DNA of 56,862 nt from Pseudomonadota bacterium (GTDB lineage: Bacteria > Pseudomonadota > Gammaproteobacteria > Steroidobacterales > Steroidobacteraceae), in NCBI GenBank assembly GCA_947459825.1, contig CANHFH010000006.1:1-56862 (forward strand), read 5' to 3'. This document shows positions 1 to 56,862 of this stretch, one piece after another; the stretch's first letter is position 1, and the number at the start of each line of letters is the position of its first letter. The position numbers and the translations under genes were made by a program. The notes beneath the pieces were generated by a model. The model was not told the DNA's origin and did no database searches. It worked only from the letters and a program-made list of their open reading frames with translations.

Positions 1-1
1 C

Positions 2-160
2 AACACCTGGCTCGTGTACCTGCGCTTCCAGCATATGCGCGGCCATCTCGACGCCGCCGAGCTCGCTGCCGAGGATGCGAAGGTGCGCGAGTTGCTGGCG
101 GCCTCCACCGAGCCGCATCTCGCCGAGTTCGTCGCCGCTTGGGGTCCTGCCGCAGAATGA
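2..160 (+). CDS. C-terminal end of an unidentified protein (partial)
   Basis: An open frame runs from the left edge to a TGA at 158-160 and gives the last 52 residues of a protein that starts outside the window. The tail is rich in Ala, Glu and Leu and probably helical; it ends in WGPAAE. Ten bases separate its stop from the rlmD start, so the two may be co-transcribed. I do not recognise the family from this fragment. Confidence 0.55.
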   Translation, partial: NTWLVYLRFQHMRGHLDAAELAAEDAKVRELLAASTEPHLAEFVAAWGPAAE

Positions 161-170
161 GCCCTCGCAT

Positions 171-1526
171 ATGAGACGGGGTCCGATGCCACCTGGACCG
201 CCCGAGGAGGGAGAGGTCGCGGCCCTCAACCACGACGGCGAGGGTGTGCTGCGCGGCGCCAAGACGGCTTTCGTGCCGGGCGCCTTGCCCGCTGAGCAGA
301 TCCGCTTCCGGCGCGTGCGTCGCCACCGTCAATACGACGAGGGCGAGCTGCTCGAAGTCCTGCGTCCGTCGCCGGACCGCGTCGCGCCGCCCTGCGCCCA
401 TTTCGGCCTGTGCGGCGGCTGCGCGCTGCAGCACATGGATCCGGTGGCGCAGTTGGCCGCCAAACAGCGCGAGCTCGCCGAGGCGCTGGCACGCGTCGGG
501 CGCGTGGAGCCCGCGCGCTGGTTGACGCCGCTCGCGGGACCGACGACGGGTTATCGGCGTCGGGCGCGGCTCGGCGCGAAATTCGTACCGAAGCGCGGTC
601 GCGTGCTCGTCGGCTTCCGCGAACGCGCCAAGCCCTATGTCGCGGCGCTCGATGCCTGCGCCGTGCTCGCGCCGCCGCTCGGGGACCTCATCACGCCGCT
701 GTCGGAGTTCCTGACGGGGCTCGCGGCGCGACAGGCCATCCCGCAGATCGAGGTCGCGGTCGGCGAGGACGCTACGGCGCTCGTGTTCCGCGTGCTCGGG
801 ACGCCGGGTGCGGCGGACCTCGCCGCGTTGCATGCCTTCGGCGTCGCCCACGGTCTGCGCATCCATCTGCAGCCTGCGGGCATGGACAGCGTGCGGTGGC
901 TGCGCGCGCCGGATGACTCGTGGGCGACGGCAAGGGCCGAAGACGAGCCCTGGCTCCACTACACGCTGCCGGAGCACGATGTGCGGCTCGCGTTCCGGCC
1001 CACCGACTTCGTGCAGGTCAACGCGGCCGTCAACCGTCGGCTGGTGTCGCAGGCCCTCGATGAGCTGCAGGTGGGTGGCGAGCACCGGGTGCTCGACCTG
1101 TTCTGCGGGCTCGGCAACTTCACCTTGCCGCTCGCACGCCGCGTGCGGGAGGTCGTGGGCATCGAGGGCGATGCGGGTCTGGTCGCGCGCGCCCGCTACA
1201 ATGCAGGCCTCAATGGCATCGACAACGCCGCGTTCCATGTCGCCGACCTCGCCGCGCCGGATGGCGGCGGGGCCGCGCTCGCGGGTCGCTTCGACCGGGT
1301 GCTGCTCGATCCGCCGCGCGCGGGCGCCATCGAGGTGCTGCCGCGGGTCGCGGCGCTCGGCGCGCAGCGCATCGTCTATGTCTCCTGCCATCCGGGCACG
1401 CTGGCGCGCGACCTCGAGGCGCTGTGCCATGTGCACGGCTATCGGCTGGAGGCCGCAGGCGTGATCGACATGTTCCCGCACACGACGCATGTGGAATCCA
1501 TGGCCGTGCTGGAGCGCGCGTCATGA
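171..1526 (+). CDS. rlmD: 23S rRNA (uracil(1939)-C5)-methyltransferase RlmD
   Basis: SAM-dependent RNA methyltransferase of the RumA/TrmA family, expected to make m5U1939 in 23S rRNA. From ATG 171 the protein has 451 residues. An N-terminal TRAM-like domain is followed by the 4Fe-4S cysteines Cys75, Cys81, Cys84 and Cys163, spaced as in E. coli RlmD. The SAM motif is DLFCGLGNF, the DPPRAG motif follows, and the catalytic nucleophile is Cys406 in YVSCHPGT. A longer frame from base 75 adds Arg/Pro-rich residues unlike the family; ATG 186 is an alternative start. The stop overlaps the nagZ start (ATGA), so the two are translationally coupled. Confidence 0.95.
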   Translation: MRRGPMPPGPPEEGEVAALNHDGEGVLRGAKTAFVPGALPAEQIRFRRVRRHRQYDEGELLEVLRPSPDRVAPPCAHFGLCGGCALQHMDPVAQLAAKQRELAEALARVGRVEPARWLTPLAGPTTGYRRRARLGAKFVPKRGRVLVGFRERAKPYVAALDACAVLAPPLGDLITPLSEFLTGLAARQAIPQIEVAVGEDATALVFRVLGTPGAADLAALHAFGVAHGLRIHLQPAGMDSVRWLRAPDDSWATARAEDEPWLHYTLPEHDVRLAFRPTDFVQVNAAVNRRLVSQALDELQVGGEHRVLDLFCGLGNFTLPLARRVREVVGIEGDAGLVARARYNAGLNGIDNAAFHVADLAAPDGGGAALAGRFDRVLLDPPRAGAIEVLPRVAALGAQRIVYVSCHPGTLARDLEALCHVHGYRLEAAGVIDMFPHTTHVESMAVLERAS

Positions 1527-2563
1527 CGCTCGGCCCCCTGATGGTCGACCTCGAGGGCACGGTGCTGCAGCCCGAAGAGCGCGAGATCCTGCAGCACCCG
1601 CTGGTGGGCAGCGTGATCCTGTTCGCGCGCAACTATTCGGATCCCGAGCAGCTCTCGCGGCTCGTCTCCGACATCCACGCCGCGCGCTCGCCGGCGCTGG
1701 TGGTGGGCGTCGACCACGAGGGCGGCCGCGTGCAGCGTTTCCGCGAGGGCTTCTCGCGTCTGCCGCCGGCGCGACGCATCGGACACGAGCATGACGCCGA
1801 CGCGCGGGCCGGGCTCGCGCTCGCCCGCGAGATGGGTTGGCTGATGGCGGCGGAGCTGCGTGCGCACGGCGTCGACCTGTCGTTCGCGCCCTGCGTCGAC
1901 CTCGACTACGGGGTGAGCGAGGTGATCGGTGAGCGCGCCTTCCACCCGCGGCCTGAGGTGGTCGCTGAACTCGCCGTGGCCTACCAGACCGGCATGCGGG
2001 CGGCCGGCATGGCGGCCACCGCCAAACATTTCCCGGGTCACGGTGCCGTGGTCGCCGACTCGCACCATGCGCTGCCGGTCGACCGTCGCTCGCTCATCGA
2101 CCTCGGACCGGACATCGCACCGTACCGCCTGCTGATCGCCAACGGGCTTGCCGGCGTGATGGTCGCGCATGTGCTCTATCCGGAGGTCGACGATGTGCCT
2201 GCGAGCGCCTCGCAGCGCTGGATCCGCGGCGTGCTGCGCGGCGACCTCGGGTTCCAGGGAGTGGTGTTCGCGGACGACCTGTCGATGGCGGGCGCCGCAG
2301 CCGTGGGCGGCATCGTCGAGCGCGCGACGCGCGCGCTCGCGGCGGGCTGCGATGTGCTGCCGGTCTGCAACCATCGACCGAGCGTGGTGGCCTTGTTGGA
2401 CGGGTGGCAGGCGGCACCGGACCCGGTCGCCGCGCTGCGTCGGGTCCGACTGCGCGGCAAGGCCCATCCGGGACCCACGGAGCTGCGCGCCTCGGAGCGC
2501 TGGCAGTCCGCCCAACAGGCCCTGGCCCGCTGCGCGGCGCCGCCCGATCTCAGGCTCACCTAG
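1523..2563 (+). CDS. nagZ: beta-N-acetylhexosaminidase NagZ (GH3)
   Basis: Cytoplasmic peptidoglycan-recycling enzyme that removes N-acetylglucosamine from anhydro-muropeptides. At 346 residues it has normal NagZ size. The GH3 signature KHFPGHG is at about residues 168-174, followed by the DSH of the histidine loop (179-181), and the aspartate nucleophile lies in FADDLSM (about 251-252). VDHEGGRVQR near residue 64 is also typical. The ATG overlaps the rlmD stop by 4 bases. The gene converges on csiV. Confidence 0.95.
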   Translation: MTLGPLMVDLEGTVLQPEEREILQHPLVGSVILFARNYSDPEQLSRLVSDIHAARSPALVVGVDHEGGRVQRFREGFSRLPPARRIGHEHDADARAGLALAREMGWLMAAELRAHGVDLSFAPCVDLDYGVSEVIGERAFHPRPEVVAELAVAYQTGMRAAGMAATAKHFPGHGAVVADSHHALPVDRRSLIDLGPDIAPYRLLIANGLAGVMVAHVLYPEVDDVPASASQRWIRGVLRGDLGFQGVVFADDLSMAGAAAVGGIVERATRALAAGCDVLPVCNHRPSVVALLDGWQAAPDPVAALRRVRLRGKAHPGPTELRASERWQSAQQALARCAAPPDLRLT

Positions 2564-2564
2564 A

Positions 2565-2580
2565 CCCGCCTCGAGGCGGG
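2565..2580. terminator. palindrome between convergent nagZ and csiV
   Basis: CCCGCCTCGAGGCGGG is a perfect 16-base palindrome (6-bp GC stem, TCGA loop) in the 24 bases between two converging stops. There is no T tract on either side. It could be a weak bidirectional or Rho-assisted end; its role is inferred from position only. Confidence 0.45.
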
Positions 2581-2587
2581 CGTCGCG

Positions 2588-3217
2588 TCAGCCGCCCGGC
2601 GTCACCACGGCGATGATGCCGAGGCTCGGGTGGTCGTAATAGTTGCGCTCGTTGAAGCGGACGCGCCGGATCTCGTTGATGCGCGCCGCGGGGCCGCCGT
2701 CGCCCGCATAGCGCAGGTCCATGCCGAGGTGCAGCAGCGAGCCGCGCTCGAGCATGAAGCTGCCGGAGAGGCCCGGTACGCGGATACCGAGGCGCTCGAG
2801 CGGTAATCCGGAGCGCGAACCCCAGGACCCTGCCGTCTGCACCCAACCCGTGTGCGCCAACACCCGGTAGCCGCCGCGTGCGAGCTTCTCGCGGGCGCCG
2901 CCGAGCTGCATGCGCGAGCCGGGCAGGGGGCCGATGTATCGCGCGACCTGCGTGGTCCCGGAGGAGTCGGAGCCGCCCCGCATGGGCGCAGCCGTGCCGC
3001 CGTCTCCGCCACCGGTGCTGCGGAACACGATGACCTCGACCGAATAGGTGCCGCTCGCCGCGGCGGGCGCTGCTGCGGCAGGCGTTGTGGCGGGCGCGGC
3101 GGCCGGGCGGGCCGGTGGCGACTGCGCGGGGGCGGCCGTGATGCCGAGCATCAGGGTGATCAGCCCCAGGGCCAAGGTGGGGAGGCGTCGGGGCGCCATG
3201 TCGGGGCGAACGCTCAT
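2588..3217 (-). CDS. csiV: CsiV-family periplasmic protein
   Basis: 209-residue exported protein resembling CsiV, a peptidoglycan-associated factor usually encoded beside mfd in gammaproteobacteria. Residues 1-32 form a signal peptide (basic start, hydrophobic core, APAQS), followed by an Ala/Pro linker to about residue 55. The family pattern is visible as YSVEVIVFR at the start of the mature domain and YYDHPSLGII close to the C-terminus. The gene lies 7 bases beyond the mfd stop in the same direction and also has its own -10-like element at 3224-3229. The family call rests on these motifs and on synteny. Confidence 0.75.
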   Translation of the reverse strand: MSVRPDMAPRRLPTLALGLITLMLGITAAPAQSPPARPAAAPATTPAAAAPAAASGTYSVEVIVFRSTGGGDGGTAAPMRGGSDSSGTTQVARYIGPLPGSRMQLGGAREKLARGGYRVLAHTGWVQTAGSWGSRSGLPLERLGIRVPGLSGSFMLERGSLLHLGMDLRYAGDGGPAARINEIRRVRFNERNYYDHPSLGIIAVVTPGG

Positions 3218-3223
3218 ACGCGC

Positions 3224-3229
3224 ATCATA
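3224..3229 (-). promoter_or_regulatory. -10-like element 6 bases upstream of csiV ATG
   Basis: On the minus strand TATGAT is followed by exactly 6 bases and then the csiV ATG (3217). Initiation 7 bases downstream of the hexamer would fall on the A of the start codon, giving a leaderless mRNA. The element overlaps the mfd stop codon. No convincing -35 and no Shine-Dalgarno sequence are visible. Confidence 0.5.
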
Positions 3230-6200
3230 CCGCCGCTTGGGCGCCGCCGAGCCGCTGCAGCAGCGCGGCCACGAAATCGAAGCGCTCGGCCGGGTCCTCG
3301 AGCTCGTGGGTGACCCGCAGCTTGAGCGGACCTTCCAGACGGTGCTCGCGCGGGCTGCGTTGCAGCAGACCGATCACCGCCTTCGGGTCGATGTGGTTGT
3401 CCTTCTCGAAGAGCAGATAGCCGCCCTGCGGGCCGAAATCGAGCCGTCGGACGCCGAGCCGACGCGCGGCGAGGCGCAGGCGTGCGATGCGCATGAGGTT
3501 GAGGGTCGCCGATGGGGGTTCGCCGAAGCGGTCGGTGAGCTCGGTCAGCATGGCATCGAGCGCAGTGCCGTCCGGCGCCGCCGCGATGCGCTTGTAGAGC
3601 GCGAGCCGCAGCGACACATCGGCGACATAGTCCTCCGGCAGCAGCGCCGGGACGCGCAGTTCCACCTCCGACTGCGCGGCGAGCGGCGCGTCGAGGTCGG
3701 CGACGCGGCCCTCGCGCAGCGCGCGCACCGCGCGGTCGAGCAGGTCGAGGTACATCGTGAGGCCCACCTCGGCCATCTCGCCGCTCTGTTCCTCGCCCAA
3801 GAGCTCGCCGGCGCCGCGGATCTCGAGGTCGTGGGTGGCGAGCACGAAGCCCGCGCCGAGCTCCTCGAGCGCCTCGAGCGCCTCGAGACGCTTGAGCGCG
3901 TCGCCCGCCAGCGCCTTGCGCGAGGGGACGAGCAGGTAGGCGTAGGCGCGATGGTGCGAGCGACCGACGCGCCCGCGCATCTGGTGCAGCTGCGCGAGGC
4001 CGAAACGGTCGGCGCGGTCGATGACGATGGTGTTGGCGGTCGGGACATCGATGCCGCTCTCGATGATGGTGGTGCAGACCAGGATGTCGAAGCGGCGGTG
4101 GTAGAAGTCGACCATCAGGCTCTCGAGCTCACGCTCGCGCATCTGGCCATGGCCGACGCGGATCTGCGCCTCGGGGACGAGCTTGGCGAGGTCGGAGGCG
4201 ACCTTCTCGATGTCGCGCACCTCGTTGTGCACGAAGTAGACCTGCCCGCCGCGCCGCAGCTCGCGCAGGATCGCCTCGCGGACGGTGGAGTCGCTCCATT
4301 CCGTCACGAAGGTCTTGATGGGCTGGCGCTCGGCCGGCGGCGTGGCGATCAGCGACAGCTCGCGCAGCCCGCCGAGCGCCATGTTGAGCGTGCGCGGGAT
4401 CGGGGTCGCGGTCAGCGTCAGCACATGCACCTCGGCGCGCAGCGCCTTGAGGCGCTCCTTGTCGCGCACGCCGAAACGGTGCTCCTCGTCGACGATGATG
4501 AGGCCGAGGTCCTTGAAGCGCGCGCCGGCGTGGAGCAGGCGATGGGTGGCGACGACGATGTCTACCGTGCCCGCTTCGAGGCCGGCGAGCACGGCATCGC
4601 TCTCCTTGCCTGAGCGGAAGCGCGACAGCGACTCGACGCGCACCGGCCAGTCGGCGAAGCGGTCGGCGAAGTTGGCGTGGTGCTGCTGGGCGAGCAGGGT
4701 GGTCGGCACCAGCACCGCGACCTGTTTGCCGGCCTGCACCGCGACGAAGGCGGCGCGCATCGCGACCTCGGTCTTGCCGAAGCCGACATCGCCGCAGACG
4801 ATGCGGTCCATCGGCGTCTCGGCGGCGAGGTCGGCGATCACGCGCTCGATGGCCTCGGCTTGGTCGGCGGTCTCCTCGAACGGGAAACCGTTGGCGAAGG
4901 CCTGGTACTCGAGCTCGCGCCGTTCGAGCCGCGGGCCGCGCTTGGCCCTGCGCCGCGCGTAGAGGTCGAGCAGCTCCGCGGCGACATCGCGCACCTTCTC
5001 GGCCGCTTTGCGCCGGGCGCGCGCCCATTGATCGGAGCCGAGCCTGTGCAGCGGCGCGGTCTCCGGGGCGCCACCCGTGTAGCGCGACACCAGATGCAGC
5101 GAGTGCACCGGCACATAGAGCTTGTCGCCGCCGGCGTACTCCAGCACCAGGAACTCGCCGGGCTGTCCGCCGACCTCCATGGACTGCAGGCCGACATAAC
5201 GACCGACGCCGTATTCCTCGTGCACCACCGGCGCGCCGGTCGCGAGCGACTGCAGGTCGCGCAGGATCGCACCGGGGTCGGCGGTGACCTTGCGCCGTCG
5301 CCGCTCCTGCCGGGCCCGCGTGCCGAAGAGCTGTGATTCCGACAGCACCGCGAGCGGCGGCTCGAGCAGGGCGAGACCTTCGAGATCCGGTGCTACCGTC
5401 AACGCGAGCCGGGTGTCCGAGGCGACGAACGCCGACCAGCTGTCGCAGGGTGTCGCCCGCAGCTTGGCGCCGCGCAGCAGTTCTGACAGCACTTCGCGTC
5501 GGCCCGGCGAGTCGGCGGCGAGCAGCACCCGGCCGTCGAACTCATGGAGGTAGCTCTGCAGCGGCGCAAGCGGCTGCTCGGCGCGGGCGTCGAGCTGCAG
5601 AGGCCGCGGCAATCCGACGCGGAACTCGAAGACCGCGGGGTCGATCGCGGCCGTGTCGCCGACCTCGCGGAACGCGTCCACCTCGACGCGCGGATGACCC
5701 ACGAAGGCGCTCTCGATCGAGGCGGGTTCCACGAACAGCTCCTCGGGCGTGAGCAGCGGCCGTTCGATATCGCCCGACAGGTTGTCATGCCGCTCGCGCA
5801 GCGCGGCCCACGCGCGCTCCAAGGCCTGCGCACGGTCGGGCGTGAGGTCGAGCAGCACCGCTTCGTTCGGCAGGTAGTCGAAGAAGGTGTCGGTCGCATC
5901 GAAGAAGAGCGGCAGCCAGCTCTCGATGCCGGCCGGTGCGAGGCCCTCGCTGACGCCGCGGTAGAGCGGGCTACGGGTCGGATCGCCTTCGAAACGGGTG
6001 CGCCAGCGGCGTCGGAAGGCACGCACCGCGTCTGCATCGAGCGGCAGTTCACGCGCCGGCAGCAAGCGCAGCTCGGCCATCGTCTCGAGGGAGCGTTGCG
6101 TCTGCGGATCGAAGCGGCGGATGGCTTCGATGCGGTCGTCGAAGAGGTCGATGCGCAGCGGCGACTCGACGCCCATCGGGAACACATCGAGCAGCGAGCC

Positions 6201-6701
6201 GCGCACCGCGAACTCGCCCGGCGCGGCGACCTGCGACACGGACGCATAGCCGGACTCGACGAGGCGCAGCCGGAAGGCCTCGAGCGCGAGCGTATCGCCC
6301 GCCGCCAAAGAGAAGCTGCGCGCCGCGACCCAGCTGCGCGGGGGCAGCCGCTGCAGCAGCGTATCGATCGTGACGAGGACGATGCCGCGGCGCAGGTCGG
6401 GGAGCCCGGCCAAGGTCTTCAGTCGCTCGGAGATGATGTCGGGCAGCGGCGAGAACTGGTCCCAGGGCAGCACTTCCCAGTCGGGCAGCGTCAGCACCGG
6501 CAGGCCCTGCGGTGCGAAGAACGCGAGTTCGGCGCGGCGGCGGTCGAGGCTGCGGTTGTCGGGTTCGATGACGATCCAAGGGCGCTGATCGTCCTGCGCC
6601 GCCTCGGCGAGCGCGAGCGATGCGGCGCTGCCACGCAGGCCGGTCCAGCGCACCGACGGGCGCCCGGCTGTGGGGATCGATGGCCGGAGTAGCCGCGTCA
6701 T
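3225..6701 (-). CDS. mfd: transcription-repair coupling factor Mfd
   Basis: DNA translocase that removes stalled RNA polymerase and recruits UvrA for transcription-coupled repair. It is 1158 residues, the usual full length. Order: UvrB-like N-terminal module, RNA polymerase interaction domain (LEYAGGDKLYVPV), superfamily 2 translocase with Walker A GDVGFGKTEV, motif II DEEHRFG and motif III TATPIPRT, then the C-terminal TRCF domain that binds UvrA. It is transcribed divergently from lolC with 67 bases between the start codons; a TAAGCT hexamer lies 9 bases before its ATG. csiV follows closely. Confidence 0.97.
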   Translation of the reverse strand: MTRLLRPSIPTAGRPSVRWTGLRGSAASLALAEAAQDDQRPWIVIEPDNRSLDRRRAELAFFAPQGLPVLTLPDWEVLPWDQFSPLPDIISERLKTLAGLPDLRRGIVLVTIDTLLQRLPPRSWVAARSFSLAAGDTLALEAFRLRLVESGYASVSQVAAPGEFAVRGSLLDVFPMGVESPLRIDLFDDRIEAIRRFDPQTQRSLETMAELRLLPARELPLDADAVRAFRRRWRTRFEGDPTRSPLYRGVSEGLAPAGIESWLPLFFDATDTFFDYLPNEAVLLDLTPDRAQALERAWAALRERHDNLSGDIERPLLTPEELFVEPASIESAFVGHPRVEVDAFREVGDTAAIDPAVFEFRVGLPRPLQLDARAEQPLAPLQSYLHEFDGRVLLAADSPGRREVLSELLRGAKLRATPCDSWSAFVASDTRLALTVAPDLEGLALLEPPLAVLSESQLFGTRARQERRRRKVTADPGAILRDLQSLATGAPVVHEEYGVGRYVGLQSMEVGGQPGEFLVLEYAGGDKLYVPVHSLHLVSRYTGGAPETAPLHRLGSDQWARARRKAAEKVRDVAAELLDLYARRRAKRGPRLERRELEYQAFANGFPFEETADQAEAIERVIADLAAETPMDRIVCGDVGFGKTEVAMRAAFVAVQAGKQVAVLVPTTLLAQQHHANFADRFADWPVRVESLSRFRSGKESDAVLAGLEAGTVDIVVATHRLLHAGARFKDLGLIIVDEEHRFGVRDKERLKALRAEVHVLTLTATPIPRTLNMALGGLRELSLIATPPAERQPIKTFVTEWSDSTVREAILRELRRGGQVYFVHNEVRDIEKVASDLAKLVPEAQIRVGHGQMRERELESLMVDFYHRRFDILVCTTIIESGIDVPTANTIVIDRADRFGLAQLHQMRGRVGRSHHRAYAYLLVPSRKALAGDALKRLEALEALEELGAGFVLATHDLEIRGAGELLGEEQSGEMAEVGLTMYLDLLDRAVRALREGRVADLDAPLAAQSEVELRVPALLPEDYVADVSLRLALYKRIAAAPDGTALDAMLTELTDRFGEPPSATLNLMRIARLRLAARRLGVRRLDFGPQGGYLLFEKDNHIDPKAVIGLLQRSPREHRLEGPLKLRVTHELEDPAERFDFVAALLQRLGGAQAAV

Positions 6702-6752
6702 GGGCGCGCAAGCTTACAGCCCCCCGGCCATGAGGCAAGGGGCGCGATGTGG

Positions 6753-6758
6753 TTTAAT
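6753..6758 (+). promoter_or_regulatory. extended -10 promoter of lolC
   Basis: TTTAAT preceded by TGG (the TGn extension) lies 10 bases before the lolC ATG at 6769. Transcription would start near 6765, leaving a leader of only about 4 bases. There is no good -35, which fits an extended -10 promoter, and no Shine-Dalgarno sequence. Confidence 0.5.
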
Positions 6759-6768
6759 CCGGCGGGCC

Positions 6769-8037
6769 ATGTTCCAGCCGCTGCCGCTGTTCGTGGGGCT
6801 GCGCTATGTGCGCTCCCGGACGCGCAAATTCTTCGTCTCGTTCATCACCTGGGTGTCCCTCGCCGGGGTCTGTGTGGGCGTGGCGGCGCTCATCGTGGTG
6901 TTGTCGGTCATGAACGGTTTCGAGGGCGTCTCCCGCGAGCGGCTGCTGGCGCTCGCCGCCCATGCGCGGGTGGTGACGGCGTCGGGCGATGCCGCGGCGG
7001 CAGCCGCGCGCGACCCTGCCCTGTGGCGGACGACGATGACGGCGCTCGCGGGCCAGCCCGGGGTCACCGGCGTCGCGCCCTATGCTGAACTGCAGGTGCT
7101 GGCCTTGCGTGGGCCCGAGACGCGGCCCTTGCAGCTGCGCGGCATCGACCCCGGTCTCGAGCCCCGTGTCTCCGAGGCTGCGCGCGCGTTGCGCGCAGGG
7201 CGTCTCACCGATCTGCAGGCCGGGGCGGGCGCCTTGGTGCTCGGCAGCGGCGTCGCCGCCTGGCTCGATGCGGGAGTGGGCGATCGCATCACCTTGTTGG
7301 TGCCCGGCGTCGACGCCGGCGGCACACCGGTGCCCCGGCTGCGCGAGTTCCGCGTCGCGGGCATCTTCGAGGTCGGGCATCCCGAGCATGACGGCTCGCT
7401 GGCGCTCGGCGACATCGAGGAGGTGTTCGCGTTGGCCGGCGGCGACCCGCGCGCCTTCGGCCTCAATCTGCGCTACGCCGACGCCATGCAGGCGCCGGCC
7501 GGTGCGCGCGCCGCCGCCGCGGTGTTGCCGGCATCGCTCACCGTCCGCGACTGGACGCAGGACCACGCCAGCTTCTTCCGCGCGGTGCGCATAGAGAAGA
7601 CCATGATGACGCTGATCCTGCTGCTGATCGTGGGCGTGGCGGCGTTCAACATCGTGGCGATGCTGGTGATGGTGGTCACCGACAAGCGCACCGACATCGC
7701 CATCCTGCGCACGCTCGGCGCCTCGCCGCGCGGCGTGATGGGCGTGTTCCTGGTGCAGGGGCTCGCCATCGGTTGGGGCGGGGTGCTGCTCGGCGTGGGG
7801 CTCGGCGTGCTGCTCGCGCTCAACGCCACCGAGGCGGTCGCCTTCCTCGAGCGTCTGTTCGGCTTCCGCATCATGGACCCCGAGGTGTTCGTCATCTCGC
7901 GCATCCCGTCGGAGCTGCGGTGGTCCAATGTCTGGACCGTGTCGGCCGCGGCGCTGCTCGTCACGGCGCTCGCCACCCTCTATCCCGCATGGCGGGCCTC
8001 GCGGGTCGCGCCCGCCGAGGCGCTGCGCTACGAGTGA
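6769..8037 (+). CDS. lolC: lipoprotein-releasing ABC transporter permease LolC
   Basis: Inner-membrane permease of the LolCDE complex, which extracts mature lipoproteins from the inner membrane and hands them to LolA. It has 422 residues from ATG 6769 (FQPLPLFVGLRYVRSR is the typical start). One N-terminal membrane helix ([15 protein letters not shown]), a large periplasmic MacB-like domain, and three C-terminal helices (from MTLILLLIVGVAAFNI, about residue 280) give the standard topology. Cytoplasmic motifs DKRTDIAILRTLGAS (coupling) and YPAWRASRVAPAEALRYE (end) are conserved. lolE begins 10 bases downstream. Confidence 0.94.
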   Translation: MFQPLPLFVGLRYVRSRTRKFFVSFITWVSLAGVCVGVAALIVVLSVMNGFEGVSRERLLALAAHARVVTASGDAAAAAARDPALWRTTMTALAGQPGVTGVAPYAELQVLALRGPETRPLQLRGIDPGLEPRVSEAARALRAGRLTDLQAGAGALVLGSGVAAWLDAGVGDRITLLVPGVDAGGTPVPRLREFRVAGIFEVGHPEHDGSLALGDIEEVFALAGGDPRAFGLNLRYADAMQAPAGARAAAAVLPASLTVRDWTQDHASFFRAVRIEKTMMTLILLLIVGVAAFNIVAMLVMVVTDKRTDIAILRTLGASPRGVMGVFLVQGLAIGWGGVLLGVGLGVLLALNATEAVAFLERLFGFRIMDPEVFVISRIPSELRWSNVWTVSAAALLVTALATLYPAWRASRVAPAEALRYE

Positions 8038-8047
8038 CGCGGTGATC

Positions 8048-9313
8048 ATGGACACCACGGGCACCGCGGGCAAGCGCTGGGAATGGCTGGTCGGCACGCG
8101 CTATCTGCGCTCGACCCACCGGCGCGGCTTCGTGTCCTTCGTGGCGGCGATCTCCGTGCTCGGTCTCGCGCTCGGCGTCGCGGTCCTGATCGTGGTGCTG
8201 TCGGTGATGAACGGCTTCGAGCGTGAGCTGCGCTCGCGCATGCTCGCCGTCACCTCGCATGCGACGCTGACCGGCCTCGAGGGCTCGATCACGGACTGGC
8301 GCGCGGCGCGCGCTTCGGCGCTGCGCCAGCCGGGCGTGATGCACGCCGTGCCCTTCGTCGAATCGCAGGGCATGCTCGCGCGCGGTCAGCGCGTGCTCGG
8401 CACCGCCGTACGCGGCATCGACCCCGTGCTCGAGGCGCAGGCCACCGGTCTCGGGCAACGGCTGACCGGTGCGCGCCTCGAGGACCTGCAGCCGGGCAGC
8501 TGGCGGATCATCCTCGGTGCGACGCTCGCGGCCGAGCTCGGCGCCGCGCAGGGCGATACCCTGGTGCTGATCGCACCCGAAGGCAGCGTGACGCCCGAGG
8601 GCGTGGTGCCGCGCATGCGCAGGGTCACCGTCATCGGCACCTTCAGCTCCGGGATGCACGAGTTCGACCGCGGCCTCGCGCTGCTCAACATCGAGGACGC
8701 GGCGCGCATCTACCGCATGGGCGACGAGGTCACGGGGCTGCGCCTCGCGCTCGCCGACCCGCTGCGCGCGCCGCAGGCGGTGCGCGAGCTCGCGCTCGGC
8801 CTCGGCGGCGGGTACTTCGTCAGCGACTGGACGCGCATGCACGCGAGCTTCTTCGAGTCCATCGAGGTCACCAAGGGCCTGATGTTCGTGATCCTGCTCA
8901 TGATCGTCGCCGTGGCGGCCTTCAACCTGGTCGCGACGCTCGTCATGATCGTCAAGGACAAGCAGGGCGACATCGCGCTGCTGCGTACGCTCGGCGCGGC
9001 GCCCCGCGGCATCATGGGTGCGTTCGCGCTGCAGGGCACGCTGATAGGTCTCGCCGGCACGCTCGGCGGTGCGGCGCTCGGCGTGCTGCTCGCGCGCAAC
9101 GTCGAGTCGCTGGTGCACGGGCTCGAACGCCTGCTCGGCACGCGGTTCCTCGACCCCAGCGTGTATTTCATGGCCGACCTGCCCGCCGCCGTGGAGTGGG
9201 GCGATGTCGCGCGTGTCTGCGGGGCGGCGTTCGTGATGTGCGCGATCGCCACGCTCTATCCGGCGTGGCGCGCGGCGCGTACCCTTCCTGCCGAGGCCCT
9301 GCGACATGACTGA
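8048..9313 (+). CDS. lolE: second lipoprotein-releasing permease, LolE
   Basis: Paralogue of the preceding permease: 421 residues with the same topology, an N-terminal helix ([17 protein letters not shown]), a periplasmic domain, three C-terminal helices and the coupling motif [18 protein letters not shown]. It ends in [18 protein letters not shown]. The tandem lolC-lolE-lolD arrangement supports a heterodimeric LolCE rather than the single LolF of some lineages. Which copy is formally C or E is assigned by order. Its last 8 bases overlap lolD. Confidence 0.9.
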
Positions 9314-10034
9314 CACCGCCCCTACAGCCGCCGATCCCGCCGCCACATCCGTGCCCGTGCCCGTGCTCGAGGCCGAGGGCGTGGTGCGTGATTTCCGCGA
9401 GGGTGCCTCGACGCTGCGGGTGCTCGACGGGCTGGCGCTGCGCGTCTCCCGCGGTGAGCGCATCGCCATCGTCGGGGCTTCGGGCTCAGGCAAGACCACG
9501 CTGCTGCAGATCCTGGGCGGGCTCGACCGTCCGAGCGCCGGCACGGTGCGCATCGAGGGCCGCGACATCCATGCGCTCGGCGAGCGCGAGCGGGGCGAGC
9601 TGCGCAACCGCACCATGGGGTTCGTCTACCAGTTCCACCACCTGCTGCCGGAGTTCACCGCGCTCGAGAACGTCGCCATGCCGTTGCTGGTGCGACGGAT
9701 GGCCACCGCCGAGGCCGAGCGCCGCGCGACGGCGGTGCTCGATCGGGTCGGACTCGGCGCGCGCCTCGGCCACAAGCCCCATGAGCTGTCGGGCGGTGAG
9801 CGCCAGCGCGCTGCCGTCGCGCGTGCGCTCGTCACCGAACCGCTGCTGGTGTTCGCCGACGAGCCGACCGGCAACCTCGACGGCCGCAATGCGGCCCAGG
9901 TATTCGAGCTGATGCTGGAACTCAACCGCGAACGCGGCACCAGCCTCATCATCGTGACGCATGACGAGCGGCTGGCCGCGAGGCTCGACCGCGTGCTCGT
10001 GCTGAGCGACGGGAAACTCCACGAACAGCGCTGA
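9306..10034 (+). CDS. lolD: lipoprotein-releasing ABC ATPase LolD
   Basis: ATPase subunit that powers LolCE. It has 242 residues with Walker [11 protein letters not shown]-loop near [15 protein letters not shown] signature LSGGERQR, Walker B and catalytic Glu in [11 protein letters not shown], and the H-loop THDERLA. The [12 protein letters not shown] segment is characteristic of LolD. The start lies inside the end of lolE, so translation is probably coupled. An extra run of about 18 residues rich in Ala, Pro and Thr precedes the ABC domain. Confidence 0.96.
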
Positions 10035-10100
10035 TTCGCGCGTTGCCGCAGCGCGGCGCCCCCGGTAGACCTGCAGCCTTCCGGACGAGCGGAGGGCGAG

Positions 10101-12464
10101 GTGTCGGTGCGGACGGCGCAAAGGACCGCGGGATACGCGGCGCTGGTCGGTGTATGTGCTGCGCTCGTCGGCCCTGCGGCAGCGGACGGCGCTGCCGCCG
10201 GTGTGCTGGCGACGGTCTGCGCGGTGCTGGCGCCGCTTTGGCTGGGGGCGGGGCTGCTGCTGCCCGCGCTGCGCAGGCGCGCGGTCTGGGGGCTCGCGCT
10301 ATGTGCACTGCTCGGCGCCGGTGCGGCGGCGGCGCATCTTTGGGACCAACATGCGCGCCGCTGGCCGGCCCATCTCGACGGCGAGCGCGTGATCGCCGTG
10401 CTGCGCATCGAGTCCTTGCCGGAACTGCAGGGCGGCGCCGTCGAGTTCGACGCGCTGGCCGACATCGAAGCGCCACAGGCGCTCCGGCGGTCGTTGCGCC
10501 TCCGCGTGTCCTGGCGTGGCGCGCCGCGTCCGCTGCCCCGGGTCGGCGAGCGGTGGCGTCTCTTGATGCGGGTCGACCATCTCGTCGGAGCGCGCAACCC
10601 AGGCGGCTTCGACCCTGCGCCTGAGGCCCTGCGCGGTCGTATCCTCGGCCGGGCGGTCGTGGTGAAGGCGGCGCTCAACGAACGGCTGGCGCCTGCGCCG
10701 CCGTCGCTCGATGTCCTGCGGGAACGGATCGCGCGCGCCATCCGCGCCACCGTCGAGGACCGCGATGCGGCGGCGCTGTTCGCGGGGCTCGCGGTCGGCG
10801 CCACGGGTGCGATGACCCGCGAGCAATGGCGCGTGTTCTCGGTCACCGGCACCACGCATCTCGTCGCCATCTCCGGCATGCATGTGACGCTGTTCGCTTG
10901 GCTCGCAGCGGGCCTCGCACGGCGGCTGTGGCGCGTCCTTGCGTCATGGCGGGCACCGCCGGTCGCGCGCGAACCCTGGGCTGCGTCGGTCGGCATCGGC
11001 GCGGCGCTCGGCTATGCGCTGCTCGCCGGATTCGGCATCCCGACGCAGCGCACCGTGGTGATGCTGGCGGTGTGGTGGGCGATGCGCTTGTCGGGCCGTG
11101 AGCGTTCGACGGTCGAGGTGCTGGGCGCCGCGCTGCTCGCGGTGCTCGTCATCGATCCGCTGGCGCCGCTCTCCTCGGGCTTCTGGTTGTCGTTCACGGC
11201 GATGGGTGTGCTGCTGCTCGGCGATCTCGAGCATGCCGCGCCGCGCCGTGGCGCAGTGCGCGAGCTCGCATGGACGCAGGCGCGGGTCGGCGTCGCGCTC
11301 GCGCCGTTGACGCTCGCCTGGTTCTCGTCGGTGTCGCTGGCGGGGTTCATCGTCAACTTCGTCGCGATCCCCGTGATCTCCTTCGTGCTGGTGCCGCTCG
11401 TGCTGCTCGGCATGCTGTGGGCACCCGCGTGGCGCATCGCCGAGCGCGTGCACGACATCGGCTGGCCCTTGCTGCAGGCCGCTGCGGACTGGCCGGGCGC
11501 CGCGCTGACGCTGCATGCCGACCCGTGGTGGATCGCGCTCGCCGCGCTCACCGTCCCGTTATGGTTGTTGCCGGTGCCGTCCGTCTGGCGAGCGGCTGGC
11601 CTCTGCGCGTTCCTGCCGTGGGCCTTGGTCGTCGCGGGCGTGCTGCCCCGCGCGGATGCGCCGGCGCAGGGCGAAGCGCGGATCGTGGTGCTCGATGCGG
11701 GTGATGGCGCCGCGGTGCTGGTGCGGACGCGCCGGCACGCGCTGTTGGTCGACACCGCGACAACCTATCTCGGGCAATCCGCTGGTACCCGGTCGCGCGT
11801 GCTGCCGCTGCTGCGCGAGTCCGGTCTGCGACGCCTCGATCTGCTGGTATCGAGCTCCGCGGAAGGCGGTCGGGCGGTGGGCGCCGCCGAGATCCTCGCG
11901 GTGGTCGACGTCGTGGCGGGAAGGTTCGGCGGTGCATGGCCGGACGCTCCGGCGCCGTTCATGCCGTGCGCGCGCGCGGAACGCTGGTCATGGGACGGCA
12001 TCGAGGTGGAACTTCGACCGGCGCGTCCGCCGGAGGGGTCCTGCGTGCTGCGGATCGGTCCGCCAAGCGGGCCGCAGCTGCTCATCGCCGAGCGGCTCGA
12101 TGCGCAGGAGGGTGCGGCGCTGCTCGCGAGCGCGGCACCGTTGCGCGCCGACCTCGCACTCGCACCGCGCCGTGGTTCGCCGGTCGCGCTCGCCCCCGGG
12201 TTCACGGCGGCGGTGGGCGCGCGCTGGTTGTTGGTCTCGGCGCGCGAGGTCCCGGCGCGTCGGCGCAGCGCCATCGCCGCGGCCTGGCATCTGCCGACCG
12301 AGCGGGTCCATGCGACAGCGCGGGAGGGCGCGCTGGCGGTCGAACTGCGTGCCGGCCTGCCGCCCCGCGTGCTGCGCTACCGCAGCGGTCTGACCGACGG
12401 TTGGGGCCCCGTGGACGCCTCACCGGGCCCACCCCCGCTCGGTTATCATCCGAGAGCCCGGTGA
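10101..12464 (+). CDS. comEC: ComEC/Rec2 DNA-uptake channel with degenerate beta-lactamase-like domain
   Basis: Polytopic inner-membrane protein (787 residues) expected to carry single-stranded DNA into the cytoplasm during transformation. It starts at GTG 10101 behind GGAGGGCGAG. Order: N-terminal helices and OB-like domain (DUF4131), competence core with ISGMHVTLFAWLAAG (about residue 255) and many helices, then a C-terminal metallo-beta-lactamase-like domain from about residue 523. That domain keeps VLDAGDGAAVLVRTRRHALLVDT but the place of the family's SHxDxDHxGG ligand motif reads SSSAEGGRAVG, so the metal ligands are gone. Whether it still supports transformation is unknown. Confidence 0.88.
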   Translation: MSVRTAQRTAGYAALVGVCAALVGPAAADGAAAGVLATVCAVLAPLWLGAGLLLPALRRRAVWGLALCALLGAGAAAAHLWDQHARRWPAHLDGERVIAVLRIESLPELQGGAVEFDALADIEAPQALRRSLRLRVSWRGAPRPLPRVGERWRLLMRVDHLVGARNPGGFDPAPEALRGRILGRAVVVKAALNERLAPAPPSLDVLRERIARAIRATVEDRDAAALFAGLAVGATGAMTREQWRVFSVTGTTHLVAISGMHVTLFAWLAAGLARRLWRVLASWRAPPVAREPWAASVGIGAALGYALLAGFGIPTQRTVVMLAVWWAMRLSGRERSTVEVLGAALLAVLVIDPLAPLSSGFWLSFTAMGVLLLGDLEHAAPRRGAVRELAWTQARVGVALAPLTLAWFSSVSLAGFIVNFVAIPVISFVLVPLVLLGMLWAPAWRIAERVHDIGWPLLQAAADWPGAALTLHADPWWIALAALTVPLWLLPVPSVWRAAGLCAFLPWALVVAGVLPRADAPAQGEARIVVLDAGDGAAVLVRTRRHALLVDTATTYLGQSAGTRSRVLPLLRESGLRRLDLLVSSSAEGGRAVGAAEILAVVDVVAGRFGGAWPDAPAPFMPCARAERWSWDGIEVELRPARPPEGSCVLRIGPPSGPQLLIAERLDAQEGAALLASAAPLRADLALAPRRGSPVALAPGFTAAVGARWLLVSAREVPARRRSAIAAAWHLPTERVHATAREGALAVELRAGLPPRVLRYRSGLTDGWGPVDASPGPPPLGYHPRAR
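12444..12449 (+). promoter_or_regulatory. -10-like element upstream of exbB
   Basis: TATCAT inside the 3' end of comEC would start a transcript near 12456, about 38 bases before the exbB ATG, with GAGG as a possible ribosome site. No clear -35. It may drive the exbB-kdsB envelope operon independently of comEC. Confidence 0.35.
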
Positions 12465-12493
12465 CGGGCGGTCGCGGTGAGGTTCGAGCAGCG

Positions 12494-13138
12494 ATGTGGG
12501 AGATAGTGCGGGCCGGCGGCCCGGTGATGTGGCCGATCCTGTTGTGTTCGGTCATCGCCGTGGCGATCACGGTCGAGCGTCTCTGGTCCCTGCAGACCCA
12601 TCGGGTCCTGCCGGAGGGCCTGCTCGACAAGGTCTGGCAGCTGGTGCAGGCCAACCAGGTGACGAGCGAGGTGCTCGAAACGCTGCAACGCAACTCGCCG
12701 CTCGGCCGGGTGCTCGCCGCCGGCTTGAAGAGCCGTCACCAATCGCGCGACCAGATGATGGAGCGGCTCGAGGACACCGGGCGCCATGTCGTGCACGAGC
12801 TCGAGCGCTTCCTCAACACGCTCGGCACCATCGCCGCCATCGCGCCGCTGCTCGGCCTGCTCGGGACCGTCACCGGCATCATGAGCGCGTTCAACGCGAT
12901 CAACGAAGGCGCCATCGGCGACCCGCGCATGCTCTCGGGCGGCATCAGCGAGGCGCTGATCACCACCGCCGCGGGTCTGCTGGTCGCGATCCCGGCGCTC
13001 GTCGCCTACCGTTACCTGCGAGGTCGCGTCGACGGTCTCGTGGTCGAGATGGAGAAGCAGGCGATCGCGCTGGCCGATGCGGTGGAGACCGCGGGCCCGC
13101 GTCCTCCGGTGCGCGGCAGGGCCAAGGCCGCCTCATGA
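12494..13138 (+). CDS. exbB: MotA/TolQ/ExbB proton-channel family protein
   Basis: Inner-membrane proton-channel subunit that works with ExbD. 214 residues from ATG 12494, with a first helix at about residues 12-30 (MWPILLCSVIAVAITVERL), a cytoplasmic domain, and two further helices carrying LGLLGTVTGIMSAF and the GGISEALITTAAGLLVAIPALVAY motif typical of ExbB/TolQ. The longer upstream frame is an artefact inside comEC. The stop overlaps exbD. No tonB is nearby; the location before msbA is the common ExbB2-type envelope arrangement, so the partner receptor system is not evident here. Confidence 0.9.
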   Translation: MWEIVRAGGPVMWPILLCSVIAVAITVERLWSLQTHRVLPEGLLDKVWQLVQANQVTSEVLETLQRNSPLGRVLAAGLKSRHQSRDQMMERLEDTGRHVVHELERFLNTLGTIAAIAPLLGLLGTVTGIMSAFNAINEGAIGDPRMLSGGISEALITTAAGLLVAIPALVAYRYLRGRVDGLVVEMEKQAIALADAVETAGPRPPVRGRAKAAS

Positions 13139-13560
13139 ACCTGCGTCCGCGCCGCGTCGAGGAGCCCGAGATCAACCTGGTCTCGCTCATCGATGTCGTG
13201 CTGATGATCGTCATCTTCTTCATGCTGTCCTCGACCTTCAACGAGGAGGGACGCCTCAAGATCCGTCTGCCGGAGGCCGGCGCGGTGGCCGCCGTGCGCG
13301 GCGAGGCGCAGCCGATCGTGGTGGTGGTCGGCGCCGACGGCAGCTATGTCATCAACGGTCGGGAGGTCGTCGGCACCGGCCCCGAGGCGCTGCGCGCGGC
13401 GCTGCTCGCCGTCGCCGGCGACGGCCGCGACGCGCGCGTCACGGTGCGCGCCGATGCGCGTGCGACCCACCAGTCGGTGGTGACGGCGATGGATGTCCTC
13501 GGGCGCATTGGCTTCCGCGAGATGAACATCGCCACCGTCAAGGAGGAGCGGCGTCCGTGA
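13135..13560 (+). CDS. exbD: biopolymer transport protein ExbD/TolR family
   Basis: Partner of ExbB: 141 residues with a short basic N-terminus, one membrane helix (about 16-36) carrying the proton-relay aspartate in SLIDVVLMIVIFFML, and a periplasmic domain with DGSYVINGREV and a DARATHQSVV segment typical of the family. ATG overlaps the exbB stop (ATGA) and its own stop overlaps the msbA GTG start, so the three genes are translationally coupled. Confidence 0.93.
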   Translation: MNLRPRRVEEPEINLVSLIDVVLMIVIFFMLSSTFNEEGRLKIRLPEAGAVAAVRGEAQPIVVVVGADGSYVINGREVVGTGPEALRAALLAVAGDGRDARVTVRADARATHQSVVTAMDVLGRIGFREMNIATVKEERRP

Positions 13561-15308
13561 GCGTGCGGCCGGTCGATGTCGAGGACGCCGGCAAGGTCTA
13601 CCGCCGCCTGCTCGGCTACGCCCGACCCCATCTCGGCATGTTCATGATCGGCGTGGTCGGGATGCTGCTGTTCGCGGCCACCGATTCGGCGCTCGCGTTC
13701 CTGGTGCAGAAGTTCCTCGCCGGCGCCTTCGTCGAGCCCGATCCGCGCATCATCTGGGCGATCCCGCTCGGCGCGGTGGGGCTCTTCCTGCTGCGCGGCA
13801 TCGGCGACTATGTCTCCAACTATTTCCCCGGTTGGGTCGGCCGCCAGGTCATCAAGTCGATGCGCGGCGAGCTGTTCGCCCACTACCTGCGCCTCCCCGT
13901 GCGCTACTACGAGCAGGCGGCGACCGGCGACCTGCTGTCGCGGTTGACGCTGAACATCGAGCGCGTCGCCGAGGCGACCACCAATTCCGTCACGGTGCTG
14001 ATCCGCGACACGCTCACCATCATCGGTCTGATCGGCATGCTGTTCTGGTACAACTGGCAGCTGGCCGCGTTCGTGCTCCTGCTCGCGCCGCCGATCTCCT
14101 TCCTGATCCAGTTCATCAACCGCGCCTTCCGCCGCTACAGCGCGCGCATCCAGGCGTCGATGGGCGATGTGACGCGGGTCGCCAAGGAAGCGCTCGACGC
14201 GCAGCGCGTCATCAAGGCCTTCAACGCCGAGCAGCACGAGGAGGCGGTCTTCGAGGCCGCCAACGAGCGCAACCGCCACAGCAACATGCGGCTGATCGCC
14301 GCGCGTGCGCTCGCCAACCCCGTGGTGCAGCTGATCGCCGCGCTCGGTCTCGCCGGCGTGCTGTTCTTCTCGATCCGGCAGGTGTTCACGCAGGAGATGC
14401 GGGTCGACGAATTCATGGCGTTCCTGACGGCGCTGCTGCTCATCACGGCGCCGCTGCGCCGGCTGGTGCAGGTGTTCGGGCCGCTGCAGGAAGGCATCGC
14501 GGCGGGAGCGAGCGTGTTCCAGGTGCTCGACACGCCGGTCGAGGACGAGGGCGGTCCGCTCTGCATCGCGCGGGCGCGCGGCGCGGTGGAGTTCCGTGAT
14601 GTCGGGTTCACCTACCAGGCGGTCCAAGGTGCGGTGCTGAACGGCGTCTCGTTCGTCGCGGACCCGGGACAGACGGTCGCGCTCGTCGGTCGTTCGGGCA
14701 GCGGCAAGAGCACGCTCGCGAGCCTGCTGCCGCGTTTCCACGATCCCGACACCGGAGCGGTGCTGCTCGACGGTCACGACCTGCGGGAGTACCGGCGCGC
14801 GGACCTGCGTACGCAGGTGAGCCTGGTGTCGCAGGAGGTGGTGCTGTTCGACGAGAGCATCCGCCGCAACATCGCCTTCGGGCTCTGCGAGCCGGACGAT
14901 CCGCGCGTCGAGGCCGCGGCGCGCGCGGCCTTCGTCACCGAGTTCGCGGATGAGCTGCCGCAGGGCCTCGACACCCCGGTGGGCGAGCGGGGTTCGCTGC
15001 TCTCCGGTGGTCAGCGGCAGCGCGTCTCCATCGCCCGCGCATTGCTGAAGGACGCGCCGGTGCTGGTGCTCGACGAGGCGACGAGCGCGCTCGACACCGA
15101 GTCCGAGCGGCGCATCCAGGCGGCGCTGGAGGCTCTGCGGCGCAACCGCACGACGCTCGTCATCGCGCATCGCCTCTCGACCATCGAGGCCGCTGACCGC
15201 ATCGTCGTGCTCGACCAGGGGCGCGTGGTCGAGGTCGGCACGCATGCGGAGCTGCTGGCGCGAGGCGGTCTCTACGCCCAGTTGCACCGGCTGCAGTTCG
15301 CGGCCTGA
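13557..15308 (+). CDS. msbA: lipid A export ABC transporter MsbA
   Basis: Flippase for core-lipid A, with six membrane helices fused to one ATPase. 583 residues from the GTG that overlaps the exbD stop (GTGA). The membrane half contains RYYEQAATGDLLSRLTLNI; the ATPase half has Walker A GRSGSGKST, ABC signature LSGGQRQRVSIARALL, Walker B VLVLDEATSALD and H-loop IAHRLST. Immediate linkage to lpxK and kdsB supports the LPS substrate rather than a generic exporter. Confidence 0.95.
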   Translation: MSVRPVDVEDAGKVYRRLLGYARPHLGMFMIGVVGMLLFAATDSALAFLVQKFLAGAFVEPDPRIIWAIPLGAVGLFLLRGIGDYVSNYFPGWVGRQVIKSMRGELFAHYLRLPVRYYEQAATGDLLSRLTLNIERVAEATTNSVTVLIRDTLTIIGLIGMLFWYNWQLAAFVLLLAPPISFLIQFINRAFRRYSARIQASMGDVTRVAKEALDAQRVIKAFNAEQHEEAVFEAANERNRHSNMRLIAARALANPVVQLIAALGLAGVLFFSIRQVFTQEMRVDEFMAFLTALLLITAPLRRLVQVFGPLQEGIAAGASVFQVLDTPVEDEGGPLCIARARGAVEFRDVGFTYQAVQGAVLNGVSFVADPGQTVALVGRSGSGKSTLASLLPRFHDPDTGAVLLDGHDLREYRRADLRTQVSLVSQEVVLFDESIRRNIAFGLCEPDDPRVEAAARAAFVTEFADELPQGLDTPVGERGSLLSGGQRQRVSIARALLKDAPVLVLDEATSALDTESERRIQAALEALRRNRTTLVIAHRLSTIEAADRIVVLDQGRVVEVGTHAELLARGGLYAQLHRLQFAA

Positions 15309-15319
15309 GGACGCGGCGC

Positions 15320-16372
15320 TTGGCGCGGGGTCTCGAGGGCTGGCTGCAGGAGGTCTGGTACGAAGGCCGCCGCGGCGGCCTCTGGCTGCGGCCTCTCTCG
15401 TGGCTCTACGCGCTCGGTGCGGCGCTGCACCGCGCGCCGTATTCCATCGGACTGCGCCGCGCCCGTCGCGTCGGCATGCCGGTGGCGGTGGTCGGCAATC
15501 TCACGGCGGGCGGCACCGGCAAGTCGCCGTTGGTGGCGGCGCTCGCCACGGCGGTCGCCGCGCGCGGCGTCACGGTCGGCATCCTCACCCGTGGTCATGG
15601 CGCGGCGCGCACCGCGCCCAGGCGCATCGGCCCGGATGACGATCCGCGGGAGGCGGGCGATGAGCCGGTGATGCTCGCGCGCGCGACCGGTCTGCCGGTG
15701 GTGGCGGCGGTGGATCGTGCGGCCGGGGCGGCGTTGTTGCAGACGACCGGCGTGCAGCTCGTGATCTGCGACGACGGACTGCAGCATCACGCGTTGGCGC
15801 GTGACCTCGAGGTCGTGGTGATCGACGCGGCGCGCGGCTTCGGCAACGGTCGTCTGCTGCCCGCGGGTCCGCTGCGGGAGCGGCCCTCGCGGCTCGCGAC
15901 GGTGGATTGGGTGGTGCTGCATGACACGGCGCCGCACGGCCTGCAGGCGTCCACGGCACGCGGCCGCGAGGGCGTGCTGCGCATGTCGCTGATCCCGGGT
16001 CCGGCGCGCCGGCTCGCAGGCGGTGGCCCGTCGATCGATGCGACCCGACCGCTCGGCGCGTTCGCGGGTCAGCGCGTGCACGCCGTCGCGGGCATCGGCG
16101 ACCCGAGACGCTTCTTCGGCATGCTGCGCGCGGCGGGCATCGAGCCCATCGAGCACGCCTTCCCCGACCACCACGCCCTGACCGTCGATGACCTGGCCTT
16201 CGGCGATGCGGCGCCGGTGCTGATGACCTCGAAGGATGCCGTAAAATGCGGCGCAACGGCCGACCCCCGGCTTTGGGAGGTGCCGGTCACCGCGCGGCTC
16301 GATCCCGACGACGGCGCGGCGCTCATCACGCGGCTCGCGTCCCTCGCGGGGACCGCAGCCAAGGAGTCATGA
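15320..16372 (+). CDS. lpxK: tetraacyldisaccharide 4'-kinase LpxK
   Basis: Adds the 4'-phosphate in lipid A synthesis at the inner membrane. 350 residues, with an N-terminal amphipathic/membrane segment around residues 19-38 (RPLSWLYALGAALHRAPY), then P-loop GNLTAGGTGKSP and the family motifs DDGLQHH and GNGRLLPAGPLRE. The start is taken as TTG 15320, 11 bases after msbA, with GAGG upstream; no ATG fits the conserved N-terminus. Confidence 0.94.
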   Translation: MARGLEGWLQEVWYEGRRGGLWLRPLSWLYALGAALHRAPYSIGLRRARRVGMPVAVVGNLTAGGTGKSPLVAALATAVAARGVTVGILTRGHGAARTAPRRIGPDDDPREAGDEPVMLARATGLPVVAAVDRAAGAALLQTTGVQLVICDDGLQHHALARDLEVVVIDAARGFGNGRLLPAGPLRERPSRLATVDWVVLHDTAPHGLQASTARGREGVLRMSLIPGPARRLAGGGPSIDATRPLGAFAGQRVHAVAGIGDPRRFFGMLRAAGIEPIEHAFPDHHALTVDDLAFGDAAPVLMTSKDAVKCGATADPRLWEVPVTARLDPDDGAALITRLASLAGTAAKES

Positions 16373-16373
16373 C

Positions 16374-16562
16374 ATGGATGCACGCTTGCTCGACATCGTC
16401 GCCTGCCCGCTCTGCAAAGGGCCGCTGGTGTGGCACGCCGCGGAGACGGTGCTCGTCTGCCGCGCCGATCGGCTCGCGTTCCCGGTGCGGGACGGCGTCC
16501 CCGTGATGCTCGAGGAGGAGGCGCGCACGCTCGCGGCGGACGACCCGCTGCTCGCGCGCTGA
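16374..16562 (+). CDS. ycaR: Trm112/YcaR-family small protein
   Basis: 62-residue protein of the UPF0434/Trm112 family. The start DARLLDIVACPLCKGPL and the ending VRDGVPVMLEEEAR are diagnostic, with a single CPLC pair and one later Cys. It starts one base after the lpxK stop and lies 2 bases before kdsB, the family's usual neighbourhood. Family members act as small activators of methyltransferases in other organisms; a bacterial role in this context is not established. Confidence 0.9.
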   Translation: MDARLLDIVACPLCKGPLVWHAAETVLVCRADRLAFPVRDGVPVMLEEEARTLAADDPLLAR

Positions 16563-16564
16563 CC

Positions 16565-17329
16565 ATGTACCGCATCGTCATCCCTGCCCGCTACGGCTCG
16601 ACCCGGCTGCCCGGTAAGCCGCTGCTCGAGATCGCGGGCAAGCCGATGCTGCAGTGGGTCCACGAGCGCGCGAGCGCCTGCAGCGCGCGCGAGGTCGTCA
16701 TCGCCACGGACGACGAACGCATCATGCAGGTCGCGGCCGGTTTCGGCGCCGCTGCGGTCATCACCTCGCGCGACCATCCGAGCGGCACCGACCGCATCGC
16801 GGAGGTCGCGGCGCTGCGCGGCTGGGGTGACGACGAGGTGGTCGTGAACCTGCAGGGCGATGAGCCGGCGATGCCCTCGGCGCTCGTCGAGCAGGTGGCG
16901 GGCTTGCTGCTCGCGCGGCCGGGCGCCGACATCGCCACGCTCGCCACACCGGTGCGCGACCGTGACGAATACTTCGATCCCAACGCCGTGAAGGTCGTCA
17001 CCGACCATGAGGGCAGGGCGCTCTACTTCAGCCGCGCGCCCATCCCTTGGTACCGCGACCCCGTCGGGCTCGACGGGCCGGTGATCGGCGCCCGCCGGCA
17101 TCTCGGTCTCTACGCTTACCGCGTGTCGGCGCTGCGCCGTCTCGCGTCGTTGCCGCCCTCGCCGTTGGAGCGCGCCGAGCAGCTCGAGCAGTTGCGGGCG
17201 TTGGCGCACGGGCTCTGCATCGTGGTGGGTGAGGCCGAACGGCGCCCAGGGCCGGATGTGAACACCGCCGAGGACCTCGCGCGGGCCGCGGCGGCGCTCG
17301 CCGCGGACGGACCGACGCTCTGCGAGTGA
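16565..17329 (+). CDS. kdsB: 3-deoxy-manno-octulosonate cytidylyltransferase
   Basis: Activates KDO as CMP-KDO for the LPS inner core. 254 residues from ATG 16565. The nucleotide-binding signature RYGSTRLPGKPL is at residues 9-20, with NLQGDEP near residue 95 and HLGLYAYR near residue 180, all typical of KdsB. It sits at the end of the lipid A/LPS operon and its stop overlaps the following GTG start. Confidence 0.95.
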   Translation: MYRIVIPARYGSTRLPGKPLLEIAGKPMLQWVHERASACSAREVVIATDDERIMQVAAGFGAAAVITSRDHPSGTDRIAEVAALRGWGDDEVVVNLQGDEPAMPSALVEQVAGLLLARPGADIATLATPVRDRDEYFDPNAVKVVTDHEGRALYFSRAPIPWYRDPVGLDGPVIGARRHLGLYAYRVSALRRLASLPPSPLERAEQLEQLRALAHGLCIVVGEAERRPGPDVNTAEDLARAAAALAADGPTLCE

Positions 17330-17688
17330 ACGGGCCGGTGCCGCCCGTCCGTCATCCCTTGCGCGGGGCGCTCAGCGCACCTGCCGTCGTCACGATGATC
17401 GTGCTGCAGGCGTTGCGCCTGCTGACGCCGGGGCCGGTCGTCTCTTTGCTGCTCGCCGAGGTCGCGTTCGTAGTGACCGCGGCGTTGGTCGCACGCGCCA
17501 ACCCGGCGATGACCTGGACCTTCGTGCCGGTGATGTGGATCGGTGTCGCGCTCGGCGCCCTCGCCGATGCGCTATGGCTCGGCGGTCGCCTCACCGAGCT
17601 GCCGGCGCTGCTCGGATTCGCAGCGCCGGCGCTCGTGGTCGGTTTCGTCCTGGCGCGGTCGTGGCCGCGCCGGCCGACGGATCAGTAG
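17326..17688 (+). CDS. small membrane protein of unknown function
   Basis: 120-residue protein starting at a GTG that overlaps the kdsB stop (GTGA), so it is probably translated with the LPS operon. About four hydrophobic segments are visible (around residues 20-36, 38-56, 62-82, 92-110), separated by very short loops, with a basic tail. Its last 7 bases overlap the end of rne on the other strand. I do not recognise the family; a role in the envelope is only suggested by the operon. Confidence 0.7.
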
Positions 17689-20603
17689 TCGTCGCGGCGC
17701 GATGAGCCGGAGCTCGACGGGCCGTAGCTCGTCGGGCTCGAGGACCAGACGACACGGGTGGGCTCGGCGACCGCGGGCTTCGCCGGCTCCATTGTCGCAT
17801 CGGGCACCGACGGCGCATCGGGCACCGACGGCGCATCCGTCGGGACGGTGGTCTCGGGCGACGCTTCGGTCACCGCGGCGACAGGCGCCACTGCCCCTTG
17901 CTCGGCGGTATCGATCGGCGTCACGGGCTCCGCCGTTGCCGCGTCCGGTTCGGCCGTCAGCGGCGCGGTCGGCGGCGACGGTTCGGCCGGGGCGAGCCCG
18001 GTCCAGCTGATGCCGGCAGCGGCTTCGCGCGGCGGCGGTGGCACGAGGTCGAGCACCGACTGCGGTGATGTGCCTTGATCGTCGCCCTCGGTGGTCGAGG
18101 GGGCGGAGCCTTCCCCGTCGGTGCCCTCATCGAAGCCGTCGTCGAGATCATCCGACCCGGTCGACTCCATGGCGTCGCCTGCGGCGCCGGTCTGGCCGGC
18201 CTCGCGTCCTGCGCCACCGCGACGACCACGACGACCACGACGACGGCGACGGCCACCACGGCCCTCACCCTCGCCCTGCGCGCCCGCAGCGCCCTGCTGC
18301 GTCATGTCGGAAGCGTTCTCCGGGCTGGCCTGACTCTCGCCGACGCCGACCGATGCCGACTCCGAGAAGGCAGGAGCGGCGGCAGCGCTTGCACTGGCCG
18401 GCAGCGCGCCGTTCGCCGCAGTGGCTGCGCCGACGACGCCGGCGGCAGCGGTCATGCCCGTCGCGTCCGATCCCTCGGGACGGTTGCGATCGCCGCGGTC
18501 ACGGTCACCACGGTCACGGTCACGGTCGCGTCCGCGGCCGCGCTGGCCATCACGGCCGCGGCTACGGCCCCCTTCGGTGGGCGGCTTCTCGGCAGCCGCC
18601 GCCGGCTTCTCGGCGGCGATACCCGGCTCGCGCGAGCGGTCGCGCTCGCCACCCTTGTCTTTGTTGTCCTTATCCCGTCCGCGCTCGCCGCGGTCACGGT
18701 CGCGATCACGGCCGCCACGGCCCTCGCGGTCGCGGTCACGCCCCCGACCACGGTCCCGGTCCCGGTCGCGACCACGGCTGCGGTCACGATCGCCCCGATC
18801 ACGCTCGCCGCGTCCGCCCGACGACGGCTCGGCAGGGACGGGCAGCTGCACCTCCGGCTTCGGATCGCCGAACAGCCAGCGCCACAGGCGCACGAACACG
18901 CCGGCACGCGGACCAGCGGGCAGCGTGGGAGCGGCCGCGACGGCTGCCGCCGCAGGGGCTGCGACCGGCGCCGGCGCGTGCTCGACGATCGGCACAGGGG
19001 TCGTCGGCAGGAAGGTCGGCACGGCGGCCGGCTCCTGCTGCGCCTGCTTCTCACGGGTGCCGGCAGGGTCGACGACCTTGGCGGGCGTCGGCATCTGGTA
19101 ACTCGTGCGCTTGAACTCCGGCTGGTCGATCTCGTCGTCGCGGACGCGGCGGATCGAGTACTCCGGGGTCTGGATGTTGCGGTTCGGCACGATCAAGAGC
19201 TCGACATCGCTCTTGTCCTCGAGCGTGCGCAGCCACTCGCGCTTCTCGTTGATGAGGTAGGTGGCGACCTCGACCGGCACCTCGGCGATGACCTTGGCGG
19301 TGCGGTCCTTGCGGGCCTCTTCGCCGATCAGCCGCAGCAGCGCGAGCGCCATCGACTCGACGGTGCGGATGCTGCCGATGCCGGTGCAACGCGGGCACAT
19401 CTCGTGGCTCGAGTCGCTCAGCGAGGGGCGCAGGCGCTGGCGCGACATCTCGAGCATGCCGAAGCGCGACAGACGGCCGATCTGGATGCGCGCGCGGTCC
19501 ATCTTCATGGCGTCGCGCAGGCGGTCCTCGACGGCGCGCTGGTTGCGCGACTCGTCCATGTCGATGAAGTCGATGACGATCAGGCCGCCGATGTCGCGGA
19601 TGCGCAGCTGGCGGGCGATCTCGTCGGCGGCCTCGAGGTTGGTGTTGGTGGCGGTGGTCTCGATGTCGCCGCCGCGCGTGGCGCGCGCGGAGTTGATGTC
19701 GATGGAGACCAGCGCCTCGGTGTAGTCGATGACGATGGAGCCGCCCGAGGGCAGCTGCACCTTGTGCGCGTAGGCCGACTCGATCTGGCTCTCGATCTGG
19801 TAGCGCGTGAAGAGCGGGATGTCGTCGGTGTACATCTTCAGGCGACGACCGCCCTCCGACGGCATGAAGCGCTGCATGTACTCGGCGGCGATCTCGTGGG
19901 CGCCCGGCTCGTCGACCAGCACCTCACCGATGTCGTCGGAGAAGTAGTCGCGCAGCGCGCGGGTCACCGGGTCGCTCTCGCGGTAGACGAGGAACGGGGC
20001 GGGGCGCTCGAGCACCGCCTTCACGATCTCATCCCACTGGATCTTGAGGTTGTCGAGGTCCCACTGGAGCTCCTCGGTGGCGCGGCCCACGCCGGCGGTG
20101 CGCACGATGGCACCCATGCCGGCCGGCACCACGAGGGCGTCCATGATGCTGCGCATCTGGTCGCGGTCCTCGCCCTCGATGCGACGGCTGACGCCGCCGG
20201 CGCGGGGGTTGTTCGGCATCAGCACCAGGAAGCGGCCGGCGAGCGAGATGAAGGTGGTGAGGGCGGCGCCCTTGTTGCCGCGCTCCTCCTTGTCGACCTG
20301 CACCACGATGTCCTGGCCTTCCTGCAGGACCTCGCGCATGTTGATGCGCCCGCCCGAGGGGTTCTTCAGGAAATACTCGCGGGAGATCTCCTTGAGCGGC
20401 AGGAAGCCGTGGCGCTCGGCGCCGTAGTCGACGAAGCAGGCTTCGAGCGAGGGCTCGATGCGCGCGATGCGCGCCTTGTAGACGTTGGCCTTCTTCTGTT
20501 CGCGGGACGGGAGCTCGATCGAGAGGTCGTAGAGCTTCTGTCCGTCAACGAGTGCGACGCGCAGCTCTTCCTGCTGCGTCGCGTTCACAAGCATTCTTTT
20601 CAT
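17682..20603 (-). CDS. rne: ribonuclease E
   Basis: Main endoribonuclease for mRNA decay and rRNA/tRNA processing, anchoring a degradosome. 973 residues. The catalytic half has the S1 domain, the DNase I-like metal aspartates Asp302 ([12 protein letters not shown]) and Asp345 (VIDFIDMD), and the zinc-link pair Cys403/Cys406 in CPRC. The C-terminal half is low-complexity: long Arg/Asp/Gly runs (about 600-720), an [13 protein letters not shown] patch (about 800), and an acidic/Pro-rich tail ending [10 protein letters not shown], as expected for RNA and protein docking sites. It is divergent from rluC across a 304-base leader. Confidence 0.95.
17797..17832. repeat. two tandem 18-base repeats in the rne tail
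   Basis: GCATCGGGCACCGACGGC occurs twice in direct succession, followed by a third partial GCATC. It encodes a doubled DAPSVP in the disordered C-terminal part of RNase E and keeps frame, so copy number could vary without breaking the gene. Confidence 0.8.
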
Positions 20604-20907
20604 GGAGGGCCCCTGTACGGGATGGGGCCAACAGCGGACGGGCGGTGATTGCCCAGGAGGCGACGGAAGGCGCGAACGAGGAGGAGGTGAGTGTCACTTT
20701 CTGTTCTTGTTCGAGCTGTCTGCCCGCGACCCCGGAGGGCGCGGACCGGAACCTGCGCTGGTCTGTGCACCGACGGCGCGCCGGGGAGCCCCTAGGGACT
20801 CGACGCCGGACGCGGCCACTGTCGGCCGGATTCGATGGCCTCGTCGCCGAGGACCAACTAACATGCGACGCCCGCTCTGGCGGTAGTCGCGGCGACGGTC
20901 GGAGTTT
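20604..20907. other. 304-base divergent region between rne and rluC
   Basis: No credible ORF. The length on the rne side recalls the long autoregulatory 5' leader of E. coli rne, so part of it may be an RNase E-sensing leader; this is inference. Several GC-rich inverted segments are present (around 20725-20800), but I cannot fold it here. GGAG lies just upstream of the rluC ATG. Exact promoters could not be assigned with confidence. Confidence 0.5.
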
Positions 20908-22011
20908 ATGACAAAGCCCCCGGAAAAACAAGACCTTACGGAAACGACCGGAAAATCCGCTGTAAAGCAGGTCGTGGTCGGTGAAGACGACGCCGGCAGC
21001 CGCCTCGACAGGTTCCTCACCCGACAGTATCCCGGGGTGCCGCGCACCCGCTTGTTCCGCATCGTCCGCAAGGGCGAGGTGCGGGTGAACGGCAAGCGGG
21101 CCGCCATCGACACCCGCCTCGCAGCCGGCGACACGGTGCGTCTGCCGCCGGTCCGGACCGAAGCGCCGGGCGAGGAGGGGGGTGATGACACCTCGGTCGG
21201 TGGCCGCACCGGTGCGGCCGGGTCGGGTGCTGCGGACGCCGGGGCCAAGCCGAAGCGTGTCCGCGTACCGACCAGCCTGGTGGACACCATCACCCGTGCC
21301 GTGATCCACGAGGACGATCGGCTGCTGGTCATCGACAAGCCCGCCGGCATCGCCGTGCACGGCGGCAGCGGCGTGTCTTTCGGGGTCATCGAGGCGCTGC
21401 GCGCGGCGCGGCCCGATGAGGCCGACAAACTCGAACTCGTCCACCGCCTCGACCGGGACACGAGCGGTGTGCTGCTGGTGGCGCGCAAGCCCGCGGTGCT
21501 CCGCATGCTGCATGCGAGCCTGCGCGACGGTGAGGGCTTCGAGAAGCGCTACCTCGCGCTGCTGAAGGGCGACTGGCAGCTCGGCAAGAAACGCATCGAT
21601 GCGCCGCTGCGCACCGACCTGCGCGTCGGCGGCGAGCGCACGGTGCGGGTGCACGCCTCCGGCAAGCCGTCGGCCAGCGATTTCCGGGTGGTGCAGTCCT
21701 ACGGCCGCACGGCGACGCTGATGGAGGTCTCGATCCTCACCGGCCGCACCCACCAGATCCGTGTGCATGCCGCGTATGCCGGCCATCCGGTCGCGGGCGA
21801 CCCGAAATACGGCGACGAAGCCTTCAACGAGGACATGCGCGAGATCGGCCTCGAGCGCATGTTCCTGCACGCCTCGAGCATCTCGTTCGTGTGGCCCGAT
21901 CGCGGCACCGAGTTCAGCGTCAACGCGCCGCTGCCGCCGGAGCTCGCGCGGGTGCTAGATGTCATCGTGCGCCCAAGGTCGAAGCGTTCGCGCAAGCCAT
22001 ATAAGCGGTAG
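20908..22011 (+). CDS. rluC: 23S rRNA pseudouridine synthase RluC family
   Basis: Makes pseudouridines at 955, 2504 and 2580 of 23S rRNA (RluC class). 367 residues. An N-terminal S4 RNA-binding domain (SRLDRFLTRQYP, residues 31-42) is followed by an unusually long low-complexity Gly/Ala/Thr linker (about 86-117) and the catalytic domain with Asp182 in HRLDRDTSGVLL and the GRTHQIRVH motif. The rne-rluC divergent arrangement is the same as in E. coli. The 3' end overlaps maf by 57 bases. Confidence 0.93.
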   Translation: MTKPPEKQDLTETTGKSAVKQVVVGEDDAGSRLDRFLTRQYPGVPRTRLFRIVRKGEVRVNGKRAAIDTRLAAGDTVRLPPVRTEAPGEEGGDDTSVGGRTGAAGSGAADAGAKPKRVRVPTSLVDTITRAVIHEDDRLLVIDKPAGIAVHGGSGVSFGVIEALRAARPDEADKLELVHRLDRDTSGVLLVARKPAVLRMLHASLRDGEGFEKRYLALLKGDWQLGKKRIDAPLRTDLRVGGERTVRVHASGKPSASDFRVVQSYGRTATLMEVSILTGRTHQIRVHAAYAGHPVAGDPKYGDEAFNEDMREIGLERMFLHASSISFVWPDRGTEFSVNAPLPPELARVLDVIVRPRSKRSRKPYKR

Positions 22012-22587
22012 CCCGATCAGCGCGGTCGGGTCCTCCGAACGCAGCCGCTCGAAGAGCGTGATGCCGAGGCCCTCACATTTGAAGCCGCCGGCGCAGTCGG
22101 TCGCAGGCTCCGCCGCGACATAGGCTGCGATCTCCTCGCGCGTGAGCGCGCGGAACTCGCAGACGGTCTCGTCGAGGTGTTGCGCCTCGAAGCCATCGGC
22201 GAGGCTGACGACGCAGACGGCGGTGTGGAACACCACGCGGTGGCCGGCGAGCCGCGCGAGCTGCGCAGCCTGGGCCTCCGGGCTGCCAGGCTTGCCGAGG
22301 CACTCGTCACCGAGCGCGCAGACCTGGTCGGAGCCGATGACCAGCGCGCCGCGTTCTGCCGGCAGGTGGTCTGCCGACCCGGTCGCTGGTGCCGCGAGCG
22401 TCTCCGCGACCGCCAGCGCCTTGCTGCGGGCCAGGCGCAGGGCGAGGGCCGCCGGGGTCTCGCCGGGTAGCCGGGATTCGTCCACCTCGGGGCTACGCCA
22501 CTCGAAGGGGTGGCCGAGGCGGGTGAGCAGTTCGCGGCGGTAACGGGACCCGGACGCGAGCCAGAGAGGCCTCTTCAGCAGAAACAA
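21955..22587 (-). CDS. maf: Maf-family nucleotide pyrophosphatase (YceF type)
   Basis: House-cleaning nucleoside triphosphate pyrophosphatase of the YceF (m7GTP) class. Motifs: LASGSRYRREL at the start, PEVDES, IGSDQVC in the middle, CAGGFKCEGLGITLFERL and ALIGLPL near the end. The frame is open back to an ATG at 22638, but that start adds 17 residues not typical of the family and would sit on the yceD promoter; TTG 22587 gives 210 residues and the usual short lead-in, so it is preferred tentatively. It converges with rluC and overlaps it by 57 bases. Confidence 0.88.
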   Translation of the reverse strand: MFLLKRPLWLASGSRYRRELLTRLGHPFEWRSPEVDESRLPGETPAALALRLARSKALAVAETLAAPATGSADHLPAERGALVIGSDQVCALGDECLGKPGSPEAQAAQLARLAGHRVVFHTAVCVVSLADGFEAQHLDETVCEFRALTREEIAAYVAAEPATDCAGGFKCEGLGITLFERLRSEDPTALIGLPLIWLARTLRPWAHDDI

Positions 22588-22609
22588 GGGCTTACACCAC
22601 CGATTGGTT

Positions 22610-22638
22610 TTGACTAGCCGGAAGGTCGCCCCTATCAT
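22610..22638 (+). promoter_or_regulatory. sigma70-type promoter of yceD-rpmF-plsX-fabH
   Basis: TTGACT (22610-22615), a 17-base spacer and TATCAT (22633-22638) make the best-matched promoter in the window. The predicted start is near 22645, only about 3 bases before the yceD ATG, so the operon mRNA would be nearly leaderless. Confidence 0.75.
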
Positions 22639-22647
22639 ACGCGCCCC

Positions 22648-23208
22648 ATGCCGGCTGACTGGTCACGACCGCTGGATGTCGATCGCGCCGCCGACCAGCG
22701 CAGCGAGTGGGAGTTCGAGTTGCCGCTCGTGGGCCTTCCGCGGTTGGCACCGGACCTCGCGCTGCAGGAAGGCAGTGCGGCCTGTCGGGTCGAGTTCGCG
22801 CGCGAGCGCGGTCGTCCGGTGGCCCAGGTGGAGGTCCGCTCACGCGTGCCGCTGCGTTGCCAACGCTGCCTGCGGCCGGTGTGGGTCGACATCGACGTGA
22901 GTTCGCAGGTGCGGCTCGTCACCGATCCGGCGCAGGCCGGTGAGGCGGAGCCCGGCGAAGGTGATGATGACGGGTTGGAGAGCAGCGGCGCGGAGCCGAC
23001 CCTCGCCCCCGAGGGACGAGTCGTGCTGCGCGACCTCGTCGAAGAAGAGATCCTGCTGGCGGCGCCGTTGGTGCCGCGGCATGAAGATGTCGCCGGATGT
23101 GGCCCCGGCGAGGCGATCCCCGCGGAAGAACCTTCCGGGGACGCGAAGAAGGGCCCGATGAACACGCCGTTTGCGGGGCTGGGCGAGCTCCTGAAACGCG
23201 GCCACTAG
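22648..23208 (+). CDS. yceD: YceD family (DUF177) 23S rRNA accumulation protein
   Basis: 186-residue DUF177 protein, linked to 23S rRNA accumulation in E. coli and plants. The family Cys pair appears as LRCQRCLRPVWV (about residues 70-81), and the ending MNTPFAGLGELLKRGH matches the NPFAVLxxLK C-terminus. A low-complexity Gly/Glu/Asp stretch sits in the middle. It precedes rpmF as in most proteobacteria and lies directly downstream of a strong promoter. Confidence 0.9.
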   Translation: MPADWSRPLDVDRAADQRSEWEFELPLVGLPRLAPDLALQEGSAACRVEFARERGRPVAQVEVRSRVPLRCQRCLRPVWVDIDVSSQVRLVTDPAQAGEAEPGEGDDDGLESSGAEPTLAPEGRVVLRDLVEEEILLAAPLVPRHEDVAGCGPGEAIPAEEPSGDAKKGPMNTPFAGLGELLKRGH

Positions 23209-23235
23209 TCCGATCGCCCGTCGAGGAGTTCCGCC

Positions 23236-23430
23236 ATGCCAGTCCAGAAGAGCCGCAAGACCCCGTCCAAGCGCGGCATGCACCGCTCGCACGACGGTCT
23301 CGCCAAGCCCGCCCTGTCGGTCGATCCGCAGTCGGGTGAGACCCACTTCCGTCACCGCATCACGCCGGACGGTTTCTACCGCGGCAAGCGCGTGATCGAG
23401 AAGCCGGCCGACGAGGAAACGGCGGGCTGA
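23236..23430 (+). CDS. rpmF: 50S ribosomal protein L32
   Basis: 64 residues starting [19 protein letters not shown], the canonical bL32 N-terminus, with [14 protein letters not shown] near the end. The zinc-binding cysteines of some L32 proteins are absent, as is usual in this group. GAGGAG lies 9 bases before the ATG. It is second in the yceD-rpmF-plsX-fabH operon. Confidence 0.97.
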
Positions 23431-23436
23431 CGCCCC

Positions 23437-23456
23437 GGCGCGCCGCGGGGCGCGCC
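23437..23456 (+). other. strong GC hairpin between rpmF and plsX
   Basis: GGCGCGCC-GCGG-GGCGCGCC forms an 8-bp all-GC stem with a 4-base loop, 6 bases after the rpmF stop. No T tract follows, so a terminator is unlikely; it may stabilise the rpmF part of the mRNA or tune the ratio of L32 to lipid enzymes. Function is inferred. Confidence 0.45.
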
Positions 23457-23479
23457 TGCCCCTCACGGGGCACCCAAAG

Positions 23480-24520
23480 ATGACCGTCATCGCGCTCGAT
23501 GCCATGAGCGGCGACCTCGGCGCACAGGAATGCGTGCCGGCGGCGCTGCGCGCGCTCGCCGAGGATCCTGCGCTGCGCCTGCTGCTGGTGGGCGACCCGG
23601 CCGTGCTCGAGCCGCTCCTCGCCGCTGCGGCGAAGGCCGGGCCGCCCGCCGCCGCCCGCGCCCGCCTCGAGGTCGTGCCCGCGAGCGAGGTCATCACCAT
23701 GGACGACTCGCCGCGCGAGGCGATCCGTCGCAAGAAGGACTCCTCGATGCGCGTCGCGATCGACCTCGTCCGCGAGGGACGCGCCGAGGCCGCGGTCAGC
23801 GCCGGCAACACCGGCGCGCTCACCGCCATCGCGCACTTCGTGCTCAAGTGCCTGCCGCAGGTCGAGCGTGCGCCGATCATGTCCGCGGTGCCGAACGAAC
23901 GCGGCTCCACGCATCTGCTCGACCTCGGCGCGAATGTGCGCGCCACCGCGCTGCAGCTCGAGCAGTTCGCGATCATGGGCGCCATCGTCGCGCGTGATGT
24001 GCACGGCATCGTGCGGCCGCGGGTGGGTCTGCTCAACATCGGGGTCGAGGAGACCAAGGGCCACGACCTCGTGCAGGAGGCGCATGCGCTGCTCGGTGCC
24101 TGGCATTCCGCGGGTCACGCGCGCGACTTCGAGTATGTCGGCTTCGTAGAGGGCGGCGACATCTTCACCGGCGAGGTCGATGTGGTCGTTACCGACGGCT
24201 TCACCGGCAACGTCGCGCTCAAGACCATGGAAGGGGTCGCGCGGCTCATCGGCAAGCGGCTGCGGCAGGAGTTCACCGCGAGCCTGCCCGCGAAGGTCGC
24301 AGGCCTCGCCGCGCGGCCGGTGCTCGCGCGCGTCACCGCCTCGCTCGACCCACGCGCCTTCAACGGCGCGGTCATGGTCGGGCTCACGCGCGTCGTGGTA
24401 AAAAGCCACGGCAGCGCGGACCGCGTCGCGCTCGCCCGCGCCGTGGCCATCGCCGCCACCGCGGCGCGTCGTCAGCTCGTGCAGCATGTCGCGACCGCCC
24501 TCGGGGAGACCCACGCATGA
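23480..24520 (+). CDS. plsX: phosphate acyltransferase PlsX
   Basis: Converts acyl-ACP to acyl-phosphate at the start of phospholipid synthesis. 346 residues with [11 protein letters not shown] at the N-terminus (the family usually has DAMGGDxGP, so this is a variant), SAGNTGAL, and [16 protein letters not shown], all PlsX signatures. The stop overlaps the fabH ATG (ATGA). Confidence 0.95.
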
Positions 24521-25503
24521 CGTTCCAACTAAAATACTCGCGCATCGCCGGCACCGGCAGCCACCTGCCCGAGAAGGTGCTCACCAACGCCGGACTCGAG
24601 AAGATGGTCGAGACCTCCGACCAGTGGATCCAGGAGCGCACCGGCATCCGCCAGCGGCACATCGCCGCCCAGGGCGAGACCACGGTCGACCTCGCCGTGC
24701 CGGCGGCGCGCCGCGCCATGCAGGCCGCGGGCGTCGAGCCCGACGAGATCGACTTCATCATCTTCGGCACCTGCACGCCCGACCAGGTGTTCCCGAACTG
24801 CGGCGCGCTGCTGCAGGACCGGCTCGGCATCCGCAACTGTCCTGCGGTGAGCGTCGAGGCCGCGTGCAGCAGCTTCATCTACGCGCTCTCCATCGCCGAC
24901 AAGTTCGTGCGGCTGGGCGAGGCCAAGTGCGCGCTCGTCATCGGCGCCGAGACGCTGAGCCGCATCGTCGACTGGACCGACCGCAGCACCGCCATCCTGT
25001 TCGGCGACGGCGCGGGTGCGGTGGTGCTTAAGCCTGCCGACGAGCCGGGCATCCTCTCGACGCACCTGCACACCGACGGCTTCTACAAGGACCTGCTCTA
25101 CTGCCCGGTCGGACCCTCGAAGGGCTTCCATGTCGACGAGTCCGGCCGCACGCCCATGTTCATCCACATGGCCGGCAACGAGGTCTTCAAGATCGCGGTG
25201 AAGTCCTTGGGCTCCATCGTCGATGAGACGCTGGCCGCCAACAACCTCGACAAATCGGCCATCGACTGGCTGGTGCCGCACCAGGCCAACATCCGCATCA
25301 TCCAGGCCACGGCCAAGAAACTGGATATGCCGATGGAGAAGGTGATCGTGACGGTCGCCGAGCACGGCAACACCTCGTCGGCGTCGGTGCCGCTGGCGCT
25401 CGACGCCGGCGTGCGCGACGGTCGCATCCAGCGCGGTCAGCTGCTGCTGCTCGAGGCCTTCGGCGGCGGCCTCACCTGGGGTTCGGCGCTGATCCGCTAC
25501 TGA
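24517..25503 (+). CDS. fabH: beta-ketoacyl-ACP synthase III
   Basis: Starts fatty acid synthesis by condensing acetyl-CoA with malonyl-ACP. 328 residues; catalytic triad Cys117 (EAACSSF), His254 (VPHQANIRI) and Asn284 (HGNTSSAS). It ends the operon: a terminator follows 37 bases later and fabD, fabG and acpP, which often come next, are not here. Confidence 0.95.
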
Positions 25504-25538
25504 CGCCGCCGGTCACCCGGCGCCGCCTTCCGCAGGAC

Positions 25539-25575
25539 GAAAAAAAACGCCGCGCTCTCGCGCGGCGTCTTTTTC
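25539..25575. terminator. bidirectional intrinsic terminator between fabH and the lipoprotein gene
   Basis: A run of eight A, a 9-bp stem (ACGCCGCGC / GCGCGGCGT) with a TCTC loop, then TCTTTTT. It has a T tract in either orientation and lies between converging genes, so it should end both the plsX-fabH transcript and the lipoprotein transcript. Confidence 0.88.
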
Positions 25576-25597
25576 CCGGAAGCGGGACCTTGCGGTC

Positions 25598-25912
25598 TTA
25601 CTTCGAGATCGTGCGCTTGAACATGCGATCGATCTTCTCGTTCGTCGCATCGCAGCACGACTGGCTGGCCTGAGCGGCAGCCAGAGCCTGGTTGGCGGTC
25701 GACTGCGCGCCGCTGGCAGCCGAGGCGGCCGAGGCGGCAGCGCTACCGGCGCTGTCGGCAGCGCTCTTGGCGGCGGCGACCTGCGAGCCGATGCTCGAGA
25801 CCTGCGACTTCAGCGTGTCGATCTGGGCCTGCAGCGGCTTCAGGTCGGTGCAGCCGGCGAGGGCGGCGACGGCGGCGAGGGCCGCGATCTTGGCGATGAC
25901 AGGAGTCTTCAT
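25598..25912 (-). CDS. alanine-rich Lpp/OprI-like lipoprotein
   Basis: 104-residue predicted lipoprotein. The signal peptide ends in a lipobox LAGC (Cys21), followed by a helical segment with heptad-like Leu/Val/Ile spacing (LKPLQAQIDTLKSQVSSIGSQV) and then a long Ala/Ser zipper, as in Lpp/OprI proteins that trimerise under the outer membrane. The C-terminus (DRMFKRTISK) ends in Lys, which in Lpp is the residue joined to peptidoglycan; whether that happens here is unknown. AGAGGA precedes the ATG. The mature protein has a CC pair near residue 86. Confidence 0.85.
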   Translation of the reverse strand: MKTPVIAKIAALAAVAALAGCTDLKPLQAQIDTLKSQVSSIGSQVAAAKSAADSAGSAAASAASAASGAQSTANQALAAAQASQSCCDATNEKIDRMFKRTISK

Positions 25913-26055
25913 TTTCGTTGTCCTCTAGAGGTTTCTGGCGATCGTGGCGATGGGCGGCGACCCCCTTGAGGATCCACGCCCACGCCGGCACCAACTGCAC
26001 CAAATCCGCGCGCGGATTGCAACCTGCGCGTGCGTGTGCGGTACCGCCAGGGGCC

Positions 26056-26691
26056 TCAGATGGCCTTTTTGCGCAGAAGGAACTGGTGGTTGCGCAGCTT
26101 GATGGTGTCGGCGACACCTGTCACACGGAATTCATCCACGGCCCGGGTCACCCCGTGGTCCCAGATGCCGCGGCGGTCGTAGTCGTCGCCGGCGATGTAG
26201 CCGCCCGGCTTGAGCTTGGGGAAGAACGCCTCGAGGTCGCGCTTGACGTCGTCGTAGAAATGGCTGGCGTCGACGTAGATCCAGTCGAAGTGCGCGTCGG
26301 GGAACAGCGGCGCCGCGTCATGTGACAGCGTGCGGTGCAGCACCACGCGCCCCGAGGCGATCTCGCGCGCGAAGCGGGTGGTGACCTGCACATACTGCGC
26401 CTGCAGGGCGTCGCTGGCCGCCTTCGCGTCCTTGAAATCCTGCGTCGGGCCATCGTAGAGCGTGCCGTCGTCCTTGGTGAACCAGGGGTCGACGAGGTGC
26501 AGCTCGCGCGGCTCGTTCATGGCGAGGATGCGTTCGGAGAAGTCGCCGTCGAAGACGCCCACCTCGATGACCACGCCGCCCTTCGGGACATGGTCGAACA
26601 GGAAGTCACGGCTCGCGGCGCGACGGGCGCGCTTCGAGAAGAGCCGCTGATACCAGTGTCTTCCGGGCAGTCCCGGCGCGGGGCGATACAT
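26056..26691 (-). CDS. class I SAM-dependent methyltransferase (Methyltransf_24 type)
   Basis: 211-residue protein with a Rossmann methyltransferase core: motif I VVIEVGVFDGDFSERIL (about residues 39-55), acidic loop HLVDPWF, and post-motif DWIYVDASHFYDDVKRDLEAFFPKLKPGGYIAGDDY, the pattern of family-24 methyltransferases that often modify sugars or cell-surface glycans. No membrane segment. It is divergent from a glycosyltransferase with 16 bases between the start codons, so a joint role in a glycan pathway is plausible but inferred. An ATG at 26724 is an alternative start. Confidence 0.8.
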   Translation of the reverse strand: MYRPAPGLPGRHWYQRLFSKRARRAASRDFLFDHVPKGGVVIEVGVFDGDFSERILAMNEPRELHLVDPWFTKDDGTLYDGPTQDFKDAKAASDALQAQYVQVTTRFAREIASGRVVLHRTLSHDAAPLFPDAHFDWIYVDASHFYDDVKRDLEAFFPKLKPGGYIAGDDYDRRGIWDHGVTRAVDEFRVTGVADTIKLRNHQFLLRKKAI

Positions 26692-26697
26692 GGCAAC

Positions 26698-26703
26698 ATC
26701 ATA
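26698..26703 (-). promoter_or_regulatory. -10-like element 6 bases upstream of the methyltransferase ATG
   Basis: TATGAT on the minus strand, six bases, then ATG 26691. The predicted start coincides with the A of the ATG. The hexamer occupies most of the 16-base gap to the divergent glycosyltransferase start. No recognisable -35 or Shine-Dalgarno. Confidence 0.45.
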
Positions 26704-26707
26704 GCCG

Positions 26708-27829
26708 ATGGACAGAGCGCCCATGTACGACGGCACAGGACCGGCAGCCGGATCCGAAGGGAAGGGCGGTGTGCCGACGCGTGCGCCGCCGCGCGCGCTG
26801 TTCGTGCCGGTGAGCGGCCCCTCGGGCATGGGCGAGTTCGCGCGGGCGCGCGGTCTGGCCGACGCCTTGAAGGCCCGCTGGCCCGAGGTCGAGACGCATT
26901 TCCTCGTGCACCGCGACGCTCCGTACGCGCGCGGCTTCCACCACCCGCTGACGCTGCTGCCCGCATCGCCCACGCTCCGCACCGATGAGGTGGTCGCCGC
27001 GATCCGCGCCTTCCGTCCGGGCGTCGTGGTGTTCGACAACGCCGGCCGCAGCGGTGCGCTGCGCGCGGCGCGCGCTGCCGGCGCTCATGCGGTCTATGTG
27101 AGTTCGCGCAGCCGCCAGCGCTACAAGGCGTTCCGGCTGCGGTGGATGCGGCTGCTCGACGACCACTGGATCTCGTACCCGTCGCCGATCGCCGGGCCTC
27201 TGACCGCCGTCGAGCGCTTCAAGCTGCGGTTGATGGGGCAGCCGGAGATCCGTTTCCTCGATGCGGCCATCGCACCGCCCGACGAGGCTGCGGCCGAAAC
27301 GCTGCTGGCGGGCGGCGCGGCGCCGGAGGTCATCATCGTCCCGGGCGGCGGCAGCCAGTTCCACGACTCGGCGATGACACCGGCGCGTTTCGCCCGTTGG
27401 GGCGAGGCGCTGGCTGCGCGCGGCCACGAGGTCGTCTTCGTCGCGGGGCCATCGTTCACCGCGGAGATCGCGCCATCGCCGCGGTTGCGCGTGCTGCGGG
27501 GCGTGGGCGGCGGGGCTTTGATGGCGCTGCTGATGCGCAGCCGGTTGGTGCTGGTCAATGGCGGCGACACGCTGCTGCAGGCCATCGTGCTCGGCAAGCC
27601 CTGCGTCGCCGTCCCGATCGCCGGTGACCAGGCGGCGCGCATCGCGGCCTGTACGGCGCTGGGCGCCGCGGCGGCGCCGAAGCCCGACGATGTGGTCGCG
27701 ACCTGCGCCGCGTTGCTCGACGACGCGGCGCGGCGGGAAGCGCTCGCCGCGGCCGCGCGCAGCGCCGGGTTCACCGACGCGTTGCCCGGCATGGTGGCGC
27801 GGCTCGGCGCGCACCTCGGGCTCACCTAG
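26708..27829 (+). CDS. GT-B fold glycosyltransferase (MurG/PseG-like)
   Basis: 373-residue protein. The N-terminal domain has [23 protein letters not shown], the Gly-rich substrate loop seen in MurG/PseG/UGT-type enzymes; the C-terminal domain contains IIVPGGGSQFHDS and VLVNGGDTLLQAIVLGKPCVAVPIAGDQ, the donor-binding pattern of GT28-like transferases. The donor and acceptor cannot be read from sequence. ATG 26723 is an alternative start. It converges on and overlaps the next glycosyltransferase by 8 bases. Confidence 0.75.
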   Translation: MDRAPMYDGTGPAAGSEGKGGVPTRAPPRALFVPVSGPSGMGEFARARGLADALKARWPEVETHFLVHRDAPYARGFHHPLTLLPASPTLRTDEVVAAIRAFRPGVVVFDNAGRSGALRAARAAGAHAVYVSSRSRQRYKAFRLRWMRLLDDHWISYPSPIAGPLTAVERFKLRLMGQPEIRFLDAAIAPPDEAAAETLLAGGAAPEVIIVPGGGSQFHDSAMTPARFARWGEALAARGHEVVFVAGPSFTAEIAPSPRLRVLRGVGGGALMALLMRSRLVLVNGGDTLLQAIVLGKPCVAVPIAGDQAARIAACTALGAAAAPKPDDVVATCAALLDDAARREALAAAARSAGFTDALPGMVARLGAHLGLT

Positions 27830-28844
27830 CGGCGATCAGCTCCTTGTAGGCCGCCAGCGTCTCGCGCACCACGGTGTCGAGATGCCAGGCCGAAAGATCG
27901 TGCTGCTGCCGCGGCGTTCGCGCCGCCGCGAGTTCCTGCAGCGCCTTCGCCATCGCCGGCACATCGTCGATGTCGACCAGCCGCCCCGGGAACCGCGACA
28001 GGATCTCCGAGGGGCCCTGGGTGCGCGTCGCGAGCACCGGCGTACCGGCATCGAGCGCCTCGAACAGCACGCGGCCGAGCGGTTCGCTGCGCGAGGGGCT
28101 CACGAAGAGATCGAAGGCCTGGTAGAGGTCCTTGGCGTCGCTGCGGAAGCCCAGGAACTTGATGCGTCGATCGGGGCTTGATGCCGCCGCCAGCCGTTCG
28201 AGCGATGCCCGTTCGCGGCCCTCGCCGGCGATCACGAGGCGCGCCTGCGGCAGCGCCGCCGCGCCGAAGGCGCGGATCAGCGTGTCGAAGCCCTTCGACT
28301 CGGCGAGCCGTCCGACGCCGCCGACCAGGAAGTCCCCCGGCGCCGCGCCGGCGAGCGCGCGCAGTTCCGCGATCCGTTCCGGTGCGAGCTTCGGCTGCGG
28401 CATCAAAGATTCATTGATGTCGAACACGCGGCCGCGATAGTCCGTGAGGTCGCACTTCTGCCACTGCGCGATGACGATCAGCCCGTCCATCTGCAGGAAA
28501 TGCGGGCCGTTGACCCACATGTGCAGCGTGGCGATGGTCGGGCAGGGCGGCTTCAGGCGGGCGACGAGCCGCGTGCTCTTGCGCAGGTGGGTGTGGATCA
28601 CCTCGGGGCGGAACTCCCGCACCGCACGCTTGAGACCTGGCCCCGGGAACCAGCGACCGCATTCGACGACCTGCACCCGCGGGTCGAGATGGTCGCGGAT
28701 CGAGGCGCCGCCCGCGCCGCGATGGTCGCGGCGCAGCGCCAGCATGACCTCGTGGCCCTCCGCGACGCAGGCGTTGCACATCTCGGCGGTGGCGCGCTCG
28801 GTGCCGGCGAAGCCGCGCGAGAACAGCGTGTGCAGGATGCGCAT
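27822..28844 (-). CDS. GT4-family glycosyltransferase
   Basis: 340 residues, GT-B fold retaining glycosyltransferase. N-terminus LHTLFSRGFAGTERATAEM is the GGxxR-type loop of GT4; the C-terminal donor site is SRSEPLGRVLFEALDAGTPVLA, the E-x7-E motif. VGGVGRLAESKGFDTLIRAF is also characteristic. It lies 9 bases downstream of the FAD oxidoreductase stop and is probably in its operon. Likely acts on a surface polysaccharide or LPS; the exact sugar is unknown. Confidence 0.88.
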   Translation of the reverse strand: MRILHTLFSRGFAGTERATAEMCNACVAEGHEVMLALRRDHRGAGGASIRDHLDPRVQVVECGRWFPGPGLKRAVREFRPEVIHTHLRKSTRLVARLKPPCPTIATLHMWVNGPHFLQMDGLIVIAQWQKCDLTDYRGRVFDINESLMPQPKLAPERIAELRALAGAAPGDFLVGGVGRLAESKGFDTLIRAFGAAALPQARLVIAGEGRERASLERLAAASSPDRRIKFLGFRSDAKDLYQAFDLFVSPSRSEPLGRVLFEALDAGTPVLATRTQGPSEILSRFPGRLVDIDDVPAMAKALQELAAARTPRQQHDLSAWHLDTVVRETLAAYKELIAAR

Positions 28845-28853
28845 CGTGCGCCC

Positions 28854-30518
28854 TCAGCCCTTGCGTTTGTCGCGCAGGATCTCGCGCGCGGCGTTGCGAC
28901 CCGGCACGCCGGTCACGCCGCCGCCCGGGTGTGCGCCGGAACCGCAGAGATAGAGCCCTTCGAGCGGCGTGCGGTAGTCGCCGTAGCCGAGCGCGGGGCG
29001 TGCCGCCCACAGCTGGTCGAGGCCGAGCGCGCCGTGGAAGATGTCGCCGCCGGCGAGCCCGAAGCGCTGCTCGAGGTCGAGCGGCGAGAGCGCGGAATGT
29101 CCGAGCAGGCTCGCGCGGAAGTTGGGCGCCTGCGCATCGACCGTATCGATGATGAGCTGCGCGGCGGCCTCGCGCATCGCCGGGTCCGCCCAGCTGCGGC
29201 CGGGCGCGTCGGGACGCGCGAGGTCGTAGTCGAAGTGCTGGCAGAAGAGGCTCGCGACATGCGCGCCCGGCGGCGCCAGGGTGTCGTCCAGCGTCGAGGA
29301 CACCAGCATCTCCACCACCGGTGCGCCCGATACGCCGTGCAGGCGCGCTTCGGCGTAGGCGCGGTCCATGTAGCCGAGCGAGGGTGCGATGATGATGCCG
29401 GAGCTGAGGTGCGTGTCGTCCGTGCGCGAGCGTCGCGCGCTGAAGCGCGGCAGCTCCGCGAGCGCGACGTTCATGCGGAACGAGGCCGACCCGACCCGCC
29501 AGCGCTCGATGTGGCTGCGGAAATCTTCGGGCAGGTCGTCGGGCTGCAGCAGGCCGAGGAAGAGCGGCTTCGGCCCGAGGTTGCCGATGATGTTCGGCGC
29601 ACCGAACACGCGGCCGTCGGCGAGCCGGATGCCGCTCGCGCGCACGCGGCCACCGCCGATGCGGCCCGCGGGGCGGCTCGTGATGATGCGCTCGACCGGC
29701 GCGTCGCACTCGATGTGCACGCCGAGCCGGCGCGCCTCGGCGGCCATCGCCTGCGTGATCGCGCCCATGCCGCCGATGGCGTGGCCCCAGATGCCGCTCT
29801 TGCCGTTCACCTCGCCGAAGGCGTGGTGCAGCAGCACATAGGCGCTGCCCGGCGTGTAGGGGCTCGCGTAGTTGCCGACGATCGAATCGAAACCGTAGAG
29901 CGCCTTGAGCGGCTCGCACTCGAACCAGTGGTCGAGGATCTCGCCGGCGCTGCGCGTGAAGAGCTCATGCAGTTCGCGCTGCCGGGCGAGCGGCAGCGCA
30001 CGGAAGCCGCTGCCGAAGCGCAGCAGCTCCCAGAGGTCGCGGCCGCGGCGCAGGTCGGTGGGCGGTGTGCGGTGCAGCAGGTCGCGCAGCAGCGCGACGG
30101 CGCGGCCGAGCATCTCGTTGAAGGCGGGCAGGCGCGCCGCGTCGCGGGCGCTGAAACGGCGCACCTCCTCGAGCGTGTCCGCGGCGGTCGGGCCGGCGCT
30201 GAACGAGCCCCCGTCGGGCAGCGGCAGGAAGTTCTGCATCGGCCGCTCGACCACGCGCAGCCCGTGGCCGGCGAGACCCAGTTCGGCGATCACCCCGGCA
30301 TCGAGCAGGCTCACGGTGTAGCTGGCGGCCGAGTTGCGGAAGCCGGGGTGGAACTCCTCGGTGACGGCCGCGCCGCCGATAACGCCCCGGCGCTCGAACA
30401 CGGCCACCCGCAGCCCCGCCCGGGCGAGGTAACAGGCGCAGGTGAGGCCGTTGTGACCGCCGCCGATGACCAGGGCGTCGAAATCTGCGGCAGGGGGCTT
30501 GCGACTGGATGTATTCAC
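28854..30518 (-). CDS. FAD-dependent oxidoreductase, phytoene desaturase/PYROXD2-like
   Basis: 554 residues from the preferred GTG start. Dinucleotide fold ALVIGGGHNGLTCACYLARAG near the N-terminus, FERRGVIGGAAVTEEFHPGF following, and the FAD-closing motif GLYLCGSGAHPGGGVTGVPG near the end place it with phytoene-desaturase-like oxidoreductases of the PYROXD2 type. The substrate is unknown; no carotenoid genes are near. The frame extends to ATG 30554, but that would run through the LexA box and the lexA ribosome site. The box lies 5 bases upstream of GTG 30518, so SOS control of this gene is possible. Confidence 0.82.
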   Translation of the reverse strand: MNTSSRKPPAADFDALVIGGGHNGLTCACYLARAGLRVAVFERRGVIGGAAVTEEFHPGFRNSAASYTVSLLDAGVIAELGLAGHGLRVVERPMQNFLPLPDGGSFSAGPTAADTLEEVRRFSARDAARLPAFNEMLGRAVALLRDLLHRTPPTDLRRGRDLWELLRFGSGFRALPLARQRELHELFTRSAGEILDHWFECEPLKALYGFDSIVGNYASPYTPGSAYVLLHHAFGEVNGKSGIWGHAIGGMGAITQAMAAEARRLGVHIECDAPVERIITSRPAGRIGGGRVRASGIRLADGRVFGAPNIIGNLGPKPLFLGLLQPDDLPEDFRSHIERWRVGSASFRMNVALAELPRFSARRSRTDDTHLSSGIIIAPSLGYMDRAYAEARLHGVSGAPVVEMLVSSTLDDTLAPPGAHVASLFCQHFDYDLARPDAPGRSWADPAMREAAAQLIIDTVDAQAPNFRASLLGHSALSPLDLEQRFGLAGGDIFHGALGLDQLWAARPALGYGDYRTPLEGLYLCGSGAHPGGGVTGVPGRNAAREILRDKRKG

Positions 30519-30527
30519 AGGTACTGT
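30499..30527 (+). promoter_or_regulatory. lexA promoter overlapping its operator
   Basis: TTGCGA (30499-30504), 17-base spacer, TACTGT (30522-30527). The -10 hexamer overlaps the left half of the LexA box, the usual layout for autorepression. Start predicted near 30534, giving a 21-base leader that contains AGAGGTG before the ATG. Confidence 0.6.
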
Positions 30528-30539
30528 ATGGAACAACAG
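30524..30539. promoter_or_regulatory. LexA box (SOS operator) at lexA
   Basis: CTGTATGGAACAACAG matches the gammaproteobacterial CTGT-N8-ACAG consensus exactly at its eight key bases. It lies 15 bases before the lexA ATG and 5 bases before the GTG of the divergent oxidoreductase, so a bound LexA dimer would block both starts. Confidence 0.9.
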
Positions 30540-30554
30540 AGGTAGAGGTGCCAC

Positions 30555-31202
30555 ATGTCAGACATGTCCGATTTGACTCCCCGCCAGACCGAAATCCTCC
30601 GTCTCATCCAGCGCGCCATCGCCGAGACCGGCATGCCGCCCACACGCGCGGAGATCGCGCAGGAACTCGGCTTCCGTTCGGCGAACGCCGCCGAGGAGCA
30701 CCTGCGCGCCCTGGCCCGCAAGGGCGTCATCGCGCTCGTGCCGGGCACCTCGCGCGGCATCCAGCTGAAGGACATCCTGCGCGAGCAGCTCGGCCTGCCG
30801 CTCATCGGCCGTGTGGCCGCCGGCAAGCCTATTCTCGCAGAAGAGAACATCGAAGCGCGATTCAACATCGACCCGGACATCTTCTCGCCCAAGCCGCACT
30901 ATCTGCTCAAGGTCACCGGCATGTCCATGAAGGATGTCGGCATCCTCGACGGCGACCTGGTGGCCGTGCACCGCACGCCCGAGGTCCGCAACCGCCAGAT
31001 CATCGTCGCGCGCCTCGAGAACGAGGTCACCGTCAAGCGTTACAAGCAAGAAGGCAGCACCGTATGGCTGTTGCCCGAGAACGTCGACTTCGAGCCCATC
31101 CGCGTCAACCTGCGCGAAGAGCCGCTCATCATCGAAGGGGTGGTGGTCGGCGTGCTGCGTCGCGGCGCGAGCGGACCGGGCAAGTCCGTCGGTCTCATGT
31201 AG
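30555..31202 (+). CDS. lexA: LexA repressor
   Basis: SOS repressor, 215 residues. N-terminal winged helix-turn-helix ([16 protein letters not shown], then the recognition helix [13 protein letters not shown]). The self-cleavage site is Ala89-Gly90 (VAAGKP), with the catalytic pair Ser124 (GMSMKD) and Lys161 (VKRYKQ). The box upstream implies autoregulation; downstream are the SOS mutagenesis genes. ATG 30564 is a possible internal start. Confidence 0.97.
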
Positions 31203-31242
31203 TCCTAAGCCGCAAGCGTCCGGGCCCGCCCGGGAGACCACC

Positions 31243-31443
31243 ATGGCCGATCTGATACTGCGCCCCTCGCCGGGCGCGACGGGCGATTTTGCGCCGAAGA
31301 AACTGCGGCGCCCCGCGCGCGCGGCGCTGCGGCGCTACACCTGTCCCTGCGGCTGCGGCCGCAACGGTTGGTTCTCGCAGCCGCGTACGCTGCGTGCGGC
31401 CGCGGTCAGCACACACCCCGATGCCGACGCGGGTCCGGCGTGA
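31243..31443 (+). CDS. small Cys-rich basic protein in the SOS locus
   Basis: 66-residue ORF between lexA and imuA, starting at ATG 31243 behind GGGAGA. The middle contains a compact CPCGCGRNGW motif flanked by many Arg; no fourth ligand pair is evident. It fills the lexA-imuA gap neatly, leaving 40 and 30 bases. I do not recognise it; it does not look like SulA. It may be a real SOS-coregulated small protein or a chance frame. Confidence 0.5.
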   Translation: MADLILRPSPGATGDFAPKKLRRPARAALRRYTCPCGCGRNGWFSQPRTLRAAAVSTHPDADAGPA

Positions 31444-31473
31444 GACCACAGGCGGCGCGCAGTGGTGGACGCC

Positions 31474-32130
31474 ATGGATACCCTTGCCGGTCTCCTCACG
31501 CATCCGGGCATCTGGCGCGGCCGCGGTCTCGCACGCAGCGATACGCACGCCACGGGCTACGCGCGTCTCGATGACGCCTTGCCGGGGCGGGGTTGGCCTG
31601 CGGCCGGCCTCACCGAGATCCTTACCCGCCGTCCCGGTCTCGGCGAACTGCGCTTGCTGCTGCCGCTGCTCGCCGCGCTCGGCGCCGCGCAACCGCCGCG
31701 TTGGGTCGCGTGGGTGTCGCCGCCCTTCGAGCCCTACGCGCCCGCGCTCGCCGCGGGGGGCGTGCCGCCCGGGCGCCTGCTCGTGATCCGCGCCGCCGAG
31801 CCGCTGTGGGCGCTCGAGCAGACGCTCGATTCAGGTGCTTGCGGCATCGCGCTCGGCTGGCCGGAGTCCGGACGCCGTCCGGTGCGGGCGCGCGACCTGC
31901 GGTGGCTGCAACTCATCGCCCAGCGCCATCGTGCGCCGGCGTTCCTGTTCCGTGGCCTCGCGGCCGCGCGCGAGGCATCGCCCGCCGAACTGCGTCTGCT
32001 GTTCGAGCCGCAGCCGGGCGGTGCACGGCTGCAGCTCTTCAAAAGCCGCGGCGGCCACCGTGAGCCGTTCGAGCTGCAGTGGCCTGTTCCGCATCGCTCC
32101 GCAGGGGAGGTTCCGCATGGCGCGGCGTGA
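31474..32130 (+). CDS. imuA: translesion synthesis accessory protein ImuA
   Basis: RecA/SulA-like accessory factor of the ImuA-ImuB-DnaE2 mutasome. 218 residues from ATG 31474; GTG 31462 and 31465 are in-frame alternatives. Family traits: LLTHPGIWRGRGLAR at the start, TGYARLDDALPGRGWPAAGLTEIL, and the C-terminal LFKSRGGHREPFELQWP. The canonical Walker A of RecA is not present, as is normal for ImuA. The end overlaps imuB by 14 bases. No separate LexA box is visible, so it is likely read through from lexA. Confidence 0.9.
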   Translation: MDTLAGLLTHPGIWRGRGLARSDTHATGYARLDDALPGRGWPAAGLTEILTRRPGLGELRLLLPLLAALGAAQPPRWVAWVSPPFEPYAPALAAGGVPPGRLLVIRAAEPLWALEQTLDSGACGIALGWPESGRRPVRARDLRWLQLIAQRHRAPAFLFRGLAAAREASPAELRLLFEPQPGGARLQLFKSRGGHREPFELQWPVPHRSAGEVPHGAA

Positions 32131-33640
32131 ACGCGTGGCCTCGACGCGCCGCGCCTTCGCAAGGCTCGGCAGCGCGACACACGCACGGTCCGCACCGACC
32201 GCGGTCACCGCGCCCGCCGGTGTGCCGCCGGGTCCGCCGCCGCTCTCGCCACCGCTCGGATCCTTGTTCGACACCGCGCCCGAGGCCTGGGTCGCGCTGT
32301 GCACCGCCGCCGACCCCGAGCGCCTCGATCACCTCGCACGGCTCGCGCTCGGTTTCAGTCCGCGCGTGAGCCTCGAGTCCGATGCCGTGCTGCTCGAGGT
32401 GCGCGGCAGCTTCCAGCTGTTCGGCGGGCCGCAGGCGCTGTGCGCGCAGCTGCTCGCGCGCTGCCGCGCAGCGGGCGTCGAGCCGCGTTGGGCGCTCGCG
32501 CCGACGCCGCTCGCCGCGCTCGCTCTGGCCCGTGCCATGACGGATGCCGAGGCTTGCGCAGGGCAGGGCGTCGCGGTGCTGGCGCGCGACCGTCTGGTCG
32601 GTGCGCTCGCGCCGCTGCCGCTCGCCGTGCTCGGCTGGTCCGACGACACGATCGCGCGGCTCGCCTCGAGCGGAGTGCGTACGCTCGGCGCGGCGCTGCG
32701 CCTGCCGCGCGCCGGGTTCGCGCGGCGTTTCGGTCCCGGTACGCTCGCCGACCTCGACCGTCTCGTCGGCCTCGCGCCCGAGCCGCGTCGTGCCTTCATG
32801 CCGCGCGAGCGTTACCGCGTCCGCCACGAACCTTCCTTCGAGCTCGCTGCGCAGCCGGCCGTGCTGCGCGAGATCGGTCCGCTGCTCGATGCGCTCGAGT
32901 CCTTCCTGCGCGCGCGCGGCTGCGGCACCGACCTGCTGATGCTGCGGCTCGCGCACCGCGAGCGGCCGGCGCAGCACGGGGCCGCCGCCATCCCGCCATA
33001 CACGCCCGTGACGCTGCGGCTCGCCGCCGCCGAGTGGCTCGCCGCGCGCTTCGCGGCCTTGCTCGCTGAACACCTCGCGCGCACCGTGCTGCCCGCGCCC
33101 GTGGTGCGCATCGAACTGCGTTCAGGTGCGTTGCGCGCGGTGACGGCCGGCAGCGCGGCGCTGTGGCGTCCCGGCGAGCACGGCGGCGGACTTGGCCGCG
33201 AGTCGCCCGCGCTCATCGAGCGGCTGCGTGCGCGGCTCGGCAGCGAGGCCGTCTACGGCCTCTGCCTCGTGCCGCGCCACCGTCCCGAGGTCGCCTGGCG
33301 CGTCGCCGAGCCGGCGCTGCCGGGTACGGCGTCAGGCGCGGCATCAGGTGCAGCGGCAGATGCGGTGGCAGATGCGGCACACGCTCCGGGGTCCGCGCCT
33401 GCGGAAGGGTGCGGCCTGCGCCGCCCGCTGTGGCTGCTGCGCGAGCCGGAACCGCTGCCGTGGCCCTATGAGGCCTTGCAGCGGCTCGAGGGCCCCGAGC
33501 GCATCGAGACCGGTTGGTGGGACGGCGGCGATGTCGCGCGCGACTACTACATCGCCCGCGAGCCTTCGGGCGCCGAGGTCTGGGTGTACCGCGAGCGGCT
33601 GCCGCCGCACGGCTGGTGGTTGCACGGCGTGTTCGGCTGA
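32117..33640 (+). CDS. imuB: inactive Y-family polymerase-like protein ImuB, shortened N-terminus
   Basis: Hub of the mutasome: a catalytically dead Y-family polymerase that tethers DnaE2 and the beta clamp. 507 residues from ATG 32117 with AGGGGAGG upstream. Recognisable parts: VSLESDAVLLEVRGSFQLFGG, LGWSDDTIARLASSGVRTLGAALRLPR (HhH region), RPLWLLREPEPLPW and the C-terminal YYIAREPSGAEVWVYRERLPPHGWWLHGVFG. The usual start of ImuB (a WxALxLPxLxLD-type strand and the following palm part) is missing; instead there are about 50 Arg/Ala/Pro-rich residues. No frameshifted copy of the missing part was seen in the other forward frames. Confidence 0.88.
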   Translation: MARRERVASTRRAFARLGSATHARSAPTAVTAPAGVPPGPPPLSPPLGSLFDTAPEAWVALCTAADPERLDHLARLALGFSPRVSLESDAVLLEVRGSFQLFGGPQALCAQLLARCRAAGVEPRWALAPTPLAALALARAMTDAEACAGQGVAVLARDRLVGALAPLPLAVLGWSDDTIARLASSGVRTLGAALRLPRAGFARRFGPGTLADLDRLVGLAPEPRRAFMPRERYRVRHEPSFELAAQPAVLREIGPLLDALESFLRARGCGTDLLMLRLAHRERPAQHGAAAIPPYTPVTLRLAAAEWLAARFAALLAEHLARTVLPAPVVRIELRSGALRAVTAGSAALWRPGEHGGGLGRESPALIERLRARLGSEAVYGLCLVPRHRPEVAWRVAEPALPGTASGAASGAAADAVADAAHAPGSAPAEGCGLRRPLWLLREPEPLPWPYEALQRLEGPERIETGWWDGGDVARDYYIAREPSGAEVWVYRERLPPHGWWLHGVFG

Positions 33641-33664
33641 GGCCGGACCAGCCGTGTGTATCCG

Positions 33665-34033
33665 TCAGCCACGCCTTGAAGTGGTGTGTCGCCGCGTCGC
33701 GCGTGGTCGCTCCGTGCGTGGCCGATCGATGAGGCGACCGTTCGCGTACTTGTGCAGTACGCTCGCGATCAGCGTCTGGTAGGGTAGGCCCTCCTCGTGG
33801 GCGAGCGCCTGCAGTTCCTGCAGGGTGTCCGATGACAGACGGATGTTGATGCGCTGGTCCTTGATCGGTGTCGCACGCGCCGCCGCCCGCAACGTCTCGA
33901 CCTGCGGTCCGTGCCCCTGCGAGACGAACTCGCCGCGCCCATAGGCCGCCAGCACTTCGCGCTCCTCGTGCAGGTCGGCGCTCATGCCCGTGCTCATCTT
34001 CTGCATCCTGCGGTCTTTCTTGCTGGCGTTCAT
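33665..34033 (-). CDS. CopG-type antitoxin
   Basis: 122 residues. The core INIRLSSDTLQELQALAHEEGLPYQTLIASVLHKYANGRL is a ribbon-helix-helix antitoxin domain of the kind that partners BrnT-like toxins. The N-terminal 60 residues, with EEREVLAAYGRGEF, likely contact the toxin; the tail is strongly basic. Its ATG overlaps the toxin stop (ATGA), toxin first, as in brnTA. It converges on imuB with a 24-base gap. Confidence 0.85.
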   Translation of the reverse strand: MNASKKDRRMQKMSTGMSADLHEEREVLAAYGRGEFVSQGHGPQVETLRAAARATPIKDQRINIRLSSDTLQELQALAHEEGLPYQTLIASVLHKYANGRLIDRPRTERPRATRRHTTSRRG

Positions 34034-34350
34034 GTGTATCGGTCCTCGCTCAGATAGATGCGCGTCGCCTTGCGGCTCGGGATGATGGTCTTGAGGAAGA
34101 ACTCGCGTCCGTCCTCGACGAAAGGCACCAGCCAGGCGTAACCGGCGAAGCGTATGACGAGGATGCGTTGCCCCGCGTGGCGCGACGGTCCGGTCCGCAC
34201 CGCCACATCGAGCAGGTCACCCGCGCGGATCGCCCGGACCACATCCTCGAAACCGATGCCCCGCGTGGTGCGCAGCCAGAGGTCCTTCGTTTCGTTCCAC
34301 GCGAAGCGCTTGCCGTCGAGCGGAGCGATCGATGGTGATTGTGATGTCAT
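34030..34350 (-). CDS. BrnT-like toxin of a type II toxin-antitoxin pair
   Basis: 106-residue RelE-superfamily-like toxin. The start FAWNETKDLWLRTTRGIGFEDVV corresponds to the FxWxxxK...F-x-x-V start of BrnT, and YAWLVPFVEDGREFFLKTIIPSRKATRIY carries the SRKAT-type ending. Predicted activity is RNA cleavage, by family. AAAGG lies 6 bases before the ATG. The pair is transcribed away from dnaE2, and only 67 bases separate the two start codons, so the dnaE2 LexA box is in its promoter region. Confidence 0.82.
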   Translation of the reverse strand: MTSQSPSIAPLDGKRFAWNETKDLWLRTTRGIGFEDVVRAIRAGDLLDVAVRTGPSRHAGQRILVIRFAGYAWLVPFVEDGREFFLKTIIPSRKATRIYLSEDRYT

Positions 34351-34400
34351 TGTGTGCCTTTTGTCATCTTTTTAGGGCGGACTCGCGCGTGCTGCAGAGA

Positions 34401-34416
34401 CTGTATATAAATACAG
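34401..34416. promoter_or_regulatory. LexA box at dnaE2
   Basis: CTGTATATAAATACAG is a near-ideal SOS operator (CTGT-N8-ACAG with the AT-rich core). A TATAAA -10-like hexamer (34406-34411) is embedded in it, and exactly 6 bases separate that hexamer from the dnaE2 ATG (34418). The box ends one base before the start codon. It also lies 50 bases upstream of the divergent toxin gene. Confidence 0.92.
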
Positions 34417-34417
34417 T

Positions 34418-37764
<3,347 letters not shown>

Positions 37765-37768
<4 letters not shown>

Positions 37769-38028
37769 CGCTTCGAAGTGCGCTTGCCCGCGCGCTTGGC
37801 CGCTACCGGCGCGGGTTCGATGTCGTAGTCGTCGAAGTCGCTGGTCAGCTCGGCGGTGTGCTTCTCTTCGCGCAGGCGTTCGAGCTTGCGCCATGCCGGG
37901 TCGCCGCTGCCCTTGGGCGGGCTGCGACGGCGCAGATGGTCGAACTCGCGCATCGCGTGGTCGACATCCTCGCCCGAGTCGAGGTCCTCTTCTTCCTCGA
38001 AGTCTTCCTGTTCCGGTCTCTCGTTCAT
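37765..38028 (-). CDS. small acidic protein of unknown function
   Basis: 87 residues: a highly acidic N-terminal part ([13 protein letters not shown]), a central charged helix ([12 protein letters not shown]) and an acidic DFDDYDIE segment before a basic tail. The helix plus DFDDY pattern resembles small PA3496-like proteins, but I hold that only loosely. Its stop overlaps the dnaE2 stop by 4 bases on the opposite strand. A promoter-like element lies at 38061-38090. Confidence 0.65.
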
Positions 38029-38060
38029 GCTCCGAACGTCCGGTGACCCCCGTCGCGCGG

Positions 38061-38090
38061 AATTTATTTCGGTCGTGGCATGTTTTGCAA
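38061..38090 (-). promoter_or_regulatory. promoter-like element upstream of the small acidic gene
   Basis: On the minus strand TTGCAA (38085-38090), an 18-base spacer and TAAATT (38061-38066). The predicted start leaves a leader of about 25 bases, with GGAG directly before the ATG. It lies just beyond the gspF stop. Confidence 0.5.
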
Positions 38091-38104
38091 GAGGGCGCGT
38101 CCGT

Positions 38105-39373
38105 TCAGCGGACGAGGGTGTTCATCTCGAAGATGGGCTGCAGCATCGCGAACACGATCAGCAGCACGAAGAGCCCCATCAGCACGATCAGCAGCGGACC
38201 GAGGAGGCCGACCAGCGCGGTCAGCATCCCGTCCAACTGCCGTTCCTCGCTGTCGGCGGCCCGAGCCAACATCTCTTCGAGACGGCCGCTGGACTCGCCG
38301 CTCGAGATCAGGTGCACGGTCATGGGCGGGAACAGGCCGCTCGCGCCCAGCGACCGGCCGATGGGGGCGCCTTCGCGCACCCGCTCCGCCGCCGTCGCCA
38401 CCGCCTCGCGCATCGGCAGGTTGCCGATGACCTCGCCCGCGATGCGCAGACCATCGAGCGCCGGTACCGCGCTGCCGGTGAGGATGCTGAAGGTGCGCGT
38501 GAAGCGCGCCGCATGCAGGCTGCGCAGCAGGCGGCCGAAGAGCGGGGCACGCAGCAGCCATCGGTCGACCCGTCGCTGCGCCGACTCCGCCCGCAGCCAG
38601 CGCGCGACCGCGAGGCCGCCGAGGGCGAGCGCGAGCAGCAGCCACAGGCCGTACTGCTGCAGGAAACCGCTCACCGACAGCAGCGTACGGGTCAGCCAAG
38701 GCAGCTGGTCGCCGCCCGATTCGAACACCGATACGACCTGCGGCACCACATAGGTCAGCAGGCCGCCCACGATCAGCACGCACATCACGGTCAGCACGAT
38801 AGGGTAGAGCAGGGCGCCGAGCACACGCTGGCGCAACCGGTCGCGCTCCTCGGTGTAGTCGGCGAGCCGTTCCAGCACCGTATCGAGCCGTCCAGACTGC
38901 TCGCCCGCCGCCACGGTCGCGCGGTAGAGCTCGGGGAACACCCGCGGGAAACCGCCGAGCGCCGTGGCCAGCGACTCGCCCTCCATCACACGCGCGCGCA
39001 CCGCCGCCAACACGCGTTGCACGGCAGGTCTCTCGGATTGCTGGGCCACGGCCTGCAGCGCTTCTTCCAGAGGCAGCGCCGCGCGCACCAAGGTGGCGAG
39101 CTGCCGGGTGAGCAGCGCGAGCTCGCGGGCGCCGATGCGGCCGCCGCCGAGCGTGACAGGCTGCGAGAGCCGGGCGCGCAGCGCGGCCCATGTGCCGCCG
39201 TCCGCACTCCGCGTGCGCGCCGCGCCCGGCGCATCCGTGACCTCGGTGACGGACATCGGCAGCAGTTGCCGGTCGCGCAGCGTCTGGCGCACCTGGCGCG
39301 GGCTATCGCCTTCGAGCAGCCCGCGCTGCTCGCGGCCCGCGGCGTCGAGCGCCACATACTCGAAGGCGGGCAT
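38105..39373 (-). CDS. gspF: type II secretion inner-membrane protein GspF
   Basis: Platform protein of the type II secretion system, 422 residues. Starts PAFEYVALDAAGREQRGLLEGDS, the GspF/PilC N-terminus; two repeated F domains follow (LALLTRQLATLVRAALPLEEAL and FTRTFSILTGSAVPALDGL) with three membrane helices (about 187-207, 239-257, 392-415). It lies 6 bases after gspE in a gspC-D-E-F operon. The pseudopilin genes gspG-M are not in the window. Confidence 0.94.
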   Translation of the reverse strand: MPAFEYVALDAAGREQRGLLEGDSPRQVRQTLRDRQLLPMSVTEVTDAPGAARTRSADGGTWAALRARLSQPVTLGGGRIGARELALLTRQLATLVRAALPLEEALQAVAQQSERPAVQRVLAAVRARVMEGESLATALGGFPRVFPELYRATVAAGEQSGRLDTVLERLADYTEERDRLRQRVLGALLYPIVLTVMCVLIVGGLLTYVVPQVVSVFESGGDQLPWLTRTLLSVSGFLQQYGLWLLLALALGGLAVARWLRAESAQRRVDRWLLRAPLFGRLLRSLHAARFTRTFSILTGSAVPALDGLRIAGEVIGNLPMREAVATAAERVREGAPIGRSLGASGLFPPMTVHLISSGESSGRLEEMLARAADSEERQLDGMLTALVGLLGPLLIVLMGLFVLLIVFAMLQPIFEMNTLVR

Positions 39374-39379
39374 GGCCGG

Positions 39380-40861
39380 TCAGTCCTCGCGGGTCACGCG
39401 CAGGACCTCCTCCAGCGTGGTCTCGCCGCGGCGCACCTTGGCGAGGCCGTCGTCGCGGATCGAGGGCGTGAGGCTGCGCGCATGGCGCTCGAGGTCCGCC
39501 TCCGATGCGCCGTCGTGGATCAGCGTGCGCATCGCGTCGTCGACCATCACGAGCTCGTAGATGCCGGTGCGGCCGCGGTAGCCCGCACCACCGTCGCCCG
39601 CCCGCCAGATCGTCGCGGGCGGTGCGTCGGGCGCGATGCCGAGCTGGCGTCGCTCGAGCCCGCCGGCCACCACCGGCACGCGGGTCGCCGGATCGAGCGT
39701 GCGCACCAGACGCTGCGCGACCACTCCGATGAGGCTGGAGGCGAGCAGGAACGGCTCGATGCCCATGTCGCGCAGACGGGTGACCGCGCCCACCGCAGTG
39801 TTGGTGTGCAGCGTCGAGAGCACGAGGTGGCCGGTGAGCGAGGCCTGCACCGCGATCTGCGCGGTCTCGAGGTCGCGGATCTCGCCCACCATCACGATGT
39901 CGGGGTCCTGACGCAGGATGGCGCGTAGCCCGCGCGCGAAGCTCATGTCGACGCGCGCGTTGACCTGCGTCTGGCCGATGCCGTCGATGTAGTACTCGAT
40001 CGGGTCCTCGACGGTCATGATGTTGCGTGTGGCGTCGTTGAGGCGGCCGAGCGCAGCGTAGAGCGTCGTGGTCTTGCCCGAGCCGGTCGGGCCGGTGACG
40101 AGGAGGATGCCGTTCGGTTTGTGGATGAGGCCGTCGAGCAGGGTGGTGGTGCTGCCGTCCATGCCAAGCTGCCCGAGGTCGAGCCGCCCCGCCTGCTTGT
40201 CGAGCAGGCGCAGCACCACGCGTTCGCCGTGGCCGGAAGGGATGGTCGAGACGCGTACATCGATCGGGCGGCCCGCGATGCGCAGACCGATGCGCCCATC
40301 CTGCGGCAGCCGCTTCTCGGCGATGTCGAGCTTGGACATCACCTTGATGCGCGAGACGACCGCCGCCGCCACCGCGCGCCGCGTCTGCAACGCCTCGCGC
40401 AGCACGCCGTCGACGCGCAGCCGTACCACGAGCCGGTTCTCGAACGGCTCGATGTGGATGTCCGAGGCGTTCTGCTTGACCGCCTCGGTCAGCAGCGCGT
40501 TGATGAGCTTGATGATCGGCGCATCGTCCTCGCTCTCGAGCAGGTCGGCCTGCTCGGGCAGGTCCTGCGCGAGATGCGCGAGGTCGATATCTTCCTCGAT
40601 GCCGCCCGCCGTGCCGCGGGCATCGACGCCGGATTCATAGGCCTGCTGCAGCAGCCGGTCGAAGGTCTCGGCGGGCACGCGCTCGAGGCGCACCGGTCGG
40701 CCGAGGTGGCGCCGCGCTTCGGCGATGGCGGCGGCGCCGGCGCCTTCGCGCACCGCGAGCCGCGCGGTGTCGCCGTCGAAGCCCTGCAGCAGCACGCCCT
40801 GGCGGCGGGCGAAGGCGAGCGGCAGTCCGGGCGACCCCGCGGGGGCGCCGCCCGTGCTCAC
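39380..40861 (-). CDS. gspE: type II secretion ATPase GspE lacking the zinc cysteines
   Basis: Hexameric ATPase driving pseudopilus assembly, 493 residues. Walker [17 protein letters not shown], Asp box [10 protein letters not shown], Walker [16 protein letters not shown] and His box [16 protein letters not shown] are intact. GspE proteins normally carry a CxxC-x(about 29)-CxxC zinc loop before [11 protein letters not shown]; here the segment reads [15 protein letters not shown] to [14 protein letters not shown] and the entire protein has no Cys. The start overlaps the gspD stop by 4 bases. Confidence 0.93.
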
Positions 40862-42930
40862 GGCTTGGGCTCCGCGGGCGGCGTCGTGGGGGCCGGCGGT
40901 GCGACGGGCGTCGTCCGCGGGGCCGGCACGGCCGGCTCCGGCAACGGCGGCAGTTCCGCGCGCTGTTCGCCCGGCAGCAGCGGCAGCACCTCGCGCTGCG
41001 GGCCGAGGCGGCGCTGCTGGTCGCGGATGTAGTTGTACTTCTGGTTGGTCTCGATGGTGGCATCGAGCCCGTCGCGCAGGATGCGCGGCTGGATGAACAC
41101 CATCAGGTTGGTCTTGGTCTTCTTGGCGCTGCGCGTGCGGAAGGCCTCGCCGATCACGGGGATGCGGCCGAGGAAGGGCACGCGCTGCTCGCCGCCGGTC
41201 TGCGAGTCCTGGATGAGACCGCCGAGCACCACCGTGCCGCCGTCCTCGATGAGCACATGCGTGCTGATGGTGCGCTTGTTGGTGACGAGGTCGACGGCGC
41301 CGGAGCTCGTCGCCGCGATGCTCGAGCTCTCCTGCTCGATCTTGAGCATCACCGAGTCGCCCTCGTTGATCTGCGGCGTGACCTTCAGGATCGTCCCGAC
41401 CTCCTGGCGCTGGATGGTCTGGAAGGGCGCGAGCGGCGTGCCGCCGCCGCTGGTGTTGGTGTACTGACCGGTGACGAAGGGCACCTCCTGCGCGACCTTG
41501 ATCTCGGCCTCCTGGTTGTCCATCGTGACGATGGACGGCGTGGCGATGATGTTGGTCGTGGAGTCGCCGCGCAGCGCGCGGATCACGGCGGCGAAGTTGA
41601 TGCCTGTGTCCTGCAGCCGACCGATGCCGATGGTGGTGCCGCGCGGCGCCGCGGTCAGCGTGGTCGGGTCGTTCACGGCGCGCGCCAGGTCGACGATGCT
41701 CACGCCGCCGACCGGCTCGATGAAGCCGCCGACGACATTGCCGTCCTGCGTGCCGTCGAGCACCCAGTTCACGCCGAGCTCGGCGGCCTTGTCGGCCGAC
41801 ACCTCGACGATAATCGCCTCGACGATGACCTGGGCGCGGCGGATGTCGAGCCGGTCCACGATCGACATCAGCGAGTTCATGGTCTTGGCGGGCGCGGTGA
41901 CGACGAGCGCGTTGGTCTCGGGCTCCGCCCAGATGGTGGTGGGGCCGCCCGCGCCCGCGGCCGCGCCCGCGGCGCCGGCGGCAGGTGCGCCGCCCGCGGA
42001 GAGCTGTTCCTTGAGCTTGGCGGCGATCTTCTCGGCGTCGGCGTAGCGCAGGTAGCGCACGCGGGTGTCGCCGCCGCCCGCGAGGGGCGTGTCGAGATAG
42101 GCGATGAGCGTGCGCGCGCGCAGCCGTTGGGTCTTGTCGCCGGCCAACAGGATGCTGTTGGAGCGCTCGTCGGCGACCGCGCGCAGCGGCGAGCCGCCGC
42201 CCTCGGCGCCCTGCACCTGCGCCGGGTTGAGCGCGGTCATGGTCCGCACGACCTCGACGGCCGAGGCGTTCTGCATCGGCACGACCTCGATGTCGGCGTC
42301 GCTCTCCTGGTCGATGCGGCGGATGATGCGCACCATGCGGTTGACGTTGTTGGCGCGGTCCGAGAGCACCAGCATGTTCGAGGAAGGGTAGGCCGCGAGG
42401 TGCGCGTTCTGCGGCATCAGCGGTCGCAGGATCGCGACCAGCTGCACCGCGCTCACATTGCGCACGCTCACCACCTGCGTGACGAGCTCATCGGAGGTGG
42501 CGCTCACGCGGTCGGGCAGGTCGTTGCCCGGCAGCGTGCGCGAGTTCGCGTCGGGGATGATCTTGACGGTCTTGCCCGAGGGCACCGCCACGAAACCGTG
42601 CACCTGCAGCAGCGCCTGGAAGGCCTCGTAGAACGCATCCGGCGTCATCGGCGTGGACGACAGCATGGTCACCTGCGCGCGCACGCGCGGGTCGACGATG
42701 ATGTTCTTGCCGGTGGCGGCCGCCACGGCCTCGATCACCTGCGTGATGTCGGCGTCCTTGAAGTTGGGCGTGATGCGCTGGGCCTGCGACTGGGCGACGG
42801 CCGGCGGCGTGACGGCGCCCACGACGAGACCGAGCGCGAGCGCGGCGAAGAGGGCGGTGGCACGGCGGGGTCGGATGGGCATGGCGCGTTCCGGACGGAC
42901 TGCGCGCACCCTAGCAAAAAATCGTGTCAT
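40858..42930 (-). CDS. gspD: type II secretion outer-membrane secretin GspD
   Basis: Forms the outer-membrane channel of type II secretion. 690 residues. Signal peptide to about residue 47 (cleavage near PPAVAQS), N0 domain ([31 protein letters not shown]), N1-N3 repeats, then the secretin core with [35 protein letters not shown]. An Ala/Gly-rich insert occurs around 315-330 and the tail is Pro-rich. ATG 42930 overlaps the gspC stop; Met16 is a possible internal start. Confidence 0.95.
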
Positions 42931-43787
42931 TCCGCACCCGGTGCCATGAGCCGCGCGATGTCGACGCGCAGCTCCTGCAGCTGTCCGCCGCGCTCGACGC
43001 GCAGCGTCGATGAGGGCGAGGCCGCGAGCGTCTGCGCGAACTGCGCCGCGCCCGTTTCGCTCGCGACGGGTGTGCCGTTGATCTCGACCACGAGATCTCC
43101 GGCCTGCAATCCGGCGCGACGGAAAAGCTCCGCGCGCTCGCCCGGATAGACGCGCACGCCGGCGATGCGTCCGTCCTTGAGGATGGCCTGCCAGCGCACG
43201 AGCTGGTTCGGGTCCGGCATCGCGCCCGTCGTCGAAGCGGGCATCGGCCGCGCGGGGCCTGGTTCGGCGGCGGCCAGCGGCGGCACCGCCGCCGTACCGG
43301 TCGACAGGCCAGGGGTCGCGGTCCGCGGCATGAAGAGGGTTTCCCGCGCTCCGCCCACGCCCAGGATCACCCGGTCGCCGTACACCTCGAGCAGCCGCGC
43401 GCCGCCCGGCAGGGTGGCGCCCACGGCGTGCAGCCGGGCGGAGGCCGCCGATTCACCGATGATGGCGCGACCGCCCTCCGGTTCTTCTCGGGCGAACACG
43501 CCGACCAGCACGAGTCCGAGCGAGGTGGGCGGCGCCGGGCCGACCCCCGCCGCTGCGATGGGCGACGGATCACCGAACAGGCGCGCCGCCGCGATGCGGG
43601 CCACGGTAGTCTGTCCGGCGTCGGCGGCGGCCGAGGACGCGCGGCGCAGCTCGTCGGCGGCGCTGCCCCCGGCCACGGACAGGTCGCGGCTGCCGAGCTG
43701 ACCGGCGATGATCCACGCCAGCTGCAGGCCGATGACGGCGCACAGGGCCACCGTGACGAGCCGCGGCAAGTTCAGGCGTTCGGGCAT
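42927..43787 (-). CDS. gspC: type II secretion protein GspC
   Basis: Inner-membrane protein that links platform and secretin. 286 residues: one membrane helix (about 9-28), an HR domain ([22 protein letters not shown] to VYGDRVIL), an Ala/Pro linker and a C-terminal PDZ domain ([16 protein letters not shown]). First gene of gspC-D-E-F; a -10-like TATCAT lies exactly 6 bases before its ATG. It is divergent from clpS with 102 bases between. Confidence 0.88.
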
Positions 43788-43793
43788 GACCGC

Positions 43794-43799
43794 ATGATA
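43794..43799 (-). promoter_or_regulatory. -10-like element 6 bases upstream of gspC ATG
   Basis: TATCAT on the minus strand, 6 bases, then ATG 43787. The predicted first transcribed base is the A of the ATG. No -35 match and no Shine-Dalgarno. Confidence 0.5.
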
Positions 43800-43854
43800 G
43801 CCCCTGGGGGCGTCCCCGGTGTGGCGGGCGGACGACGCTGGGAGGGTGCTACCC

Positions 43855-43883
43855 TTGAGTTACTCCCCCGTCGACCCTATAAC
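43855..43883 (+). promoter_or_regulatory. clpS promoter predicting a leaderless mRNA
   Basis: TTGAGT (43855-43860), 17-base spacer, TATAAC (43878-43883), then 6 bases and the clpS ATG (43890). Both hexamers and the spacing fit sigma70, so the predicted +1 is the start codon itself. No ribosome site precedes the ATG. Confidence 0.7.
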
Positions 43884-43889
43884 AGCGCC

Positions 43890-44207
43890 ATGTCCTCCGA
43901 GCAGTCCCGCCCCGACTCCGACGCTTCGGTCGCCGAGGCGACCCCGGAGGTCAAACAGCCGCCCTTGTTCCAGGTGGTGCTGCTCAACGACGACTACACT
44001 CCGATGGAGTTCGTGGTCGAGGTGCTGGAGCGTTTCTTCGGCATGGGACGCGAGAAGGCCACGCAGGTCATGCTCGAGGTGCACACCCGCGGCAAAGGGG
44101 TGTGCGGTGTGTTCACCTACCAGATCGCCGAGACCAAGGTGGCGATGGTCATGGATCACTCGCGCAGCCACCAGCATCCGCTGATGTGCACGCTCGAGGA
44201 GACCTGA
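43890..44207 (+). CDS. clpS: ATP-dependent Clp protease adaptor ClpS
   Basis: N-end rule adaptor that delivers substrates to ClpAP. 105 residues; disordered N-terminus of about 25 residues, then [24 protein letters not shown] with the Asn-Asp pair of the substrate pocket, [23 protein letters not shown], and the ending [15 protein letters not shown]. clpA follows after 17 bases. Confidence 0.97.
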
Positions 44208-44224
44208 GGACGAGGACCCGAAGC

Positions 44225-46504
<2,280 letters not shown>

Positions 46505-46507
46505 AGG

Positions 46508-46726
46508 TCAGCGGCCGCGGTAGACGATGCGGGCCTTGCTCAGGTCGTAGGGCGTCATCTCGACGGTGACGGTGTCACCGGTGAGGATGCGGATGTAGTT
46601 CTTGCGCATCTTGCCCGAGATATGCGCAGTGACGATGTGCCCGTTCTTGAGCTTCACGCGAAAGGTGGTGTTGGGCAGGGTCTCGACGACCTCGCCTTCC
46701 ATCTGGATCGCGTCTTCTTTCGACAT
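46508..46726 (-). CDS. infA: translation initiation factor IF-1
   Basis: 72 residues, S1-like OB fold: [21 protein letters not shown] at the start, [19 protein letters not shown] in the middle and [13 protein letters not shown] at the end. The longer open frame upstream is the aat gene in another frame. Standard position next to clpA and aat. Confidence 0.97.
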
Positions 46727-46763
46727 CGTGTTTTCGGGCACCGCTTGGCTTGAAGAAGCGCGG

Positions 46764-46792
46764 ATTCTGCCGTACCGCCCCCCATGAATCAA
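46764..46792 (-). promoter_or_regulatory. infA promoter
   Basis: On the minus strand TTGATT (46787-46792), 17-base spacer, CAGAAT (46764-46769). Start near 46757 gives a leader of about 31 bases. The -35 overlaps the aat stop codon, so infA probably has its own promoter in addition to any read-through from aat. Confidence 0.5.
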
Positions 46793-47499
46793 TCGCTGTC
46801 GCGCCAACGCGACGGCATGCCGGGTGCGCAGTGCCGTCTGAGCAGCGCCAGGAACTCGTTCCGCGGCACCGGGCGGCTGCCTAGCGAGCGCAGGTGCGCC
46901 GTGCGCGCCTGACAGTCGATGAAGGCTATGCCGCGCGCCAGACAGCGCCGTACCAGCGCCGACAACGCGACTTTGGAGGCGTCGGGTTCGAGGCTGAACA
47001 TGGATTCGCCGCAGAACCCTGCACCGAGCTGCACCCCGTAAAGGCCGCCTACGAGCCGCCCCTCGCGCCAGGTCTCGACGCTGTGCGCGAGGCCGCGGCG
47101 GTGCATCTCGATGTAGGCCGCGCGCATCTCGTCGGTGATCCAGGTGCCGTGTTCGTGGGCCCGCGGCGCCGCGCAGGCGGTGATCACCGCAGCGAAATCG
47201 GTGTCGAAACGCACCTCGAAGCCGCCGTTGCGTTCCCGCTTGGCGAGCGAGCGCGTCAGGCGGAACTCCTCGGGGAACAGCACCTCGCGCGGATCGGGCG
47301 ACCACCAGAGGATCGGCTCGTCCCCCGAGTACCACGGGAAGATGCCGCGACGATAGGCCGCTTCGAGGCGCTCGGGCGAGAGGTCGCCGCCGCCGGCGAG
47401 CAAGCCCGGCGGATCCTCGAGCGCCTGCTCGGGGGGCGGGAAGGCGTCCGGCGGCCCTCCGGGGAGCAGCCAGGGCAGACGGCGACGCGGCGGGCTCAT
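46789..47499 (-). CDS. aat: leucyl/phenylalanyl-tRNA-protein transferase Aat
   Basis: Adds Leu or Phe to N-terminal Lys/Arg of proteins, creating N-degrons recognised by ClpS encoded nearby. 236 residues from ATG 47499. Signatures: [61 protein letters not shown] and FIDCQ. Start overlaps the stop of the upstream FemAB-like gene (ATGA). Confidence 0.95.
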
Positions 47500-48640
47500 G
47501 TCTCGAGGTCGGCCCGGTAGGGGACATGCGCGCGGATGCCGGCCGCGTACTCGTCCACCGCCGCACCCTCGGCGCGCAGGTAGTCGGCGATGGCGCGCGC
47601 GAACCGCGGGTCGGCGATGCGGTGCGCCGAATGCGTCGCGGTCGGTTCGAAGCCGCGGGCGACCTTGTGCTCGCCCTGCGTGCCCGGCTCGAAGCGCGAG
47701 AGGCCATGTGCGATGCAGTACTCGACGCCCTGGTGGTAGCAGGCCTCGAAGTGCAGGCTGTGGAAGTCGCCGGCCGCACCCCAGTAGCGGCCGTAGAGCG
47801 TGTCGCCACCGACGAAGCACACCGCGACCGCGACGATCTCTTCGCCCTGCATCGCGAACTGGAACAGCAGCGATCCGCCCATGCTGCGCGCGATCGCGAC
47901 GAAGGTCTCGGCGCTCAGATACGGCTCGCTGCCCCGCTGCCGGAAGGTCGTGCGGTGCAGCTCCCAGGCGGTGAGCACCTCGATGCGCGTGGCCTCATGC
48001 CCGTGCACGGCGCGGAAGGTGATGCCGCCCTCGACCACGCGGCGGCGCTCGCGTCTGGCTTTCTTGCGCTTCTCGGCGGTGAAGCCCGCCAGGAAATCTT
48101 CGAAGCAAGCGTAGCCGCGGTTGCGCCAATGGAACTGGCAGTCGCGCCGCATCAGCCAGCCCTCGCGCGCGGCGATGATGCTGCGGTCCGCCTCGTCGGG
48201 GAACAGCACATGCGTCGAGGACAGGCCGCGCTCATCCGCAGCGCCCTCGAGAGCGGCCAACAGCAGGGGCACGACGCGGGAGCGGTCCAAGCCTTGGCGA
48301 ACCAAGAGCCGCGGCCCCGTGGCCGGCGTGAACGGCGCCGCCACCACCAGCTTCGGGTAGTAGGCGAGTCCATGGCGTGCATAGGCCTGCGCCCACGCGA
48401 AATCGAACACGAACTCGCCGTAGGAGTGGGTCTTGAGCCAGCCCGGTGCGGCGGCGGCGAGGCCGCGGTCATCCGTGAGCGTGACGAAGAACGGCTGCCA
48501 GCCGCTGCGCTTGCCGACGCTGCCGCCCCGCTCGAGCGCCGCGAGGAAGTCGCTGCGCAGGAAGGGATAGCGCGGATCGCCGAGCGCGTCCCACTCCTTC
48601 GCCGGGATGTCGTCGAGCCGCTCGAGCAGGCCGACGCGCA

Positions 48641-48641
<1 letters not shown>
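47496..48641 (-). CDS. FemAB-like/GNAT-fold protein (PF04339 type)
   Basis: 381-residue soluble protein of the family annotated as peptidoglycan biosynthesis/recognition (FemAB-like). Visible traits: [127 protein letters not shown]. The biochemical role is not established for the family. It sits between trxB and aat with 1-base and 4-base overlaps, so the three are one transcription unit. The huge open frame further upstream in this phase is not coding. Confidence 0.88.
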
Positions 48642-49633
<992 letters not shown>

Positions 49634-49727
49634 GGGCGCGCGGCGCGTGAATGCCACGCTCGCCTGTCGCGACCGGGGCGTTTCCACTAGAATCCGGGCT
49701 TGAATCCTGCCCCGAGGTCCCGACAAA

Positions 49728-52067
49728 TTGGCTGACTCCAGCTCGAGGGGTACCACCGCGAAAGGCGACACGCCGTTCGGCCTGTCCGAGGCCGTGGTCC
49801 GGGGTCTGCGCGAGGGCGCGGTCATCCTGATGGGCGCCGTCGCCGTGCTGCTGTTCGCGGCGCTCGTCACCTGGCATCCGTCCGATCCGGGCTTCACCTT
49901 CACGGGCGAGGGCGGCGAGATCCGCAATCTCGGCGGCCGGCGTGGCGCCTGGCTCGCTGACACCCTGTATTTCCTCTTCGGCGGTCCTGCCTATCTCTTC
50001 CCGGTGATGCTCGGCGCCGCCTGCGTCTGGTTGCATCGTCGCCGGGGCGGTGACGACGAGCCGACCTCGCGTGCGAACGCCGCGCTGCGGGTCGGCGGCT
50101 TCGTGATCATGCTGGTCGCGGGCTGCGCCATCGCCGCGCTGCACTTCGGCGCGGGCGATCTGCGCGAGAGCGCGGGTGGCGTCGTCGGCAAGGTCACGGG
50201 CGGCTGGATGCTCGGCAACTTCAACTTCGTCGGCGGCACGCTGCTGCTGCTCGCCGGTGGCATGGCCGGCGTCTCGCTCGCCTTCGGCCTCTCCTGGCTC
50301 GGCGTCATGGACCGCATCGGCGGCGGCTTCTGGGGCGCCATCGACTGGCTGCGGGCGCGCCGCGCCAAGGCGCAGGATGTCGCCGAGGGCGAGGTGCGCC
50401 GCGCCGCGCGCAAGGAGACGGTGGAGACCGAGACCCGCCGCACCGCCGCGCGCGCCAAGCCGCGCATCGAGGCGCCCGCACCGCAGCCCGAGAAGAGCGA
50501 GCGCATCGAGAAGGAGCGGCAGGTGCCGCTGTTCCATGCCAAGGCGGGCGAGTTGCCGCCGCTGCAACTGCTCGACGATCCCAAGGAGCGCGAGGCGTCC
50601 TATTCCCCCGAGGCGCTCGAGGCGATGTCGCGGCTCGTCGAGCTCAAGCTGAAGGATTTCGGCGTCGAGGTCGAGGTGGTCGCGGTGCTGCCGGGGCCGG
50701 TGGTCACGCGCTTCGAGATGCGGCCCGCGCCCGGCGTCAAGGCGAGCCAGATCAGCAGCCTCTCCAAGGACCTCGCCCGCGCCCTGTCGGCGGTGAGCGT
50801 GCGCGTGGTGGAGGTCATCCCCGGCAAGTCGGTGATGGGCCTCGAGATCCCGAACGAGAAGCGCGAACTCGTCACCTTCGGCGAGATCGTCAAGTCGAAG
50901 GCGTACGACGATGTGGCCTCGCCGCTCGCGATCGCGCTCGGCAAGGACATCGGCGGCGCCCCGGTGGTCGCCGACCTGCAGCGCATGCCGCACCTGCTGG
51001 TGGCGGGCACCACCGGCTCGGGTAAGTCGGTCGCGGTCAACGCGATGATCCTCTCCATCCTCTACAAGAGCACCGCCGAGGATGTCCGGCTCATCATGAT
51101 CGACCCGAAGATGCTGGAGCTCTCGGTCTACGAGGGCATCCCGCACCTGCTGGCGCCGGTCGTCACCGACATGAAGAACGCGTCCAACGCGCTGCGTTGG
51201 TGCGTCGCCGAGATGGAGCGGCGTTACCAGCTGATGGCGGCGCTCGGCGTGCGCAACATCGCGGGTTTCAACCGCAAGGTGCGCGACGCGATCGAGGAGA
51301 AGAAGCCGATCAAGGATCCGGTGCTGCTGCAGCGCGCCGCGAACGACCCGACCATCGACCAGTCGCAGATCCCGGACCTCACGCCGCTGCCCTTCATCGT
51401 CGTCATCATCGACGAGCTCGCCGACATGATGATGATCGTCGGCAAGAAGGTCGAAGAATTGATCGCCCGCCTCGCGCAGAAGGCGCGCGCCTCGGGCATC
51501 CACCTCATCCTCGCCACGCAGCGCCCGTCGGTGGATGTCATCACCGGTCTCATCAAGGCCAATATCCCTTGCCGCATCGCGTTCCAGGTCTCGGCGAAGG
51601 TGGACTCGCGAACCATCCTCGACCAGGGCGGTGCGGAATCGCTCCTCGGCCACGGCGACATGCTCTACCTGCCGGCCGGCACCTCGACGCCCAACCGCGT
51701 GCACGGTGCCTTCGTCGCTGACCACGAGGTCCACAAGGTCGTCGAGGTGCTGCGCAAGACAGGCGCCCCCGACTACATCGAAGAAGTGCTCTCCGGGCCG
51801 CGCGGACCGGTCCCCGGCCTCCCGCCCGAAGAGGGCGAGGGCGGTGGCGAGGGTGGCGACCCGGAACAGGACCTGCTCTACGACGAGGCGGTCAAGATCG
51901 TCGTCACCGAGCGCAAGCCGTCCATCTCCTATGTGCAGCGTCGCCTGAAGATCGGCTACAACCGCGCCGCGCGTCTCATCGAGGCGATGGAGGCCGCGGG
52001 CCTGGTCGGTCCGCTGCAGCCGAACGGCGGCCGCGACATCCTCGTGCCGCCGCCGGCGGGCGGTTGA
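49728..52067 (+). CDS. ftsK: DNA translocase FtsK
   Basis: Septal DNA pump that resolves chromosome dimers with XerCD. 779 residues from TTG 49728 with GAGG 11 bases upstream; a TAGAAT -10-like element lies at 49688-49693. Four N-terminal membrane helices (about 24-45, 75-97, 125-145, 163-185), a short linker, then the alpha/beta motor with Walker [15 protein letters not shown] and Walker [13 protein letters not shown], and the C-terminal gamma winged helix ([27 protein letters not shown]) that reads KOPS. The linker is short compared with E. coli FtsK. Confidence 0.96.
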
Positions 52068-52078
52068 GCGGCAGCGCC

Positions 52079-52792
52079 ATGGGACCGCTGCGCCATCGCT
52101 GGGCGGTGCGGTCCGTCGTGATGTCCTTCGTGGGCGTCATGGCGGTCATCGCGGCCGCGGTCCCGCGGGCTGCGGAGGCGCAGTCGGCGTCCAGGGCCGC
52201 GGCGGCACCCGTAGCGGCGACCGCACTCGACCGCTATCTCGACGGGCTGGTGTCGTGGCGTGCGGATTTCTCGCAGACCACGGTGGATACGCGCGGCCGC
52301 CGGCGGTCGACGCAGGAAGGGACGCTCACCGTGCAGCGGCCCGGGCGTTTCCGCTGGGAGATCCGCGACGCCGGCGCAAGCCTGATGCAACCCGCCCAGG
52401 TGATGGTCGCCGACGGCCGCAACCTCTGGTTCTACGACGCCGACCTCGAGCAGGTGACGGTCAAGCCCTCGGGCGGCGCGCTCACCGCGACCCCTGCCAT
52501 GCTGCTCGCGGGCACGGTGCCGCTGCGCGAGGCGTTCACCATCGCCGCCGCCGGACGCCGTGACGGCCTCGACTGGGTACGCGCCGCGCCGAAAGGCGTC
52601 GACGCCGAGTTCCGCGAGGCGCGCTTCGGCTTCGCGGGGCTCGAACTGCGCCGCCTCGAGATCGACGACCGTCTCGGCCAGCGCGTCACGCTCGCGTTCC
52701 GCGGCGGACAAAGAAATCCCGCCATCCCGCCCGGGGTGCTGCGCTTCGACCCGCCCGCCGGCGCCGACCTGATCGGCAAGCCGCTGCCCTGA
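52079..52792 (+). CDS. lolA: outer-membrane lipoprotein carrier protein LolA
   Basis: Periplasmic chaperone that takes lipoproteins from LolCDE (encoded at 6.8-10 kb) to the outer membrane. 237 residues from ATG 52079; TTG 52064, overlapping the ftsK stop, is an alternative. Signal peptide of about 35 residues ending AAEAQ; core motifs ALDRYLDGLVSWRADFSQTTVD, GTLTVQRPGRFRWEI, DGRNLWFYDADLEQVTVKP. Usual position directly after ftsK. Confidence 0.93.
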   Translation: MGPLRHRWAVRSVVMSFVGVMAVIAAAVPRAAEAQSASRAAAAPVAATALDRYLDGLVSWRADFSQTTVDTRGRRRSTQEGTLTVQRPGRFRWEIRDAGASLMQPAQVMVADGRNLWFYDADLEQVTVKPSGGALTATPAMLLAGTVPLREAFTIAAAGRRDGLDWVRAAPKGVDAEFREARFGFAGLELRRLEIDDRLGQRVTLAFRGGQRNPAIPPGVLRFDPPAGADLIGKPLP

Positions 52793-52799
52793 GGTTGCG

Positions 52800-53189
52800 A
52801 TGCGCGAGCTGCGTTGGCGGTGGTTCTGGCTGGCGTCGGGGACGGCGCTCGTGCTGCTCGTCACCTGGCTCTGCCTGCGTCCGTCGGCCGGCACCGCACA
52901 GTGGTTTCCGCACGCTGACAAGTTCCAGCACGCCGCCGCGTTCCTGGGCCTCGGGGGTCTGCTGCTCGCGTTGTTCGAACGGCGTCACTACGCTGTCGCC
53001 TGCATCGTGCTGCTCGTGTTCGGCGGTGCCATCGAGGTGGCGCAATACCTGATGCCCTACGGGCGCTCGGCGGAGTGGGCCGACCTCGCGGCCGACGGTC
53101 TCGGGGTCGTGCTCGCCGCGCTCGTCTCGCTCGCGATCCAGGAGTCCTGGCTGCAGCGCATCGAGCGCTGGCTGGGTGCCCGTGGCTGA
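52800..53189 (+). CDS. VanZ-like small membrane protein
   Basis: 129 residues with four hydrophobic helices (about 8-26, 43-60, 63-82, 98-115). The pattern ADKFQHAAAFLGLGGLL, AIEVAQYLMPYGRSAEWADLAADGLGVVLA is the VanZ-like family signature (HxxAF, E-x-x-Q, R-x-x-x-xxDxxxN/D-x-x-G). Physiological role unknown. It sits between lolA and rarA, overlapping the rarA start by 14 bases. Confidence 0.82.
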   Translation: MRELRWRWFWLASGTALVLLVTWLCLRPSAGTAQWFPHADKFQHAAAFLGLGGLLLALFERRHYAVACIVLLVFGGAIEVAQYLMPYGRSAEWADLAADGLGVVLAALVSLAIQESWLQRIERWLGARG

Positions 53190-54558
53190 GCAGGCCGAGA
53201 TGGGCCTCGCGCCGGCAGCGGAGCGCCCGCTGGCCGACCGGATGCGCCCACGCAGCATCGCCGACATCGTCGGCCAACCGCAGGTGCTCGGACCCGGCAA
53301 ACCGCTGCGCGTCGCGCTCGAAACCGGCCGACTGCACTCGATGCTGCTGTGGGGGCCGCCCGGGTCGGGCAAGACCACGCTCGCGCGCCTCGTCGCGCAA
53401 GGCTCCGATGCGCAGTTCATCGCGCTGTCGGCGGTGATGGCCGGCATCAAGGATGTGCGCGCGGCGGTGGAGAAGGCGCAGGCCGAGCGTGCCGCGACCG
53501 GGCGACGCACGGTGCTGTTCCTCGACGAGGTGCATCGCTTCAACAAGACGCAGCAGGACACCTTCCTGCCGTACATCGAGGACGGCACGCTCGTGTTCAT
53601 CGGCGCGACCACCGAGAACCCGTCCTTCGAGGTGGTGAGCGCGTTGCTGTCGCGCGCGCGTGTGTATGTGCTGCGCGCGCTGCAGCCCGCCGACATCGCC
53701 GAGATCCTGCGCCGTGCGCTCGCCGACCGCGAGCGGGGTTTGGGCGGGCGCGGTCCGGGCGGATCGGACCTGCAGGTCGACGACGCCGCGCTCGAACTGC
53801 TCGCGCGCGCGGCCGACGGCGACGGTCGCCGTGCGCTCAACATGCTCGAGATCGCCGCCGATCTCGCCGTCGACGGCCGCATCGGCGTCGAGCAGGCGAT
53901 GGAGATCGCGGGCGGTACCCGCCGACGCTTCGACAAGGGCGGCGAGCAGTTCTACGACCAGATGTCGGCGCTGCACAAGAGCGTGCGCGGCACCGACCCG
54001 GACGCCGCGCTCTACTGGTTCTGCCGCATGCTCGACGGCGGTTGCGACCCGGGCTATCTCGCGCGGCGCATCGTGCGCATGGCGGTCGAGGACATCGGGC
54101 TCGCCGATCCGCGCGGCCTGCAGCTCGCCATCGACGCTTGGACGGCCTACGACCGGCTCGGCAGCCCCGAGGGTGAACTCGCGCTCGCCAACGCCGTCGT
54201 CTACCTCGCGTGTGCGCCGAAGAGCAACGCGGTCTACGCGGGCTACAACGAGGTCAACGCCGATGTGCGCGAGTACGGCACGCTCGAGGTGCCGATGCAC
54301 CTGCGCAACGCACCGACCGCGCTCATGAAGGACCTCGGCTACGGCAAGGGCTACCGCTATGCCCATGCGGAGCCCGATGCCTACGCTGCCGGTGAGCGCT
54401 ATCTGCCCGAGGGCCTGCCAGAGCGGCAGTACTACCGGCCCGCGCCGCGGGGGCTCGAGATCCGCATCGCCGAGGCGCTGGCGCGGCTGCGCGGAGGCAA
54501 AGGCCCGGCGGGCGCCGTGGGCGGCCCGCACGGTGCCGGCGGAGGGGACGAACCGTGA
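53176..54558 (+). CDS. rarA: replication-associated recombination protein A (MgsA/RarA)
   Basis: AAA+ ATPase that acts at stalled replication forks, clamp-loader-like. 460 residues from GTG 53176 (GTG 53182 is in frame). ADRMRPRSIADIVGQ at the start, Walker A GPPGSGKTTLARL, Walker B LFLDEVHRFNKTQQD, sensor GATTENPSFEV, and the tetramerisation region with DGGCDPGYLARRIVRMAVEDIGLADP. The stop overlaps the crcB GTG. Confidence 0.96.
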   Translation: MPVAEQAEMGLAPAAERPLADRMRPRSIADIVGQPQVLGPGKPLRVALETGRLHSMLLWGPPGSGKTTLARLVAQGSDAQFIALSAVMAGIKDVRAAVEKAQAERAATGRRTVLFLDEVHRFNKTQQDTFLPYIEDGTLVFIGATTENPSFEVVSALLSRARVYVLRALQPADIAEILRRALADRERGLGGRGPGGSDLQVDDAALELLARAADGDGRRALNMLEIAADLAVDGRIGVEQAMEIAGGTRRRFDKGGEQFYDQMSALHKSVRGTDPDAALYWFCRMLDGGCDPGYLARRIVRMAVEDIGLADPRGLQLAIDAWTAYDRLGSPEGELALANAVVYLACAPKSNAVYAGYNEVNADVREYGTLEVPMHLRNAPTALMKDLGYGKGYRYAHAEPDAYAAGERYLPEGLPERQYYRPAPRGLEIRIAEALARLRGGKGPAGAVGGPHGAGGGDEP

Positions 54559-54935
54559 ATGCCTGGCTCGCGGTGGCGCTCGGCAGCGCGCTCGGCGGCG
54601 TGGCCCGCTACGGCATCGCGCGTCTCTGGCCGTGGGTGCCGGGCGGCTGGCCGATGGCTACAATGACCGTCAATGTGCTCGGCAGCTTCGCCATCGGCCT
54701 CCTGTCGGTGGTGGTCGCCGGGCGCGCGGGCGGCGCCGAGACCGCACGGCTCTTCTGGATGACCGGCGTGCTCGGCGGCTTCACCACCTACTCGGCGTTC
54801 GCGCTCGAGACGGTGACGCTGGCCGGTGCGGGCGAGGCGATGCGCGCTGCAGCCTAAGTGGCCGCGACCGTGCTGGTCTGCCTCGTCGCGGCCTTCGCCG
54901 GCCGTGCCCTCGGGATGCTCATCGCCGTCGACTGA
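54555..54935 (+). pseudogene. crcB: fluoride channel CrcB interrupted by an in-frame TAA
   Basis: CrcB/Fluc is a small four-helix fluoride exporter of about 120-130 residues. From GTG 54555 (overlapping the rarA stop) the first 100 residues are normal: ALGSALGGVARYGIAR, NVLGSFAIGLL and the channel motif GGFTTYSAFALE. A TAA at 54855-54857 then ends the frame, but the same frame continues through 25 codons with a clear fourth helix (VLVCLVAAFAGRALGML) to TGA 54933-54935. The stop lies in the loop before helix 4. It may be a nonsense mutation, or a split gene: a GTG directly follows the TAA. Confidence 0.85.
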
Positions 54936-56243
<1,308 letters not shown>

Positions 56244-56265
56244 GGGCGGAGCGGATGAAAGCGAC

Positions 56266-56355
56266 GGAGAGGTGGCAGAGCGGTTTAATGCATCGGTCTT
56301 GAAAACCGACGGCCCTTCACGGGGCCCGTGAGTTCGAATCTCACCCTCTCCGCCA
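56266..56355 (+). tRNA. tRNA-Ser(UGA)
   Basis: 90 bases with encoded CCA. Acceptor stem GGAGAGG/CCTCTCC with discriminator G, anticodon stem TCGGT/ACCGA and loop CTTGAAA giving anticodon TGA at 56300-56302. The variable arm is long (GGCCC...GGGCC region) as in tRNA-Ser, and the T loop is TTCGAAT. Directly after serS. Its 3' end borders a foreign-looking segment. Confidence 0.97.
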
Positions 56356-56367
56356 TTCAGAGTTTCT

Positions 56368-56640
56368 TCAAATCTTCAATCTTTCAAACGCAGCAGACAA
56401 GCTGTTGATCTGATTGACTTTTTCTCGGCCACCTCCTGACCAGAGCTTGAAAAAAGTCCCTTCATACAGGGGCTTCAGCGCGATTGAGACGCTGTTCTGC
56501 TCAGAACCACCTGACTGAGCGAGTTCGAAAGAATCCAATTCGAACAAGGGTTTGCGCGATTTTTCCGTAACCCTCCGTTGCCGTACTTCCTCGAAAGAGT
56601 CAGGCGCGTGGACTGCCCAAAAGCGCTCTTGCTGTCTGGA
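56368..56640 (-). pseudogene. 3' remnant of an unidentified gene cut by an IS3-type element
   Basis: On the minus strand an uninterrupted frame of about 90 codons runs from the IS boundary to TGA 56368-56370, with no start codon of its own. It reads QQERFWAVHAPDSFEEV, later PLFELDSFELAQSGG, LKPLYEGTFFKLWSGGG and finally SLSAAFERLKI. The composition (aromatic and charged residues, balanced codons) looks like genuine protein, and base content is visibly lower in GC than the rest of the window. I do not recognise the family. The 5' part would lie beyond the IS, outside the window. Confidence 0.65.
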
Positions 56641-56862
56641 GCTGCCCCGCTTCCGTGGACAGGTTAGTGTCTTAGTCCTGTGATCGTCTCTTCATGCTTC
56701 TCTGCTCATCTTCCCTGTTGGTGAGTCTGCTGCCGAAGGCAGCAGAAGCGCCGCCATTCTTGCTCTGGCCTGATGATGCGACCGCTCGTAGTTGACCGGC
56801 GACCGGTAGCCGAGGCCCGAGTGGCGTCGGTGAGGGTTGTACCAGCCTTCGATCCACTCGAA
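56637..56862 (-). mobile_element. IS3-family insertion sequence, 3' end (partial)
   Basis: The right edge holds the end of an IS3-family element. The likely terminal repeat begins at TGGAGCTGCCCCGCTTC (from about 56637) and the transposase tail follows inside. The exact boundary and target duplication cannot be set with only one end visible. Confidence 0.75.
56692..56862 (-). CDS. IS3-family transposase, C-terminal part
   Basis: 56 residues ending at TGA 56692-56694 and entering from the right edge. FEWIEGWYNPHRRHSGLGYRSP followed by VNYE is the conserved end of the rve-type DDE integrase domain (OrfB) of IS3 elements; the tail after it is Ala/Arg/Ser-rich. The catalytic DDE residues lie outside the window. 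Confidence 0.88.
   Translation of the reverse strand, partial: FEWIEGWYNPHRRHSGLGYRSPVNYERSHHQARARMAALLLPSAADSPTGKMSREA

What the first reader, a model, noticed from the sequence alone, without database searches (positions are those of the whole stretch)
54555..54935. crcB split by an in-frame TAA before its last transmembrane helix
The reading frame is intact on both sides of TAA 54855-54857, and the part after it encodes a plausible fourth helix, then a stop at 54933. CrcB needs four helices to form the dimeric fluoride channel. It is either a recent nonsense mutation (rest of the frame not yet decayed) or a gene in two pieces re-initiating at the GTG right after TAA.
Basis: seen in the sequence. 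Interest (0 to 1): 0.6.

Follow-up and report, generated by a model that had tools for sequence, protein, structure and literature searches.

The report
Fluoride channel gene crcB, prematurely stopped
The only fluoride-channel gene found in this bacterial genome carries a stop codon just where its last membrane helix begins, very probably a recent loss of function, and some related species have lost or damaged theirs in other ways.

Summary
crcB (start GTG 54555) is cut by TAA at 54855-54857; the frame stays open and homologous to the stop at 54933. All 12 genus relatives with an intact crcB between rarA and serS encode Tyr at this codon and run on for 21-28 residues; the three sister genomes have TAT and the same 126-residue length. 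This Tyr aligns with Tyr104 of Fluc-Bpe, a TM4 pore residue, so the product lacks TM4 from that residue on. The GTG after TAA is only the old Val codon. No second crcB, CLC or fluoride riboswitch was found in the 97.3%-complete genome. Best reading: a recent nonsense mutation inactivating the only recognised fluoride exporter. A consensus error or minority-strain allele cannot be excluded without reads. Wider result: of 19 genus genomes whose state could be read, 5 lack an intact recognised exporter, by different lesions: nonsense (G000), erosion (G002), a 96-bp in-frame deletion in a second crcB type (G001), absence (G009), and absence together with rarA (G022).

The parts
54555..54857 (+). 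crcB, truncated open reading frame: GTG start to premature TAA, 100 aa, helices 1-3
   Evidence: Pfam CRCB 75.3 bits on residues 5-99
54855..54857 (+). in-frame TAA at the codon that encodes Tyr in 12 of 12 intact genus orthologues of this locus (Fluc-Bpe Tyr104 position)
54858..54935 (+). unread remainder of crcB: 25 codons of TM4 and the original stop TGA
53176..54558 (+). rarA, upstream neighbour; its stop overlaps the crcB start by 4 bases (GTGA)
   Evidence: ORF; the gene name is recalled. The rarA-crcB-serS order is seen in 12 other genus genomes with intact crcB
54966..56243 (+). serS (seryl-tRNA synthetase), downstream neighbour
   Evidence: ORF; the gene name is recalled; used to find the locus in relatives

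Best explanation
This is the standard dual-topology fluoride channel gene (crcB/Fluc), inactivated by a recent change of a Tyr codon to TAA at the start of transmembrane helix 4. Shown: the stop, the open and homologous tail, the sense codon in relatives, and no other recognised exporter gene found in the assembly. Inferred: translation ends after helix 3; the 100-residue product lacks the pore tyrosine and the rest of TM4, where most polar-track residues lie, and cannot form the double-barrelled dimer pore; the cell therefore has no recognised fluoride exporter. It fits a pattern in which several species of this genus have separately lost or damaged crcB.
For: Sense codon TAT (Tyr) and a 126-aa protein in all three sister genomes G004, G008, G020; Tyr in 12 of 12 intact orthologues at the locus in the genus (10 TAT, 2 TAC), followed by 21-28 residues, against 25 in the ghost tail. 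The position aligns with Fluc-Bpe Tyr104 (5a40, my count along the printed alignment); passages of PMC8315801 say that Tyr104 is a TM4 pore residue and that Ser, His or Ile there gives fluxes of only about 100 ions/s or less. PMC5636608 passages: most polar-track residues come from TM4. One crcB in the own genome, no CLC, no fluoride riboswitch found (in one search only 150 of 496 candidates were scored). The stop is the only one inside a gene body among 76 compared ORF matches. Other damaged or absent copies in the genus: G002 remnant with intact sister G003; G001 type-2 crcB with a 96-bp in-frame deletion between CCACGTTC repeats while G007 and G023 are intact; no crcB between rarA and serS in G009, and neither rarA nor crcB before serS in G022.
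Against: The genome is a fragmented assembly (200 contigs), so the base may be a consensus error or a minority allele. Codon differences give no clear sign of relaxed selection: in codons 1-100 non-synonymous/synonymous counts are 12/18, 11/20 and 11/17 for G000 against G004, G008, G020, and 5/8, 5/11 and 0/11 among the sisters; only the comparisons with the 0/11 pair reach P 0.017-0.041 in uncorrected Fisher tests, the others do not. So little besides the stop itself indicates lost function. About 3% of the genome is missing and could hold another exporter. Nothing experimental was available.
Confidence: 0.75

Rival explanations
1. The TAA is an assembly or consensus artefact, or an allele of only some strains in the sampled population; the species as a whole has an intact crcB.
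For: Single base difference in a codon that is TAT or TAC in the relatives; 200-contig assembly; no reads; the rest of the gene shows no clear decay.
Against: It is the only gene-body nonsense codon in 76 ORF matches and 27,531 codons compared with sisters, so the assembly is not generally error-ridden in the part examined. No homopolymer at the site. Genus relatives show that crcB is repeatedly lost or damaged, though those are assemblies too.
Confidence: 0.18
2. Programmed or habitual readthrough of TAA, or TAA reassigned to Tyr, gives a full-length channel.
For: The tail is open and in frame. TAA is a rare terminator here: 1 of 37 window genes.
Against: No other in-frame stop inside a gene body in 76 compared ORF matches; TAA does end one of 37 genes; relatives have a plain Tyr codon and so no conserved recoding site.
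Confidence: 0.04
3. A gene in two pieces: the ribosome re-initiates at the GTG after TAA and a 25-residue TM4 peptide assembles with the 100-residue part.
For: GTG directly follows TAA.
Against: The GTG is the inherited Val codon, GTC in the sisters; no ribosome-binding stretch at a fitting distance (by eye); no 3+1 split among 50 matches in 47 other genomes.
Confidence: 0.03

Closest known systems
CrcB/Fluc homodimeric fluoride channel (Pfam PF02537; Fluc-Bpe 5a40, 5a43)
   Same: Sequence family, length up to the stop, TM3 Phe-containing stretch (GGFTTYSAFALE), Tyr position in TM4 in relatives
   Different: This copy stops at the TM4 Tyr codon; 25 further codons remain in the DNA but are outside the open reading frame
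rarA-crcB-serS gene cluster of the same genus (G003, G004, G006, G008, G010, G012, G014, G015, G016, G017, G019, G020)
   Same: Same neighbours and order
   Different: All 12 are open past the codon and have Tyr there
Damaged crcB copies in the genus: G002 (remnant) and G001 (type 2, deletion into TM4)
   Same: Loss of an intact channel gene in the same genus
   Different: G002 has lost the start and much of the middle and has shifted frames; G001 has a 96-bp in-frame deletion in a different crcB type elsewhere in the genome

Membership tests
CrcB/Fluc fluoride channel (PF02537) | Sequence match to the family profile above its gathering score | tested here: met
   75.3 bits for the 100-aa part, cut-off 32.9
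CrcB/Fluc fluoride channel (PF02537) | Four transmembrane helices in one chain | tested here: not met
   The open reading frame ends at the TM4 Tyr codon and covers the profile only to position 85 of 103; judged from alignment to solved channels, no helix prediction was run
CrcB/Fluc fluoride channel (PF02537) | TM4 pore tyrosine (Fluc-Bpe Tyr104 position; conserved in 55% of homodimeric Flucs per PMC8315801) | tested here: not met
   TAA at that codon; Tyr in 12 of 12 intact genus orthologues at the locus
CrcB/Fluc fluoride channel (PF02537) | Fluoride conductance as a dual-topology dimer | not testable with these tools
   Needs expression and a flux or growth assay
Pseudogene (nonsense mutant of crcB) | In-frame stop where close orthologues have a sense codon, with homologous sequence continuing after it | tested here: met
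Pseudogene (nonsense mutant of crcB) | Relaxed selection on the rest of the gene | tested here: inconclusive
   Too few codon differences; most Fisher comparisons not significant, three uncorrected ones with the 0/11 sister pair at P 0.017-0.041
Pseudogene (nonsense mutant of crcB) | Present in reads or in independent genomes of the species | not testable with these tools
   No reads; one genome per species is held
CLC-F fluoride antiporter as a replacement | CLC gene with the signatures GNNLI/GMGLI, GREGT/V, GEVTP (PMC11139923 passage) | tested here: not met
   No CLC in G000. G009 and G022 have CLCs, but with GSGIP and GREGP (read by eye)

The most novel reading that the evidence does not exclude
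A genus of gammaproteobacteria with genomes of ordinary size (about 1.4-4.3 Mb) is repeatedly discarding fluoride export: nonsense, erosion, a deletion into TM4, clean absence and absence together with rarA in different species, leaving at least five species without any recognised intact exporter. They would then either live where fluoride stress is negligible or use an unrecognised fluoride tolerance system.
Probability: 0.3. Interest if true: 0.5.

Novelty: new member of a known kind. Interest (0 to 1): 0.33.

Why it matters
By itself this is a nonsense pseudogene, an ordinary event. It gains weight because it appears to be the cell's only recognised fluoride exporter and because relatives show other lesions of the same function. 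[quoted passage not shown] A genus with genomes of ordinary size that keeps losing it would be a natural test of when fluoride export becomes dispensable. How these species live was not established here.

Tried and rejected
Fluoride riboswitch: none in the window at Rfam gathering scores, none in the own genome with RF01734 (150 of 496 candidates scored). Replacement by a CLC-F exporter: 3 of 36 genomes have a CLC (the call covered 23 of the 24 genus genomes, not G023); none in G000; the CLCs of G009 and G022 carry GSGIP and GREGP, read by eye; G044's was not read. Genome-scale decay: the forward background test found no other gene-body nonsense in 76 ORF matches, a sample of 456,862 of 2,597,247 bases of this genome and 308,047 bases of the sisters. 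The reverse test (82 ORF matches, 30,057 codons, 24 stops in relatives, 9 passing the filter) was dominated by what look like antisense or over-extended reading frames; I did not sort it gene by gene and rest nothing on it. Relaxed selection on the tail: non-synonymous/synonymous codon differences after the stop are G000-G004 4/8, G000-G008 6/7, G000-G020 6/8, and among intact sisters 3/9, 2/5, 3/9; the G000 ratios are higher, but none of nine Fisher comparisons is significant (P 0.41-1). Literature: one search on Fluc structure (87 papers, 20 listed); 'crcB + pseudogene + fluoride' (9 papers); 'crcB + premature stop + fluoride' (4 papers); a four-term exporter-loss search (30 papers, 15 listed). 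In the listings I saw no title about crcB nonsense pseudogenes; PMC8018945, opened in passages, concerns a crcB missing from an assembly, not a stop in it. One further search returned 0 papers. PMC11077948 and PMC5743806 were read in passages only and gave nothing on crcB nonsense; of PMC13104614 I saw abstract and outline. This does not show that such cases are unpublished. No structure prediction was run.

Full report
OBSERVATION. The window reads GCC TAA GTG at 54852-54860, in frame with the GTG start at 54555, which overlaps the end of rarA (GTGA). After TAA the frame runs on for 25 codons to TGA at 54933. Pfam CRCB matches the 100-aa part at 75.3 bits up to profile position 85, and the part with the stop read as X at 85.4 bits up to position 102 of 103; the 25-residue tail alone gives no match. 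The whole-genome search gives the same place with one TAA inside.

WHAT THE CODON WAS. The gene lies between rarA and serS, an order shared by relatives. In the three nearest genomes, G004, G008 and G020, the orthologue is 126 aa with no indel against the window, and the codon is TAT (Tyr) in all three. Across the genus, 12 of 12 intact copies at this locus encode Tyr (10 TAT, 2 TAC) and continue for 21-28 residues; the eroded G002 copy and G033 (same family) also show Tyr. In the alignment to Fluc-Bpe (5a40) it falls on the Tyr that I count as residue 104 from the printed coordinates. [quoted passage not shown] Passages of PMC5636608 say that most polar-track residues come from TM4. A chain ending at this codon lacks that residue and the rest of the helix.

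IS IT A NATURAL SHORT FORM OR A SPLIT GENE? Of 60 genomes searched (G000 included), 48 have a match; outside G000 there are 50 matches in 47 genomes, and 48 of the 50 reach profile position 102 or 103 without a stop. The two exceptions are G001 (2-75) and G002 (25-80, three stops), both damaged copies (below). The GTG after TAA is the inherited Val codon (GTC in the sisters), and by eye I see no Shine-Dalgarno-like stretch at a usable distance before it. A split or naturally short gene is therefore unlikely.

IS IT AN ARTEFACT? No reads are held, so this stays open. As a background I compared ORFs of at least 100 aa from 308,047 bases of three sister genomes with 456,862 bases of this genome: 76 non-overlapping best matches (taken as genes, not curated), 27,531 codons, 9 in-frame stops in G000. 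Four have at least 60% identity within 25 residues on both sides; three of these lie at column 93 of 588 in a stretch before the likely true start (seen), column 6 of 318, and column 455 of 459. The crcB stop is the only one inside a gene body. The five that fail the filter lie within the first 67 columns. The reverse comparison gave 24 stops, 9 passing the filter, mostly in what look like spurious frames, and was not sorted. Thirty-seven window genes end in TGA 30 times, TAG 6 times and TAA once, so a reassigned TAA is not indicated. A minority-strain allele remains possible.

SELECTION. Non-synonymous/synonymous codon differences for codons 1-100 are 12/18, 11/20 and 11/17 (G000 against G004, G008, G020) and 5/8, 5/11, 0/11 among the sisters; for the tail 4/8, 6/7, 6/8 and 3/9, 2/5, 3/9. 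Fisher tests are not significant except, uncorrected, three against the 0/11 pair (P 0.017-0.041). The counts neither show nor exclude relaxed selection, which fits a recent event or no loss at all.

CONSEQUENCE. The own genome (2,597,247 bases, 200 contigs, 97.3% complete, 1.74% contamination) gave no other CRCB match, no CLC and no fluoride riboswitch (in one search 150 of 496 candidates were scored). If the stop is real and not read through, the species has no recognised fluoride exporter. That is inference from gene content; about 3% of the genome is missing.

THE GENUS. The genus set holds 24 genomes; 17 have a CRCB match. Twelve have an intact copy between rarA and serS: G003, G004, G006, G008, G010, G012, G014, G015, G016, G017, G019, G020. 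G000 has the nonsense codon. G002 (86% complete, 6% contamination) has a remnant at the locus with no start, a missing middle and shifted frames. G001, G007 and G023 have no room for crcB between rarA and serS (the two matches lie 38 positions apart) and carry a second, more distant crcB type elsewhere; it is intact in G007 and G023, but in G001 a 96-bp in-frame deletion between two CCACGTTC repeats removes 32 codons from the end of TM3 into TM4. Seven genomes have no match. In G009 rarA and serS are adjacent. In G022 (83% complete) serS directly follows a VanZ-like frame (name recalled), rarA gives only paralogue-level matches, and no crcB remnant was found with the G014 protein. In G005, G011, G013, G018 and G021 (77-86% complete) the locus could not be read and I draw nothing from them. 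So 5 of 19 readable genomes lack an intact recognised exporter: G000, G001, G002, G009, G022. The CLCs present in G009 and G022 have GSGIP and GREGP, not the CLC-F signatures given in PMC11139923; [quoted passage not shown]

INDEPENDENCE. In a rarA+serS protein tree (FastTree; G022 by serS alone), G000 is sister to the intact G008/G004/G020 (support 1.000 for the four, 0.997 for the three), G002 to intact G003 (1.000), G022 to intact G014 (0.973), G001 groups with G007 and G023 (1.000), and G009 is sister to that trio (0.988). Nonsense in G000, erosion in G002, loss at the locus on the G009+trio stem, loss in G022 and deletion in G001 are then at least five events, if each assembly is right. 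Other nodes are weak (0.26-0.69), but the relations used here are not among them.

IDENTITY OF THE ORGANISM. 

VERDICT. A real-looking, recent nonsense mutation in an ordinary crcB, ordinary in kind. The more interesting point is the repeated loss of fluoride export in a genus with genomes of ordinary size, which these tools can suggest but not prove.

Noticed in passing
L036 (G002:C48) 1500-1840: Heavily eroded crcB remnant between rarA and serS, with a missing middle and mixed frames, while sister genome G003 has an intact copy.
   Followed up: yes
L035 (G001:C22) 1768-2103, minus strand: Second crcB type with a 96-bp in-frame deletion between CCACGTTC repeats that removes the end of TM3 and part of TM4; intact in G007 and G023.
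   Followed up: yes
L057 (G022:C5) 1074-1501: rarA and crcB are both missing between a VanZ-like frame and serS; rarA gives only paralogue-level matches in this 83%-complete genome.
   Followed up: partly
L064 and L065 (G022, G009): Both genomes that lack any crcB match at a readable locus carry a CLC gene with chloride-type motifs, followed by a similar 380-aa membrane-protein frame (62.5% identical); no other of the 23 genus genomes searched has a CLC.
   Followed up: partly
window 56266-56352: A tRNA gene (Rfam RF00005, 60.2 bits) shortly after serS near the contig end; its anticodon was not read.
   Followed up: no
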